Assembly (NCBI GenBank): GCA_025786725.1
Contig: JAHLTZ010000013.1
Span: 248,001 to 312,000 of the forward strand
DNA length: 64,000 nucleotides
From: Syncephalis fuscata
Lineage: Eukaryota; Zoopagomycota; Zoopagomycetes; Zoopagales; Piptocephalidaceae
Reading direction: 5' to 3'
Part shown: positions 1 to 64,000 of the stretch, piece by piece
How the letters are laid out: each line of letters begins with the position of its first letter
How positions within the stretch are numbered: the stretch's first letter is position 1
Position numbers and translations under genes: made by a program
The notes under the pieces: generated by a model
Databases searched by the model: none
Told to the model about the DNA's origin: nothing
The model's input: the letters and a program-made list of their open reading frames with translations, nothing else

Positions 1-502
1 TTTATATTAATAATAACAAATACCAACCAACTGTTACTATTCAATAGTTGCAGAGCTTAAGGAAGAGCTTAAATCGGCCAAGGAACGAGAACAAGACTAT
101 ATTGATCAATTGGAACAGTTACAATCAAGTGAACTTTTGGAACTATATTCAAAGTTAACTGGTGCAGTTATTACACGCCAAACAACAGAAGATCCACGGG
201 ATATAGTATTTGACTTTGTGCACGAAGGTCGTAATGGAGGTAAGTTGGCATTAGTAGATAAATAACAAATAATTAATAAACTGTAATTAGTTATTCAATA
301 TCGACTAATATTCTCGCTTGAAGATGAAGATATTGAATTTATGCCGACCATGGATGCAGAAAGTGATCCAGAAATGTGGAGTCGTTTGCCAGAATTTATG
401 CGTGAACCTCTTTTATTTAACCAAGAAGAGCTATCGATGTTCTTTTGGCGAGTCAGTAACCATTTGAATCATCAGCATAAATCAAAGCGTCCCGTAGTCT
501 AA
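1..502 (+). CDS. Monopolin subunit Csm1/Pcs1-like, C-terminal part (5' end outside window)
   Basis: An exon opens at about 48 after an intron end (AATAG), is interrupted by a 51-nt intron (240-290, GTAAGT...TTAG), and ends with TAA at 500-502. The visible protein starts with a charged, coiled-coil-like stretch and passes into a globular domain. That domain carries the Csm1/Pcs1 pattern: YSKLTG, then GRNG, an acidic patch (SLEDEDIEF), then WSRLPEFM and a closing FFWRV. This family clamps microtubule attachment sites or cohesin/condensin at kinetochores and rDNA in yeasts. Only the last 130 or so residues are visible; the N-terminal coiled coil lies to the left. The assignment rests on the conserved order of LTG, GRNG and LP motifs, which is seen; the function is taken from the family. 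Confidence 0.75.
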
Positions 503-702
503 TACAAACATATCACTACTGTGTTTGTTTATCTAGTTTTTTGTGGTTATTATTGTTGTTAATATTAATGATAATGACATGGCCATTAGTTTATTAGTAA
601 TATTACATTTTTACTGAAACGACTAATGCTACATTAATTAATGATTACATGTCAATTGTATATTTATGGCTAAATAGTTGTCACTTTTTACTAATAATGT
701 GC

Positions 703-1464
703 TTAATTTTTAACAGCATTATTAATAAGCAATATTTTCGTGCCCGTGGTTGATACGCAGGCCATAAAGTGGCCATACTTAAAGTGTGCTTCAATTTTCC
801 ATGCGGGTACAACTTGACCGGTTTCTATGTGTACATAGGCTGGTGTAATGATAACCGACTTTGTAGTAAGAGGGGCATTGAGTAGATGATAGTGCTGTTG
901 TTGCTTCTTCTTTTTGTCTTGTACCATAATCTCTGTTAGATCACTGTTAGACGCAGGAACATTGATGTGCTTGGCCATTATTTGATATGCTTCTTTTGGC
1001 CTAATGTAATTGGCTACGGCGTGAGGACTCCAAGCCGAAACACCATCGATATTATGGCTAAAACTGTCGCTATAATTGATAACCTTGTTTTCAGCATCAA
1101 GATTTACGTTAATATCACCGTTGAATACTTCAACGCCGTGAATTTGTTGCTTAAGATAAAAATGGGCCATAAACGGCATTTTGGACTCATATTCATTAAC
1201 AATGATATAATCTCCCTTTGCCACATTAAGCTTTTGTTCAACAAACTTACTCATGGAATCCTTAGGAGTATCTTGTTTTAATGACGGTTGCATATTGTAT
1301 TCCTCAAGCATTTTAGACATAAAACTAAACTCGGCAACTTGCGGTACATTCACATAGATCGGCTTAGTAGACAAATAATCTTCATTTTCAGGCTGAACAC
1401 TACTACCTATTGCCAGGGCAGCAAGGGTAATTGTACCAATGATAGTAGAAAATCTAAAAAACAT
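703..1464 (-). CDS. Secreted FTP-domain protein (fungalysin propeptide-like, no peptidase domain)
   Basis: Single-exon ORF of 253 residues with ATG at 1464. Residues 1-20 look like a signal peptide (hydrophobic run ending ALAIGSS). The middle carries the fungalysin/thermolysin propeptide (FTP) signature: a HFYLKQQIHGVEVFNGDINV-type strand followed by INYSDSF. A later segment with ITPAYVHIETGQVVPAW resembles the PepSY-like half of M36 propeptides. M36 metallopeptidases continue into a catalytic domain of about 380 residues with HEXXH. Here the frame stops at 703, and only 200 bp separate it from the convergent Csm1/Pcs1 gene, so no catalytic domain is possible. FTP domains fold and inhibit their own peptidase; a free-standing copy could act as an inhibitor or chaperone in trans (inference). 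A KKKKQQQ run precedes the second half. Confidence 0.7.
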   Translation of the reverse strand: MFFRFSTIIGTITLAALAIGSSVQPENEDYLSTKPIYVNVPQVAEFSFMSKMLEEYNMQPSLKQDTPKDSMSKFVEQKLNVAKGDYIIVNEYESKMPFMAHFYLKQQIHGVEVFNGDINVNLDAENKVINYSDSFSHNIDGVSAWSPHAVANYIRPKEAYQIMAKHINVPASNSDLTEIMVQDKKKKQQQHYHLLNAPLTTKSVIITPAYVHIETGQVVPAWKIEAHFKYGHFMACVSTTGTKILLINNAVKN

Positions 1465-2138
1465 CTTAATCCGTAATCAATTGATACGAATGGCGATTAA
1501 ATGATAGTTGCAAAACTGAAGATAACAAAAGCAAGAACAACAACAACAATAAAGCTATTTAGAATCAATTGAAGTAAAAATTGAATAAATTCGTTACAGT
1601 GTATTGAATAGAGGAGAGATACAGAGGTACAATTGAACGAAAAACAATTCGTTTTAAATACATCAATCAATCTCCGAAGACATAAGTATCACCATCTGAA
1701 ACAAGTTAATATTTTTGGCAAATGACATGTTATCAACGTGTATATTGGATTTCAAATGGGCAATTGGGACACATGGCGATCACGTTGTATCTGAATAGTG
1801 CACGGCGATTGAATAAGTGATTTACCGAGATATTTCGTATTTTAGTAATAACGTCTATTGTATAGGTAAATACCTGATTATAATACATATAAATTCGATA
1901 AGATTATTAATATAACCATTTAACAATTAATAGAAACAGTAATAATAATAATAATAATAATAAATGTAATGTCTATAGATATAATTACGAATAGAATACG
2001 AATTAACAGAAATTAACACAACTTTTAATTAAGTTTTGGCCAACTCGACCAGCCCCTTGCTTTATTAAACAGTTAGGAATTCTCTTTCTTTTAAATACTA
2101 AATAAATAAGTAGCCACTTGGTAAGTTATTTGTTAGTT
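1465..2138. other. Divergent intergenic region
   Basis: 674 bp between two divergently transcribed genes, so it should hold both promoters. It contains a short (AAT)n run at about 1939-1963 and no credible ORF. Confidence 0.5.
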
Positions 2139-4613
2139 ATGACACCGTTAGCACGTGCAGTTTCTATATTTGCCGCTGGTTTGCTGGCGTCGGCCGCGAT
2201 CATTCTACTACTTCACGACCCGCCCTACCCAACACCGCGTCATCTAGGTACTACAGACCCTATGACACTATTACCAACTGCCGAGGAAAACTACACGCAA
2301 CACCACTTAGTAGCGTCACCAGTACCACACTCTAAAGTCAAAGTTGTTGGTAATCTCGTCTATTTAGCAGCTACACAACCTCAATTAGTAATCAATGACG
2401 ATGGCGACTATACGCAATATGGTGGGTTAAACGGGTGTGCGCGCGTATGCCTATATTGCTTGGTACATAAATGTCGACTGACATTTTAGTATATTGGCGT
2501 CTAGGCCAGGTTAATATTCTTTATAGATCACTTTATAATAATGGTGATGAAATGTATGGATCATCAAACGATAAAGGTACGTGTTTATTATGACGTCAAC
2601 TTATAAATTCGTATAAATGGCAAATACTAACTGTATTCGTGTGTATGTAATAATAGAACAGGCATGGACGATGGCGGTGACTGAGCAATTAGAAGGCTGT
2701 ATTAGTACATTGCCTAATGATACTGATAATTGGATTCATGTGTTATATTATACAATGAAGCCACATCTCCAGTTTCGATTACGATCTTATCAAATAGTCC
2801 ATCGACATGATTCAATTTCTCGTAAGTCAATCCATTGATTGATTAATAGTGTAATAGTTAAACAAAGGTGTAGTTGCCCAGTGTGCACAATCAACAGTGT
2901 ATCCCATAGATGAAATACATCAGATTACTATGTGTGATATTGAATTACCAGGAAATACTTGGATTGAAGATGCTATTGTTGATAATGGCCTATTTATATA
3001 TACTAGGTAATTATATACTATTACTACTACTACTATTATTATTATTATTAGACTATTTGGGTTGATTGTATATTAATAAACTATAAATAGACGACCAGAT
3101 ATTGCACGATTCCGTGTATATCAGTTACCGCATATTAATACAAATAGTAATACATTAGCTACATCTGTTATTAGTGGTCCAATTTTAAGTAAGTGTTATA
3201 AAATCATATGTATACATATATAGTTTAAATAGTAATTCTATATTAATATTTATCTTAGATGAGAAATTACCTGAAAAGACTGGCTTTCGTCGATTACCCA
3301 CATCTACGTATGTTTATTAAAAATAGCTATAATAGAAACCGCTCTAAATTGTTGTTTAGAAATGTTACACGTATTTTACTGGCCGAAGTTCGTCAACAAG
3401 ATTTGGCAGGCAATTTTGATTTTAAAGTACGGCTTATTAGTAATGCTGGACAATCGGCGGAAATATCACGGGATATCACACGGCGCTGGACTCATACGCA
3501 AGTCATTGATGTTAGTAATTTATTTTACATCTATAAAATACTGATATTAACTATTTAATGCTATTTAGTCGTTATACCACTCAATGGATGTTAATCGTAT
3601 AAGCACTGATATTGATGGTGATCCTATTGATGATGACGTAGATAAACCAAAATTTCCTTTATTATCCAGACCTATGCCTATCATTAGTAAGTTGTGATTA
3701 TTACAGTTGATAGTGATAGCTACTACAGTCCAATTAACTATATTAAATGAATAACTAGCCTCTGGTCTACATACAACCATTGTAGCATTTCCTCATTCTC
3801 AAGTGCTATTCTCGTTGGATGAGATAGATGATCAGAAGGGTCATTATAAACTAAGACCGCTTGAGGTGCCTTACGTGGAGAATGCGTCAAATGCCGTTGC
3901 AGGACTTTACGTCAATAGTAAAGGATCGTATTTGGCCATAGTAACGACAGTAAGTAGTAGTAGTGACCCTATTAATGCTACAGCGTCATTTATCTGTTAA
4001 TGCATCTATTTTATATAGGATAATACTATAATGTTATTTTCACGGGGTAATGGCGATTCATTTCTAGAATTACTGCTTCGAGATGATGCAAGGGATATCG
4101 ATGATATCAGAAATGATGAGAATACTCGTGGAGAAGCACCCCATTTAAATCTGTTACGTAATGCGCGCGACGATCTTGCTCGACGCTGGAGACTAAAAGC
4201 CATTATTCCTGCCAGTGATAATATAACCGTAAGTGTTATTTGAAATACATGATAGCTGTCAATTTATATATTTAATTCAATCAAAACTAGTCGGTAGTGG
4301 ATGCAGTTTTTATTAATGTATCCAACCAAGAGAATGCCACCGTATTAGGTAAGTGTTATTATCTATCAAAGCTATTTTAATTAATAAACGTGTAGTATTA
4401 TTGCACGCTGATAATCGACTAAGCCAATGGCATCTTACAAGTACTTATTCCACGTGGTCATGGCCATTAGCACTGTATACCGAGCACTGGGTTTTATGCT
4501 TAAGTAAGTTGAAACAATTTGGTGTTTTCTAAACTGTTGATTAACTTTAAATACCAATAGTAATGACAGCTATTGTAATGATGTTTAGCGTTCATGAATT
4601 GAGGTTGCGTTAA
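2139..4613 (+). CDS. Multi-exon membrane protein, propeller-like, unknown function
   Basis: ATG at 2139, TAA at 4611-4613. I could splice twelve exons in frame, with short introns beginning for example near 2430, 2577, 2822, 3006, 3189, 3308, 3511, 3690, 3951, 4230, 4350 and 4503; all have GT-AG ends. The N-terminus is a single membrane anchor (residues about 5-26, rich in Ala/Leu/Ile). The C-terminus ends in a second hydrophobic stretch (IMTAIVMMFSV). Between them are repeated beta-rich segments such as GNLVYLAA, VDNGLFIYT, YVNSKGSYLAIVTT followed by DNTIMLFSRG, and VLLHADNRLSQWHLTS, which read like blades of a WD40-type propeller. I do not recognise the family. A membrane-tethered propeller is inference. 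One intron near 3308-3359 is needed to avoid a stop and is less certain. Confidence 0.6.
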
Positions 4614-5402
4614 TCGAGTAGAATTTAATATAGATCTGGTAAGGATAAAGATGATAGGATGATGGGACTAGTAGCTAATTTATGTAAAGTTTATATGCTT
4701 TGTTACAAAAGTCTTATTGTACAAATAGCTTTGGGTAATTATACTAATAAAACTACGGCTACCATCACATAGTTGCTATTATTAAGCATCACTTTTACAA
4801 TGGCTTTCTGATTATTTAAAACCTAATGATTTTAAAACAAGCAACTAGCCAACCAAATATTGCATCATCTTCACATGGTGCGTTCAAAGCAGTCAATGAT
4901 TGAATTAAAAACATTATAATCTTTGTTTTTATTTTTGTACTATTTAAACGTGTAAAGGACAAACTTAGTAAACACAATAGTTTTTTTTTGAGTTACTGTG
5001 CTTGAGCAAAGATAAACATTGTTAATTGCAGTATTATCTTTAGGTTATTACGTTTTGGAGTAATTTGAAAATTGATGGGTGTGCATTTGATTGGTATTAG
5101 TTTGTAAAAATGATGGGTTGCTCCAGCTCCACGTTTAACATATCAATTGTGCTTTTTTTTAACTATTATGGATAAGCAAGTGATTACCGATAAAGTAGCT
5201 ATAATATAAATAGTAACTGAAATCAGCACAGCATTTTCTAGCATTATCGCATCTAAAATTTTCTTTATTCTTACTTTAAAAGTAGCTTGTTGTCTGTCAT
5301 ATTTATTGCCATCAATATAAAGACACTTAGTAGCCTATTCATTGTTAAGCAAACACACTTGATTTGCAATTTAAACGGGAGAACACGTTATAGATAATTA
5401 TA
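4614..5402. other. Intergenic region
   Basis: 789 bp, AT-rich, with no supportable ORF. It should contain the promoter of the small secreted gene that follows. Confidence 0.4.
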
Positions 5403-5876
5403 ATGTTTTACAAAAATATTACTCAATTGATTGTTATTACTACAATCGGGCAACTATACTGGATTACCAATGTTTTTGCCCTTCCCGCCTTTAACCAAAG
5501 CCTTGGACGATTTAATAGTGTAGTGCCTACCGTAGCTATTAGCAAAGATACAGTAATTACGCATAGCGTATCTGAGCCCAACACTAGTTTATGCCAGGTT
5601 ATAGACGGCATAGCCCGGTGTATTCAACAAAAGGTTGCCAACAGTGCGCCAAGATTTGCTAGTGGCGCTGTCTTTCCTCTTGCTACTGTCGCTGCTACAG
5701 CAATGTTTGCCGATCCAACGGGTCTAAGTGCAGTAGCAATTGGTTCTGGTATTGCTGCCTTGACAAGCAGTAAAATAGAAAAAGAAATTAAACAGCAGAT
5801 TGATAATCACCAAAAGAAACATCCTATACTGCCAGCACTGCCTCCACGCACTCTAATCCCCATACTGTCCAATTAA
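5403..5876 (+). CDS. Small secreted or membrane-associated hypothetical protein
   Basis: Uninterrupted 157-residue ORF with ATG at 5403 preceded by TATAATA. Residues 1-27 are a probable signal peptide ending in NVFALPA, with cleavage likely after VFA. The mature part has two cysteines close together (SLCQVIDGIARCIQQ), then a strongly hydrophobic Ala/Gly-rich segment of about 35 residues that could be membrane-active. After that come a charged helix (KIEKEIKQQIDNHQKKH) and a proline-rich tail. I do not recognise it. The layout of signal peptide, hydrophobic core and charged helix is compatible with a secreted effector-like or wall-associated protein, but no family motif supports a function. 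Confidence 0.5.
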   Translation: MFYKNITQLIVITTIGQLYWITNVFALPAFNQSLGRFNSVVPTVAISKDTVITHSVSEPNTSLCQVIDGIARCIQQKVANSAPRFASGAVFPLATVAATAMFADPTGLSAVAIGSGIAALTSSKIEKEIKQQIDNHQKKHPILPALPPRTLIPILSN

Positions 5877-5985
5877 TTAAATAAAGAATGCTTAAATGTT
5901 TATATAATAGTTGTGACATTTTAATGAAACTGTAGCTATAATGCTGATTTACTAATTACTAATATTTATAAAATATTTCCACCGT

Positions 5986-7557
5986 CTATCGCTGAGCACA
6001 TCCAGAACAATTGTGTAGTGCTTCGTGAATAAACAGATCGCATTCTAGACAAAACAGCTGATGGCACTCTGGACATTTAAACCGATCGCTAGCCCGTTGT
6101 GATTGCGTGTTTGGTGGTGCCGTTTCAAATAGTGAACGACATCCAAAACACCGTTCGTCATATTGACCTGATAGCACTCTATTATCACAATTATCATAGC
6201 TGTTAAATAACATTTAATAACAACAACTTACTCTTCCCATTTGACCTCCAAGAAATTCTTGACCGGAAATAAGTGATGATAGGAACGGGCAAGATGTGGA
6301 CTAGCTACCAGGGAGAGTCCACAAACATCACAGTCTGATGGCAGTTCACATACTTTGGAACTGCATTGTGGACATACATATCCACCTAGTACGGGCTTTC
6401 TATGACTAAACACACATCGGTCTATATTAATGATCTATCTACAATACCATTGATATCAATAGAAACTTACCACATACATAGAGATGGTGTTCGTTCCATA
6501 ATACGACGTGGAAATCCCATAGCTACTAGACTAGCAGTTCTGGTTGTCGATATAACTGCGGGCGGTGTTACTAACTCAAATAATAAATCTTTATAATGTG
6601 GCTCATTTAACACAACATTAAATGTGCCTATCATTTATAGCCAATTAGTTGGCTAGCCTCTAGATATTTAACAGGCAAATTCATATATTATTGCTTACCG
6701 TTTGTTTCACTGGCCATTGTGCGGCATAGTTGTATTTCTGCTGCTAATCCGATTACTGAACATCGGACCTTTTCCCGTTTATAACGCTCAATAGTATCAA
6801 ATATATTACCCGGGTCACAAGTTGTCAACGATCCAAATAGCACAAGCACTTCACGGGAACCATGAGGAGGTACGTGACTAGCAGTAGTATATTTGTATTC
6901 ACATTGATATGTTTGCTCATTATCGCTCGCTTACCTGAGCGAACTTCTAGCGGTTTCTAATGCATTTTGCAATGATGGCTCGCCTGTCGCTTCTTTCATT
7001 CGTTTTTCCTTGAGTACTCGGATATGTTCCATTGGATTACCTACAATTCCACGAGTTACTCTGCCTATAATTACGTATAATCCAATATTGCTTACCGCTT
7101 AGTTCGGTCAGTTTCTCGGCAATACCGTCTCTTGTAATAATAATCCCCAATTGACTAATTGGATTCTGATCAAAATATTCTCCAATAAACGTTTCGGCCA
7201 GACTAAGCGTCAGCTCTAATCGAGATGGTCGTAGATCTTTTTCCATCATCGATGCCGACAAGTCAATCACAATAAATAAATGTCTAATAATACCGCGTTG
7301 AATGGTATCTGTATCGCGCAACAATCTTTCACATATTTAAATGTTAAATAAAAGCTTGAAATGCGCTTAATTTCTTACCTTCGACGAATCTGTTGCTGCT
7401 TGATGGTCGCCACCACGCTTTGTAAACTACCCTCCTCATCCTCCTGTAAGACATCCCAACTACGCTTGAATTCCTCCCAAGCTAGACTCTGCTCCTTTCC
7501 CTTTTCTTCGTCTTCTCCTTCAACGTCCACGTTGACTTCATCTTCAGGCGGCGCCAT
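5986..7557 (-). CDS. SSL1: TFIIH core subunit Ssl1/p44
   Basis: ATG at 7557 (MAPPEDEV...), stop at 5986-5988, with several short introns. An acidic N-terminal segment leads into a von Willebrand A domain: [20 protein letters not shown] (MIDAS-like DxSxS), then [20 protein letters not shown] and [10 protein letters not shown]. The strands [16 protein letters not shown] and [19 protein letters not shown] follow. The C-terminus carries zinc-binding cysteine pairs: [20 protein letters not shown], then [23 protein letters not shown] and HNCSGC, the C4-plus-RING-like end of p44. Ssl1 sits in the TFIIH core, contacts and stimulates the Rad3/XPD helicase, and works in promoter opening and nucleotide excision repair. 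The order of domains matches the family, so the identification is firm. It converges with the small secreted gene at 5403-5876. Confidence 0.93.
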
Positions 7558-9582
7558 AGTGTAATAGAAAGAATGGCAAAGTTGATTGAGGAATTCCTAA
7601 ACCAATTAAGTATTGTTACGTTTGGAATTTGATGGTTGCCATTAAAATTCAATCCAATCAATTGATGTTAGATCGTTACATTCCCCTATTTAAACAAACT
7701 TCTTGGGCGTTTAATATCTTTTTTCCTACATAGTTCACTCACTCTTAAATAGCGCTTTTAATTTATACTGAAAATAGTCAATTTAAGCTATATTTTATTT
7801 TATATATCTTATTTTTAAAACAAACTAAATTTAATTGATTTTTTCGTTCAACTTTAGCTACTATTGGCCGTGTTTTAATATAAGCTTTTTATTTTTGTAT
7901 AATTATCTCTGTATATTCAATTCAATAAATTGGGTAATATATATATATACTATTATTCATTTACCATTAATATTAATAATGTAAATACGAGTTAGATGCA
8001 TATAATACTATTCCATTTAATACAAAGCATAAATTGATATTCTTATTTAAATCTTTATGTTAGAGCAACTGCAAGAACAGCGACTGAATGAAGAAAATAG
8101 TTTAAAGCAAAAATGATGGATTATCATGCGATAGTTCCAGTCAGCATAGCAACAACAACAACATAGCATTGGCTGTCTGTGTTATCGTCAGGCAGTTGAT
8201 TATAAGAATGCATATGCCTATTTGCATAACATCTTTTGTGTTTTGCAGAAAACATACCAACTCAATTGAATATCGTGCTACTTATCTATATTCTTGTAAA
8301 ACAACACATATTTATTAATACGGTAATTTGAATGATAAGTAATAAAACTGGTCTATTTAGAGCATCAGTATGTTATAGAATATGCCATTATTAAATAATA
8401 AATGTAATAAAAGATAAATAAATATTATTAATGTATAGCTTAGTAAAATAGTAAATATATTAACAAAAAACATTTAGCCTTTTTTTTGTACGTTAACATG
8501 CGGTAATATTCAAAGGAAAGTGATATAAATATAGCATAATGATCGAACAATGCTACATCAAACAATGCTTAAACTTAGTTGTCTACTTCTATTGTCTATC
8601 TATTTATATACAATTATCAACAGTTTGGCATTTATTTGAAGTGTTTTATGCAAAAAACATGCTAAATGACACAGCAGTAACATCCAAGTATAATTATTGC
8701 TTTGATTTTTATTTATCTTAGCTGGATAGCTGCAACTATATATGCCTTGCATCATCATTTCTTCTAAAATACTTGTTTATTCAGTCTACTTACAACATAC
8801 TGACTAATAATGTAGCCAGCTTCTATGTGTTGCAATTTACCCAAATAGAAACAAAAAACAACAAAAGTACAGTCTAAGTTTAAAAATGACTGCTAAATTT
8901 ATTCCATTGTGTTAACGAGTTTTTGGTCTGGCCCGCCTTATTGAAATACCTATTCATATGAAACAAATAGTGATTATGAGTATGCCTTTTCTTTTCCAAA
9001 TGCGCGTTGCTGCAGGTGTTTATCCAATCGATGCTAATAATAACTTCTAGATTGGCTTGTACATTCGCTATTAGACTTGTCACTTGTTTAACTAGTAAAA
9101 ACACTAATTAACATCATCTAGACTTTTTAGATAGGATTACAATAAAACTTCGGCGCTAATACTTGTATATGCGGTTTATTGGTCCACAATAGTTGTTGTA
9201 CACTAATAATCCTGTTTAACGAGTATTTGTAAAATGATGTTGTTGATTGGTGCTAAGTCTAAGTAAAATCTGCCATCTCAATCATCTACCATATGTTTTT
9301 ATTATCAAGGCCTTTGTTTGATGTTTGCATAAAGTCACAGTATTTGTGCAACTTAAATCCAGTTATTTGCAGCGACCAAATCGCTCAGGCTCATTATTAG
9401 AACTATGGTCATATACCAAGCCAAGTTTGCTCTCCTTAATATTTAAAAGCAATTGCTTTATAATGTTTGCCTAGTCGATTTATTTCGCTATAGTCTTATC
9501 AACTACCCGCTGTCTTTACTACTTTACTACTTTACTTTTTACCTTTTTCGTTAACTAAACGTGCTTTTATTGACTATTAAAT
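7558..9582. other. Long intergenic region containing a partial repeat
   Basis: Two kilobases between the 5' ends of SSL1 and the SDR gene. The only structured element is the repeat at 7896-8309. Short ORFs at 8539-8721 and 8880-9104 show no recognisable motif and are probably chance. The last 150 bp before 9583 contain pyrimidine-rich tracts (repeated CTACTTTA) typical of a fungal promoter. Confidence 0.45.
7896..8309 (+). repeat. Partial copy of the inverted-repeat arm end
   Basis: About 414 bp nearly identical to 19495-19908, with a few differences such as one fewer AT unit and single substitutions. It stops matching after ACAACACAT. Its inner 213 bp or so also match the outer end of the right arm (29952-30165, inverted). 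Inside it a short frame reads MLEQLQEQRLNEENSLKQK then stop, a heptad-like leucine pattern that could be the last exon of a coiled-coil gene. The source gene cannot be named. Confidence 0.85.
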
Positions 9583-10575
9583 ATGGGGTTTTTTACCAAA
9601 CACTTTACTAATGATATGATCCCCGATCAAAGCGGCAAAATAGCCGTAGTCACAGGAAGCAATACTGGTCTCGGCTATCATGTTGCCTTGCAGCTAGCAC
9701 GTACTGGATGCCGCGTCTATCTTGCTTGCCGCAGCGAGGAACGGGCGACCGATGCCATGGCACGGATTCGACAAGATTTGGCTCAGCTTACGGACAACGA
9801 TGACTACAAGCCTGACATTCATTTTCTGCATCTTGATTTGAATAGCCTAAAGAACGTTGACGAAGCGGCCGACAAACTACTGACACTAGAATCAAAAATC
9901 GATATTCTTATTAATAATGCGGCAATTATGACCACACCCTACGGATTATCCGTCGACGGCATTGAGGGACAATTTGCTGTAAACCATGTCGGCCCGTATC
10001 ATTTTACACAACGACTAATTCCGGCAGTTTGTGCAGCAGGCTCACCTGAGCGTCCTGCAAGAATTATCTTTACCTCAAGTATCGGACATAATCTCGTGCC
10101 AAAATGCGGCGTTGAATTAACACTCGATGGCATCAACAATCCAGCCACCTATAAACCAATTAGCGCTTATGGTCGGACAAAACTAGCCAACATTCTTACG
10201 GCAAAATACTATGCAGATCAGTTTAAAAAGGAAAGCGATGCCAAAAACGAGCCATTGTCGATTCTTGTCAATGCTGTGCATCCAGGTTCCGTTCGGAGTG
10301 AACTTACCCGCCATACACGCACAACATTCGGCCCCTTCATTGATGTGTTATTTAAAATCTATTACTTCTTTGCTGGTATATCACCTGCAGACGGTGCACT
10401 CTCAACATTGTATGCCGCAACGTCAGAAGAAATTCAATCGAAACAATACAACGGCGAATACTTTGTCCCGTATGGCAAACTCAAAATACCAAGTGAACTT
10501 GCCCGTAGTGAAAAGCTACGAGATGATGTATGGAACTTTACTCAAGAACTAATTGCTGAGAAGCTACCTAAGTAA
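9583..10575 (+). CDS. Short-chain dehydrogenase/reductase, retinol-dehydrogenase-like
   Basis: Intronless ORF of 330 residues with ATG at 9583. The Rossmann cofactor motif TGSNTGLG lies at residues 24-31 and the second motif NNAA at 111-114. Catalytic residues are a Ser in TSS (about 164-166) and Tyr196/Lys200 in the YGRTK motif. Arg49 in ACRS, at the end of the second strand, favours NADP(H). Length and motif spacing match the retinol dehydrogenase/WWOX-like SDR group that reduces or oxidises lipophilic alcohols and aldehydes, often at membranes; a hydrophobic stretch (about 265-280, VLFKIYYFFAGI) supports membrane association. The substrate cannot be inferred from sequence. It faces FBP1, which lies convergently downstream. 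Confidence 0.9.
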   Translation: MGFFTKHFTNDMIPDQSGKIAVVTGSNTGLGYHVALQLARTGCRVYLACRSEERATDAMARIRQDLAQLTDNDDYKPDIHFLHLDLNSLKNVDEAADKLLTLESKIDILINNAAIMTTPYGLSVDGIEGQFAVNHVGPYHFTQRLIPAVCAAGSPERPARIIFTSSIGHNLVPKCGVELTLDGINNPATYKPISAYGRTKLANILTAKYYADQFKKESDAKNEPLSILVNAVHPGSVRSELTRHTRTTFGPFIDVLFKIYYFFAGISPADGALSTLYAATSEEIQSKQYNGEYFVPYGKLKIPSELARSEKLRDDVWNFTQELIAEKLPK

Positions 10576-10762
10576 TTGTGCAACATAACACTTTTGTCAA
10601 CTTACCAAATACGCTTTCCATTTCTAATAATCAACTGAATAAATCAATTCATTATTATTTAATTATTTTATAACATATTACTAAAAATGGATACATGATG
10701 TTTACAAATTATACCGTTATCTTTATAGCTGCAACTCATAGCAAATATACTAGTGTTTATTC

Positions 10763-12029
10763 TTAAGAATGTTTGGCGTAAATCTTTTCTAAATCAGTAA
10801 CATCGTCTACACTTCCTAAAAAGATGCCACTGCGGTCGTGAATATGCTCTGGCACCACGTCTAACATACGCTTACGACCAGTGCTTGCCTTGCCACCTGC
10901 CTGCTCGACTAGCATAGCCATGGGGAAGCATTCGTAGAGAATACGTAGCTTGCCCTTTTTCGACTTGCTATCGGCGGGATAGGCGAAGATACCGCCGTAC
11001 AAAATGGTTCGATGTACATCGCCTACCATAGAACCGATATAACGAGACGAGTAAGGAGAACCGGTGGCTGGATTCTTTAAACTTTCAAAGTATTCCTTGC
11101 ATGCATCGTCCCAATATCTTGAGTTACCCTCGTTGACCGAGTAGATCTTACCACGAGGTGGTATACGAATCTATCAATGACAGCATGTTAGATGCTGTGT
11201 GTAGTTATACCTTTTTAATTACATTAGGATGTGTCAGAATAAATTCGCCAATACTCTAATGATTGTTACCACAATGGTTAGTAGTTAGTAGCCACTATGA
11301 TGCACATATCTTACCGAGTCTAGGGTATAACCATCTACACCGTGGCCAGTTGTCAATAGCAAATTGCACATACTGCCGTAGTTACAGTAGCCGGCAGCAA
11401 CCATTTCGTTTCCAGGGCGTAGTACGTCATCAATTGTACCTGGAGATCCGTCTTTCTATATATACATATACATGTTGATTTACGTAAGTATAGTAATAAT
11501 GTAGATATCATATACTATAGCTTCTTACAATACGGTAAATTCCAAAAATGGTACCAATATTAACTCCGGCATCAATATTGCTACTGCCATCAAGTGGATC
11601 AAATACTACGCAGTATTTGCCACGTAGACCTTCTTCAACAATGAATGCCTCTTCATTCTCCTCTGATACCATTACGGATACCTTGCCGCAAGTTTTGAGG
11701 GCATTGATGAAAATATCGTTCGAAAGAACGTCAAGCTTCTTTACGTCTTCTCCTTGCACGTTGACGGCGCCAGCCAATCCCATACTATCGTATAGACAAG
11801 CCATAAAGTCATAGGCCAGTTAATAGACCCCAATATGGTTGCTTAGTATTTTGAATACTTACAGTTGGATAAGACCGGCCTTGCGTACACAGCTGGCTAC
11901 GTATTTGCAGCCAAGTTGAATACTGGTCAATAGCAGAGTCAAGTCACCAGTGGCATCTGAGTGCTGGTGCTGGTCATTCAATACATGACGCGTCAATGTA
12001 ATCAAATTGGTACGTGTATGGTCAGCCAT
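10763..12029 (-). CDS. FBP1: Fructose-1,6-bisphosphatase
   Basis: ATG at 12029 ([17 protein letters not shown]), stop at 10763, four or so introns. The protein hydrolyses fructose-1,6-bisphosphate in gluconeogenesis in the cytosol. Seen in order: an N-terminal ITLTRHVL segment; [14 protein letters not shown]; the [12 protein letters not shown] loop; the metal-binding motif [22 protein letters not shown]; the substrate-pocket region around [19 protein letters not shown]; and the active-site stretch [20 protein letters not shown]. Metal ligands in DPLDGSSN are present, so the enzyme should be active. A TTG-initiated extension upstream (to 12059) is open but unlikely to be used. FBP1 genes are usually glucose-repressed in fungi; no operator can be demonstrated here. 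Confidence 0.95.
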
Positions 12030-12595
12030 GATAGGTACAGAGAAATGTTTTAGTGGCAACTACACTGATGGCGGGTTATATTTAATAGCTAGAATGCGGC
12101 ACTTGTTCAAGGAGTAGAGCGAATGTGTGGGAAAGATATGGGAAACGAGTAATATGCGTGGCGGTTTTTATGACCATGCAGCCACGTCAGCCATTCGGAA
12201 TAAATCGGAGGCATCCACGGCAACCAATTTCAGGTTATAAAATAATGATAATTGTAATAACAAACAATAGCAGTATAACATTAAACTTACTGTGCAGTAT
12301 ATTTAAGACTGTCTATTTCAAAGGATTAAGACAAACAATACAAATCAATAGTGTGTTTATGTTGGTGGATTTGATTAATAAATAGTTGTTATATATTGCA
12401 CATTGTCATCAGTCATATTAAACAAGTAAATACATTGAATATGTAAATATAATCAACTAATTGCTTAGTATGCAATAATAATAGTTATATTAATTAAAAT
12501 GCTTTAATTATGTACATATTTTATACTAAATAGCACTTTATTATTACTGTAAATACCAATTATGCCTGCATAATGGAAAACAGTTACAAATAATC
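12030..12595. other. Intergenic region
   Basis: 566 bp upstream of FBP1 and downstream of the F-box gene. It should hold the FBP1 promoter. No supportable ORF or repeat was seen. Confidence 0.4.
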
Positions 12596-14553
12596 TTATT
12601 TAAATTCCACAAATTCCAACGTTTTACAATCATCAACAGCTAATCGCTCGATACTGTTTTCGCTAATCAGTATAATATCATTGCCTGCTTTTATAACCTG
12701 AGAATAATGATTACAGGGTAAACGTGCAATTACTTCGTGAGTATCAAGATCCATAATAATTAGTATGCCACAAGTGTTGCGTACAAATAACAATGATCCC
12801 AACACGTGAGGTGTTTCCAATCGATCATTGATGTCAAACATCACACTGTCTATCATGTCCAAGCGTGCATACTGTTGATCTTGTGTCTTAACAGTGTCAA
12901 TAAAAAGCTGTATTTGATGATCCCAGCGCTTATATTGATTGCGCATACCGGTATATGTGCTGGTTATGGGACATAATTCACTTAATTGAATATTATGCGT
13001 ATTAACTACTGAAATAGACTGTTTATCCGCTGGTTGCGTTATATCCGATTCATCAAATCCAAACCTTTCGTTTTTTTTCTTGGTTGATCGCCAAAAAGTC
13101 TTGCTGCTTTTAATAAGACTATTAAGGTTTCTGCGCTTGTCATTCGATGTCTTTTGCTGCTTCTCGTCCACCAGTGAGACTATAGTGCTAACACCACTGC
13201 TTGGGGAATTTGCGCTAAAACTAAATATACATCCTTCAGGTTTACTACCATCTCGAGAACCAGCAATGACCAAAAGTCGCGATAGTGATCCATCATGAGA
13301 CTGATCGTGCAACACTGGCATAAATGCAATACTGCTGATGGCAAGTCCTGGTGCTACAGCCATTTGGGCAATAAGTTTGCCATTAAATGGCGACCAGATG
13401 CAGAATAGTCCATCCTCATGTTCGGTGGCAATATAGTTAAAATGACGGAAATCCATATAAATACCCATTGTTTTCTTCTTTGCTAATATCAATGTTTTAA
13501 CACGATGTTCCTCAGATTGCTTATTGTCATAGACGATAAACCACGGATACATGGTATCTTTATCTATTCCAACCATTGTTACTTGGCGTTGTTTTGACTG
13601 ATCATCAGCAGATGGAGAATGACTGGCAGACTCTTGTGGGGATGGCAGTGTATATGTTAGCCAGTCCTTGAATTTATTCATTGGAATGTTGACTATATCT
13701 ATTAAACGTAGTGTTGATTCGCTGGCATCGTATATACGAATACCATGGCAGTAGGGGGTTTCTTCCGTAGTATCGATTAACTTGGTGGTCAATAAACGCT
13801 GATTCCAGTTTATGTCGGCCAGTATTTCACGAGAAGAGCCAACGGTCTGTGGTATGTCGAAACGACCAACAGTCTTCCAATCTGGAAAAGACCATATAAG
13901 AACTTGGTAATCACTTGTAGAATTTGTATGTCCACAGACTGCAATAATTCCTGTGGTCGGTGAAGTATAGTCAACTGCAAAACTGCGTTCTAGCTTTAAA
14001 CCTGTCAATCGTTTAGATCTAAAGAGCTGCTGTGTTGCTTGATCGTCTGTTGCTTTACCAATAATTGGTATTACAGAAATTGGCTTGTTATTCAAGTTAT
14101 TTGCCAAACGATCAAGCTGTTCTATTTCTCATTCTCTTCCAATAATAAACCGGCATTTTGCCTATCAGCCGTTTGATCTAAACCGTAACACTGTCCATAA
14201 CGACTCCAGCGTGTTCGAACAGATATACATTCTTTTAGTGTTTTGCGCCATTCTTGAGTGGGTATTGACTGGAAAGAAAGTCCATTGCTCCAAGTGTTGA
14301 AATGAAATCGGTAAGCACAGAACCAAATGATTTCATTTTGGCAAATACTATTAAAGTAAATAGCGTATCAATATACCGAGAATAAATCTAAACTAGCTTA
14401 CCTGTGAAGACGACGACATGTACTACTTAATGCAGCTATGCTACTGATATCTTGACTAGCAAAATAAAATATATTCAATAGCACGCTATCTTCTGCGGTT
14501 GCAAAAAAGCAACGAGGTGTGGCAATTGCCAATTCCGAAGTAGAAGATGCCAT
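12596..14553 (-). CDS. F-box protein with propeller-like C-terminal part
   Basis: ATG at 14553 opens an exon whose residues about 20-50 (SVLLNIFYFASQDISSIAAL then STCRRLHR) have the F-box pattern for Skp1 binding. An intron (GTAAGC...AATAG) is followed by an exon with EIIWFCAYRFHF and TQEWRKTLKECI, typical of the region after an F-box. The long 3' exon (stop 12596) has WD-like strands: GIIAVCGH, YQVLIWSFPDWKTVGRFD, YIATEHEDGLFCIWSPFNGK, and a final LLFVRNTCGILIIMDLDTHE. It therefore looks like an SCF ubiquitin-ligase substrate receptor. One oddity: around 14125-14135 the frame breaks in an AAA run. Either one base is missing there, or a 62-nt intron with a poor GTTTAG donor removes the spot. 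Confidence 0.7.
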
Positions 14554-15615
14554 TGAAATGTTGAATAGAAAGAATAAGGTGGCCGTTTGAGCGTTGCCGT
14601 AGACAAATCGTTACTGGCCTTACTATCGTGTGACATTGTATTCAACATCAAACAACCGTCGCAAAAACTTGTTTGGATCTCAAACTTTTATTCAAAAAGC
14701 AGTGTTACTCTCTAAATACTTGGAAACATAGTTATATAACGCTTTATTGATTTACATTAGCTTATTTTATCAACTAGTAGCAATTGTATAGAACTTGGCT
14801 GTGTAAAGGCAGTGCCATATAATTGTTTAATACTTGGAACAACCGCTAGAGTAGTGTTAATATTGAAATCGAGCAGTAATCACTTGTAAAGTAATACATT
14901 GTTTTGTTGGTTTATATTAAATAAAATACCTTGACTATTAAAAGCAACGATTTAACATACAATTATAGCATTTAAAACTGCAACAATATGCTGCAGCTGT
15001 ATATTTGATCCATTTATTTACAATTAATACTAGCAATATACCTATACGCTAAATGTATGTAATACTATTACAATTAATTTAAATGTGAATAATTGATTTA
15101 CTTTCATATTCAAACGATAACACATCATTTAACTTGAACAAACTTCAACGCCCGCCTCACCATACGTATGGTATAAAAACGGCAATAAACAGGTAACGGA
15201 ACTTCGGCTTTTTATTCCGATACATGAGTCATTTTATAGAAATGATTAAACAAATATACATTCTACAGTATACAACGTTTAACAATGAGTGTGCCCTATC
15301 AGTTATACCTTTAACAAAAGCCAATCAGTGATCAATAAACAAAACTGTGCCCATGCTACTAACATCCATTGTTACATGATCAATAATGTTTTAGTTGTCC
15401 TAATAGGGGTAACAATAATTTGAACTATAAATAAAACAAAACAATCATTTGTTATCAACCTATTCCTTTTTCTACTTCTATATTCAATCTTATACTGCTA
15501 CTGCTAGTACCATTACTGGTTAGATTGTTGCCTAGCGAGCAATTGCTAGCAAGTAGCACATAAGCTAACTGGACCTCTACTACTATCGGAAAAGTGCCAG
15601 CTATTCTATTTCTGC
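14554..15615. other. Divergent intergenic region
   Basis: About 1.06 kb between the divergent F-box and LETM1 genes. AT-rich, no ORF or repeat I can support; it holds both promoters. Confidence 0.4.
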
Positions 15616-17595
<1,980 letters not shown>

Positions 17596-18119
17596 GTAAA
17601 TACAGCTGATCTATTAATTAATCCAAAGCTGACAAACGCTAAAACACTAGACAACAGAGATGAAAACTAATGATTATAAATTACAACTACATCTACCGAG
17701 TAATTGACACAATACACATATATACGTGTATCCATTTACTTGATCGTCACACTGAATGTGTTTCAATGTTTGCATGTGTTGTTTTGCGTTTATTATAATG
17801 ACAATACAAATATACATGTATAATATTATATTTGAGATAGTTTATTAGTGATGTGGCTAGCTAGTTTAATTCTCGTGTAATCATAACAGGAAACGATTAA
17901 GAGTCATAGTAATGTGTTTGTGTATTTAGAGGAAATACTTAATTACTGTTAGTCGAGAGTAACAATAAACACTAATACTAGTCAACACATAATTAGTACT
18001 ATTATTTAATAATTATAAACGATTACATTATGATTTAACACTTGTTAGGTTAGAATCTGGATTTTATTTAATTAACAAATAATGACATCCATACTGTGCC
18101 ATAAAAGCTGAAATGATCA
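17596..18119. other. Convergent intergenic region
   Basis: 524 bp between the 3' ends of LETM1 and SDO1; AT-rich, no ORF or repeat recognised. Confidence 0.4.
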
Positions 18120-19244
18120 TTAATCAAACTTTTCATCGTTTTCGGCCATTTCACTCAAGTTAAGTAAATCTACTCGGCCACGGCCGCGCGTCTCGGTCTG
18201 GATTAAGTCGGTGATGGCACGATATTGTCCTGGATCAATAAGACAAACCTATAAGTAGATAGATGATGCGTTTCGTTAATCGCTAATAACAGTGCTATAA
18301 AATTAAATGGCTTACCAATTCATAATCATCCGACCAATCCTCTTCATCTACCGATCCGACAAGCGGCATAAGCTTCTCCTTGGCCTTTTTGGCCTCTTTA
18401 GCAGGCATGCTTACTCGAATACGCATTTGTGCCCGAGCAATAGGAATGATTTGGCGCTCTTGCAGCTGTCGAATAACTTCCAATGCCTTATGTAGCAATA
18501 AAGTTATCGTAATAAATCGTTGCACTAGTTAGCAAATCGAGCTACAGTATACAAATTATACCTACTTGTTGCTTAGCACTGCGATTAGAATTGACCGAAA
18601 GATGCAGTTGCTCAACGGCGCTTTCAATCATTGTTACTGTGTATGGCCGTTTTGTTTCCGGATTGACACATTTCTCTGCTACTGTTGTAATAATATCACG
18701 ATGCAAATTCTCTAATTGATGGGTGCGTTCTCGATCGCTCACTTGCATTTCTCCTTTGGCTAAAATCTATACTGCTCATTGTTAGCTATACCAAACTTTA
18801 AACAAGTCTGTTGGATGGCTGCTTGCCTCGCGAATAATCTCATCATCGTTGTCTTTCTTAAAGCATTTGACTAAATCTGCCTTGCTCGCAACTTGACCCT
18901 TGGAAACGTTAACAAAGATTGAATGGATTTGCAGTACTTCGTCTAAATCGGTTTCTCTATCATAAAATAGTTTATATCCAATATTAATATTTGCTACTTC
19001 GTACGCCAGTGCTTTATTAAAATAGCGTAGCTTTAATTGTCAATTAACTTACACATTGCTACGCCATTCCATTACTTTGTTTTTATAACAAGCAACTTCA
19101 AATCGTTTGCCACCCTTTTTCAGACGCACTATCGACACGTTGGTAAGCCTGTGTATGCAGTTATTATAGTTAGAATCATTGCTATTTAGTCTGATAGCGC
19201 GGGCTTACATACTTGATTTGGTTACTTGGCTGAAAGATTGACAT
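18120..19244 (-). CDS. SDO1: Ribosome maturation protein SBDS/Sdo1
   Basis: ATG at 19244 ([11 protein letters not shown]), stop at 18120-18122, five exons or so. The N-terminal FYSH domain shows [20 protein letters not shown], then [38 protein letters not shown] and [20 protein letters not shown]. The central helical part shows [20 protein letters not shown]. The C-terminal ferredoxin-like part shows [20 protein letters not shown] and [20 protein letters not shown], ending [15 protein letters not shown]. Sdo1 works with the GTPase Efl1 to release Tif6/eIF6 from the 60S subunit in the cytoplasm. All conserved blocks are present, so function is likely intact. It is the last core gene before the inverted-repeat island. 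Confidence 0.95.
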
Positions 19245-19494
19245 TGTAACTGAATGCAAGTGTGTAAAAAAAGAAAAAAGCGGTACAGCGCATCGTTACG
19301 GTTTCATGATCAATTTAATATTTATTTGGTCAATGTCGTGAGTCACGATTGAGCATATTGATAATGGCAATATACAGTCATCATTTTATTTCTTTGTCGA
19401 TATATATATAATATGGAATAAATGGCAATTTTTCTAAAAAAATATTTGTATATTGTATTTTAAAAGCAATAGGTATTAATATAATTTTCTTATT
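19245..19494. other. Spacer between SDO1 and the repeat island
   Basis: 250 bp, very AT-rich, upstream of SDO1, so it carries that promoter; the repeat begins at about 19495. Confidence 0.4.
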
Positions 19495-19695
19495 CTTGTA
19501 TAATTATCTCTGTATATTCAATTCAATAAATTGGGTAATATATATATACTATTATTCATTTACCATTAATATTAATAATGTAAATACGAGTTAGATGCAT
19601 ATAATACTATTCCACTTAATACAAAGCATAAATTGATATTTTATTTAAATCTTTATGTTAGAGCAACTGCAAGAACAGCGACTGAATGAAGAAAA
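19495..19695 (+). repeat. Outer extension of the left arm, shared with the 7896 copy only
   Basis: About 200 bp matching 7896-8100 but absent from the outer end of the right arm. It shows that the original repeat unit was longer than the inverted arms and that the right arm is truncated at AAATAGTTTAAAGC. Confidence 0.8.
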
Positions 19696-22600
19696 TAGTT
19701 TAAAGCAAAAATGATGGATTATCATGCGATAGTTCCAGTCAGCATAGCAACAACAACAACATAGCATTGGCTGTCTGTGTTATCGTCAGGCAGTTGGTTA
19801 TAAGAATGCATATGCCTATTTGCATAACATCTTTTGTGTTTTGCAGAAAACATACCAACTCAATTGAATATCGTGCTACTTATCTATATTCTTGTAAAAC
19901 AACACATTTTAAAATGTAGGTCGTTATAATATGTAGACATAAAAGGTTTGGTCAGCAACCAACCACAGGCTCTAATGTCGTCTGTAGTACCGGTTCAGAA
20001 CAAGTAGCGCAACATAATAAGATCGATGAAATGCGATACAGTTGCCACTGACTATAAGAAAGATGTTGTCGTGAGAGAATACAAAATAAAGTGGTTTAAA
20101 AAGCATTTGCACTTAAGCTAGTAAGCATTCAGCCATTAGCACTAACTGGATGGCATATATGGTATGTGTAATTATAGGCAGTGGGTATATACTATCAGTG
20201 TGAAGAAAGAGAAAGGAAACTGTAATGGCATAGGCTGTGAACTGTGGATCCTGGCAGCCAATATTTATAAAGACGCGTTTAAATTATTAACAAGCGGAAT
20301 GTGAATAATAAAAGTCAATCTACATAACAAATTGGTAGATCGTAGAGCACGTTCTAAGTAAATAAATAGTGCATTAGAAATAAAAGTCATTTAGCACCAA
20401 AAACTACTCATTATCATAAAGTGTGTTGTTAGTAAAATAAAGCAATGATAACAATATGTTTGCAAACACTTCAGCGTTGTGTTTATTGCTACTACAGCTC
20501 TGATCATAGATTGACATCAACTATTGTGTCTATAGATGTTTAGATAATCATTCAGCCATGCATGCATGTGCTACGTTGTACTGGCCCTTGCAGTGTATAA
20601 AGCTACGTGTTTATTCCTGTTTTCATTTAACCAGTTTCACTACACTCTATAGTTCAATATAAATAAGATGTATTTTATTTCTGTTTAGCAGCATTAAAAC
20701 TCAATCGGTAGATTATGTGACACGTCGTTTTTAAAGGAAATCAAGCCATTTCATTTAACTAATAAAGTAATAGAATCAGTTATATCGATCCACCTAATTG
20801 TGTGCAGAATGGCAAGCATTTTGAAAAAGCAGGCGCATTTGATAGTGTCGGAAAATCGCTAGTATGACGGCACAATCAATTAAAAATGGTTGCATTTGGC
20901 AAATCTTTGGGTGCATTGGCCAATTGAATTGATCTTGCGCGGAAATGGCCAGCGAATAAAAAACGAAAGCGAGTAGGTTTGGAAAGAGGGAAGGGATTAT
21001 GATCCGATATACAGATCCGATAGCATCCGTGCACCACAATGTTCCAACTAGGTGCAATACGCCAATAAACAGCCACCACGTACTCTTTGCCAATACTGTC
21101 GATCCTAATTGATAGACATGTCTTAGATTAGGCTCATAAGGGTGTGTGGGCCCATTTTTGCTCGCTATCCCGCCTTCTTCTGTTTCTAGTTGTTAATGCG
21201 CTGTAACCACACTAGTTTACAGTATAAGCATCAGGTATGGTAGTTACATCCAGTGGCGTGGGATCCCTTTGCAGGTTGATCATGATATACTGTGTTCTTG
21301 CTTGTGGGCTGTGTTGAATGTATGGCACAATATTTGCAGACTATTGCGCTATACTGGCTCAGCAATTATATGGCTGCCTGTAATGGGTGGCTGTATACTA
21401 GCGTAGTGCGGAGACATGTGGAAGTTCTGGGTGCGCAGTATCGATATTTAGCAAGTTGGATATTGCTGATGTACACCCACCTCATGTTGATGCGGCAACC
21501 TGTGATGGGTAGCCATATGTTAGTGTCCATTTGTATTGAATGCGCGCTGGAGGTGTGGAGTAGTATTTAACTTGCGGAATGCTACCGCCACACACTAGAA
21601 CTGATGTGGTAAGTAAACACTTATGCTAAGTGAATATTTACTACCATGCTGTTTACTTGTGGGTATTAGTAGAAGATTGTAGTTAACATTAGTCTTAAAT
21701 ATCATCCAAAACTCCTGGTTTACTAGTGAATACAACATAGTGATGGAGCTTACTAGGGAAAGTTTTGTGGGACAGCTAGATGATGTTTATACGATCGCTT
21801 GCGACGTAGTAAAGGCTAACTGTTATATTGCACCTTTTAATAATGCATCAGTGTATGGCAATGCGTTGTTTAATTGCAATGTATTATGATATTCGTGTGC
21901 TCATATTTGCACACTAACTACAACTGGGTAAACCAGTAGCCTAGTAGTGCTTATGGATGCGCTTGAATTGTTATGGTATGTCGTATTGCTTATTAAACCG
22001 CATTGCCATCTTGACAATGCTAGTGTAGTTCTATAAGCTTCTGACATATGATAGTTGCGCCTAGTGGCGGTATCGTCAGTTCATCCGGTGGACGCATAGT
22101 TCTATAATCATTGCCATGATTAACAACTTTTAATATCGCTTTTAGTCTATAATATTTAATAACATATTACAGCAAAAAATGGTTACATCACAGGCCCATC
22201 TTAAGCAACATATAAACAACGACCGGTCAAGTGTTTGTTTATTGTCACTACTAAATAATACTGACACATTTTTGTTATAGCTATTCGACCATTGGTACCA
22301 GGACGACAAGTGCAATCTGGATACATTTGCCATCGTGTTCCACCATTTTGCGTGCAATTTACAATACCAATATTGTCTTTATTGACAGAAGTCACAGTTG
22401 CAGTACTATGTACTGCTGCTGGTAATACCTCTTGGTATGGGTTTCCAAATGGAAGTATATACCCATTTGGTTTTCATCCGCCAAGTGGTGATTGGTGTTG
22501 TAATTACACATCTGCTAAATGTGCTGGTTTGATTGAAGTGGTGGTAATAAAGTGGGAGGTGGTGGGACTTATATACATATATTTAAATAGAAGACTTTAA

Positions 22601-23005
22601 TAAGTAGCATGTATAGGTGTTTATTCCAGTAATATAGTATTATAATAATGACTTCATTATTGTTGTTTATATATTTGCTTATTATATTTACTTGGGTTAA
22701 AAAGTTATTGATACTTGAATAATTAGAATACAACCAAGTGCATCCGATACAACTATCGCATATTATATAGTTTGTTTATAATTAATTTATTACCTATTTG
22801 GTATGACTTGATGATCAAATGACTACATTTAATAGTATTTGCCTAATTGAACTAGATATTCAACCTATTGAACATGGAACCGGGCGGTGAGTTTTATTAA
22901 TAATAAAAATATTTGCTACTATAGATTTATTATTTAGTATGTATATATTCTTAGTCTATGCATATCATTACCACTGTAGATTCACACTGCCATATATCAT
23001 TATAT
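19696..23005 (+). repeat. Left arm of a 3.3-kb inverted repeat
   Basis: Read in reverse complement, this segment matches 26862-30165 almost base for base. The outer limit is AAATAGTTTAAAGC and the inner limit is ATATATCATTATAT. Differences are scattered substitutions and one-base indels, for example GCAGTACTATG here against GCAGTATATG in the right arm, and three small length changes near 20920-20940. Open frames inside (20794-21093 minus, 21292-21570 plus, 22292-22600 plus) match no family I know, and several are broken by these indels in one of the two arms. No transposase was found. Confidence 0.93.
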
Positions 23006-24422
23006 GGTATATTAGACACATTTTATTTTTTATTTACTTTAACAAATCTACTCATTCCATTCACTACGTTATACACGCTATAATTTTAGTACCGCTATTT
23101 ATACAATGAAAATTGTATATTCATATCATTTTATATTATTTCATACTACTTTGACATTAATATATTCAAAATGCCATTTTTATTGCAAACTATTTTTATA
23201 AGATTCAGGTTAATTCGTTTATTTCATTTATTGACCACTTACATTCTAGCTTCAACATTGCCATTCATATTTCTTACATTGTATATTTATCATATTATAC
23301 ACCATTATACTGCCTAATAATATTTAATTATCAATTGAAATTGTTTATTTATTGGTGCAGCATAATATTGCAATAACGATTTCATTATTATCACTTTTGT
23401 TAGTTTGCCGTGATTATCGACTACAGCAATAAAATACAATCAATTTCTATATTTCTTTGTCTCTATTTGCCTTTCACAAAGTATGCCATTGAGCACATTG
23501 TAAATTGCGCTTTTTGGCAAAGCTTATAGATTCTAACACATGATTTGTCCATTAAGTTTTAACATTGTCAAGTAGAGATATAAATAGAACACGTACACTG
23601 CATAACAAAGGCGTGTTGAAGTCAACTGGATGAAAACAATGTTAAACATGTGATTTTATTAGTTTTATTGTCAATATGTAACATAATAATATTGTACATA
23701 CATGCAGGCAAAATGGCTATTCAAAATACTGATGGCCGAGATAGTTTATTTTACAATTTGTAAAAACAACTGTAATATCAGTAACAAAATATAGTACAAA
23801 ATACTACATTAGAATAGTTGTATAATAAAATAGTATTGTGGATTTATTACTTTGAACTCCAAATAGCACTGTAACATTGTCCATTCGTTTACATTCATGC
23901 AGCACGTTAGTGCAGTTATTCGACGGAAGTACATATGCCAATCTTTGTACCTGTTTATTCAGTATGTGTGTATAACACTAGAAAGCTTCAATACTAGTGT
24001 TCAAAGTGTTGCAATGCAGCTAGAAAATAAAAATACATTGTTCTTTACACCTCGTATTTATTCTGATTGTTTCAGTTAACAAACAAGCATAATCCTGCAT
24101 AAATCATACCTATTTTGTGCTAAATATTTTCAACATTTATTTATAGCATCAAAGCTTTTAAGCATTGATGCTCAAAACATCATAATGCATTTAGAACAAT
24201 ATAATTATATTGTTTCTTTATACACATTGCTTTGTTCTAGTTGTTTTTAACCAATAAACGCAATTGCTCTAAATAAGTCATAAGTTTATTTTAGTTTAAA
24301 TACTGCTAGTATTTCACCATCAACTCATGTTTCTTTACTTCAAACAGCTACTCAATCTCAACCTTTGCTTCTTTATCTCAAACAACAATTTTTTGTCACA
24401 AATTTTACTTTATTTTAACATC
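23006..24422. other. Non-repeated spacer upstream of the kinase gene
   Basis: About 1.4 kb of very AT-rich DNA between the left arm and the kinase start. Short ORFs such as 23897-24079 have no recognisable features. The region just before 24423 has pyrimidine-rich runs and a second in-frame ATG at 24327, so the kinase promoter is probably here. Confidence 0.4.
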
Positions 24423-26464
24423 ATGGATCCTTTAAACACGCAACAATTCACCCCTGCGCTACCATCAAGTCAGCTAAGTCGCAATGATGCTTTTTACGAA
24501 AAAGTTCCACATTGCTGGGACAATTTGTCGCAAAATGAGCGCGATAATGCTGTTGGCTGGGTCGAGGTGTTTGACGAGGCCATTCAGGGTATGTCAAAAT
24601 AATACTAAATAAGCACGTATCTAAATACTAGATGTTTAGAATTTATTTTATTTGCCAATCAAGATTTTACTGTTGGTACTGGTCAACAATGGTAAGTAAC
24701 AGTAGACTTTATATATAACAACAAATTAAAAATGTATATATGTCAAATAGCACTTATCAGTTAGATTGGTTTGGTATGCCACAAGTTTTCTTTACATTTA
24801 GCAGTAAGTACTTATACTCTAATAAACAACTAATTAGAAATAATGTAGACAAAAAACATTACGTGTACAGTAAGTAAATAGTTATTAAAATATTTATACT
24901 AATTAGTAAATTAGAAACGATTACAAAGCTAATGGTTAGTTAATAAGTAATAAAATAAAGTATTAACATTTAATTTAGTTAATATCGTCAAACAATTCAG
25001 ATCAATTAATTCGACATGAAAAGATGTTTATTAAAATGCCTGACTTTAGAAGTAGTACCAATTATTCATTATTATTAGTATTATTATTAACCATAAGTTG
25101 TAGCAACATTTACTGTTCATAAACTTGAAATCGCCATTGTCATACCAGAAGAAACAACCGACGAATACAATCAAGTAAGTTTATAATTATAATTAAACAC
25201 CAAAATAACATATTTGCTACCATTGTAGAAGGTCGGTAGGCGATTTGCGCTTACTACAAAAGACCTTGGTCGGTAAGTATTTAGACTAATTAAAATAAAT
25301 GGATAGCTAATTGCTTATAACAGAGGTCGTACTGGCACAGTACGCCTAGCATTTGATTTCCGAACGCACCAACGCGTTGCTGTTAAGGTTTTACGGCACG
25401 GCCGTAATAATGAATACATTAGAAATGAGGCTAGGACCTTAAGTACAGTGAGAGGCTATCCTTATTTTATAAATGCAGTAAAAGTGATAGCCACCGCCAG
25501 AAAAACGTACTTTGTTCTTAATTATATGCGTGGTGGTAATTTGACTAGCTATATTAATCGTCGTGGCCCACTTCCAGAAATGGAAGTAAAAGATATTTTT
25601 AGGCAACTATTTGAAGGTGTTTTTGTAAGTATTACAATAACTAGTTATTAAAACGCTAACTTTGTATTAGTGTTTGTATACTTCAAGTATTGCGCATGGC
25701 GGTAAGTTTATTTATTTATATATGTTACCATTATTAATTAGTACTATTATTGTCATCATTTAATTAGACATCAAAGTAACTAATTAATTAATTTAATATT
25801 AAGCATAATTACTAACAGCCAAATAGCCCGATAATATATTGTTAGATATGGACTGTCAATTTCCCGAAATTGCGTACACAGACTTTGGAACGACTCATCG
25901 GGTAGGACCTATCTCACAATGCGTTCTTTGTGGCACCAGGCCATATGTGCGCCCGAGGTGATATTATCATCACATTTACGGGAAAATATACTGGCAGCTG
26001 CCAGAGCTGAGGAAGATCAAACAATTTACAACAAGCTAACTTCACCTCCACTAAGTATCCATGGGTATGACACACCCATCGACATGTGGAGTTTGGGAGT
26101 GATACTCTATGAGATGCTATTAGGTAAGCGTGAACAAAAAGCAAAATATTGTACCAACTAGTTATTTTACATTGTAATTAGGACATTGTCCTTATGATGG
26201 CGGACAAAGTGCATATAAATATATAAAAAATATATTACAAACACCACTTGATTTTGGACAAGAAAATCAACTAAGCAGTGAAGGTAAGTTAGGTATTTAT
26301 TCAATAACAATGGCTAACATTGCGCAGCTATTGAGCTGATAAAACAGCTACTTGACATTAACAAGCGCACACGGCTTACAGCGGAAGATGCATTGAACTC
26401 TCCCTGGTTTGATGACATGCGAGAAGCGAATGCAACTGAAATAAATGAACAAATAAATATTTAG
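24423..26464 (+). CDS. FHA-domain serine/threonine kinase (Chk2/Rad53-like), probable frameshift
   Basis: ATG chosen at 24423 (MDPLNTQQF); an in-frame ATG at 24327 would add a hydrophobic leader. About ten exons splice in frame, with introns of roughly 40-180 nt. The N-terminus resembles a divergent FHA domain (DFTVGTGQQC, then YQLDWFGMPQVFFTFS). The kinase domain shows the glycine loop LGRGRTGTVRLA, VAVKVL with the ATP-binding Lys, the catalytic loop HGDIKPDNILLD (HGD instead of HRD), TDFGTT, CGTRPYV, and DMWSLGVILYEMLLG, ending in LLDINKRTRLTAEDALNSPW. At about 25947-25952 one base appears missing, so CGTRPYV is out of frame with APEV. A 38-nt intron could hide this but would delete the CGT-Tyr loop. 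Family role: DNA-damage checkpoint signalling. It is the only recognisable gene between the inverted arms. Confidence 0.75.
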
Positions 26465-26861
26465 AATAAGAATAGTGCTTTATTTTAATAATATGGACAA
26501 TCCTATATAGAAAAAGGAGCTAGCCTAGAAGCATGTATATAGCAATGTCATAATAACACATAAAAGTGTTTTTTGGGTGTAAATGGCTTTTATTTTTTAA
26601 TTGATTTTTAATTGATCTTTTAATTTACTAAATATATGTTCTATAATAATGAGTAGTTCTAAGGGTAAAATGACATTTATTCTTGATGCATTATTGCTTT
26701 ATACTTATAATAGCAATGGTATAGAAGATAATGCTGTACCAGTACTGAGCAATTTTGCAATATTAATATAAAAGCGCGATTTGCTATTATGCTGTTACTG
26801 TATGTGTACATATGTCATCATACTGACCGTGTTGGCTATATTTACTGTTGTTTTTCTATTT
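26465..26861. other. Spacer between the kinase gene and the right arm
   Basis: 397 bp, AT-rich, no ORF; contains the kinase 3' end region. Confidence 0.4.
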
Positions 26862-29800
26862 ATATAATGATATATGGTAGTGTGAATCTACAGTGGTAAT
26901 GATATGTGTAGACTAAGAATATATACATACTAAATAATAAATCTATAGTAGCAAATATTTTTATTATTAATAAAACTCATCGCCCGGTTCCATGTTCAAT
27001 AGGTTGAATATCTAGTTCAATTAGGCAAATACTATTAAATGTAGTCATTTGATCATCAAGTCATACCAAATAGGTAATAAATTAATTATAAACAAACTAT
27101 ATAATATGCGATAGTTGTATCGGATGCACTTGGTTGTATTCTAATTATTCAAGTATCAATAACTTTTTAACCCAAGTAAATATAATAAGCAAATATATAA
27201 ACAACAATAATGAAGTCATTATTATAATACTATATTACTGGAATAAACACACTATACATGCTACTTATTAAAGTCTTCTATTTAAATATATGTATATAAG
27301 TCCCACCACCTCCCACTTTATTACCACCACTTCAATCAAACCAGCACATTTAGCAGATGTGTAATTACAACACCAATCACCACTTGGCGGATGAAAACCA
27401 AATGGGTATATACTTCCATTTGGAAACCCATACCAAGAGGTATTACCAGCAGCAGTACATATACTGCAACTGTGACTTCTGTCAATAAAGCAATAGTTGG
27501 TATTGTAAATTGCACGCAAAATGGTGGAACACGATGGCAAATGTATCCAGATTGCACTTGTCGTCCTGGTACCAATGGTCGAATAGCTATAACAAAAATG
27601 TGTCAGTATTATTTAGTAGTGACAATAAACAAACACTTGACCGGTCGTTGTTTATATGTTGCTTAAGATGGGCCTGTGATGTAACCATTTTTTGCTGTAA
27701 TATGTTATTAAATATTATAGACTAAAAGCGATATTAAAAGTTGTTAATCATGGCAATGATTATAGAACTATGCGTCCACCGGATGAACTGACGATACCGC
27801 CACTAGGCGCAACTATCATATGTCAGAAGCTTATAGAACTACACTAGCATTGTCAAGATGGCAATGCGGTTTAATAAGCAATACGACATACCATAACAAT
27901 TCAAGCGCATCCATAAGCACTACTAGGCTACTGGTTTACCCAGTTGTAGTTAGTGTGCAAATATGAGCACACGAATATCATAATACATTGCAATTAAACA
28001 ACGCATTGCCATACACTGATGCATTATTAAAAGGTGCAATATAACAGTTAGCCTTTACTACGTCGCAAGCGATCGTATAAACATCATCTAGCTGTCCCAC
28101 AAAACTTTCCCTAGTAAGCTCCATCAATGTTGTATTCACTAGTAAACCAGGAGTTTTGGATGATATTTAAGACTAATGTTAACTGCAATCTTCTACTAAT
28201 ACCCACAAGTAAACAGCATGGTAGTAAATATTCACTTAGCATAAGTGTTTACTTACCACATCAGTTCTAGTGTGTGGCGGTAGCATTCCGCAAGTTAAAT
28301 ACTACTCCACACCTCCAGCGCGCATTCAATACAAATGGACACTAACATATGGCTACCCATCACAGGTTGCCGCATCAACATGAGGTGGGTGTACATCAGC
28401 AATATCCAACTTGCTAAATATCGATACTGCGCACCCAGAACTTCCACATGTCTCCGCACTACGCTAGTATACAGCCACCCATTACAGGCAGCCATATAAT
28501 TGCTGAGCCAGTATAGCGCAATAGTCTGCAAATATTGTGCCATACATTCAACACAGCCCACAAGCAAGAACACAGTATATCATGATCAACCTGCAAAGGG
28601 ATCCCACGCCACTGGATGTAACTACCATACCTGATGCTTATACTGTAAACTAGTGTGGTTACAGCGCATTAACAACTAGAAACAGAAGAAGGCGGGATAG
28701 CGAGCAAAAATGGGCCCACACACCCTTATGAGCCTAATCTAAGACATGTCTATCAATTAGGATCGACAGTATTGGCAAAGAGTACGTGGTGGCTGTTTAT
28801 TGGCGTATTGCACCTAGTTGGAACATTGTGGTGCACGGATGCTATCGGATCTGTATATCGGATCATAATCCCTTCCCTCTTTCCAAACCTACTCGCTTTC
28901 GTTTTTTATTCGCTGGCCATTTCCGCGCAAGATCAATCAATTGGCCAATGCACCCAAGATTTGCCAAATGCAACCATTTTAATTGATTGTGCCGTCATAC
29001 TAGCGATTTTCCGACACTATCAAATGCGCCTGCTTTTTCAAAATGCTTGCCATTCTGCACACAATTAGGTGGATCGATATAACTGATTCTATTACTTTAT
29101 TAGTTAAATGAAATGGCTTGATTTCCTTTAAAAACGACGTGTCACATAATCTACCGATTGAGTTTTAATGCTGCTAAACAGAAATAAAATACATCTTATT
29201 TATATTGAACTATAGAGTGTAGTGAAACTGGTTAAATGAAAACAGGAATAAACACGTAGCTTTATACACTGCAAGGGCCAGTACAACGTAGCACATGCAT
29301 GCATGGCTGAATGATTATCTAAACATCTATAGACACAATAGTTGATGTCAAGCTATGATCAGAGCTGTAGTAGCAATAAACACAACGCTGAAGTGTTTGC
29401 AAACATATTGTTATCATTGCTTTATTTTACTAACAACACACTTTATGATAATGAGTAGTTTTTGGTGCTAAATGACTTTTATTTTTAATGCACTATTTAT
29501 TTACTTAGAACGTGCTCTACGATCTACCAATTTGTTAGGTAGATTGACTTTTATTATTCACATTCCGCTTGTTAATAATTTAAACGCGTCTTTATAAATA
29601 TTGGCTGATAGGATCCACAGTTCACAGCCTATGCCATTACAGTTTCCTTTCTCTTTCTTCACACTGATAGTATATACCCACTGCCTATAATTACACATAC
29701 CATATATGCCATCCAGTTAGTGCTAATGGTTGAATGCTTACTAGCTTAAGTGCAAATGCTTTTTAAACCACTTTATTTTGTATTCTCTCACGACAACATC

Positions 29801-30165
29801 TTTCTTATAGTCAGTGGCAACTGTATCGCATTTCATCGATCTTATTATGTTGCGCTACTTGTTCTGAACCGGTACTACAGACGACATTAGAGCCTGTGGT
29901 TGGTTGCTGACCAAACCTTTTATGTCTACATATTATAACGACTACATTTTAAACATGTGTTGTTTTACAAGAATATAGATAAGTAGCACGATTTCAATTG
30001 AGTTGGTATGTTTTCTGCAAACACAAAAGATGTTATGCAAATAGGCATATGCATTCTTATAATCAACTGCCTGACGATAACACAGACAGCCAATGCTATG
30101 TTGTTGTTGTTGCTATGCTGACTGGAACTATCGCATGATAATCTATCATTTTTGCTTTAAACTAT
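26862..30165 (-). repeat. Right arm of the 3.3-kb inverted repeat
   Basis: The inverted counterpart of 19696-23005, same length within about 6 bp. It ends outward at GCTTTAAACTATT, followed by unrelated DNA (TACCCATCC). No target-site duplication is visible when the flanks of the two arms are compared. Divergence is low and spread evenly, as expected for a duplicated block kept similar by recent origin or gene conversion. Confidence 0.93.
27391..27666 (+). CDS. Short Cys-containing ORF in the right arm, doubtful
   Basis: ATG-initiated frame of 91 residues with a cysteine/glycine-rich core: VNCTQNGGTRWQMYPDCTCR, then PGTNGR, reminiscent of an EGF-like or other small disulfide module. The left-arm equivalent is broken upstream by a one-base indel, leaving only the C-terminal 64 residues open. 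No signal peptide is visible. The opposite strand is also open and contains NTSWYGFPNGSIYPFGFHPP followed by SGDWCCNYTSAKC, so which strand was ever coding is unclear. Low confidence. Confidence 0.2.
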   Translation: MKTKWVYTSIWKPIPRGITSSSTYTATVTSVNKAIVGIVNCTQNGGTRWQMYPDCTCRPGTNGRIAITKMCQYYLVVTINKHLTGRCLYVA

Positions 30166-30505
30166 TTACCCATCCATTAATTGTCGCAATTTTTAGTTAA
30201 TGTATATTTGTTTCATCAATATACTGTGTGATCAAGAAAGACATACTTTATTATCCATATCAGATGTCAAATAGTGCACACTTATACATGCTCATATTTT
30301 AATGCTAAATAGCTCACTAATATTAAATGTATATTTAATCTTTAAATCTTTACAATATTTAATAAAGCTTACTGGTTTGTACATTTTTAATTCTACCGTT
30401 AATGGCGGACTTTCAATACAAAATACTCAAAACAGCCAAATACGCTACGTCATTACACTAGTTTCTTTTCTTTTCATTCTTATTCATCGCCATCTCACCT
30501 TGCCT

Positions 30506-31612
30506 ATGTCATTATCTTTCATTTCTCGTTCTTTAAGAACAAGATTGTTGCTTGGTCCCAATTCTGGGCTATTGGTATGATAGTTGCTAGAAACTTGATA
30601 ATATTTGCTTAGCTGATAGAAATTTACAGACAGCAATTGGAACCAAACGGTTTAGCACTGCTACTCGACAAAGTCAGGCACTAATCCCATTTGTAATAGA
30701 GCAAACAGTAAGTTAATAGCATTCAAAAGCTGGCATATGTTTTTAATTAGATGGATTAACATTAGAGCCGCGGTGAACGCTCCTATGATATATTTTCTCG
30801 TTTATTGAAAGAACGAATTATTTGCCTCAATGGAGAGGTAAATTTGTTGATATTCTGTGTACACTAATGCCAATAGCGCGTATATAGGTGCACGATGGCC
30901 TGGCGTCCAGTCTAGTTGCACAGCTATTGTTTCTAGAGTCAGAAAATCCAGAGAAGCCAATCAGCATGTATATTAATAGTCCAGGAGGCAGTGTTACCGC
31001 TGGTATGGCCATTTACGATACTGTAAGTTCTTATTTTTTATATTACGACCATTAATTAACCCAATATCCCATTAGATGCAAGTAGGTTGCTTAGATTACA
31101 AATAAACAATGAAACTCAATATCATATTGCTTGTAGTATATTCAATCGCCGGTATCCACACTTTGTATAGGACAAGCATGTTCAATGGGCTCATTATTAC
31201 TAGCCGGTGGTAAGCTTAATTTATTTCATGATTAATACGCTTAAAACTAATACAATTAATTACCGAGTAGGTGCACCTGGTAAACGATTTGCTCTGCCCA
31301 ATTCCAGTATTATGCTACACCAGCCATCGGGAGGTGCATCCGGTCAAGCCAGTGATATTGCTATCCACGCACGTGAAATACTACGTGTACGTGATCGTCT
31401 AAATCAAATTTATCAATCGCACACAGGACAAGATGCCGCCACTATTGGTAAGTAGTAATTTGATATCTATTGGATAGCTAACGTATATATATATGGTGTG
31501 TACAGAAAAAACACTTGAAAGAGATTTTTTTATGACTGCAGAAGAAGCAATGAAGTTTGGTGTCATTGACAAGATATTGGAACGACGTGCTGCTACTCAA
31601 ATAATTGCTTAG
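30506..31612 (+). CDS. CLPP: Mitochondrial ATP-dependent Clp protease proteolytic subunit
   Basis: ATG at 30506 begins an Arg/Ser/Leu-rich mitochondrial presequence ([18 protein letters not shown]). After a 55-nt intron (30575-30629) the mature enzyme follows: [20 protein letters not shown], then [54 protein letters not shown] (nucleophile Ser), [20 protein letters not shown] (catalytic His) and a conserved [16 protein letters not shown] end. The catalytic Asp is expected in the HTGQDAATI segment. A 6-nt exon (31076-31081, ATGCAA) supplies the conserved Met-Gln of DTMQYI. ClpP forms a double heptamer with ClpX in the matrix and degrades unfolded proteins. The gene lies 340 bp right of the repeat island and looks undamaged. 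Confidence 0.95.
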
Positions 31613-32102
31613 GTATTATAGATGAATAGTAAATTTGATTATCAATAAAAGCAAAATAATTTGCTACCAAGTTAGTTACTATTGATATAGATCTCAGTTT
31701 GATAAAGTGTGTGTGTGTATTGCTCCAATATGTAACATTTAACTAATAGACTGACTATCCATTTGTATTGTTATTAACGTTAATCTGGCGTTTTAAAACA
31801 ATATTTTGTATATTCATTAGAATCGAATAAAATTGTATTCATTACAAATAAATTTTTAGAAATGTTATTCTTTATTTCATATAAGAAGAACATACACCAA
31901 TATTAATAAAATAACAAAAATTAGAACCAAAAGATAGCCAGTCTAATCAATTAGTAGTTGCATTGTATTCTAATCAATACAAAAGCGCAATAATAATAAA
32001 GTAGTAATATAATAATAATAATAATAATAATATAAAATGAACAATGCAAGTAACTATGCTTAAACTAAAGCTAATACTGATTATAGACGAGCTCTTATGG
32101 CT
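31613..32102. other. Convergent intergenic region
   Basis: 490 bp, AT-rich, with an (AAT)n run at about 32011-32030; no ORF. Confidence 0.45.
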
Positions 32103-35100
32103 CTAGTCGGAACTTGAGCTCTTCATAGGCCGTGACACTGGATCCCATTGATCAAATTGCCGCTGTAGTTGCTCAACATCACGTAATAGCACCGCATTCT
32201 TAAGTAGCCGTCGATCTTCAAGTAGTCCACGCATAATCCACGGCAAGTAGTATGGATTAAGACGCTCATCGGCCTGGAATGGTGTAAGTACCGGATCGGC
32301 TGGATGTTCCAACGACTGACCTCGTGGTGGTTCTGGATGGGCATCAAATAGCCAACGCACCGCCAATCTATAATCAATATCAACATCACGATTAGTACTA
32401 CGTATGGCTGGTAAATAGCCTAAACTTACGTGTATACTTGTAGCTCTTCATAAATGGTTGAATGGCCTTGTGTGCCACTGTACAGTGAACCGGCAATCGC
32501 TTCACTTAGATAGACAATAAGACCATGGTCGTGTATGCCATGATTACGCAAACGCAAAGCAAATGAAATAAGACTAGTAAGAAAGTCGCCCGTATAATCA
32601 ATACCATCGATGTAAATGGCCCGTAATAAAGAAGGATGCGAGAAGCCGTGCATAATACCCGAATATAACTATGATTGCCATAATTATTAATAAAATCAGT
32701 CGTATTGATCAAATAAATAAACTTACCGGCACTACTTGATCGGCCATAGATCCAACACATACCACTTTAACACCTTGTTTAAGCACCGTATGCATATCCT
32801 TACGATAGCAAACGCTAACTTCCCGTTCGGCATCCATGAAATGAAATAGTTCTCGTGCTGCATCTGCTTCAACATATCGCACAACAACATTATCTTTTAA
32901 AAAGGGGAATGGGCCATGAGAAATACCGGCCATAGCTAGTAAACAGACACGTTGCCGATCAGTGCGTACCAATCCTTCACGCAACAGTCGAGCAAGTAAC
33001 ATGGTAGAAACGGGCGTACCTTGTGAATGTGTTGTAACAAATACACAATCAGCCTCAGTAAGTGCTTGGCGCCAAGATGCACGTTCAGGGGCCATTAATG
33101 CTGCATACAACTTTTCTACTCGGTGTAATATCTTGCCTTCACCATTCAGTGGTATTAATGTAATAGCATCGGCGGCCAATTGGATTTGGTGTGTTTCATA
33201 CAAGAATTGACGCACGGCTTTTTCCATCTGTTCACAAAACTTTTCCGATGTACCTGTCGGTTCACCAAACACTATAATGATCAATATTAGTATTGGTATT
33301 GGTATTAATATTAATATGCTTTATATAATTACTTTTTTGAATAAGTTTTACTGGTACCCAGCCATGAACACCGATAATGGCCACCTTTTTAACACGAGGA
33401 CGAGTCACTTGTCGTGATGGGAATAAATAACTACTAACAGCCTCGACAGCCTGTGCTACAATACCACCACTCATTTGATTTGATCGTCGAGCCAGATCTG
33501 CTTCAAATGCCGGTAGAACATAGTTATTTGATATAGACTCAAATGTGTTAGTAACATTTTTGGATCTGTGACCTGTTGATGAAGTAGGACGTGATGGAGT
33601 TGATGACACACTACCACGACGACTTTGCTGTTGACTTGAACTGCCATTTGCCGTATTCTGATCTTTTGCATTAGATGGTTTCTTTTCCGATGATGCTGGC
33701 GATAAATCACTCTTTTCTTGTTCATTTAATGATGCTGTATCGTTATTTTTCTTTTTAGCGTCTTTTTTACTTGATGGAGCTGAAGTTGATGTTTCTACAT
33801 CAGCTTTATCCTTTTCATCATTTTTGATAAGTCGTTGTGCTTGGGCATTGGCTGTGGCAGAAGAACTGAAGAAATAAGACCAAGCCGATCGAGTAGATGG
33901 CATAGTTGATATTAGTGGATTAACAGGCACATCGTCATTACTAATGGCATGGCTAGTTGTAGATTCATTACTGTGCTTTTCTTCAGTGTGTTCAATATCA
34001 GTTGATTCAGTTGTAGAAACTGTTGGATCCAATTCTCCATACCACCATGACCACAAATAGCCCGATGATGGTTTAGCTACTTGGTTATCGTCAGCGCTTA
34101 ACACTTCTTCTTTTTGTTCTTCTACTAGCATTGCTGTTTCTTGAGCCATAGTCGCTGTTTCAGTCATGGCTGTTGCTTCTTCTACCGGTTCTGCTATAGT
34201 CTCTGGTGCTGTTCTCCAAGTAAAGAACCATGATGATCTCGATTGATTAGGATGATTGCCATCATCACTGTTATTGTTATTGCCATGCCCATTAGCATGC
34301 TTATAAGTTGTAGATGCTGAAAAAGACTCGGTATTAACTTCAGCCATCGTTTCTGTGTCTACTTCTTTCTTTAATGGTAAAATAGATTCATTTTCACTCT
34401 CTTTTTCTTTCTCTGGTTCTTCTTCAATTGTTGGAACAGACTCTGGTGCATTCCAGTAGTTAAATGGCCACCAACTACCTGAAGCAGCCGCCATTACCTC
34501 ATCGTTATTGTTGCTATTATTTTCATAAAGTGTTGTTGATGTATTTGCTAGTTCAGATACCGTTGCATCTACACTTGATGCAACAGATGGCATCACTACT
34601 GATTCAGCAGTAGTTGTTTGTTGTTCTTCATCAATAGTTGTTTGTTGTTCTTCAGCTGTATAATATCCAAACCACCAACTGGATCGTTGAGAGGAAGGTG
34701 CAGCAATTGCATCACTTTTAGATGTAGATATCTCTTCTTTGTTTGTTACATCTATTGAAGCATCATGTTGGCTGGTTGTTTGAATAGCGGTTGGCTCATT
34801 AGTAGTAGTAGTGTTAGTGACTTCTTCTTGTACAGTAGTCGATTCATAATCACCACCATAAAACCACCAGCTTTTTCGATGTTCATTCTTTGTTTCTGAA
34901 GTGTTAGATGATTTGTTTAATGCAGTCGAATAGTTATTTGAAGAAGTAATAGGCATAGTAGCACTTCTTTCACATTGTAATCCTTTTGGATGATATTTAT
35001 CATCGATATTCATATCACTACTGCCTTCAACTACATTTGAGAGTTCATTGATGCCACTCTTTTCTGTACTAGTCATTGGAAGACGTGACGTTGAAGCTGA

Positions 35101-36123
35101 TGCTTCTGATGAACAATAAAACCACCAGCCGCCACTTTCTTTGGGCTTTTCCTCTTCTGATCGCTGTTTCATATCATTTGTGGTAGTTTGTGTAGTTACA
35201 CTATGTCGCCGTTGTATTTGAGATGATTTATCTACATTATTACTAAAATTACGATTATTCTGATGATATGAAATAGCCGCCACAGTTTCAGATACTGCTT
35301 CAGCAACTGCCTTATTTGTATTATTAGTATCGTTCGCTGTCATTGTTGTTGGTGATGCAACCAGTGAAAGATGGTCTGTATCACTTTTCAACGCCAATTG
35401 AGCTGCTACCACCGATAGTTCTTTCTTGGCTATTGATGGACAGTCTTTTAGTCCACTATCCTTACTGAGTTGTTCTGATAATTGACTGGTTATTGGCGTG
35501 GCGTTAACTGTGGTGGTAGTTGCAGCGACAGTGACGTCTGCAGCCGTACCAGTTACTAAAGAGGCTGATGAACGTGATGCACGAGTGTTGTTTAAAAGAG
35601 ACCGTAAACTGCCACGCTGTGGCTGTGGTATAGTGGACTGCTCAGTATGAATTATATCTAGAGCGGCTGGATCTAGTTGGCCAGCAATGGCGGTAACAAC
35701 ACGCGCTGTACTAGCACTTGCTGTAGTCTGTTCTGTTGATGGTTCACGTACAAGACCTACTCCGCCAATACCACTACTTAGACCAATACCGTTACTGCCA
35801 AACACTACTAATGAGGCAGGTCTAGTCTTACGTGGGCTTTTTTGTCGTGCTGCAACTGATACCGGTGATCTTCTGTCTTGTTTCTCGCTATCACTGCTGT
35901 TTAATGGGTGAGCTTTACTAGACAAGGAAGTAAATGAACCGGCTCTATTATTAAGTGAGCGTCGATAGTCAATTTCACGTCCTAATGAAGAAGAGAATGA
36001 AGCAGTGACAGAGGATATGGCCGTTGAAGCCACACTAGGTCGAGTTGACTGTCTTCCAACGATTGGAATCGCCGTTGAAGGTTGTTGTGAATCCGTAACG
36101 GATTCCTCTTCTGACATATGCAT
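32103..36123 (-). CDS. YML020W-like protein with serine-hydrolase-type core and Trp-rich repeats
   Basis: ATG at 36123 (MHMSEEES); an upstream in-frame TTG at 36204 is not used. Residues 1 to about 900 are low-complexity Ser/Thr/Ala-rich sequence. They carry seven spaced aromatic motifs: GGWWFYC, KSWWFYGG, SSWWFGYY, GSWWPFNYW, SSWFFTWR, LWSWWYGE and SAWSYFF. The conserved C-terminal part starts at VKKVAIIGVHGWVPVK. After an intron it continues with GEPTGTSEKFCEQM, then VFVTTHSQGTPVS (nucleophile-elbow-like), MAGISHGPFPFLKDN and VVCVGSMADQVVPVSL (Asp-containing loop). After further introns it reads HPSLLRAIYIDG and ADERLNPYYLPWIMRGLLED. This block is the fungal YML020W family, of unknown biochemical role with a lipase-like fold. 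The seven-fold repeat suggests multivalent membrane or protein contacts (inference). Confidence 0.82.
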
Positions 36124-36794
36124 TGAAATCGAAATAAGCAGACAACTATTATGATAAGTATGTTGCAGTAAACAACACTCCAGCAGACTATAAATAGCCA
36201 CCAAAATAGGTGCTATTGACTAATATATATATATATGTATATAACAAAATATAGAAAAGGAGAAAGAAAAGGGCACAATAATGTAGTGACGAGTTGTTAC
36301 TGTTACTGTTACTACTGTTACTACTGTTGCTGTTGTTGTTGTAGTAGTGCTACGATGATTGCCGTAGCTACGGTTATGACTAATGACTATGTGTTTAAAG
36401 TAGTCAGACTATGCATGTCAACGTTAGATGTGGTACAGAAGCAAGTAGGTGTCTATTTGACTCATATATGCAGATGTATACTGACCTTTTATTGTGAATT
36501 GAGTCAACTAGATGACATCTGTAAGTAAAAAGAAATATCACATGGGAAAAGATGAGATGAGGAGTAGGTTGAGGTGTGTATGTGCGTGTGTATATATATA
36601 TGTGTGGATGAGTGAGTGGATTGAGTTCCTATTGCTGGTTGATAAGTGAACAGTAAAAAATAAAGGCTTATTGTTACATTTTGGTTCTTTAAATTAATTT
36701 ATTGGGGATAAAAATGTTGTATGGGGTTTTGTTTATCTTATAAAGGCATTCAGACTACTAAATATGATAATAATCTTAATAAATAAATATATAT
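36124..36794. other. Intergenic region with triplet-rich tract
   Basis: 671 bp between the 5' end of the YML020W-like gene and the 3' end of TRM10. It contains a (TA)n run at about 36221-36240, a TGTTAC/TGT-rich tract at 36295-36345, and a (TG/TA)n tract near 36580-36610. The open frame 36235-36528 simply translates the tract and is not a gene. Confidence 0.5.
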
Positions 36795-38070
36795 TCAAAT
36801 GCAGTCCTCGGTCACATTTTCAGATAATTCGGTTGTAGTAGTCGTTGTTGGTGAGGTCAATTTACGCTGTGGAATTACTTTGAGGAAAGCCTGTTTCCAG
36901 TCACGGCAGCCACACCATTCAGTGAGAATTTCCACCACTAATTAATTTATCAATACAATAAGTTATAATTGCATTATTATACTAATTTAACAATATTTAC
37001 CATGATTCACTGTAAGTACACGTCGATGACTAGTAGCGATATAGTCGCCGATGGGTAATCGAGCTGTTCGTACGCCCAATCCTGTTGCTCGCTGATGCGT
37101 TAAATTCTATTACGTTATTATTATTATTATTATTATTTAATAAATTTGTATTTTATAATATTGACATTTACCTTGTGATGGTTTCTATCGACTAGTCCGC
37201 CAATAACATAGGCAGTGCCTGGTTCAAGTGTTTTAAGCACTGTGTCAGCATCAGCCGACAAATAGACAAGTTGATCGGCGGGAAATAGTGTAGTGTAGGA
37301 TGTAGCTTCTTGTCGATAACGCTGCCATCGATGTGCATTAGGACTTACCTGATTCATTTGTGCAGCAAGTCGCTCGCTATAGTCGGTGAGCACGAGTCCG
37401 CCGGCTGCTGCACACTTGGCAACTTTTTGTGCACTGTAGCATCGACTGATTTGCAGTGCCAACGAATGCAGCTCCTAATAGTGATGAAATTAAAAGAAAG
37501 CCATCAGAAGCAATTAATGGTGAATATCAAAATTTCGTAATGATGCTATAATATCTGTACATCTTACTCCTTTCCTACCTTATCTGTCATAAGATCGTCA
37601 TATGCACAATCAAGTACGAGAGTGATATCGATGGGTGGCATTGCATCATCAGGTGGGCGTGGATGTGAACGTCGACCAGTAGAGTGCCGTATTGTATCCC
37701 TGTGCTTATTATCGCTGTTGTCGTTGTCGTCACCGTCGTTATCGTTAAGTGTCCTTTGACGTTCACGACGAGCTAGCTTTATTTGTTTGCGTCGTTCTCG
37801 CCATAGTGGTGCAATTACCTGCTCACGTGCTTCTCTAATACGCTTCTTTAATGCATTGCGTGAGACTGGCTCTCCTGTCACGGGATCTATAGTAGCAATA
37901 CCAAGTGATTCCGCAATTTCTAACGTAGATCCCGCTCGACCCGGAAGTGGTGGGACAACAGTTGTAGTCGCAGAAGTAGGCTTTACCTCTAACTCAACTT
38001 CTTCAGCCGCGATAGTTGGTTGTTCGGTAGGCTCTACGTTTGAATCGGCAGCGCAGGTGGAATCGGTCAT
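36795..38070 (-). CDS. TRM10: tRNA (guanine(9)-N1)-methyltransferase
   Basis: ATG at 38070 (MTDSTCAAD), stop at 36795-36797, three introns or so. The acidic N-terminus is followed by a basic helical segment rich in Arg/Lys (SRNALKKRIREAREQ, then LWRERRKQIKLARRERQR). The SPOUT catalytic core follows: ITLVLDCAYDDLMTDKE, LQISRCYSAQKVAKCAAAGG, LVYLSADADTVLKTLEPGTA, YVIGGLVDRNHHKNLTHQRA and GLGVRTARLPIGDYI. The knot-forming and SAM-contacting stretch GGLVDRNHHK is complete. Trm10 methylates N1 of G9 in tRNAs in the nucleus or cytoplasm using SAM. Length and order fit the family. Confidence 0.94.
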
Positions 38071-39283
38071 AATTATGGATATAAAAACAAAAAAAAACAA
38101 AAAGCGAAAGCAATTAAACTTTTACCTTTTTATTTACTCATTTCACTTCCTTTTTTAATACTTTTAGACACAATTAAACACCTATTCATTACTATAACAT
38201 ATATAATATTGCACCCAACATTAATTAATTCATGTTTAATTATCAATACAATAATGTAATTAATTAGTTATTTTATGTTTCTTTAATATATATATGTCAT
38301 TATGATATTAATTGTTCAAAATGCCATTTATTTAGTCAGATTGACTATAGAAGATGACTGTTTAATAAACAACATCTATACTAATTATATTAATATTGAT
38401 CTTACATCACAGATATGCTCAAAATGCAATAGTAGAAAATTAGAAAATAAAAGCGATCGTTTAGATGCAATAATTTACATCGTATGTAGATACAATAACA
38501 ACAAATGACATAAAATCGTAATCATATGGCTTTTATTAATATTCTATCAATCTTTCTACACATGGTCAATAACAATGATAATTAGTCTTAAATGTTCTAA
38601 AGAAACCAAATAGTATGGTATATCGTTTATTTAAATCAGTTTATTAAAAATATTTTAATAGGAAGTAATAAAGTTGCAACACTAAAGCATTTTTACTAAT
38701 TCTTTGCTCGTTTCTTTATAGTTTTTGCTAATACTTTTTTCGTTAACTAATGTAGAAACAGTCATTTTTTATATAGAATTTAATGTTGAATTTAGCATTG
38801 TAGATAAAGTTAAATTGTAATATTCACTTTGTAACTTTGTTTAGTAGTAATTTTTTGCTTATTTCATTTTTAACGCATATCTTATTAGTTTAACTGATGA
38901 GGACACTCATATAACAATAGGCAGCATAAGCAATGAATGATTATTTATCGTACTTCTCAAGCACATTGCTATAGATTTCCCTTGATTAATAACAAAGTGT
39001 TTGTTAGTTCGTAAAGTCGCTCTAAATATTTTAGCAGCATGTTTTGGCACGCGTCCATCGTTTGTAGCGTATCATTTAAACTAAACACTAATTAACATTG
39101 TTAATACACTGCATAACAAAACATATCATTGATTTTAGACATGTTAAGCTGGTTAGCTGGTTTTAAAGCAAATATTAGTAGGTATTGGATTTACAAAAGC
39201 CATTGTTGACAATCACTATAAAAATGTGATAAATTAATCTTATACTGATTTTAGCAATCAAATATAAAATAGCTATGCAAATT
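38071..39283. other. Gene-poor region with a transposase relic
   Basis: 1.2 kb, strongly AT-rich. Apart from the Fanzor/TnpB relic at about 38380-38585, no ORF or repeat is supportable. It contains the upstream region of TRM10 and the downstream region of the acyltransferase gene. Confidence 0.45.
38380..38585 (+). pseudogene. Fanzor/TnpB-type transposase relic, C-terminal zinc-ribbon end
   Basis: In one frame the sequence reads NIDLTSQICSKCNSRKLENK (38392-38451). After a frame change it continues HMAFINILSIFLHMVNNN to a TAG at 38583-38585. The same two blocks, in the same order and highly similar at nucleotide level, occur in the relic at 50901-51285, where CGTIWNHD joins them. This is the CxxC...CxxxWNRD zinc ribbon plus RuvC-III end of TnpB/Fanzor proteins. 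Frameshifts and loss of the second cysteine pair make it non-functional. No N-terminal part is visible upstream. Confidence 0.65.
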
Positions 39284-40615
39284 TTATTCGAGTACTCGTG
39301 CATAAGTTAGCAAATCTCGATCAGTAATGTAGCGCTTGTAAAAATCTTCTTCAATGTTTATACAAACCTCGATGCCACGTTTGCCTGTTTCAGGAAATGG
39401 CGGGGTGTCAAATAAAGTTATATTGCGCATGCCAGAGTACATGGATCGTCTAAGGCATATTGGTGGTCCATCGCCAAAATCCACGGCATAATAGCCGCAT
39501 TTTGACCAATTGGTACTATTAGTATCGTTATCACGCAGCCAGCCAGATGCAGCCTCGGCTAGTGATTTATTTCGATCCACGCTTGCACGCGCTAGCCATT
39601 CTTGTACGGTGGCTGCTTTAGACTTATTGACAGATTGGCGATTTGCCATAGCGACACTGCCCAATGAGCCATTCATAACATCTCCCGCAACCATCGAGAA
39701 TATTGAAGTATTAAATGCATTGCCAAAATAATTGTCGGGGACATCAGGTAGGCTGGGCCGCATGTTAATGGCGGTTAGAAGTTTAATCGGCTTATCTTGA
39801 GGCACTTGTCTGGCTCGAACGCTTGTACGCCACAATAAGGCCATTATCGCATCGAACGTCGAGATCCAACCAGTTTTCTGATCCGTATTGTCGAGTGTTG
39901 CAATTGCATCGGATTTTAGCTGTTCAAGTTTATCGGGACTAAACTGAAGAATAATACATTGTTTCAAGGACAAACTAGTAGCTGCTGCGGATGGCGTATC
40001 GTCAGTTGTACGTTTTTCATTTGAAAATAAGTCAAAAGTTAATGGAAAACGTAGTAATTGGCGGTTATGAACAGGCAGTGTAAAAGTGTCCCCTTTTACC
40101 AATGCCGTCCATGTTTTTAACATCATTGACCAGCCAGTCCCATCAGCAATACTATGGTTGCACGCCGTACACATCACCAAGCCAGAGTTGTTTGCAAATC
40201 GAGTAATTCGAACAGCAAATAATGGCAAATCCTCTGATGCTGGCTGCGTAATGGCCTGCCATTCAGGAGATAGAATTCTATATGGCCAATTAGGTTCAAA
40301 CTCTGATATGTCGCTATCAGAATACGTTTCAGTAAAAGGGACACCTTTATCCGAGGCTTTCACCTCATATTCACCGTCGTTGCGACGAATTAATCGGCCT
40401 GCTACAATTGGATACTGTTCAAGCGTTTGTCGTAAACCCGTTATCAAAATTTCCGATGTCATAAAATTGGCCTTTTTTTGGTGATTTTTATAAAAAAAAA
40501 ATCGCTGTGGATATACTGGAGCAGTTATATAATCTGCATGGCTTAGTTGGTATGTTGTTTGAACTTTATCACCATTTGGTGTTAGCCAAACTTTCGTAGT
40601 ATCGCCTATAGTCAT
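39284..40615 (-). CDS. BAHD-type acyltransferase
   Basis: Single-exon ORF of 443 residues, ATG at 40615. The catalytic HxxxD motif is HSIADG (His154, Asp158), placed as in the PF02458 transferase family; the second family motif near the C-terminus is DFGDG (379-383, a variant of DFGWG). Such enzymes move an acyl group from acyl-CoA to an alcohol or amine of secondary metabolites or other small acceptors, in the cytosol. The acceptor cannot be told. The N-terminal part (TYQLSHADYITAPVYPQRFF) and the VAGRLIRRNDGEYEV stretch are typical of the first half-domain. A decayed tandem copy lies directly downstream in the map (upstream in transcription) at 40832-42108. Confidence 0.88.
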   Translation of the reverse strand: MTIGDTTKVWLTPNGDKVQTTYQLSHADYITAPVYPQRFFFYKNHQKKANFMTSEILITGLRQTLEQYPIVAGRLIRRNDGEYEVKASDKGVPFTETYSDSDISEFEPNWPYRILSPEWQAITQPASEDLPLFAVRITRFANNSGLVMCTACNHSIADGTGWSMMLKTWTALVKGDTFTLPVHNRQLLRFPLTFDLFSNEKRTTDDTPSAAATSLSLKQCIILQFSPDKLEQLKSDAIATLDNTDQKTGWISTFDAIMALLWRTSVRARQVPQDKPIKLLTAINMRPSLPDVPDNYFGNAFNTSIFSMVAGDVMNGSLGSVAMANRQSVNKSKAATVQEWLARASVDRNKSLAEAASGWLRDNDTNSTNWSKCGYYAVDFGDGPPICLRRSMYSGMRNITLFDTPPFPETGKRGIEVCINIEEDFYKRYITDRDLLTYARVLE

Positions 40616-40831
40616 ATTGAAGTAATCAACAAAAGGGGAAACGATTTGGTATTTAATAGCTAAGTTACAGCTGTACTACTATTTATATACTACTGAAATC
40701 CGGCTTGGTATACGTAATTCCAATTTATTTATCTATTGACAGTATTAATATTTCTATTGGTTACACGCTTCTGTATAACAAGACATTTCAGCTATAAATG
40801 CTTTTCATTTTTTTAGTTTATCAATAAAACT

Positions 40832-42108
40832 TTATTTAAGTAATTTTGCATACGTGGTTATGTCTTTATCATTAATAAAACGTTCGTAGTGCTGAAATTC
40901 AATTGGGATACAGGCATCAAATCCGCTTTTTCCTGTTTTCGGACAAGGTGGTGATTCAAGAAAAGTGATCATAAATTCTTCATTAAACATACATCGGCGA
41001 CAACATACTGGATCGCCATTACCAAAGTCCATACCAGCGTAATAATTAAATTTGGTGCAATCTTTCAACAGTTGGCTTTGTTAATAGCGGATTTACTTTT
41101 ATCAGAATTTGCCATTGAAATCCACTGTTCTTTACTATCTTGTTTTTTATCAATAAGTGTTTGGCAATATTAATAGCAATGACACCAAGTGGCCTACTTA
41201 TCGTGTCATCTGGTTTAGTTACAAACTGATGTGTATCGACTACATTGCCAAAATAATTGCCAGGAAATTCTTTTAAATAGGGACGCATATTTACAATCGA
41301 TACTAAACAAAATGATTTACCTTCTAAGAGCTGATGTGCTTGAAATATTGCGCGTCATAGCACAGCTCAACAACATCAAGCATTGAAAACCATCTCATAT
41401 CACGCTCATTTTCGCTAAGCAATTTAATTGCATCTGCTTTTAATTTTGCAAAACTATCTGGGCTAAAGCAAAGTATTAGCAATCGACGACTAGCTGTAGT
41501 ATCACTTTTGGTTTGAGACTTCTTTGTAGCAGGTAGCGGTCTATTTACTAAATGTCGTTGGTTCGGTTCTAGTCGTAATAATTGTCGATTATGTAGTGGT
41601 GGCAATGGCGTTTTGCCTTGTGCAAATGCCGCCCACGCTTTTAATAGCATCGACCATCCAGTTCCATCAGCAATTCAGTGATGGCCTGATGAGCATATAA
41701 CAAGCCCAGAGTTATTGGCAAATCGTGTAACATGTATGGCTAGTGGCACATCGGTACCTTCATCCCATGATACAGCCTGCCATGCTAATGGTATATCGTT
41801 TTGTGGCCAATTCGAATTAAATGTTGAAATATCGTTGGCTGATTGCGATTCTCTATAGCGAAGACCTTTATCTGATGGATGTGCTTTGTATTTTTCGTTT
41901 TTAACAGCCACCAGTCGACCGGCAATAATTAGATACTGATCGATGGTATTACGTAGTGCTTCGACTAATTTATTAGTAGGCATAAATTAAACTTATTTTG
42001 ATGATTCTTGTAAATAAATAGTCGCTGTGTGTATTGCGGATCGGGAATATAATCAGTATCGTTTAAGAGATACTTGGTTGACGCATTCTGCACTGTTGGC
42101 AATAGTCA
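40832..42108 (-). pseudogene. Decayed tandem copy of the BAHD-type acyltransferase
   Basis: The full length of the neighbouring acyltransferase can be followed in pieces: LLNDTDYIPDPQYTQRLFIY at the start, then IAGRLVAVKNEKY, FANNSGLVIC, IADGTGWSMLLKAW, MRPYLKEFPGNYFGN, MDFGNGDPVC, and KLLK at the end (stop at 40832). The start ATG region is lost. A TGA at 41675-41677 sits directly after the catalytic His (HH-stop-IADG). A second TGA at 41355-41357 replaces the Trp of the ALLWR segment of the intact paralogue. At least two frameshifts follow. It is clearly dead but still easily aligned, so the duplication is old but not ancient. Confidence 0.88.
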
Positions 42109-42467
42109 TAGATCAGTCGTATTATTTGCGGCCACATCTGAATGATAAATGAAAAAAAACAGCATGAGAAATAAACAACAACTTGTATATTTTGCGATTA
42201 AGCAATAAATATAATACATGCATCAATAAGGCCTATTGACGACTACAAATTCTAACATGCTATAGATAAACACGTTTTATGAGCATAAAATTCACAGCAG
42301 CCTTAACTATATCATATTATTTGGTCAAATATTAATATTTAATAGTTAAACAATTTGATTACTACTTATGAAGAACCAGGGAATGCGGAAAGAGTCATAT
42401 CAGTCGCATTATTAAAAAGAAATTGATAATTGGCTGTCTACATCTAAATTTAATCGAACTTTCATCA

Positions 42468-42717
42468 TTATTTTTTGATTTGTGTATAAACATAGTGTAT
42501 ATTTTTTACTATCATCACATCACGATTCCGTATCGTCTTGCAAGATTGGTATTGGAGTACGGCATGTATTTCACGCTTTGATCTAATAGTTGCCACGTTC
42601 TTCAATTCTTTTTTTACATCCGTTGCAAAATTGACTTGCTAAATATTCGTCAACGTAAATAAACTCAATAGAACCATTTAAATCATTGGCCAATCGCTTA
42701 ATAGCTTTGGTCCTGCC
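42468..42717 (-). pseudogene. Fanzor/TnpB-type transposase relic, second lineage
   Basis: Read on the minus strand: GRTKAIKRLANDLNGSIEFI, then YVDEYLASQFCNGCKKRIEE, a stop (TAG), and after a frame change EIHAVLQYQSCKTIRNRDVM followed by IVKNI. The E in VDEY is the RuvC-II acid, CxxC...C is the inserted zinc ribbon, and NRD is the RuvC-III acid of TnpB/Fanzor proteins. At least one stop and one frameshift, a missing Cys (QYQSCK where two Cys are expected) and no N-terminal part show it is dead. Its wording differs from the relics at 38.4 and 51.0 kb, so it derives from another element. Confidence 0.72.
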
Positions 42718-43199
42718 GTTATTCTACGGCATTAATTTTTAATGTTTATTAACGCTTACCTTAACGCTCAAAATACAGCGTGTTGATTGATTGTATTGCT
42801 TTAATAACAAACTTACTCCTTATTGATCACTAATTACCACAGTTTAATTATAATAAACCAAGTAACTTGTATTAAACTAAGTTGAAGTAGAGTGAAACTA
42901 GAAACTAATTATGTTTTTATTGATTCTAAGTAAGTCTACTAATATAGCAAACGTAGTTAACAATAAAATCGGAATAATAACGATACATTTATTAATACAA
43001 TTTGACATAGCTAAGTTATGCACAAATTAAGGCGAATTCGCTGATAATATAGTGGCGCCAATGATTAAAGTTTGAATAAAGCGGAGCATTGGTCACAAGC
43101 TAATATACGAATGGCTTGTATTTTGTAAAATGTATACCTAAAGTATGCTGAACTAGTAATACCATTACAATAACAATGTTGACGTTTTGGGAATACCAA

Positions 43200-43337
43200 C
43201 TACTCTTTATCTTCTTTAAATGTATTAATCAATACTACGATATCATGGTCTGTTGGTACTAGTATAGCATTTATCATGGCTGTGTTAGCCGCATAGGTCG
43301 CGACGGAAGTCCAGAAGGCAGAGATAGAAAGCTTCAT
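43200..43337 (-). CDS. Tiny ORF with signal-peptide-like start, doubtful
   Basis: ATG at 43337, TAG at 43200-43202, 45 residues. It starts MKLSISAFWTSVATYAANTA, which resembles a secretion signal, and ends in a charged tail. It could be a small secreted peptide or a chance frame; there is no family support. Confidence 0.15.
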   Translation of the reverse strand: MKLSISAFWTSVATYAANTAMINAILVPTDHDIVVLINTFKEDKE

Positions 43338-44187
43338 GGTATTATTGGTGTGTTGGAAAAACAAATAGAGCGCAAAATGCAGAAGCCTAATAGAAAGTGA
43401 AGTATGATGCTGATGTTGTTAATTAGTTGTGCGTATTGCTTGGGCTATTTAAACATATGATCATGCTAAAATTCTAGCATTCCGTACTGGATGGAATATG
43501 CCATTGAAGTGCTTATCGTAACCAGTAATAACACATACATAATGCATTATAAAACGCATGTATAATAGTATATTGTAATGTGATAGTGTGCAATCCAGTT
43601 TTTTGTTTCAGTTTGTCAAGCATTTAGGGGAACAATTGACAATGCTGATGGTTCAAGTCTGTAGCAGAAATTAATTACCGGTTTTTGTTTAATATTACAC
43701 AAGGCGACCATCTGTACCAAATGAATGTGTTAGGCCTACAAAAATAGGCTAGCTTCTATCTCTTTTAAACAAAGTTACAAAACGAGGTTCTCCTGTTCTA
43801 TTCACCAACTATTATGGGCAAATAGACCATTACTACACTCTTGCAGTGCCTGCTTATCAAACATCGTTTTTCTACATAAAACAGGTTTGGACGACACCTT
43901 TGGCTTGTTATGCTACTCACTGTTTTTATGTTTTGAATTCGCTTTTATTTTGCACAGATTGAGATATAATGCTCATTGTGCATAATAACCTACATTTATA
44001 ACAATATTATTGCAAAAACAATGCCGTATATTTAAAATGTTTTTAATGCTAGTGTATTGGCTATATATAGCTCCATTGCAGTTTATTAATTAGAATTACT
44101 TGATAAAGATTTGTTAGCCTAAAAATAACTTTTTATGGATGTATATTGTGGACTATACGCTATCCAACTAGTAATATTATTGTGTCA

Positions 44188-45260
44188 TTACGGTGTATAA
44201 GGTGGTGGTGGAAGCTCTTGACCATTAATGCTATTTGATAAGCTTGTTTGCCCGTTAATTTCTGGTATCGCCAAATCATTGCTTATGGATGTAGCGTATC
44301 TTGATGCCTCGTCCATCGATACACTGTTACTGTCGCCCATATAAATGATCATTAAAGCTCTATAAAAATTATCATTTTGCTCCTTGATCAATCTATTTTC
44401 AATTTTTCCAGAAAAAATATTATAGCCGACAAGTTCTATAGGAGACACCTTATCAACAGAACAAAATACTAAATAACCATTTTCAATGTACGCATCTGAT
44501 AATTATATAAGCATATTTACGAACACAGTATAGTAAATGTTTAACTCACCACGTACGAAAGCATTATGAAGTGACCATTTACGCAATTTCATTTGCTTTA
44601 CAGCTATTAGATCAATTGTTAGTATGCAATTACAGTAATTGAAATTCACTTGCCAGTTGTAACTTGTAATAGTACATTATTCACTGTTTCTCGCGTAACG
44701 CCGAATGTTCCAGTATACGCGTAAATAGTCTCCTTACACTTTGGACGAACAATCAAATAGCAATTGTAATCAGGTATATCAGAAAGCTTTTTAATAACAG
44801 AATAAAAGTACATTGGTGGATCATTTGTTTCGAATCTGTTGTAATCTCCTGAATACATACTCTAACAGTAGATTTCAGCATGTTATCAGTTTAGAATGAT
44901 AATCGACATGCTTACCTTGTATATATTGAAGGGCAAATAGTTAGTTTGACCATTTGCACATATAACTGTAGCACTGTGCTTTTCACCCTTTACAGAATAT
45001 GTTGCTTCCATAGCATGTACACCATTTACTGGATATTTAACTGCGTCAATAGTAAGAGCTTTGATATTAAATGCGCCAGATTTGCCCAATTTATAATTAG
45101 AAACAGAGTTTACTATTGCAATATGATTAGTATTGCATCGCGGATAAGTTCTGCATGTTTTACCTTCTTTAGCAAATAAACCAGGCAATGCCAGTACATT
45201 TTGACCAGCTGATAGTAACACCAGTAGGGGTAAAAGGCACTTGGTTCCAAATAGTATCAT
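44188..45260 (-). CDS. Secreted or membrane-bound hypothetical protein, multi-exon
   Basis: ATG at 45260; a signal peptide is clear (CLLPLLVLLSAGQNVLALPG, cleavage likely after LALA/G). The first exon continues with cysteines (KTCRTYPRCN) and ends near 44920. Further exons hold YFYSVIKKLSDIPDYNCYLI, then KETIYAYTGTFGVTRETV, a short piece KLRKWSLHNAFV, and a last exon (stop 44188) with ENGYLVFCSVDKVSPIELVG and a PPPPYTP tail. Splice sites were placed by frame only; the short third exon is uncertain. I do not recognise the family. The PPPY-type tail is a possible WW-domain or Nedd4-type ligase ligand if it faces the cytosol, but no membrane segment is evident between signal peptide and tail, so that is speculative. 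Confidence 0.5.
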
Positions 45261-47364
45261 TGGTTCTTAAGATGTCTTTATATTCGTGGTTTCGTAAAAG
45301 TGTGCGTGTGCGTATGTGTATGTGTGCGTGTGATAAAGATATAAAAACTTGCCAATCATTCAATTATTTATAGTGAATTGTAGTAAACAGAAATTAATGC
45401 AGTCTTTATTGTTCAAGCAAGAAGGCACGTGGTTGGATAATGACTGGCGTGAAAGTGAAGCAAACTGGATGGACGATAACTAAAAATGGAATCTCATATC
45501 ATGCATGATAATCAGAAGCGCTGATTAAAGCGGAATTCTATTTTTGTTTCAAATTAGCGCTCAGAGTTGCCACGTTTATATTTGAGTATAAATATAGTAA
45601 CGGGAATCTTAATGTATCCGAAAGGAGAAAACCGGGGAACAGCAAAAAACTCAGCCATTTATTCCAATTTAGTTTACAGATGTCTGATTATGAACTATTG
45701 ATGCTAATCGTTTGCAATGCTATCGCGACTATTTTCTAGATGCAATGTTTTTATAATCAAATCTATATAGTATAAATGTCTATTATTTTTTATAGGTTTT
45801 ACTTGTAAAGATTACTAATATAGCAAACAATGCCATTGGCAGTGGTTTGTTTTGGCATTATACATATAATCACAGGATAAATTCAATAAACTATTTATAA
45901 AGCGCTGCCAAGAATTTTACAAATTTGTAAAATCTGCGGAGCATTTTAACGTAGCTGGAACATTCATAATGATCTTGCTAGCTAGTCTTACTAATTGACA
46001 AGTTGAAGACAGTTTGATAAATTCGGCAAATCGGCAAATCAAATGACAAAAAATTGCGTAAATTTACAAATCAAACCTGAATCGTTGAACATACCATATG
46101 CACTAAACATGCTATTTATATTCTGAGTTTGCGTGAACACTCATATGCTGGCATTGTTAAAAATCAACTAGATTTATAGCAAAGTTAGCACATTGACATT
46201 TTGCGCTACAATCATACCAAGTAAGGTTGCACTTGTAACTACACTGATGTCCATAGAAACCATCGTATGTCTAGTTGTTTTTCGTTGCTTCTATCAATAA
46301 ATTCTATAGCAAATTATTTGCGCATCCACCATTATTGGCTTTATATGTTTAATACATTAATTGTTAAATTAGTTTCGTACAACTTCAACTGATAAGATAA
46401 TTGTGTTAGCCGTAGACGATGTAGTCAACAGTAAAATAATACTGCAATCCTTAGTATCATACAACTACTAAATCAGTATTTATAAATAAACAATAATCAG
46501 AATTATTAGCGCAAGCACCGTATAGCCATTGGCATTACAAATGGTAAACTTTTAAAATTAACCAGGAATTGATTGTGTATTAGAATATTGGCTCTAATGA
46601 CATATACATATATGCAATGTGCTTATTTTTCGTAAAAGCTGAAGCAAAATTATTATGTGCCAGTGCTATTAAAAGGCTTAAAAACAAAAGAAATACAGGA
46701 ATTAGCATAGACTGAAGTTTTATATAAGTAGCATAAGTAACTAGTTTCGAATTGGCAAAATAGTTAACTAGCGTCAACAGCTGAAACAACAATTGACAAA
46801 AACGGCGCTTTGCTAAAAATTAAGTTGTGTTATTTAAGATTTATTTTATTTCATCCTGTACTGTTTACCAACGTACTAACTGGTAGCAAACTCTGTACTC
46901 ATCTCCAATAGAGGGCTTTCCAGCATTTCAACTTTTCTTGCGCATATGTTAACATTAAATAGCGAAAAAGTACATGTTTTATACCGCAACGCTATAGTCT
47001 CAAACTAAAATAACAGATCATAATAAAACTATAGTCATTACCAACTGATTGAATACGTGATGTGAATATTGTCAGTCCAATATTCAGACTCCAACAATAC
47101 GTATGTTGTAATATTCACGTGTGTTCACATGTTGCATTTTTTATTTTACTTTTATGTGAGAGTGTTACATGTACACTTCTATCGTGCCCGTGCTTCTTAT
47201 ATAGCTGCTCCATGTGTGAATCAAAAAATCATTTTTATTCATTAATATTAGGCTATATTGCGTGAAAGTCTATATCACATATCACAATCAATTGGCTCTG
47301 CATTTACTTTTACTACATAATCCTACAAATTGCTTATAGGTGTTCATTAAACAATATAGTATTC
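45261..47364. other. Long intergenic region
   Basis: 2.1 kb, AT-rich. The only candidate is a 42-residue ORF at 46580-46708. No repeat or relic recognised. Confidence 0.4.
46580..46708 (-). CDS. Possible 42-residue secreted peptide
   Basis: ATG at 46708 with a TATATAAG box about 20-30 bp before it (46721-46729). The peptide begins MLIPVFLLFLSLLIALAHNN, a textbook signal sequence, leaving a mature part of about 25 residues without cysteines. No relative can be named, and the length makes chance quite possible. Confidence 0.22.
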   Translation of the reverse strand: MLIPVFLLFLSLLIALAHNNFASAFTKNKHIAYMYMSLEPIF

Positions 47365-48148
47365 ATGTCTCAACAAAGAATTAAATTTGTTGCAGAAGGA
47401 GCTGCAGTACGGGAATGCACACAAACACCTTCGTTTGGAGACGAGGCTATAGCCGTTGTCGACTTTTACCGCAATCTTGTTTTACCTACGGATAAGAAGG
47501 AACAAAATAAGCAAGTTACGCCGTCTGTTGCTGCTTCTACACTAACCATAGCTGATGCAGAGCCAGTATTGAGCGTAACTGTCGATTCGTCTATAATCGC
47601 TACGACACAGCCAGTTGATTTACCTGACTCTTTATTGTGGTGCAAAGTGTGCAACATTGCTCTGTCGACAGCTAGCATGGAACAGCATCAACACAGTATT
47701 GCTCATTTAGCATCACGTAGCGACTATCCTGACCTGCCAGATCCTATCACCTTAAATGAGGTATTTGCAATGCACCATAAGCATAGATAACATACGTTTA
47801 TTTTAATACTGATAACTAGACAAATCTCGGCTATCGTATGCTTCGACAAGCAGGATGGGAGGACGAACAAGGATTGGGAGTTGGATCTCAAGGACGGCGC
47901 CATCCTGTTTCGGCCCGAATGCGACCGAAACAACTTGGACTTGGTGCAAAGCGACGTCGTTCGCCATCACCAATATCATTGGTAGGTAGTTGGATAATTG
48001 TATTCAAATTGTAGCTTGTTATGTGCACTAATACTTGTAATACACATTATTGCAGCCGGACAATAGTCTTATGCAACGCGATGTTGCTCGGCAAACAGAT
48101 GCGGATCGTCTTGAGCGACTTGAATTATTAGCATATTTGAAGCGGTGA
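47365..48148 (+). CDS. G-patch protein with C2H2-like zinc finger
   Basis: ATG at 47365, TGA at 48146-48148, introns 47761-47819 (GTATTT donor) and 47982-48055. The first exon carries a C2H2-like finger (CKVCNIALSTASMEQHQHSI, then AH). The second exon encodes the G-patch: TNLGYRMLRQAGWEDEQGLG, then VGSQGRRHPVSARMRPKQLG and LGAKRRR. The last exon is a charged helix ending LELLAYLKR. G-patch proteins bind and activate DEAH helicases such as Prp43 in splicing and ribosome assembly; the order finger then G-patch resembles the GPANK1-like group without ankyrin repeats. The splice at NE-TNLGYR is phase 0 and keeps the G-patch intact, which supports the chosen intron. Confidence 0.82.
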
Positions 48149-48560
48149 TCGAAAAAAAAACTATGTTTGTAAAATGCGTTAGTAACATATAATAATAATA
48201 ATAATAAGTATTCAAAAAGTAATAGTTTATTTACAGCTTTAGTCATTTGTATAAGCATAAGCTTGGTTTATAAAAAAATGTTTAGATTTCCGTCAATATA
48301 AATAACTGTTAAATTAAAAATATATATTAAATGGTATTGTTGGTTTTTTGTTGCTGAAAATAAAGGTATCAGTGAAGGAAATAATGTAACAGATCTAGAA
48401 AGCACTTATGTGCGAATACACACGGAATAGAATTGAGTCAGCAATATAGTATTGGTAGTTAAAAAAAGCCGAATCAATCGTGGATAAACGATAAGGGAAC
48501 AGCAGAGGTTCATTTAAGGAGGTTCATAAAAATAAATTATAATTTAGTGCCAACGACGCT
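48149..48560. other. Convergent intergenic region
   Basis: 412 bp between the G-patch gene and the first methyltransferase; AT-rich, no ORF. Confidence 0.4.
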
Positions 48561-49621
48561 TCAGCGCTTTTCTGGTCGTCGAGCAACATAAATTACCATT
48601 TCAAAACTGGTCTGTATTTCTTGAATCTCTGCTTGCCATTCAGTCATCAGCAATTCAAAGTCCCACGACCGCAATGGATTGCTAATCAATAGCTTTTCCT
48701 TTAGTGCACGTATAAGTAGACACCAGGAATAAAATGACATACAACCTGCTTCGCCGCCCCATTCACCGATGGGCACGGTGGCAACACGTTGTTTGACCAG
48801 CTCAAAGCCAGCTTCTTCTAGCCAGTCTCCAAGTTGTGCACCGGCCAGTGCTAGATCGATTCCGTTTAAGGACAGCATATTAATCATAAGTGCAAAAAGC
48901 TGGCTAGTAGCTGGTCCTATCTGTGACAGCTGTGCAGTTGCATCTGTAATTTCTAAATAACCACCGGGTCGTGTTACCCGGTAGAGTTCGCGCAGTACTG
49001 ATTTCCATTGTTTAGTTGGAATGGCTGAGGAGAGAAAGCGCTGGTGGACATAGTCAAATGTACTGTTTGAATAAGGCAATCCTAATGAATAACAATGAAA
49101 ATATTAATAAAATGATTTAGCATTGTGCTATAATGATGCTTACCTTTAAAAATATCAGCAAATGCAAATTTAAATTTAAATTTACCATTTTGCGGCTCTG
49201 GCTGTACTAAATCCATTCCGTAAAATCGCGATGTTGGCCATAATTTGGCCATATCCTTGATCCAAATGCCTGTGCCTGTGCCAACATCAAGTACTTTTCG
49301 AGGCTGGTGTACAGGTGCAAAAAAGTGTGCGCCCAATGATATACGTAGAAACTCGTGTTGTCGGTTTAGCCGATCGCGTTCGTGTTCGTTGACAGGCAGA
49401 AGATAACAGTTCCCGCTGCCACGGATATTGTTGGAATGCAAGCTTTTACCGCGCCTCTCCTGGATGCTTAACGTCTTTGGAAGATGGACAGCTAGTAGAT
49501 TGTCCTTATTCTTATTAGATGAAGTATAAGCTACATCTTGGCTCAAGTATTTTTGCACCGGATATGGCAGGTCAGAGCCACGACGACGCATACGTGGGTG
49601 CTTTGAGCTAGTATGGCCCAT
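48561..49621 (-). CDS. Class I SAM-dependent methyltransferase, array member 1
   Basis: ATG at 49621, stop at 48561, one intron at about 49080-49144. It starts MGHTSSKHPR, a possible N-myristoylation signal (Gly2, Ser6). A basic, disordered N-terminal part is followed by ERDRLNRQHEFLRISLGAHF, the helix before the fold, then motif I VLDVGTGTGIWIKDMAKLWP, motif II FYGMDLVQPEP, the DYVHQRFL strand, and RVTRPGGYLEITD (post-I/III). The C-terminal part has VPIGEWGGEAGCMSFYSWCL and ends VIYVARRPEKR. It is a TAM/LaeA-like fungal methyltransferase of unknown substrate. All three SAM-contacting elements are present, so it should bind SAM. It is the leftmost of five paralogues on this strand. Confidence 0.88.
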
Positions 49622-52050
49622 GATGAATAGAACAGTGTTGCAAGGATTTGTGTTACAATGAATATATGTTTTTAGTCAGTATAGTATGATGTATAGTGTT
49701 ATGTAGATAACTAAATAATTGGTACTTCTATCACAGACGAGAAAAAGAGATGTTAAGCGGTTGTTGTGTAGTGAATAAAGATAGTGCTAGTAATATAATG
49801 GTGGATACGCTATTTGAATAAAGTAACACCAGACTTGAACAGCGTTGGTGTAGAATATCAAAATTGGAAACAATGAATATTTGCGGAATACTGGATGAAA
49901 TACTCGAGTAGTATCGAATTGTTGCTTTTATAGGCACTACGTGTTAATTTAAAGTGATTTTACTTGTAAGTTTACGCGGATGCGTGTGCGTGGCAGAGAC
50001 AAGGCGCAAGTGCAGCGATAAACGATTCAAGGTTCAGTAGATTGGATAAAATTGGGAGTGTGCATTGAATGCATGCCAGTGGAGCGTGTACACAAATGAT
50101 ATGTATGCACTAATGGGATGATTAATAAACTGAAAGAAGAGAGGGAATAGCGTAGTGATAGCAAAGTTATGCGTCTGCAAATAGTGCCCTATAACCTTGT
50201 GACTATGTAAAAAAATGAAAGCTGATTAACTATTGCATTTGTTACTACTGCAAATGGAAAATGAATACATAGAATAAACGATATTAAAATAGCAGATTTA
50301 TAATCTTCAAACAAATGAAACAAAATTTTTATGATTGGCATGACACTGTTTTATTCGTAAGACATGGGAACAGGCTGCTTATTGTCTGTTCGCCTCTGCT
50401 TCCATTAGAAAATGAAAATCTGCTGTATGACCGCATGTACATGCACATCTGCACTCGTGCACGCACATATGTTCGAATTGGCCATTCAAGACATGTGAAT
50501 CTATCCGTGCCACATCACGGCACAGTTTAATCTTGTATGAATAGTTTACGATCAGTAAGTCCCGATGCCGCAGTGTATGAACGCAACACAGAAAGAAATA
50601 AAGATTACGCACATACATACGCGTGTCACTCGCTGATCCTATAACAAGTTTTGAGAATGATGGGCTTGAATGAATCTGCCTGTATAGATATTTGAATGCT
50701 CTCTAACGACAGCATTAAACACTAGACATTGTTAGCCATGCGGGGATTACTCCCCTATTGCCATTCTATCGAATATTTATTTGTATTGTAGATTGAAATG
50801 TAATAACATTATCATTTTTATAAAATAGAATTAAATGTAATAGAACATTGTATTAGTAACTGCTGTTTTAAACCTTTGAATAAATAATGTAACATGCCAT
50901 TTAACTACTTTGAAATCCACGAGGCCGATCATTGTTGTTGTTGGCTATGCGTAGAAAGATTGATTGAATATTAATAAAAACCATATGGTCGTGATTCCAT
51001 ATCGTTCCGCAGTTGTTATTGTTGTTACTACGTACAGTGTGGTTTCTTTGCATCTAAATGGTCTATTCTATTCTCCAATCTTCTACTGTTGCATTTTGGA
51101 CATATCTGTGATGTAAGATACTCGTCTATGGTGACAAAAGGTAGGACGACTAGCGTTTCTAATGTTCACCATTCTCTTAAGCATTCTTGGCATCAACTTG
51201 GTAGGCGCAGTTTATTTGCCAATCATTGATAAAGCAAATGGCCTCCACTATATGCAATAATGATAGGTTGAGTGTCTTCACCAGAAAGATCTTGTGACGA
51301 CAGGTGTAACCAGAATATACGGCATGCCGTTGAGATTACTTGAACAGGTGTTAATGTAAAATAATAGAAATAAAGACTAGGGACTGAGTAGTGTTCTTTA
51401 TTGATGTTCAAATATGCATGTTATTTATATTGCTATATTTAGCATTATCATGTAATATATTACTAAATAGAGCAATAGGATAACAATAGGAAAATAAGAG
51501 TGAAATGAGTAAATAAAAATATAAGAGTCAAAATACAGTAGCTCCGTTTATGTAATTGCTTTGTTATACTTAAAAAGTACTAAAAATTATTTAATACTAT
51601 TATTGCTGTAAAAGAGTGAAAAATTGGGCAATACATATTACCGAATATGCTGATAATTTGCAATGATGATAACAAAGTTTTAAGTACTGTCAATAATGAT
51701 CAAGGTCAAGGCAATTTGGAGATAAATAAATTGCTTAGCTAGATTAACTAATTAATTATATGCATTAAAGACAGCTGATAGCCGACAGTAGTATACATGC
51801 AGCTGTCTGTGCTAAATTAATTATAGTGAATTATTATTGATAGAGACACTAGTTAATTTACTTTGAGTGTGGCACTACTGGTATAGATAGACACAAACAA
51901 CTTATGATGAATGAATCACGAACATAAAAAAGGCTATTTGTTTTAAAAACAATGTGTGTGTGTGTGTATGTAGAAGAATAAATATGAAATTGCAAATTAA
52001 ACAAAACTGCTATTCAAAATTAATCTGGTTTTTCAAGTTCAATTAATGAA
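49622..52050. other. Intergenic region with a transposase relic
   Basis: 2.4 kb between array members 1 and 2. It contains the Fanzor/TnpB relic at 50901-51285 and a (TG)n run at about 51954-51969. Other short ORFs (50315-50530, 50379-50618) have no support. Confidence 0.45.
50901..51285 (-). pseudogene. Fanzor/TnpB-type transposase relic, best preserved
   Basis: Minus strand, pieces in order: EDTQPIIIAYSGGHLLYQ (RuvC-II approach), a degraded stretch with three stops, FVTIDEYLTSQICPKCNSRR followed by LENRID, then after a frame change NNNNNCGTIWNHDHMVFINI, QSIFLRIANNNNDRPRGF and a TAA at 50901-50903. The DEY acid, the CPKC half-ribbon, the single Cys of CGTIW, and the NHD triplet (canonical NRD) place it in the TnpB/Fanzor family C-terminus. 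Nucleotide similarity to 38380-38585 is high across both blocks, so both came from the same element family. Stops and frameshifts exclude activity. Confidence 0.78.
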
Positions 52051-54548
52051 TCAAGATTTTCGAGCAATAATAACTTGTAATAGCCAGATTGTACGGAAAC
52101 AATTGACTTCTTTTTGCCATGCGGCAATTATGGCGTCGAATTCGCCGTTATCGAGTGCAAATAGATTGCTGATATATTCACGATGCTCTTCAAGAACACT
52201 GCAAATTTCTGCAAATCCTGATACGCCCATTGTACCCGCCCATTGGCCGACAGCAATAGGAAACTCGTGCGTTTCCAGTATATGAAATCCAGAGTATTTG
52301 ATATCATGTTTTAATTCCTGAATAGTTGGCGGTACTGTGTTTTGTAGATTAAACGTACTTTCCAGCCAAATGTTGATTTGCTGGCCTATTTCTCCTACAT
52401 TGCGCATGATGAGATCCCGCTCGCGCACCTCAAATAGGCCACCATGCTTACAAACACGATAACATTCATGCCAATAGCTAGGTTGTATATCACGCGGCAC
52501 ATGTGGCGTAACAAACCGATGATGCAAATAGTCGAATTCTTCATTTTGATAAGGAAGTGCTATTATAACAATAACATGTAAGATAATGCAATGATTAGTC
52601 ATGGTATAAACGACAAAAAGTAAACGTGTTGAACATAGGAGCACGCATACTTACCGGTCATACTGATAGCAAGACGGAACTGGCAGTTGGTCGGAAGTAC
52701 TGAAGATGGCTGTGCCGGTAGCAAATCTACACCATACACTTGGCAGGTGGGATATTCTGAGGCCATCTCAAGCGCCCATACACCTGAGCCAGTCATGATG
52801 TCGAGCACTTTGCCTGTAATATTGACGACTGCCAAATGATTTGCATGTAGAAAAGTACGCAGTAAATAATGTAGCTGATCTTGTCTATAGTTCTAAATTA
52901 ATAAATGTTTTTTATATTTGTTTGTTACTCACCGATCCAGTTCATGTTGGTCTTTCTTCGTGATGGCCGGCAGTACAGACTTGGCGCGAAACCGACGCCG
53001 TGAATGACTGATACTTGATCGTGTGGTATCGATACTTTTCCGTCTCGAAGAGCAGATACTTGCTGCGCTACGAACACTTCCATTACGGCTAATGGTTGCT
53101 GTTGTGGTATCGTTCGATTTAAGCATAATAGAATCGATACTCATACTGCGGCCCGAAAGTGATGTGCCAGCCGAGCGGCACGTCACCTCGTGTACCGTAA
53201 CGGAAGAGCCACCACGATGATTGGCAAGCGAATTTGAATGAGATACTTGACGCTTATGTTGTTTCTGACCGCCAGCGGTGGCAGATAGAATAAACGCATT
53301 TAAATTGTTGTTCGAGTTTGACGGAGTCAGCGTCGAAGAAGAGTTATTCAATTTGAATTGATGGCCAAGTCCTGTTGGCTGAATCGATTTAAGTGTAGGT
53401 GGTAATGATTTTCGTAGCATTTTAAATGACGCTGAGCGTGATATCAACGGTGTTGCTGGTAAAGCCGAATGGGGCGAGGATGGTGGCGGTGATGATGGTA
53501 ATGGTGGTGGCGGCGATGATGGTAATGGTGATGGTGGTGGCATTCGTGCAATAGCGGATGCTGAAAAGAAGTTTATCGAGTCGGGCGATGGTGGCAATGG
53601 TGGCAAGCGCGATGGTTGTCTATCCCAAGCGCTAGGGCCAGCCAAGCCGTAATATTGTTGCTGCTCTTGTTGCTGCTTCTCACTGTATAATGGTTGAAGT
53701 GCAGAATGTGACGGTGGATCTAAAATAAGCGTTGTGTTGTGGTTAATGCTGTTAATGTAGTCGCGTTTTGAGGAGGCGATATGAGTGCCAGAATAGGTAC
53801 GCGCCATTCTAGCATATGGCAGTGCAGGCGTTTTCTCCGCCGATGGCGTTGAGAAATCATCGCAAGAGTTTGTAACGTTCTCACATACATAGAACGAAGC
53901 GGTAAATAACTCACTATCGAGTTCTCTATCAGTGTATAAGTCGTAGAATAGGGAAGAATCCGATCGATAATCTACCGATGGACAGGAAGACTGGCCAAGA
54001 AGGCAGGTTTCACAATTGGAACAGTCGCCGTAGCTGCTATGCTCGGAATCAATGACATTAGATATGGTTTCATAGGCGGCGACTTGCTCGAACTTTCGCC
54101 ATCTCATACCAATCGATCTAACACTGCGATCTTCGCCGTCTTTGGCGGAATACGAGCTTTTCGCATAGGTCGACATCGATAAGGAGTCGCCGCTGCTTTT
54201 TGGCTCCTCACTCGAGGTGTGTCGACGACGCCAGAAGCGAATATTTTTTCCAATGCGGCGCAGCTTCTCGGTTGCCACCGCAGATAAGGGGCGGGACCCT
54301 TTTATACCACCAGAATTATTTTGTAGATCATCTTGCGATGGCATATGACATAGTGTAGAATAGGGGATTCTACCGGGTCCAGCACTTTGTAGCAATGTCG
54401 CAAATGATCGCTGATGTCTCATAGTCTGTTGGGACTGGCGTGGAGGAGATTGTGATCGTCTATAGGATGCGTTTTCAAGATGTCTTGCTGTCGGCGATGA
54501 AACTGACGATAACGGCGATGATGGCCAGAGCAGTTCAGGTGTGGGCAT
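52051..54548 (-). CDS. Class I SAM-dependent methyltransferase with long disordered N-terminus, array member 2
   Basis: ATG at 54548 (MPTPELLWP); an upstream TTG at 54623 is not used. Stop at 52051; introns at about 52872-52934 (joins HELDR to QDQLHYLLRTFL) and about 52562-52655 (joins AISMT to ALPYQNEEFDYL). The first 535 residues or so are Ser/Pro-rich with a proline tract (PPPSPLPSSPPPPLPSSPPP) and RxxS-type sites. The methyltransferase follows: VLDIMTGSGVWALEMASEYP (motif I, IMTG instead of VGTG), VYGVDLLPAQP, FDYLHHRFVTPHVP and RVCKHGGLFEVRERD. It closes with FPIAVGQWAGTMGVSGFAEI. It is a paralogue of its neighbours but lacks the MG-start; the long tail could be a regulatory or scaffold region (inference). 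Confidence 0.85.
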
Positions 54549-56721
54549 TATCAAGCAGCGATAGGGACGTTTAATAGTAAGTATCCAATTTGATACTTTT
54601 CTAGAATGCCGTATTACTGCCAAGAACTTTACTCGTTTTGAATTGCAAGTGTTGTCGTTATTTCTTATTCAATAGTCAGCCGTGGCTTACTAGGTTAGCC
54701 TTGGCTATAATAACTATTGTTTTGAAGCAAGCAAAACAAGCAATCAATCAATCAATCAATCAATCAAAAAGCCAACGTGTAACTTGAGTGTTCAAAAATT
54801 GTTTGAAGCAGTGAGTTTACACTGAAGGTGGTGTGAGCTGCGTAGATAATGGTAAACTATGATATACAACATCAAATAAAACAATTAGCAACTTAGGAGA
54901 ATAAACTAAAATAATGTATAATTGATGGCAAAAACACACGTCATACTACATTGAAAAAGAATGATATGTTTACTGTGGTGGCACAGGTCATACTGCGTGT
55001 CATCTGCGGTACTGCATAACTGGAAAAGGGGGATGCAGGCGCGCGTATAGAACAAACAGCGGCCGTGTCTAAAGAGACCGGACCAGCAGGTGACATAGCA
55101 ATATTTGCACGTTTAACAGGTAGGCTACTTACTTGTACGTTAGTAAAGTCGTCAAAATTGCGGTCAGTAAGCGTAAACGTTATCGTTAAAGTTGTAGAGA
55201 ATGCTGGTTAGAATACCGGAGCATTAATTCGTAAATCGTAAAAAAATCAGTAAAACGGAATTGACGTCGTTAGTTTTAGCTGAGTAGGTGCGTAATGGTG
55301 GGGTTCACTGTCGAAACGGGTATTGGAAATGGGCCACTGGTTAAATAGAATGTCCCCGAGAATAGAGGAGCTGTTTGTGCTGAAACATAAATGAACTTGG
55401 CCCAGCACATAGTGGCAGAGACGTTTGAAGCGACAAGCATCGATAGTGTGCAACATAAGTGCACCAGTGTGATCCAATAGCTATAATTAAATTTAACGAA
55501 TAAGCGAAGAGCCGTGGAGCGAAGATTTATTCGCGTCACCACGTGAAATTTGCGTTGAGTCCATGTGTACTTGAGACAGGCTAAGTAAAAGCAAGCGGCA
55601 TCGAGTGAGCATTTCTGGGCAGCATTTCTTACAAAAGCTCATTGCCGAACACAATCAAATAGCAAGAAAGATGGGCGACTTCCCGTCATGACTGTCATGC
55701 GACAAAGGCACCCACAAGAAATAAGTGAAATTTACCGCCTAAAAGGCAATTCAGAGCAAACATGAAACAAACTCCTGAATAGCGAATTTATCCATGCTAG
55801 CTAAACGAACTTCTGTGTATGTGTCCGTGTGTGTTTCAGACTATGAACGAGAGCATAACCATGTTAAATGTTTAATTACGCCGTAAATTAAAGTTGGTAA
55901 TGTAATTTGCTCCAATTGGTTAGCTATTCGACCAATCGATTAACGGATCGTTTAAATTAAACTAAAAATAAACTGCATCTGTAGGTGCTTATTAGGCTGT
56001 TTTGTAAAATTAGCAATAAATGGCTTTTATTCTTATAGCACAAATAAAAACCAATCAGCTATTAGAAAATGAAGTTAGGAGATGGTAGTACTGTGGTAGC
56101 GACGACGACGGTGGCAATCCTATGGTCACTTATCTATCTGCCCTATTGTGTTCTCAATAACCAGATAAGGATGAACGCACCGGGTCGCACCAAGTGCATT
56201 GTAAAACTGGACAGAAAATAAAGCAAAAGGCTTAATTGCTTGCGTAGACAAGCGTCAATGACGCACACTATCCAGATGACGCCAGCACTAACAATGGTGC
56301 GAATGGGGCGCTGGTGGTACGCCATGAGCAACTGGAAATAAAGTATTGCCTTGTAGTAGTCATTTTTAGCATGACAATGCCAAACATTAATGTTTCATAG
56401 GCGCTAATGAGTATTGAATTGTCTACTATTATGCGTGTCATTGCAACTATTGTTGTTTGATATTGTATGGATTTATTAATCAATAATTATTATAAAGTGT
56501 ATATTTATAAATAATTTAAACCAAATCTCCAATTTTGTACTAAAAAAGTTTATTTATTCCTTTTTAATAGCTATATAAATATGTGTGCGTATATTTATAT
56601 GGTATGTGCGTGTGATAAATTGAATAAGGTAGTCTTAATCGCAAAAAGTACATGCAGCAGACCGAGATGGCCACTGTTAAACAAAAATGTTTCATTCGTG
56701 TTGGTCGAATTCGATACTGTA
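54549..56721. other. Long intergenic region
   Basis: 2.2 kb between array members 2 and 3, with an (AATC)n run at 54741-54767. ORFs at 55247-55542 and 56143-56483 have no ATG or family support. No clear relic. Confidence 0.4.
54741..54767. repeat. (AATC)n microsatellite
   Basis: About seven tandem copies of a four-base unit in the region upstream of methyltransferase array member 2. Confidence 0.85.
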
Positions 56722-57883
56722 CTACCAGCTTTCTCCGTCTAAACAAGTATTTTGAGAAGATCCCATCGTGCCACCGGGACGACGCGCCGAGTATATGTGC
56801 ATGTTCGTAATACTTGGAAGCTTGTTCACTTCCGCCTGCCATTCGACCATGGTTTGCTCAAACTCCCATGCGACTATTCCGTCGTCTAAAAGTATATTTT
56901 TCATTACGCGGGCGTAGCTATTCCAGCCCAGCCAAGCCATCTGTCCATACTCTCCTGCATTGCATCCGATCGGGATGCTGATCATGCGATGTTCGATGTT
57001 AATAAAACCAGCGTTGCGAAGTAGATCGGGTAGTTTGTGAATATCACGTAGGTCAAGATGCCGCTGAGCTAGTGAATTCGATATCCAATCTTCCATGCGT
57101 TGGGCAGCTGGGCCTATCGATAGCTGGGTACCATCAAATTCTGCAAACTCGACCTGACCTCCAGGCACAAGTGCTCTGTAGTAGTCGGCGCATAGCTGCG
57201 GCCATTGTTCTTTGCGCGTTACAATATTAAACAGCTGCTGGTGAATATAATCAACCGATTTTTCGGCAAATGGCAATCCTAAACGATAATGTTAAAACGA
57301 GCGAGTTTATGCAATAATCAATAGCACTACCTTCAAACACGTCACGTTGAATAAATTTACAATTAGGCATGACATTATGTTTACTAACTTCGATATCTAT
57401 ATCAATACCGTAGCACTGAGTGTCTGGAAATTTATTAGCCATATCCTAGATAATTGCCACTGAGTATGCGTAATATTTTTTGGTGTACATGTGTTTACCT
57501 TTATCCAAACACCAGTACCACTACCAATATCGACAATACGTCTCGGGTTTGTGAGGGGTACATTGTGCAATGCGCCGCCCATATTAAGAACAATTTTATG
57601 AAGAAAATTCAGTCTAGATATCATGCAGCGCAGCCACTATTAATTTCAGACAAACATACTTCCGTTTCATCAAATGACATACCGATCAATTTCCTCTACA
57701 CTCATATCAAGCACATATTCCCTTCGCTCTGTATTATCAGAATCTAATTTGTGTTGTTGTAAGATATGGTCAGTCTAACTCTAATATATGACAACATTGT
57801 TGAAAAACGTATTGTTACTTGCTTTCGCTTCGAGTCTCCGAGCCTTTGTATGGGCGAAGCTTTGTACTTTGACTATTGCCCAT
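56722..57883 (-). CDS. Class I SAM-dependent methyltransferase, array member 3
   Basis: ATG at 57883, stop at 56722-56724, four or so introns. It starts MGNSQSTKLR, again an N-myristoylation-type start. The join EEIDR-LNFLHKIVLNMGGAL requires acceptor TCTAG near 57613. Motif I is IVDIGSGTGVWIKDMANKFP across an intron; then CYGIDIDIEV, FVEFAE-type post-I (GGQVEFAEFDGTQLS), SVDYIHQQLFNIV, and a C-terminal part IGCNAGEYGQMAWLGWNSYA ending ARRPGG plus an extra tail. The N-terminal splice around 57780-57820 is uncertain. It has the shortest N-terminal extension of the complete members. Confidence 0.82.
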
Positions 57884-60009
57884 ATTAACCGAATAAATAA
57901 TTGTATCGACTGAATGTGATAGTGCTAGATAATTTTGTTAAGTGATAATAACAGTATTCAAGTCACAAATATACACGTATAATACCGGAGATACAATTAA
58001 AAAACAATGCGCTATTAACGTCAAGCTTTGAACAAAAAGGTGGCACGAAGGAGAAAAGGCTGAATATGTAGTCAACCAGCAGTCTTTTAAATTCATGATG
58101 CTAGTATTGACTACACCAATGACAGTTGCAGCCACCACACGTTATTAAAACTGCTTTTTTGGGCATATAAGAAAAGCTAAGGCAGTGATATGACAAACAT
58201 ATTTTGAAAAAAAGAAAGCAGATTAAAGGATAATGCATGGTAGTATGGCCTTGGAATGTGCGAATTAAATATGCAATGCAAACCAAGCATTCCAAGCAAC
58301 TTGATTCACGGCTAAATTGCTAGCTATGCACAAGCAACTAATTCGTGTAATATTCATATTTATTGGAATGCTTACTATGTTAATGATCTAGAGTCATGCA
58401 TTGCAGATAATGGTCAAGGTGGGTCGTAGCCAACTATAGAATTCCCAACATGCTTGCCAACAAAGAGTAATATACCTTGTTATCAGCGTTAATGGATATG
58501 CATGCTGCTGTTGGCTATGCGTTTGATTACATATATGGCCAGTAGACTATCTAGCTGACTAGCACCTTGAGAGATGACATGTGTGCATAAAACTTGGATT
58601 GCTCAACATCGATTACATGCAATTACAATTTAGCCTGTTTTAGAAATCTCATTGAAAATTCTCGGCAGAGGGGAAAATTAATGGCTGCATATTACGATGC
58701 TTGTTGATTGGTATCACATGACCGGACTGGGATGATGCATTATTTGCATTGATAAATATGGAAATGTACAACCAATCAGTTAATAGAATATGCCATTGAA
58801 GCCTTTTATTTGTTTAATAAAGTATACGGGTTTACATAGTAAAAAATTATTGAATCCAGTATTGATAGCAATATCGATGCTATTTTTCACCATTGTTTAA
58901 ACGGTTGTTTTTGTGATATTGTTACAAAACCTGGTGTATGGTTAAGTAATGTTTGCTAAGCAACCTGGATAGAAGAGAAAGCAATAAAGGTAGCTTAGTC
59001 AATTGTTAATTACTTAAATTAATAAATATTATTAATTTAATAGCTTAACAACTTTTATTACCACTAAATAACTTATTCAGCAATTTAAAACATAAGTCTC
59101 AACTATATAAACCTAACATTAAGTTAAAAGTAATCTGAAGTAAAAAAGCTATTTATTTAATGTTTTGCCAGTAGTTAAATGGCGAGTAAATGCAATGAAC
59201 CCTGATGGGGAAAACCTTAGAGTACAATGAGGCTTAAACTAAATTTCGTTGAATCATGTAATTTAGGCAATAGTAACAATATTTTATATAATTTACCATA
59301 TGATATAGCTAGCAAAATCGTTTTTATTGTAAAATTTATTTTTTACGCAATAAAAGTATTTTATTTAACAAATATGTGCTACTATAAATTCATTGTAGAA
59401 TGTCGGTCGGTGTATAGATACATTTATCACTTGCTCATTTAAATTGCTTTTTAAAGCTAATTAAACTCTACTAAATTGTGTAATTTGGAAAGCACATCAA
59501 TGCCGGTGATAATAATTAAATCCCCACTAACTAAATGACTTATTCACTATAGCATTATAATTAACCATTTATAATTTCCAACTTTTACTTTAACGTTGTA
59601 AATAACATATTAGTTGTACACATATATTTTTATTAATGTTATTCTACAGTATATTGGGCTTTGCGTAATAAAAAAAATAAAACAACAAGTTACATAATTC
59701 AGTTTTGACTAAAATGGTTTTGACAATAATAACAGACATCCTAATAGTAGTATTAAATAATAGTGCCGTTCTATTATAGTTGATTAGCTACAGATTAGAA
59801 TAATGCATATTTTGTAATGACAGTATATAGCCATATTAGTTCAAACGATACAACCAACAAAGTGCTAATATTGCAAAAAACAAATTATTTATTTACTACA
59901 TAAAGCAAACAATAGAAACTATGTTAGAGCGAAGAATTAAGTTGAGAGCGGCCTGCGCTTACAAAAAAACAGTCATATTAGCTATGATCAGCCATTAATG
60001 ATGAGCAAA
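57884..60009. other. Long intergenic region
   Basis: 2.1 kb, very AT-rich, between array members 3 and 4. A short stretch at 58496-58530 (minus: IKRIANSS) weakly resembles the end of the Fanzor relics. Nothing else is supportable. Confidence 0.4.
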
Positions 60010-61355
60010 TCATTTTGGGCGCTGTGCTGTGTAGATACAAACGTTATAATACGTTTGTGTTATGTCAGTCTCCCTCTCGTAGCCTGCAAGCAGCCAGTCC
60101 ATTTCTTCTTCGGATGTGATACCTGCCTCCATCATGGCTTTCCGATGAGTACCTAGTTTGGCAATATTATCCTGCAAAAGTAGCGTGCCAATTTGGCCGC
60201 CCCATTTGCCAATAGGCAAAGAGACTACTGTTCTTTCTACATTGATAAAGCCAGCAGTGTGTAGTATATCGCTAAGTTGTCGGAGTAGCTCAAGATCGAC
60301 ACCGTTTGCAAGAGCAAAGCGATGAACCAGCATATTGATGGCACCAGCCACAGGACCGCACTCAAGATGACGGTCGTCTGACTCGGTTAATTGTATCCAT
60401 CCGCCGGGACGTGTGCTGTGAAATAGTTCAGAAAAGCAATAATGCCAAAATTCCGATGGTATTTCCGTGAGGCGATGACGCCAATAAATTAAATCAAATT
60501 GTTTTCTGTAAGCCGAAAGTCCTAAAAACAAATCAATATCAAATAAAATGATACCTTTAAATTTTACTTACCATCAATAATGTTTGCCTGAACAAACCGG
60601 CAGTTTGGCAAATTGTGATTGTACGGAAACAGATTTTGCGAATCCATACCAATGACTTGGCAATGCGGCAGTTCCTTGGCCATGCTTAGTGCCCAATCAC
60701 CCTCACCTGTTCCTAGATCCAAAACAGATTCCAGGTTCAAGACGGGGGCGATAAATAGTTCGCCAAGTACAAACTGGTAAAGTTGATGTTTCCAAAGCGA
60801 TTTTGTCAAATGTTGCCCCGTTTCAGTGGCAGGCCATTTGTCCAATAGCGCATCCATATCAATATCAACCTCATCTGTATCTCTTCTGTTTGCCATTGTT
60901 GTGACAGCAGTTGTTATGGCCGATGTATGTCCATACAAAGCAGTTTTTTTATTACCACGTCGTAAATTGCTCATAAAAGCATAAAATCGAGTGGAATTTG
61001 AATTGGCCGTCATGAAATTGGCCACTGATAGTGACAATGGCAGTTTAGAAGGGTGCTGTTTTACCATGATCCACCAGAAATGACGACCTATTGGATCAGC
61101 GGAATCAAGACTGTAGCTAGTTTCGCTGTTTACAGATCTTAATGAACGATTGCTCTTTTTTCGTGGCAAACGGCTTGACAAAACGCCTGTAATCGTTTGC
61201 ACGAAAGCAGTTGACTGGGTGTTCTGGCCAGCATTGATGGCCCGGTGCGAGAAAGACGAGGAGCGATGAATTTGAGGCAGAGATGAATTTTGCCCAACAT
61301 TAAAGACTATTTTAGGATTATTGGGCGACTGGCGTTTGGAAGAGTTATTGCCCAT
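60010..61355 (-). CDS. Class I SAM-dependent methyltransferase, array member 4
   Basis: ATG at 61355, stop at 60010, one intron at about 60525-60570. It starts MGNNSSKRQSP, an N-myristoylation-type start, followed by about 200 residues of basic Ser-rich sequence including KKSNRSLRSVNSETSYSLDS. The fold begins near LWKHQLYQFVLGELF. Motif I is VLDLGTGEGDWALSMAKELP, motif II VIGMDSQNLFP, then FDLIYWRHRLTEIP and STRPGGWIQLTESDDRHLEC. The C-terminal part has LPIGKWGGQIGTLLLQDNIA and ends IYTAQRPK. Paralogous to its neighbours; SAM-binding elements complete. Confidence 0.87.
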
Positions 61356-62781
61356 GATAAAAGGCGATTATTTTAGAATGCAATTATAAACTTTTGGATA
61401 ATAATTTCAAAGTAGTGCATGTGCCTATCCGTCGATTGATCGAAGAGAATGCTGATGTATTAAATTACAAGAGTAAAACGCTATAAACTAAACGAGATTG
61501 TAGAAATAACAAGAGAACAAAATTGATAAGCAAAAGCAAGGAAATAACCAGAAACTAATTTTACTAGAATAACGAGAAATATTGTTGATGACTGCTTAGC
61601 ACGCTATTGCCGCTGGCAACTAGGTGATGGAGTAAATAGAGCAGGAACAAAAGAAGCCACTAGGCCGGTCAATGGTTGTCAAGAGATAGGGGATGGTTTT
61701 TAATATTAGGCGAAGTAGGATATAGAAATAGTAGATGCCACGTCAAGAAAGACAGCAACTGACCGGTCAGTAGGCAAAACAAAGTAGAAGAAAGAATGGG
61801 GACTGACGCGGCTTTCGTCAAAATATAGACATTGCCGTGCACCAAAGGCAATGATTCTCAGCGCTGTGTACGTAGACAGGTTGGTCACTTTACCGCAGTC
61901 AGTTGCAACAATAATAAAACATAACAATCTTGCTTTCCAGGGACAGTCTCTCAATTAGTGCACATATGATGATAACAACAATAGACAGCACAACCACCAC
62001 AGTAGCAACAACAACAACAACAACAACAATGGACAAGGTTTGGCTGACACAATTAGGAGATCAAGGATAGTGTGTGAAACAATGCACGGATGAGAGGATA
62101 CATAAACGCACACACGCACATACGTTGTTCCGAATTAAAGGGAGCGAAGGATCTGCATCATGTATTGAATCTACATAAAAAACAACAATGCCACCAGTTT
62201 TACGCACAGCAAATAGAGCGTCAAATTACAAAGAGCCCATTGACACATCAGTACAATTTTCTCGGCTTCAAAGTCACACTCTTTGTCTGTCAAGGTATGC
62301 GAATGTCAAACACTATGGCTTTTTCTCTCCCCTCTTCCATTCTGAAATCCTTTATGTTATTTTTAACTGGCATGTTCAAGGTCATTTCGGGTTATTTTGG
62401 CGACATTATTTAATAAATAAAAGCGCAGAAACCGACGATATGTCATTACCTATTGTGTAAAAGAACAGCTATACTAGAAATCTAAAACATTGGTTGTAAC
62501 AATAATAGCTAAACGGCACAGTTATTCAAAGGCCATTGGTGGCACAACGACCCTGCAAGCTACAGCTTTGTAGTATATTAAATTCAGGTAACTTGCCACT
62601 TAGAAGCAACAAAAGGAGAAAAATCTGGCTACAACGCATAGTTTAATACAGTTTGATACAAGTATCAATTATCTTAATATTGATTGCCTGATAACATTGT
62701 TTATTATCTGTTTGTTTGTTACAAAAGACTAAATGCGAACTAGATTACCATCATATGTAGAATCACGGTGCATTGAGCCAA
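61356..62781. other. Intergenic region
   Basis: 1.4 kb between array members 4 and 5, with an (AAC)n run at 62005-62029. ORFs on either strand (61669-61954, 62090-62460) carry no recognisable motif. Confidence 0.4.
62005..62029. repeat. (AAC)n microsatellite
   Basis: About eight tandem AAC units between methyltransferase array members 4 and 5. Confidence 0.85.
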
Positions 62782-64000
62782 TTATCCAGGGCGCTGCCCC
62801 GTGTATACATAGTATCTTACATATGGCTTGGTTATCTCTATCTCTTTTTCCCATTCCTCAACCAATGACGGAACTTCGTTTGGTCCAAAAAGACCCGCTT
62901 GAATTGCACCAGGAGCAATGACACTGGCAATAGATTTGACATCCAATAGCATTTGCTGACCTATTTTCCCGCCCCAGAGGCCTAAAGGTACGTCATACGC
63001 CCGCGTAGTCACCTGCATAAACCCGGCGTCGGTCAATTTTCCGTCTAGCTGCTGAATTTTGGTTGGATCGCAGTTCCGCATAGCAAGCAGTTTTCGTGCT
63101 ACATCAGTCATTCGGTTACTGATTGGACCGCCTTGTCGATAGAAAGCATCCCATTCGACTATTTCAATCCAGCCTCCAGGACAAGTGACACGGTAAACTT
63201 CTAATAGCAAGGTTTGCCATTTGTTCGTTGGAATAAATGCCAACTGGAAGCGGATGTGCACATAATCAAAAAGCTCAGATGCACAGTTAAGTCCTGTAAA
63301 TAAACAGTGTTAAATATGCCAAAATAGTATAACTTTTTCTATACCTTCGAGTATGTTCATAGACTCAAATCGACAATTAGGGGGCATTGTACTTTGCGGA
63401 TAGCATGCTTCTGAATCTACTCCAAGAAATAATGTGTTTGGAAAATCGGTCGCCATTTCCTATTAATGACCATTAGTAAATCAAAACTTTAGCTACAATA
63501 GCCTACCAGTGCCCAAACACCAGTGCCAGTGTTAATATCCAATGCACGCTTTACATTGTCGAATGGTACAAAATAATTGCGTCCAAATATTGTGTTCATT
63601 AGATAATGTTTATTGCTTTCACTATAATGCATTAAATTTAGATATTGCTCCAGTGTTATTATTAAATAGAAAAGCGTAATTACCGTGCCATTTCATCCTG
63701 AGTTCTTGGTACAAGTACGCCGTTTTCTGCTATAGAGCGTAGGATACTTGTATCGTCTAATGGAGTTTGCCCATGGCCTTCATCTAGTTCCGTATCTATC
63801 TCGTAATTTGTTGATGCCGAACTCTTTCGTCGAGGTGTTGCTGGTACTGAATAGGCACTTGCCCTTGGCGAACCAATAAAATGCTCTAACGATCGTGTTT
63901 TTCGGTGTATAAAATTGTAGAATTTTGACTTGTTTGGCCTATATAAATCATCTTTATGATCTCTTCTTTCTTGTTCTTCTGGAATATCACCTCGATCGTC
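62782..64000 (-). CDS. Class I SAM-dependent methyltransferase, array member 5 (5' end outside window)
   Basis: Stop at 62782; the gene runs off the right edge, so the start is not visible. The visible N-terminal part is charged and Ser/Arg-rich (KTRSLEHFIGSPRASAYSVP, then TPRRKSS). After an intron near 63680 come NLMHYSESNKHYLMNTIFGR and NYFVPFDNVKRALDINTGTG, with motif I reading ALDINTGTGVWAL then EMATDFPNTLFLGVDSEACY over an intron at about 63455-63505. FDYVHIRFQLAFIPTNKW, RVTCPGGWIEIVEWD, VPLGLWGGKIGQQML and a final YYVYTGQRPG match the other members. Two or three introns are at conserved places. Confidence 0.85.

What the first reader, a model, noticed from the sequence alone, without database searches (positions are those of the whole stretch)
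19696..30165. 10.5-kb island: 3.3-kb inverted arms around a single kinase gene
Seen: 19696-23005 and 26862-30165 are reverse complements of each other, with only scattered substitutions and 1-nt indels, flanking 3.86 kb that holds one recognisable gene, an FHA-kinase. No transposase, recombinase or target-site duplication was found. Inference: either a cargo-carrying long-TIR element mobilised in trans, or an inverted segmental duplication that lets the kinase segment flip by arm recombination, or an assembly join of two haplotypes. The flip model is attractive because inversion between arms would leave the arms intact and only reorient the kinase.
Basis: partly seen in the sequence, partly recalled or inferred. 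Interest (0 to 1): 0.75.

Follow-up and report, generated by a model that had tools for sequence, protein, structure and literature searches.

The report
Mirrored RNA genes flanking a kinase
In a fungus that parasitises other fungi, the mirror-image arms are two copies of a repeated, non-protein-coding sequence that likely makes a large folded RNA and that at most other places found in this genome sits back-to-back with genes of one family of FHA-type kinases, a pairing that would be a new type of RNA-kinase gene module.

Summary
The inverted arms are real (19693-23005 and 26862-30167, 99.2% over 3316 columns), but they are neither a transposon nor unique. The organism is Syncephalis fuscata. 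Each arm holds a ~2.1-kb non-coding sequence found, whole or in part, at 55 places in this assembly, haplotype duplicates included (capped searches). At 33 of 55 it lies head-to-head with a gene of one FHA-type kinase family. One strand carries a covarying RNA fold: 97.0% of cells paired, 59 double-change cells against at most 10 when slid; pairs learned on five copies hold at 91-94% in five others. Rfam has no match. The window arms, C245 and C278 are kinase-less units. In the window both RNAs point inward at a kinase gene with a frame break. The arms' outer 0.4 kb is not unit sequence, and part of it recurs with arm 1's flank at 7872-8312, so arm 2 is likely an inverted duplicate of arm 1. 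The arm2-kinase junction recurs at C227 at 98-99%, so it is unlikely to be an assembly artefact. Transcription, function and flipping are untested.

The parts
19693..23005 (+). inverted-repeat arm 1
   Evidence: self-BLAST 99.2% with 30167-26862; 34 differing columns
26862..30167 (-). inverted-repeat arm 2
19693..20093 (+). outer 0.4 kb of arm 1: not matched by any of the 19 other stretches compared; its first 220 bases recur, with the left flank, at 8095-8314
29769..30167 (-). outer 0.4 kb of arm 2, same sequence
20094..20441 (+). tail: homologous to the sequence downstream (3') of kinase genes in complete units; here joined directly to the RNA region
29421..29768 (-). tail in arm 2
20475..22622 (+). 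non-coding core, the part shared with most other copies; no conserved reading frame
27245..29386 (-). non-coding core in arm 2
21241..21671 (+). main structured RNA domain (121 pairs in the consensus), arm 1
28194..28624 (-). main structured RNA domain, arm 2
21366..21527 (+). match to covariance model R1, 161.2 bits (a training sequence)
28338..28499 (-). match to covariance model R1, 161.2 bits (same score as the training row from arm 1)
22012..22115 (+). second structured RNA domain (38 pairs), arm 1; approximate ends
27752..27855 (-). second structured RNA domain, arm 2; approximate ends
   Evidence: by position; arm 2 itself was not in that alignment
24424..26464 (+). FHA-type protein kinase gene with short introns (NCBI model = P0005, 438 aa); frame broken relative to sibling copies in the activation segment, about 25940-25955
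26565..26701 (+). short element found at 27 other places in the genome, many just downstream of kinase genes; related to 29421-29503
26091..27690 (+). tract 93-99.5% identical to C227 (64-87% to its left, 70-85% to its right), crossing the kinase-arm2 junction: likely interlocus exchange
19473..19910 (+). left flank plus outer arm 1, 97.5% identical to 7872-8312
7872..8312 (+). third copy of left flank plus outer end of the arm

Best explanation
Each arm is a copy of a repeated non-coding unit that likely makes a large folded RNA and that at 33 of 55 places found in this genome lies head-to-head with a gene of one FHA-type kinase family; in the window a kinase-less copy was likely duplicated in mirror image beside a damaged kinase gene. 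Shown: the arms, their kinship to the dispersed family, the head-to-head arrangement, covariation of paired bases favouring one strand (inward-reading in the window), lack of a shared reading frame, sequence that runs from tail to core without a kinase in the window arms, C245 and C278, and the third copy of arm 1's flank. Inferred: that the RNA is transcribed; that arm 2 arose from arm 1 by inverted duplication during DNA repair; and that copies then exchanged sequence by gene conversion. Mechanism I think most likely (about 35%): the RNA is a shared, trans-acting partner or regulator of the many different kinases, made from a divergent start region between RNA and kinase. In one group of loci the RNA differs by only 6-12% while the kinases differ by up to 42%, which fits one common RNA serving many kinases better than a private RNA for each.
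For: Arms and family. Head-to-head pairing: 27 of 39 motif hits (2213-3490 bases, median 2511) and 33 of 55 merged loci; the pattern read backwards hits 0 times. RNA fold: 97.0% of 1684 cells paired, 59 double-change cells against 3-10 in slid structures; 0 of 500 shuffles reach the paired percentage, the double-change cells or the covariation score; second domain 93.1%, 17 double-change cells against 2-7 slid; held-out test 93.8% and 91.2% paired against 28-50% slid; consensus energy per 100 columns -24.2 on the RNA strand, -8.0 on the other, -1.5 to -8.7 in ten kinase-gene controls; departures from Watson-Crick consensus to G-U against A-C 134:20. Model R1: 21 whole-model hits of 155 bits or more at 20 distinct places, 8 of them not in its training set, all on the expected strand; best opposite-strand score 19.1. 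Not coding. Kinase under purifying selection, dN/dS 0.20-0.46 over 28 pairs. FHA plus kinase fold: Rad53 and CHK2 rank first. RNA and kinase distances. Junction shared with C227. Third flank copy.
Against: No transcript data. 17 of 55 loci have no kinase exon within 8 kb in my list, and 16 of 49 kinase places have no such RNA upstream, so the pairing is not obligatory. Loci and haplotype duplicates are not independent; both searches scored only their best candidates; the 15 motif-only places were not cut out, so their fold is unchecked beyond 30 bases. In one search the number of further pair types did not exceed the shuffles (498 of 500 as high; 134 of 500). In the held-out test the double-change cells were 9 against 0-5 slid and 16 against 2-13 slid, a weak margin the second time. 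The sliding-window z-scan that first showed the fold (11 of 72 windows below -3) is not discriminating: the kinase gene gave 8 of 34 and 7 of 34. The kinase controls are 7 more divergent copies, so not a matched control (7 core copies give -23.7). The last part of the core folds about equally on both strands. Any predicted structure favours G-U over A-C (control ratios 1.2-3:1). Window, C227, C233 and C224 RNAs differ from the rest by 21-40%, and between window and C227 the RNA (0.24) differs more than the kinase (0.20); the RNA and kinase distance matrices correlate only weakly (Mantel r 0.37, p 0.06).
Confidence: 0.62

Rival explanations
1. The folded sequence is the transcribed leader or by-product of a divergent promoter shared with the kinase, copied along with each kinase gene and without a function of its own.
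For: Constant head-to-head arrangement at ~2.5 kb.
Against: Covarying helices over ~430 bases suggest selection on an RNA fold; kinase-less copies at C245, C278 and the window keep it; in one group of loci the RNA is better conserved than the kinase.
Confidence: 0.15
2. A selfish or toxin-antidote-like pair: the kinase harms, the RNA restrains it, and the module spreads by this, with solo RNAs as surviving antidotes.
For: Many dispersed copies, kinase-less RNAs that keep their fold, kinase copies with single-base gaps; among the 120 hits listed, 10 are S. fuscata and the rest are at most 33% identical.
Against: No sign of recent movement: at the one site where I compared both haplotypes (C264 and C267) the unit sits at the same place. 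RNA and kinase do not track each other closely. No toxicity data.
Confidence: 0.1
3. The inverted arms act as a switch: recombination between them flips the kinase segment.
For: Arms 99.2% identical over 3.3 kb; the C227 exchange tract suggests that copies recombine.
Against: Only one orientation turned up in the assembly; no recombinase in the arm frames tested (the rest of the window was not searched for one); the kinase has a frame break; both orientations would leave the same inward RNAs, so a benefit is not evident.
Confidence: 0.1
4. The palindrome is partly an assembly artefact, for example two haplotypes or a chimeric read joined through the repeat.
For: The assembly holds alternative haplotypes 98.4% alike, close to the arm identity; the arm1-kinase junction has no second witness; single-base gaps in several copies could be sequencing errors.
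Against: The arm2-kinase junction is at C227 too, 98-99% alike; the arms differ at 34 columns; the 5.7 and 5.8 kb outside the arms matched nothing else apart from the 7872-8312 copy.
Confidence: 0.15
5. A long-TIR transposable element carrying the kinase as cargo.
For: Inverted arms, dispersed copies.
Against: Ends not shared among the copies compared, outer 0.4 kb partly local DNA, no target-site duplication, no transposase in the arm frames tested; the 33 head-to-head loci have the core on the kinase's 5' side in one fixed orientation, unlike the window.
Confidence: 0.03

Closest known systems
RUF6 (GC-rich) ncRNA family of Plasmodium falciparum, beside central var genes (PMC6974570: outline and Introduction read)
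   Same: A multi-copy ncRNA family lying beside members of a variant protein gene family and proposed to act on the whole family. The RNA region here is at GC 0.42 (21001-22000), among the higher 1-kb blocks of the window.
   Different: [quoted passage not shown] Here the structured region spans roughly 0.9 kb, lies in fixed head-to-head order, and the partners are FHA-type kinases. Direct sequence kinship to RUF6 was not tested; Rfam 15 gave no match.
CHK2/Rad53 FHA-kinase family
   Same: Predicted N-terminal all-beta domain plus kinase domain; Rad53 and CHK2 structures rank first.
   Different: No Pfam FHA match even at E 1; tens of divergent copies in one genome; C-terminal basic tail in several copies; no checkpoint role shown.
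Type III toxin-antitoxin pairs such as ToxIN (recalled, no call)
   Same: Protein gene beside a structured RNA gene.
   Different: Bacterial, RNA of short tandem repeats upstream of the toxin in one operon (recalled); here divergent genes, a long multi-helix RNA and a kinase in a fungus.

Membership tests
long-TIR DNA transposon | same terminal ends in several copies | tested here: not met
   other copies share the core but run past or stop short of the arm ends
long-TIR DNA transposon | target-site duplication | tested here: not met
   none at 19683-19692 / 30168-30177 (read by eye)
long-TIR DNA transposon | transposase in the element or an autonomous relative | tested here: inconclusive
   none in 10 arm frames tested with Pfam; the genome was not searched for one
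invertible switch | long inverted repeats around the segment | tested here: met
invertible switch | both orientations present | tested here: inconclusive
   one orientation in the assembly, no second haplotype of the site found; reads not available
FHA kinase (CHK2/Rad53-like) | protein kinase domain | tested here: met
   PF00069, E 4.5e-47 for the window protein P0005
FHA kinase (CHK2/Rad53-like) | FHA domain | tested here: inconclusive
   no PF00498 at E 1 in 9 proteins; Foldseek of the P0001 model puts Rad53 and CHK2 two-domain structures first, 415-436 columns, rmsd 16-18; the second aligner covered only residues 176-458
structured non-coding RNA gene | covarying helices beyond chance | tested here: met
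   with the reservations in the Against line
structured non-coding RNA gene | no conserved reading frame | tested here: met
structured non-coding RNA gene | transcription | not testable with these tools
   no RNA data
RUF6-like ncRNA family | multi-copy RNA beside a multigene family | tested here: met
   (as a resemblance, not kinship)
RUF6-like ncRNA family | RNA polymerase III transcription and control of the neighbouring family | not testable with these tools
   no RNA data
type III toxin-antitoxin | toxic protein neutralised by the RNA | not testable with these tools
   needs an experiment
known Rfam family | match at or above gathering score | tested here: not met
   no match in the window; none up to E 1 in five related loci

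The most novel reading that the evidence does not exclude
Syncephalis fuscata carries an undescribed RNA-kinase system: dozens of head-to-head modules in which a conserved, large structured RNA is the common trans-acting partner or switch for a diversified family of FHA kinases, and in which kinase-less RNA copies, such as the mirrored pair in this window, act as extra sources of the regulator.
Probability: 0.3. Interest if true: 0.88.

Novelty: new variant of a known kind. Interest (0 to 1): 0.7.

Why it matters
A large RNA fold supported by many covarying copies, with no Rfam relative and a fixed head-to-head position beside one kinase family, is not something I found described: the searches list no such paper by title or abstract start, and two fungal structured-RNA surveys do not contain the term zoopag in their main text (PMC8216456, whose database is Ascomycota; PMC5640933; term searches only). 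If transcribed, it would give a testable case of one RNA serving a multigene kinase family in a mycoparasite, comparable to RUF6 and var but independent of it. It also shows that a puzzling inverted island can be a by-product of a hidden RNA gene family.

Tried and rejected
Coding gene in the arms: six-frame peptides and 14 copies compared; no long frame is shared and indels are mostly not multiples of three (for example 1 of 24 between window and C227). Known RNA: Rfam gathering scan of the window and E-value scan of 5 loci, none. Virus: exact motif scan of viral contigs, 0. Diversifying selection on the kinase, suggested by exons being less alike than introns: rejected by codon analysis, dN/dS 0.20-0.46; introns are instead more conserved than synonymous sites. 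Sliding-window z-scores as evidence of structure: not relied on, because the kinase-gene control also gave windows below -3. First part of the core (20900-21240) as structured: weak, -16 kcal over 389 columns, 3 of 39 pairs with double changes. Strict co-evolution of RNA and kinase: weak. A second haplotype or empty site for the island: none found by flank searches. The pdb_via comparison did not bear on the N-terminal domain. Literature: the searches listed no title or abstract start that describes this RNA or this kinase family. Papers seen: PMC6974570 outline and Introduction; PMC8216456, PMC7482067, PMC6784888 and PMC5640933 by term search, passages only; PMC9670795 in a search listing.
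Full report
What was claimed and what is there. The inverted arms are real: 19693-23005 and 26862-30167, 99.2% over 3316 columns, 34 differing columns of 3323 aligned (25 substitutions, 9 gaps). The spacer holds one kinase gene. The contig is C35 of an unnamed 28.95-Mb assembly. It is Syncephalis fuscata: NCBI proteins of that name lie on contigs of the same lengths (668898, 822624, 289375 and others), and P0005 reads the window's own kinase. The species belongs to the Zoopagales; the genus is described as mycoparasitic (PMC6784888, passages).

The arms belong to a family. The arm as a DNA query gives 63 matches in its own genome, with only 40 of 695 candidates scored. From that list I took 40 distinct core places, the two window arms included, and left out short fragments and second pieces of one place. 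The spacer as a query gives kinase copies beside many of the same places. Mapping both to 19 stretches put together from the fetched loci showed a common unit: core, about 0.4 kb, kinase gene, a short 3' element (26565-26701), then a tail (29444-29768). In the window arms the tail runs straight into the core (20441|20475), with kinase and upstream region missing; C245 and C278 are likewise continuous there.

The core is not a protein gene. No long frame is shared among 14 copies; indels between copies are mostly not multiples of three, 1 of 24 for window against C227, 4 of 21 for C146 against C267. Pfam gave nothing of note for 10 arm frames.

The core carries an RNA fold. An alignment of 14 copies of 21240-21700 yields a consensus of 121 pairs, -109 kcal. 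Counted without energies, 97.0% of 1684 cells pair; 59 cells changed on both sides and still pair, against 3-10 when one strand is slid by 1-3 columns; 0 of 500 shuffles reach these values or the covariation score, though the number of further pair types is no higher than in shuffles. Because the structure came from the same rows, I learned it on five copies and tested it on five others: 93.8% of cells paired, and 91.2% the other way round, against 28-50% when slid; double-change cells were 9 against 0-5 and 16 against 2-13. A fold of C146 alone held at 85.2% in nine others. Departures from Watson-Crick consensus go to G-U 134 times and to A-C 20 times, which points to RNA on the arm 1 plus strand; structures predicted on the kinase gene give 1.2-3 to 1. 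Energy per 100 columns is -24.2 on that strand, -8.0 on the other, and -1.5 to -8.7 in ten kinase-gene controls from 7 more divergent copies; the same domain with 7 copies gives -23.7. A second domain near 22012-22115 has 38 pairs and 17 double-change cells against 2-7 slid. The region before 21240 is weak, and the last part of the core folds about equally on both strands. A covariance model of 158 positions gives 21 whole-model hits of 155 bits or more at 20 distinct places over 29 held sources; 12 of the 20 were in the training set. All are on the expected strand; the best opposite-strand score is 19.1. Rfam has nothing.

The RNA sits head-to-head with kinases. A 30-base degenerate motif from the fold hits 39 times in the genome with up to 3 mismatches, 28 with none, and 0 times read backwards. 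I compiled 49 kinase places: 46, 2, 1 (48 of them when one search ran). 27 of 39 motif hits have a kinase exon on the 5' side on the opposite strand at 2213-3490 bases, median 2511, measured to the start of the matched exon; 8 have none within 8 kb; 4 differ: the two window arms, C227 and C233:98452. Merging DNA and motif places gives 55 loci (24 by both, 16 by DNA only, 15 by motif only): 33 head-to-head, 17 without a kinase exon within 8 kb, 5 other; 33 of 49 kinase places have such an RNA upstream. Haplotype duplicates are included (C264 is the second haplotype of C267:342.7-351.7 kb, 98.4%), and three of the 49 match at only 28-33% identity and may be ordinary kinases. In the window both RNAs read inward at the kinase, unlike the usual order.

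The kinases. Codon analysis of 28 pairs of 8 copies gives dN/dS 0.20-0.46, so the family is under purifying selection. The predicted fold of P0001 (mean pLDDT 66; N-terminal beta domain about 75-92) has Rad53 and CHK2 as best matches, although Pfam sees no FHA domain. The window copy is out of frame with its siblings in the activation segment; the NCBI model leaves that stretch out. Several other copies also show single-base gaps, so some breaks may be sequencing errors. RNA distances among C246, C179, C267, C146, C101 and C116 are 0.06-0.12 while several of their kinase distances are 0.32-0.42; window, C227, C233 and C224 RNAs stand further off (0.21-0.40). Over 11 loci the two matrices correlate weakly (Mantel r 0.37, p 0.06). 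This fits, but does not prove, one common RNA with many kinases.

How the island formed. The outer 0.4 kb of the arms was not matched in the other units compared, which continue instead with shared sequence past the point where the window arms leave it. Window 7872-8312 matches 19473-19910 at 97.5%, so that sequence continues unbroken across arm 1's outer end; arm 2's outer end matches only up to 30167. Arm 1 with its flank therefore looks like the original and arm 2 the inverted copy. C227 matches the window at 93-99.5% from about 26091 to 27690, across the kinase-arm2 junction, with 64-87% to the left and 70-85% to the right: a likely gene-conversion tract, and independent support for that junction.

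Mechanism, shown and inferred. Shown: fold, favoured strand, arrangement, copy family, junctions. Inferred: transcription, inverted duplication by DNA repair, gene conversion, and that the RNA acts as a shared partner or regulator of the kinases. The nearest working analogy is RUF6 beside var genes (PMC6974570, Introduction read). Flipping of the kinase by arm recombination is possible but has no evidence here.

Noticed in passing
window 7872-8312 and 19473-19910: Direct repeat of 441 bases, 97.5%, that crosses the outer boundary of arm 1; where it first came from is open.
   Followed up: partly
window 24424-26464 against L012-L018 and L020: Short introns of the kinase family are about 2-6 times less divergent than synonymous sites (for example intron 0.30 against dS 1.08, window and C267). 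Splice signals in such short introns may explain part of it.
   Followed up: partly
window 26091-27690 and L027: Tract 93-99.5% identical between two loci whose flanks are 64-87% alike, a likely interlocus gene conversion.
   Followed up: yes
L021-L023 (C224:20000-49700) and L024-L025 (C285): Another inward-facing pair of RNA copies 9 kb apart (C224:29476+ and 38536-), with the same spacing on contig C285, in a cluster of four copies on C224.
   Followed up: partly
window 26565-26701: Short element with matches at 27 other places in the genome, many just downstream of kinase genes; others have no kinase in my list.
   Followed up: partly
G000 contigs C264 and C30: Small contigs that match larger ones at 98.4% (C264) and 98.3% over the kinase (C30 against C35:355 kb): the assembly seems to keep alternative haplotypes.
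   Followed up: partly
window 38399-38575 and 50935-51119: Inverted repeat, 77% over 185 columns, unrelated to the arms.
   Followed up: no
P0001, P0006, P0008, P0009: Kinases share a basic C-terminal motif with FRKCR.NK near the end; the window kinase lacks it.
   Followed up: no
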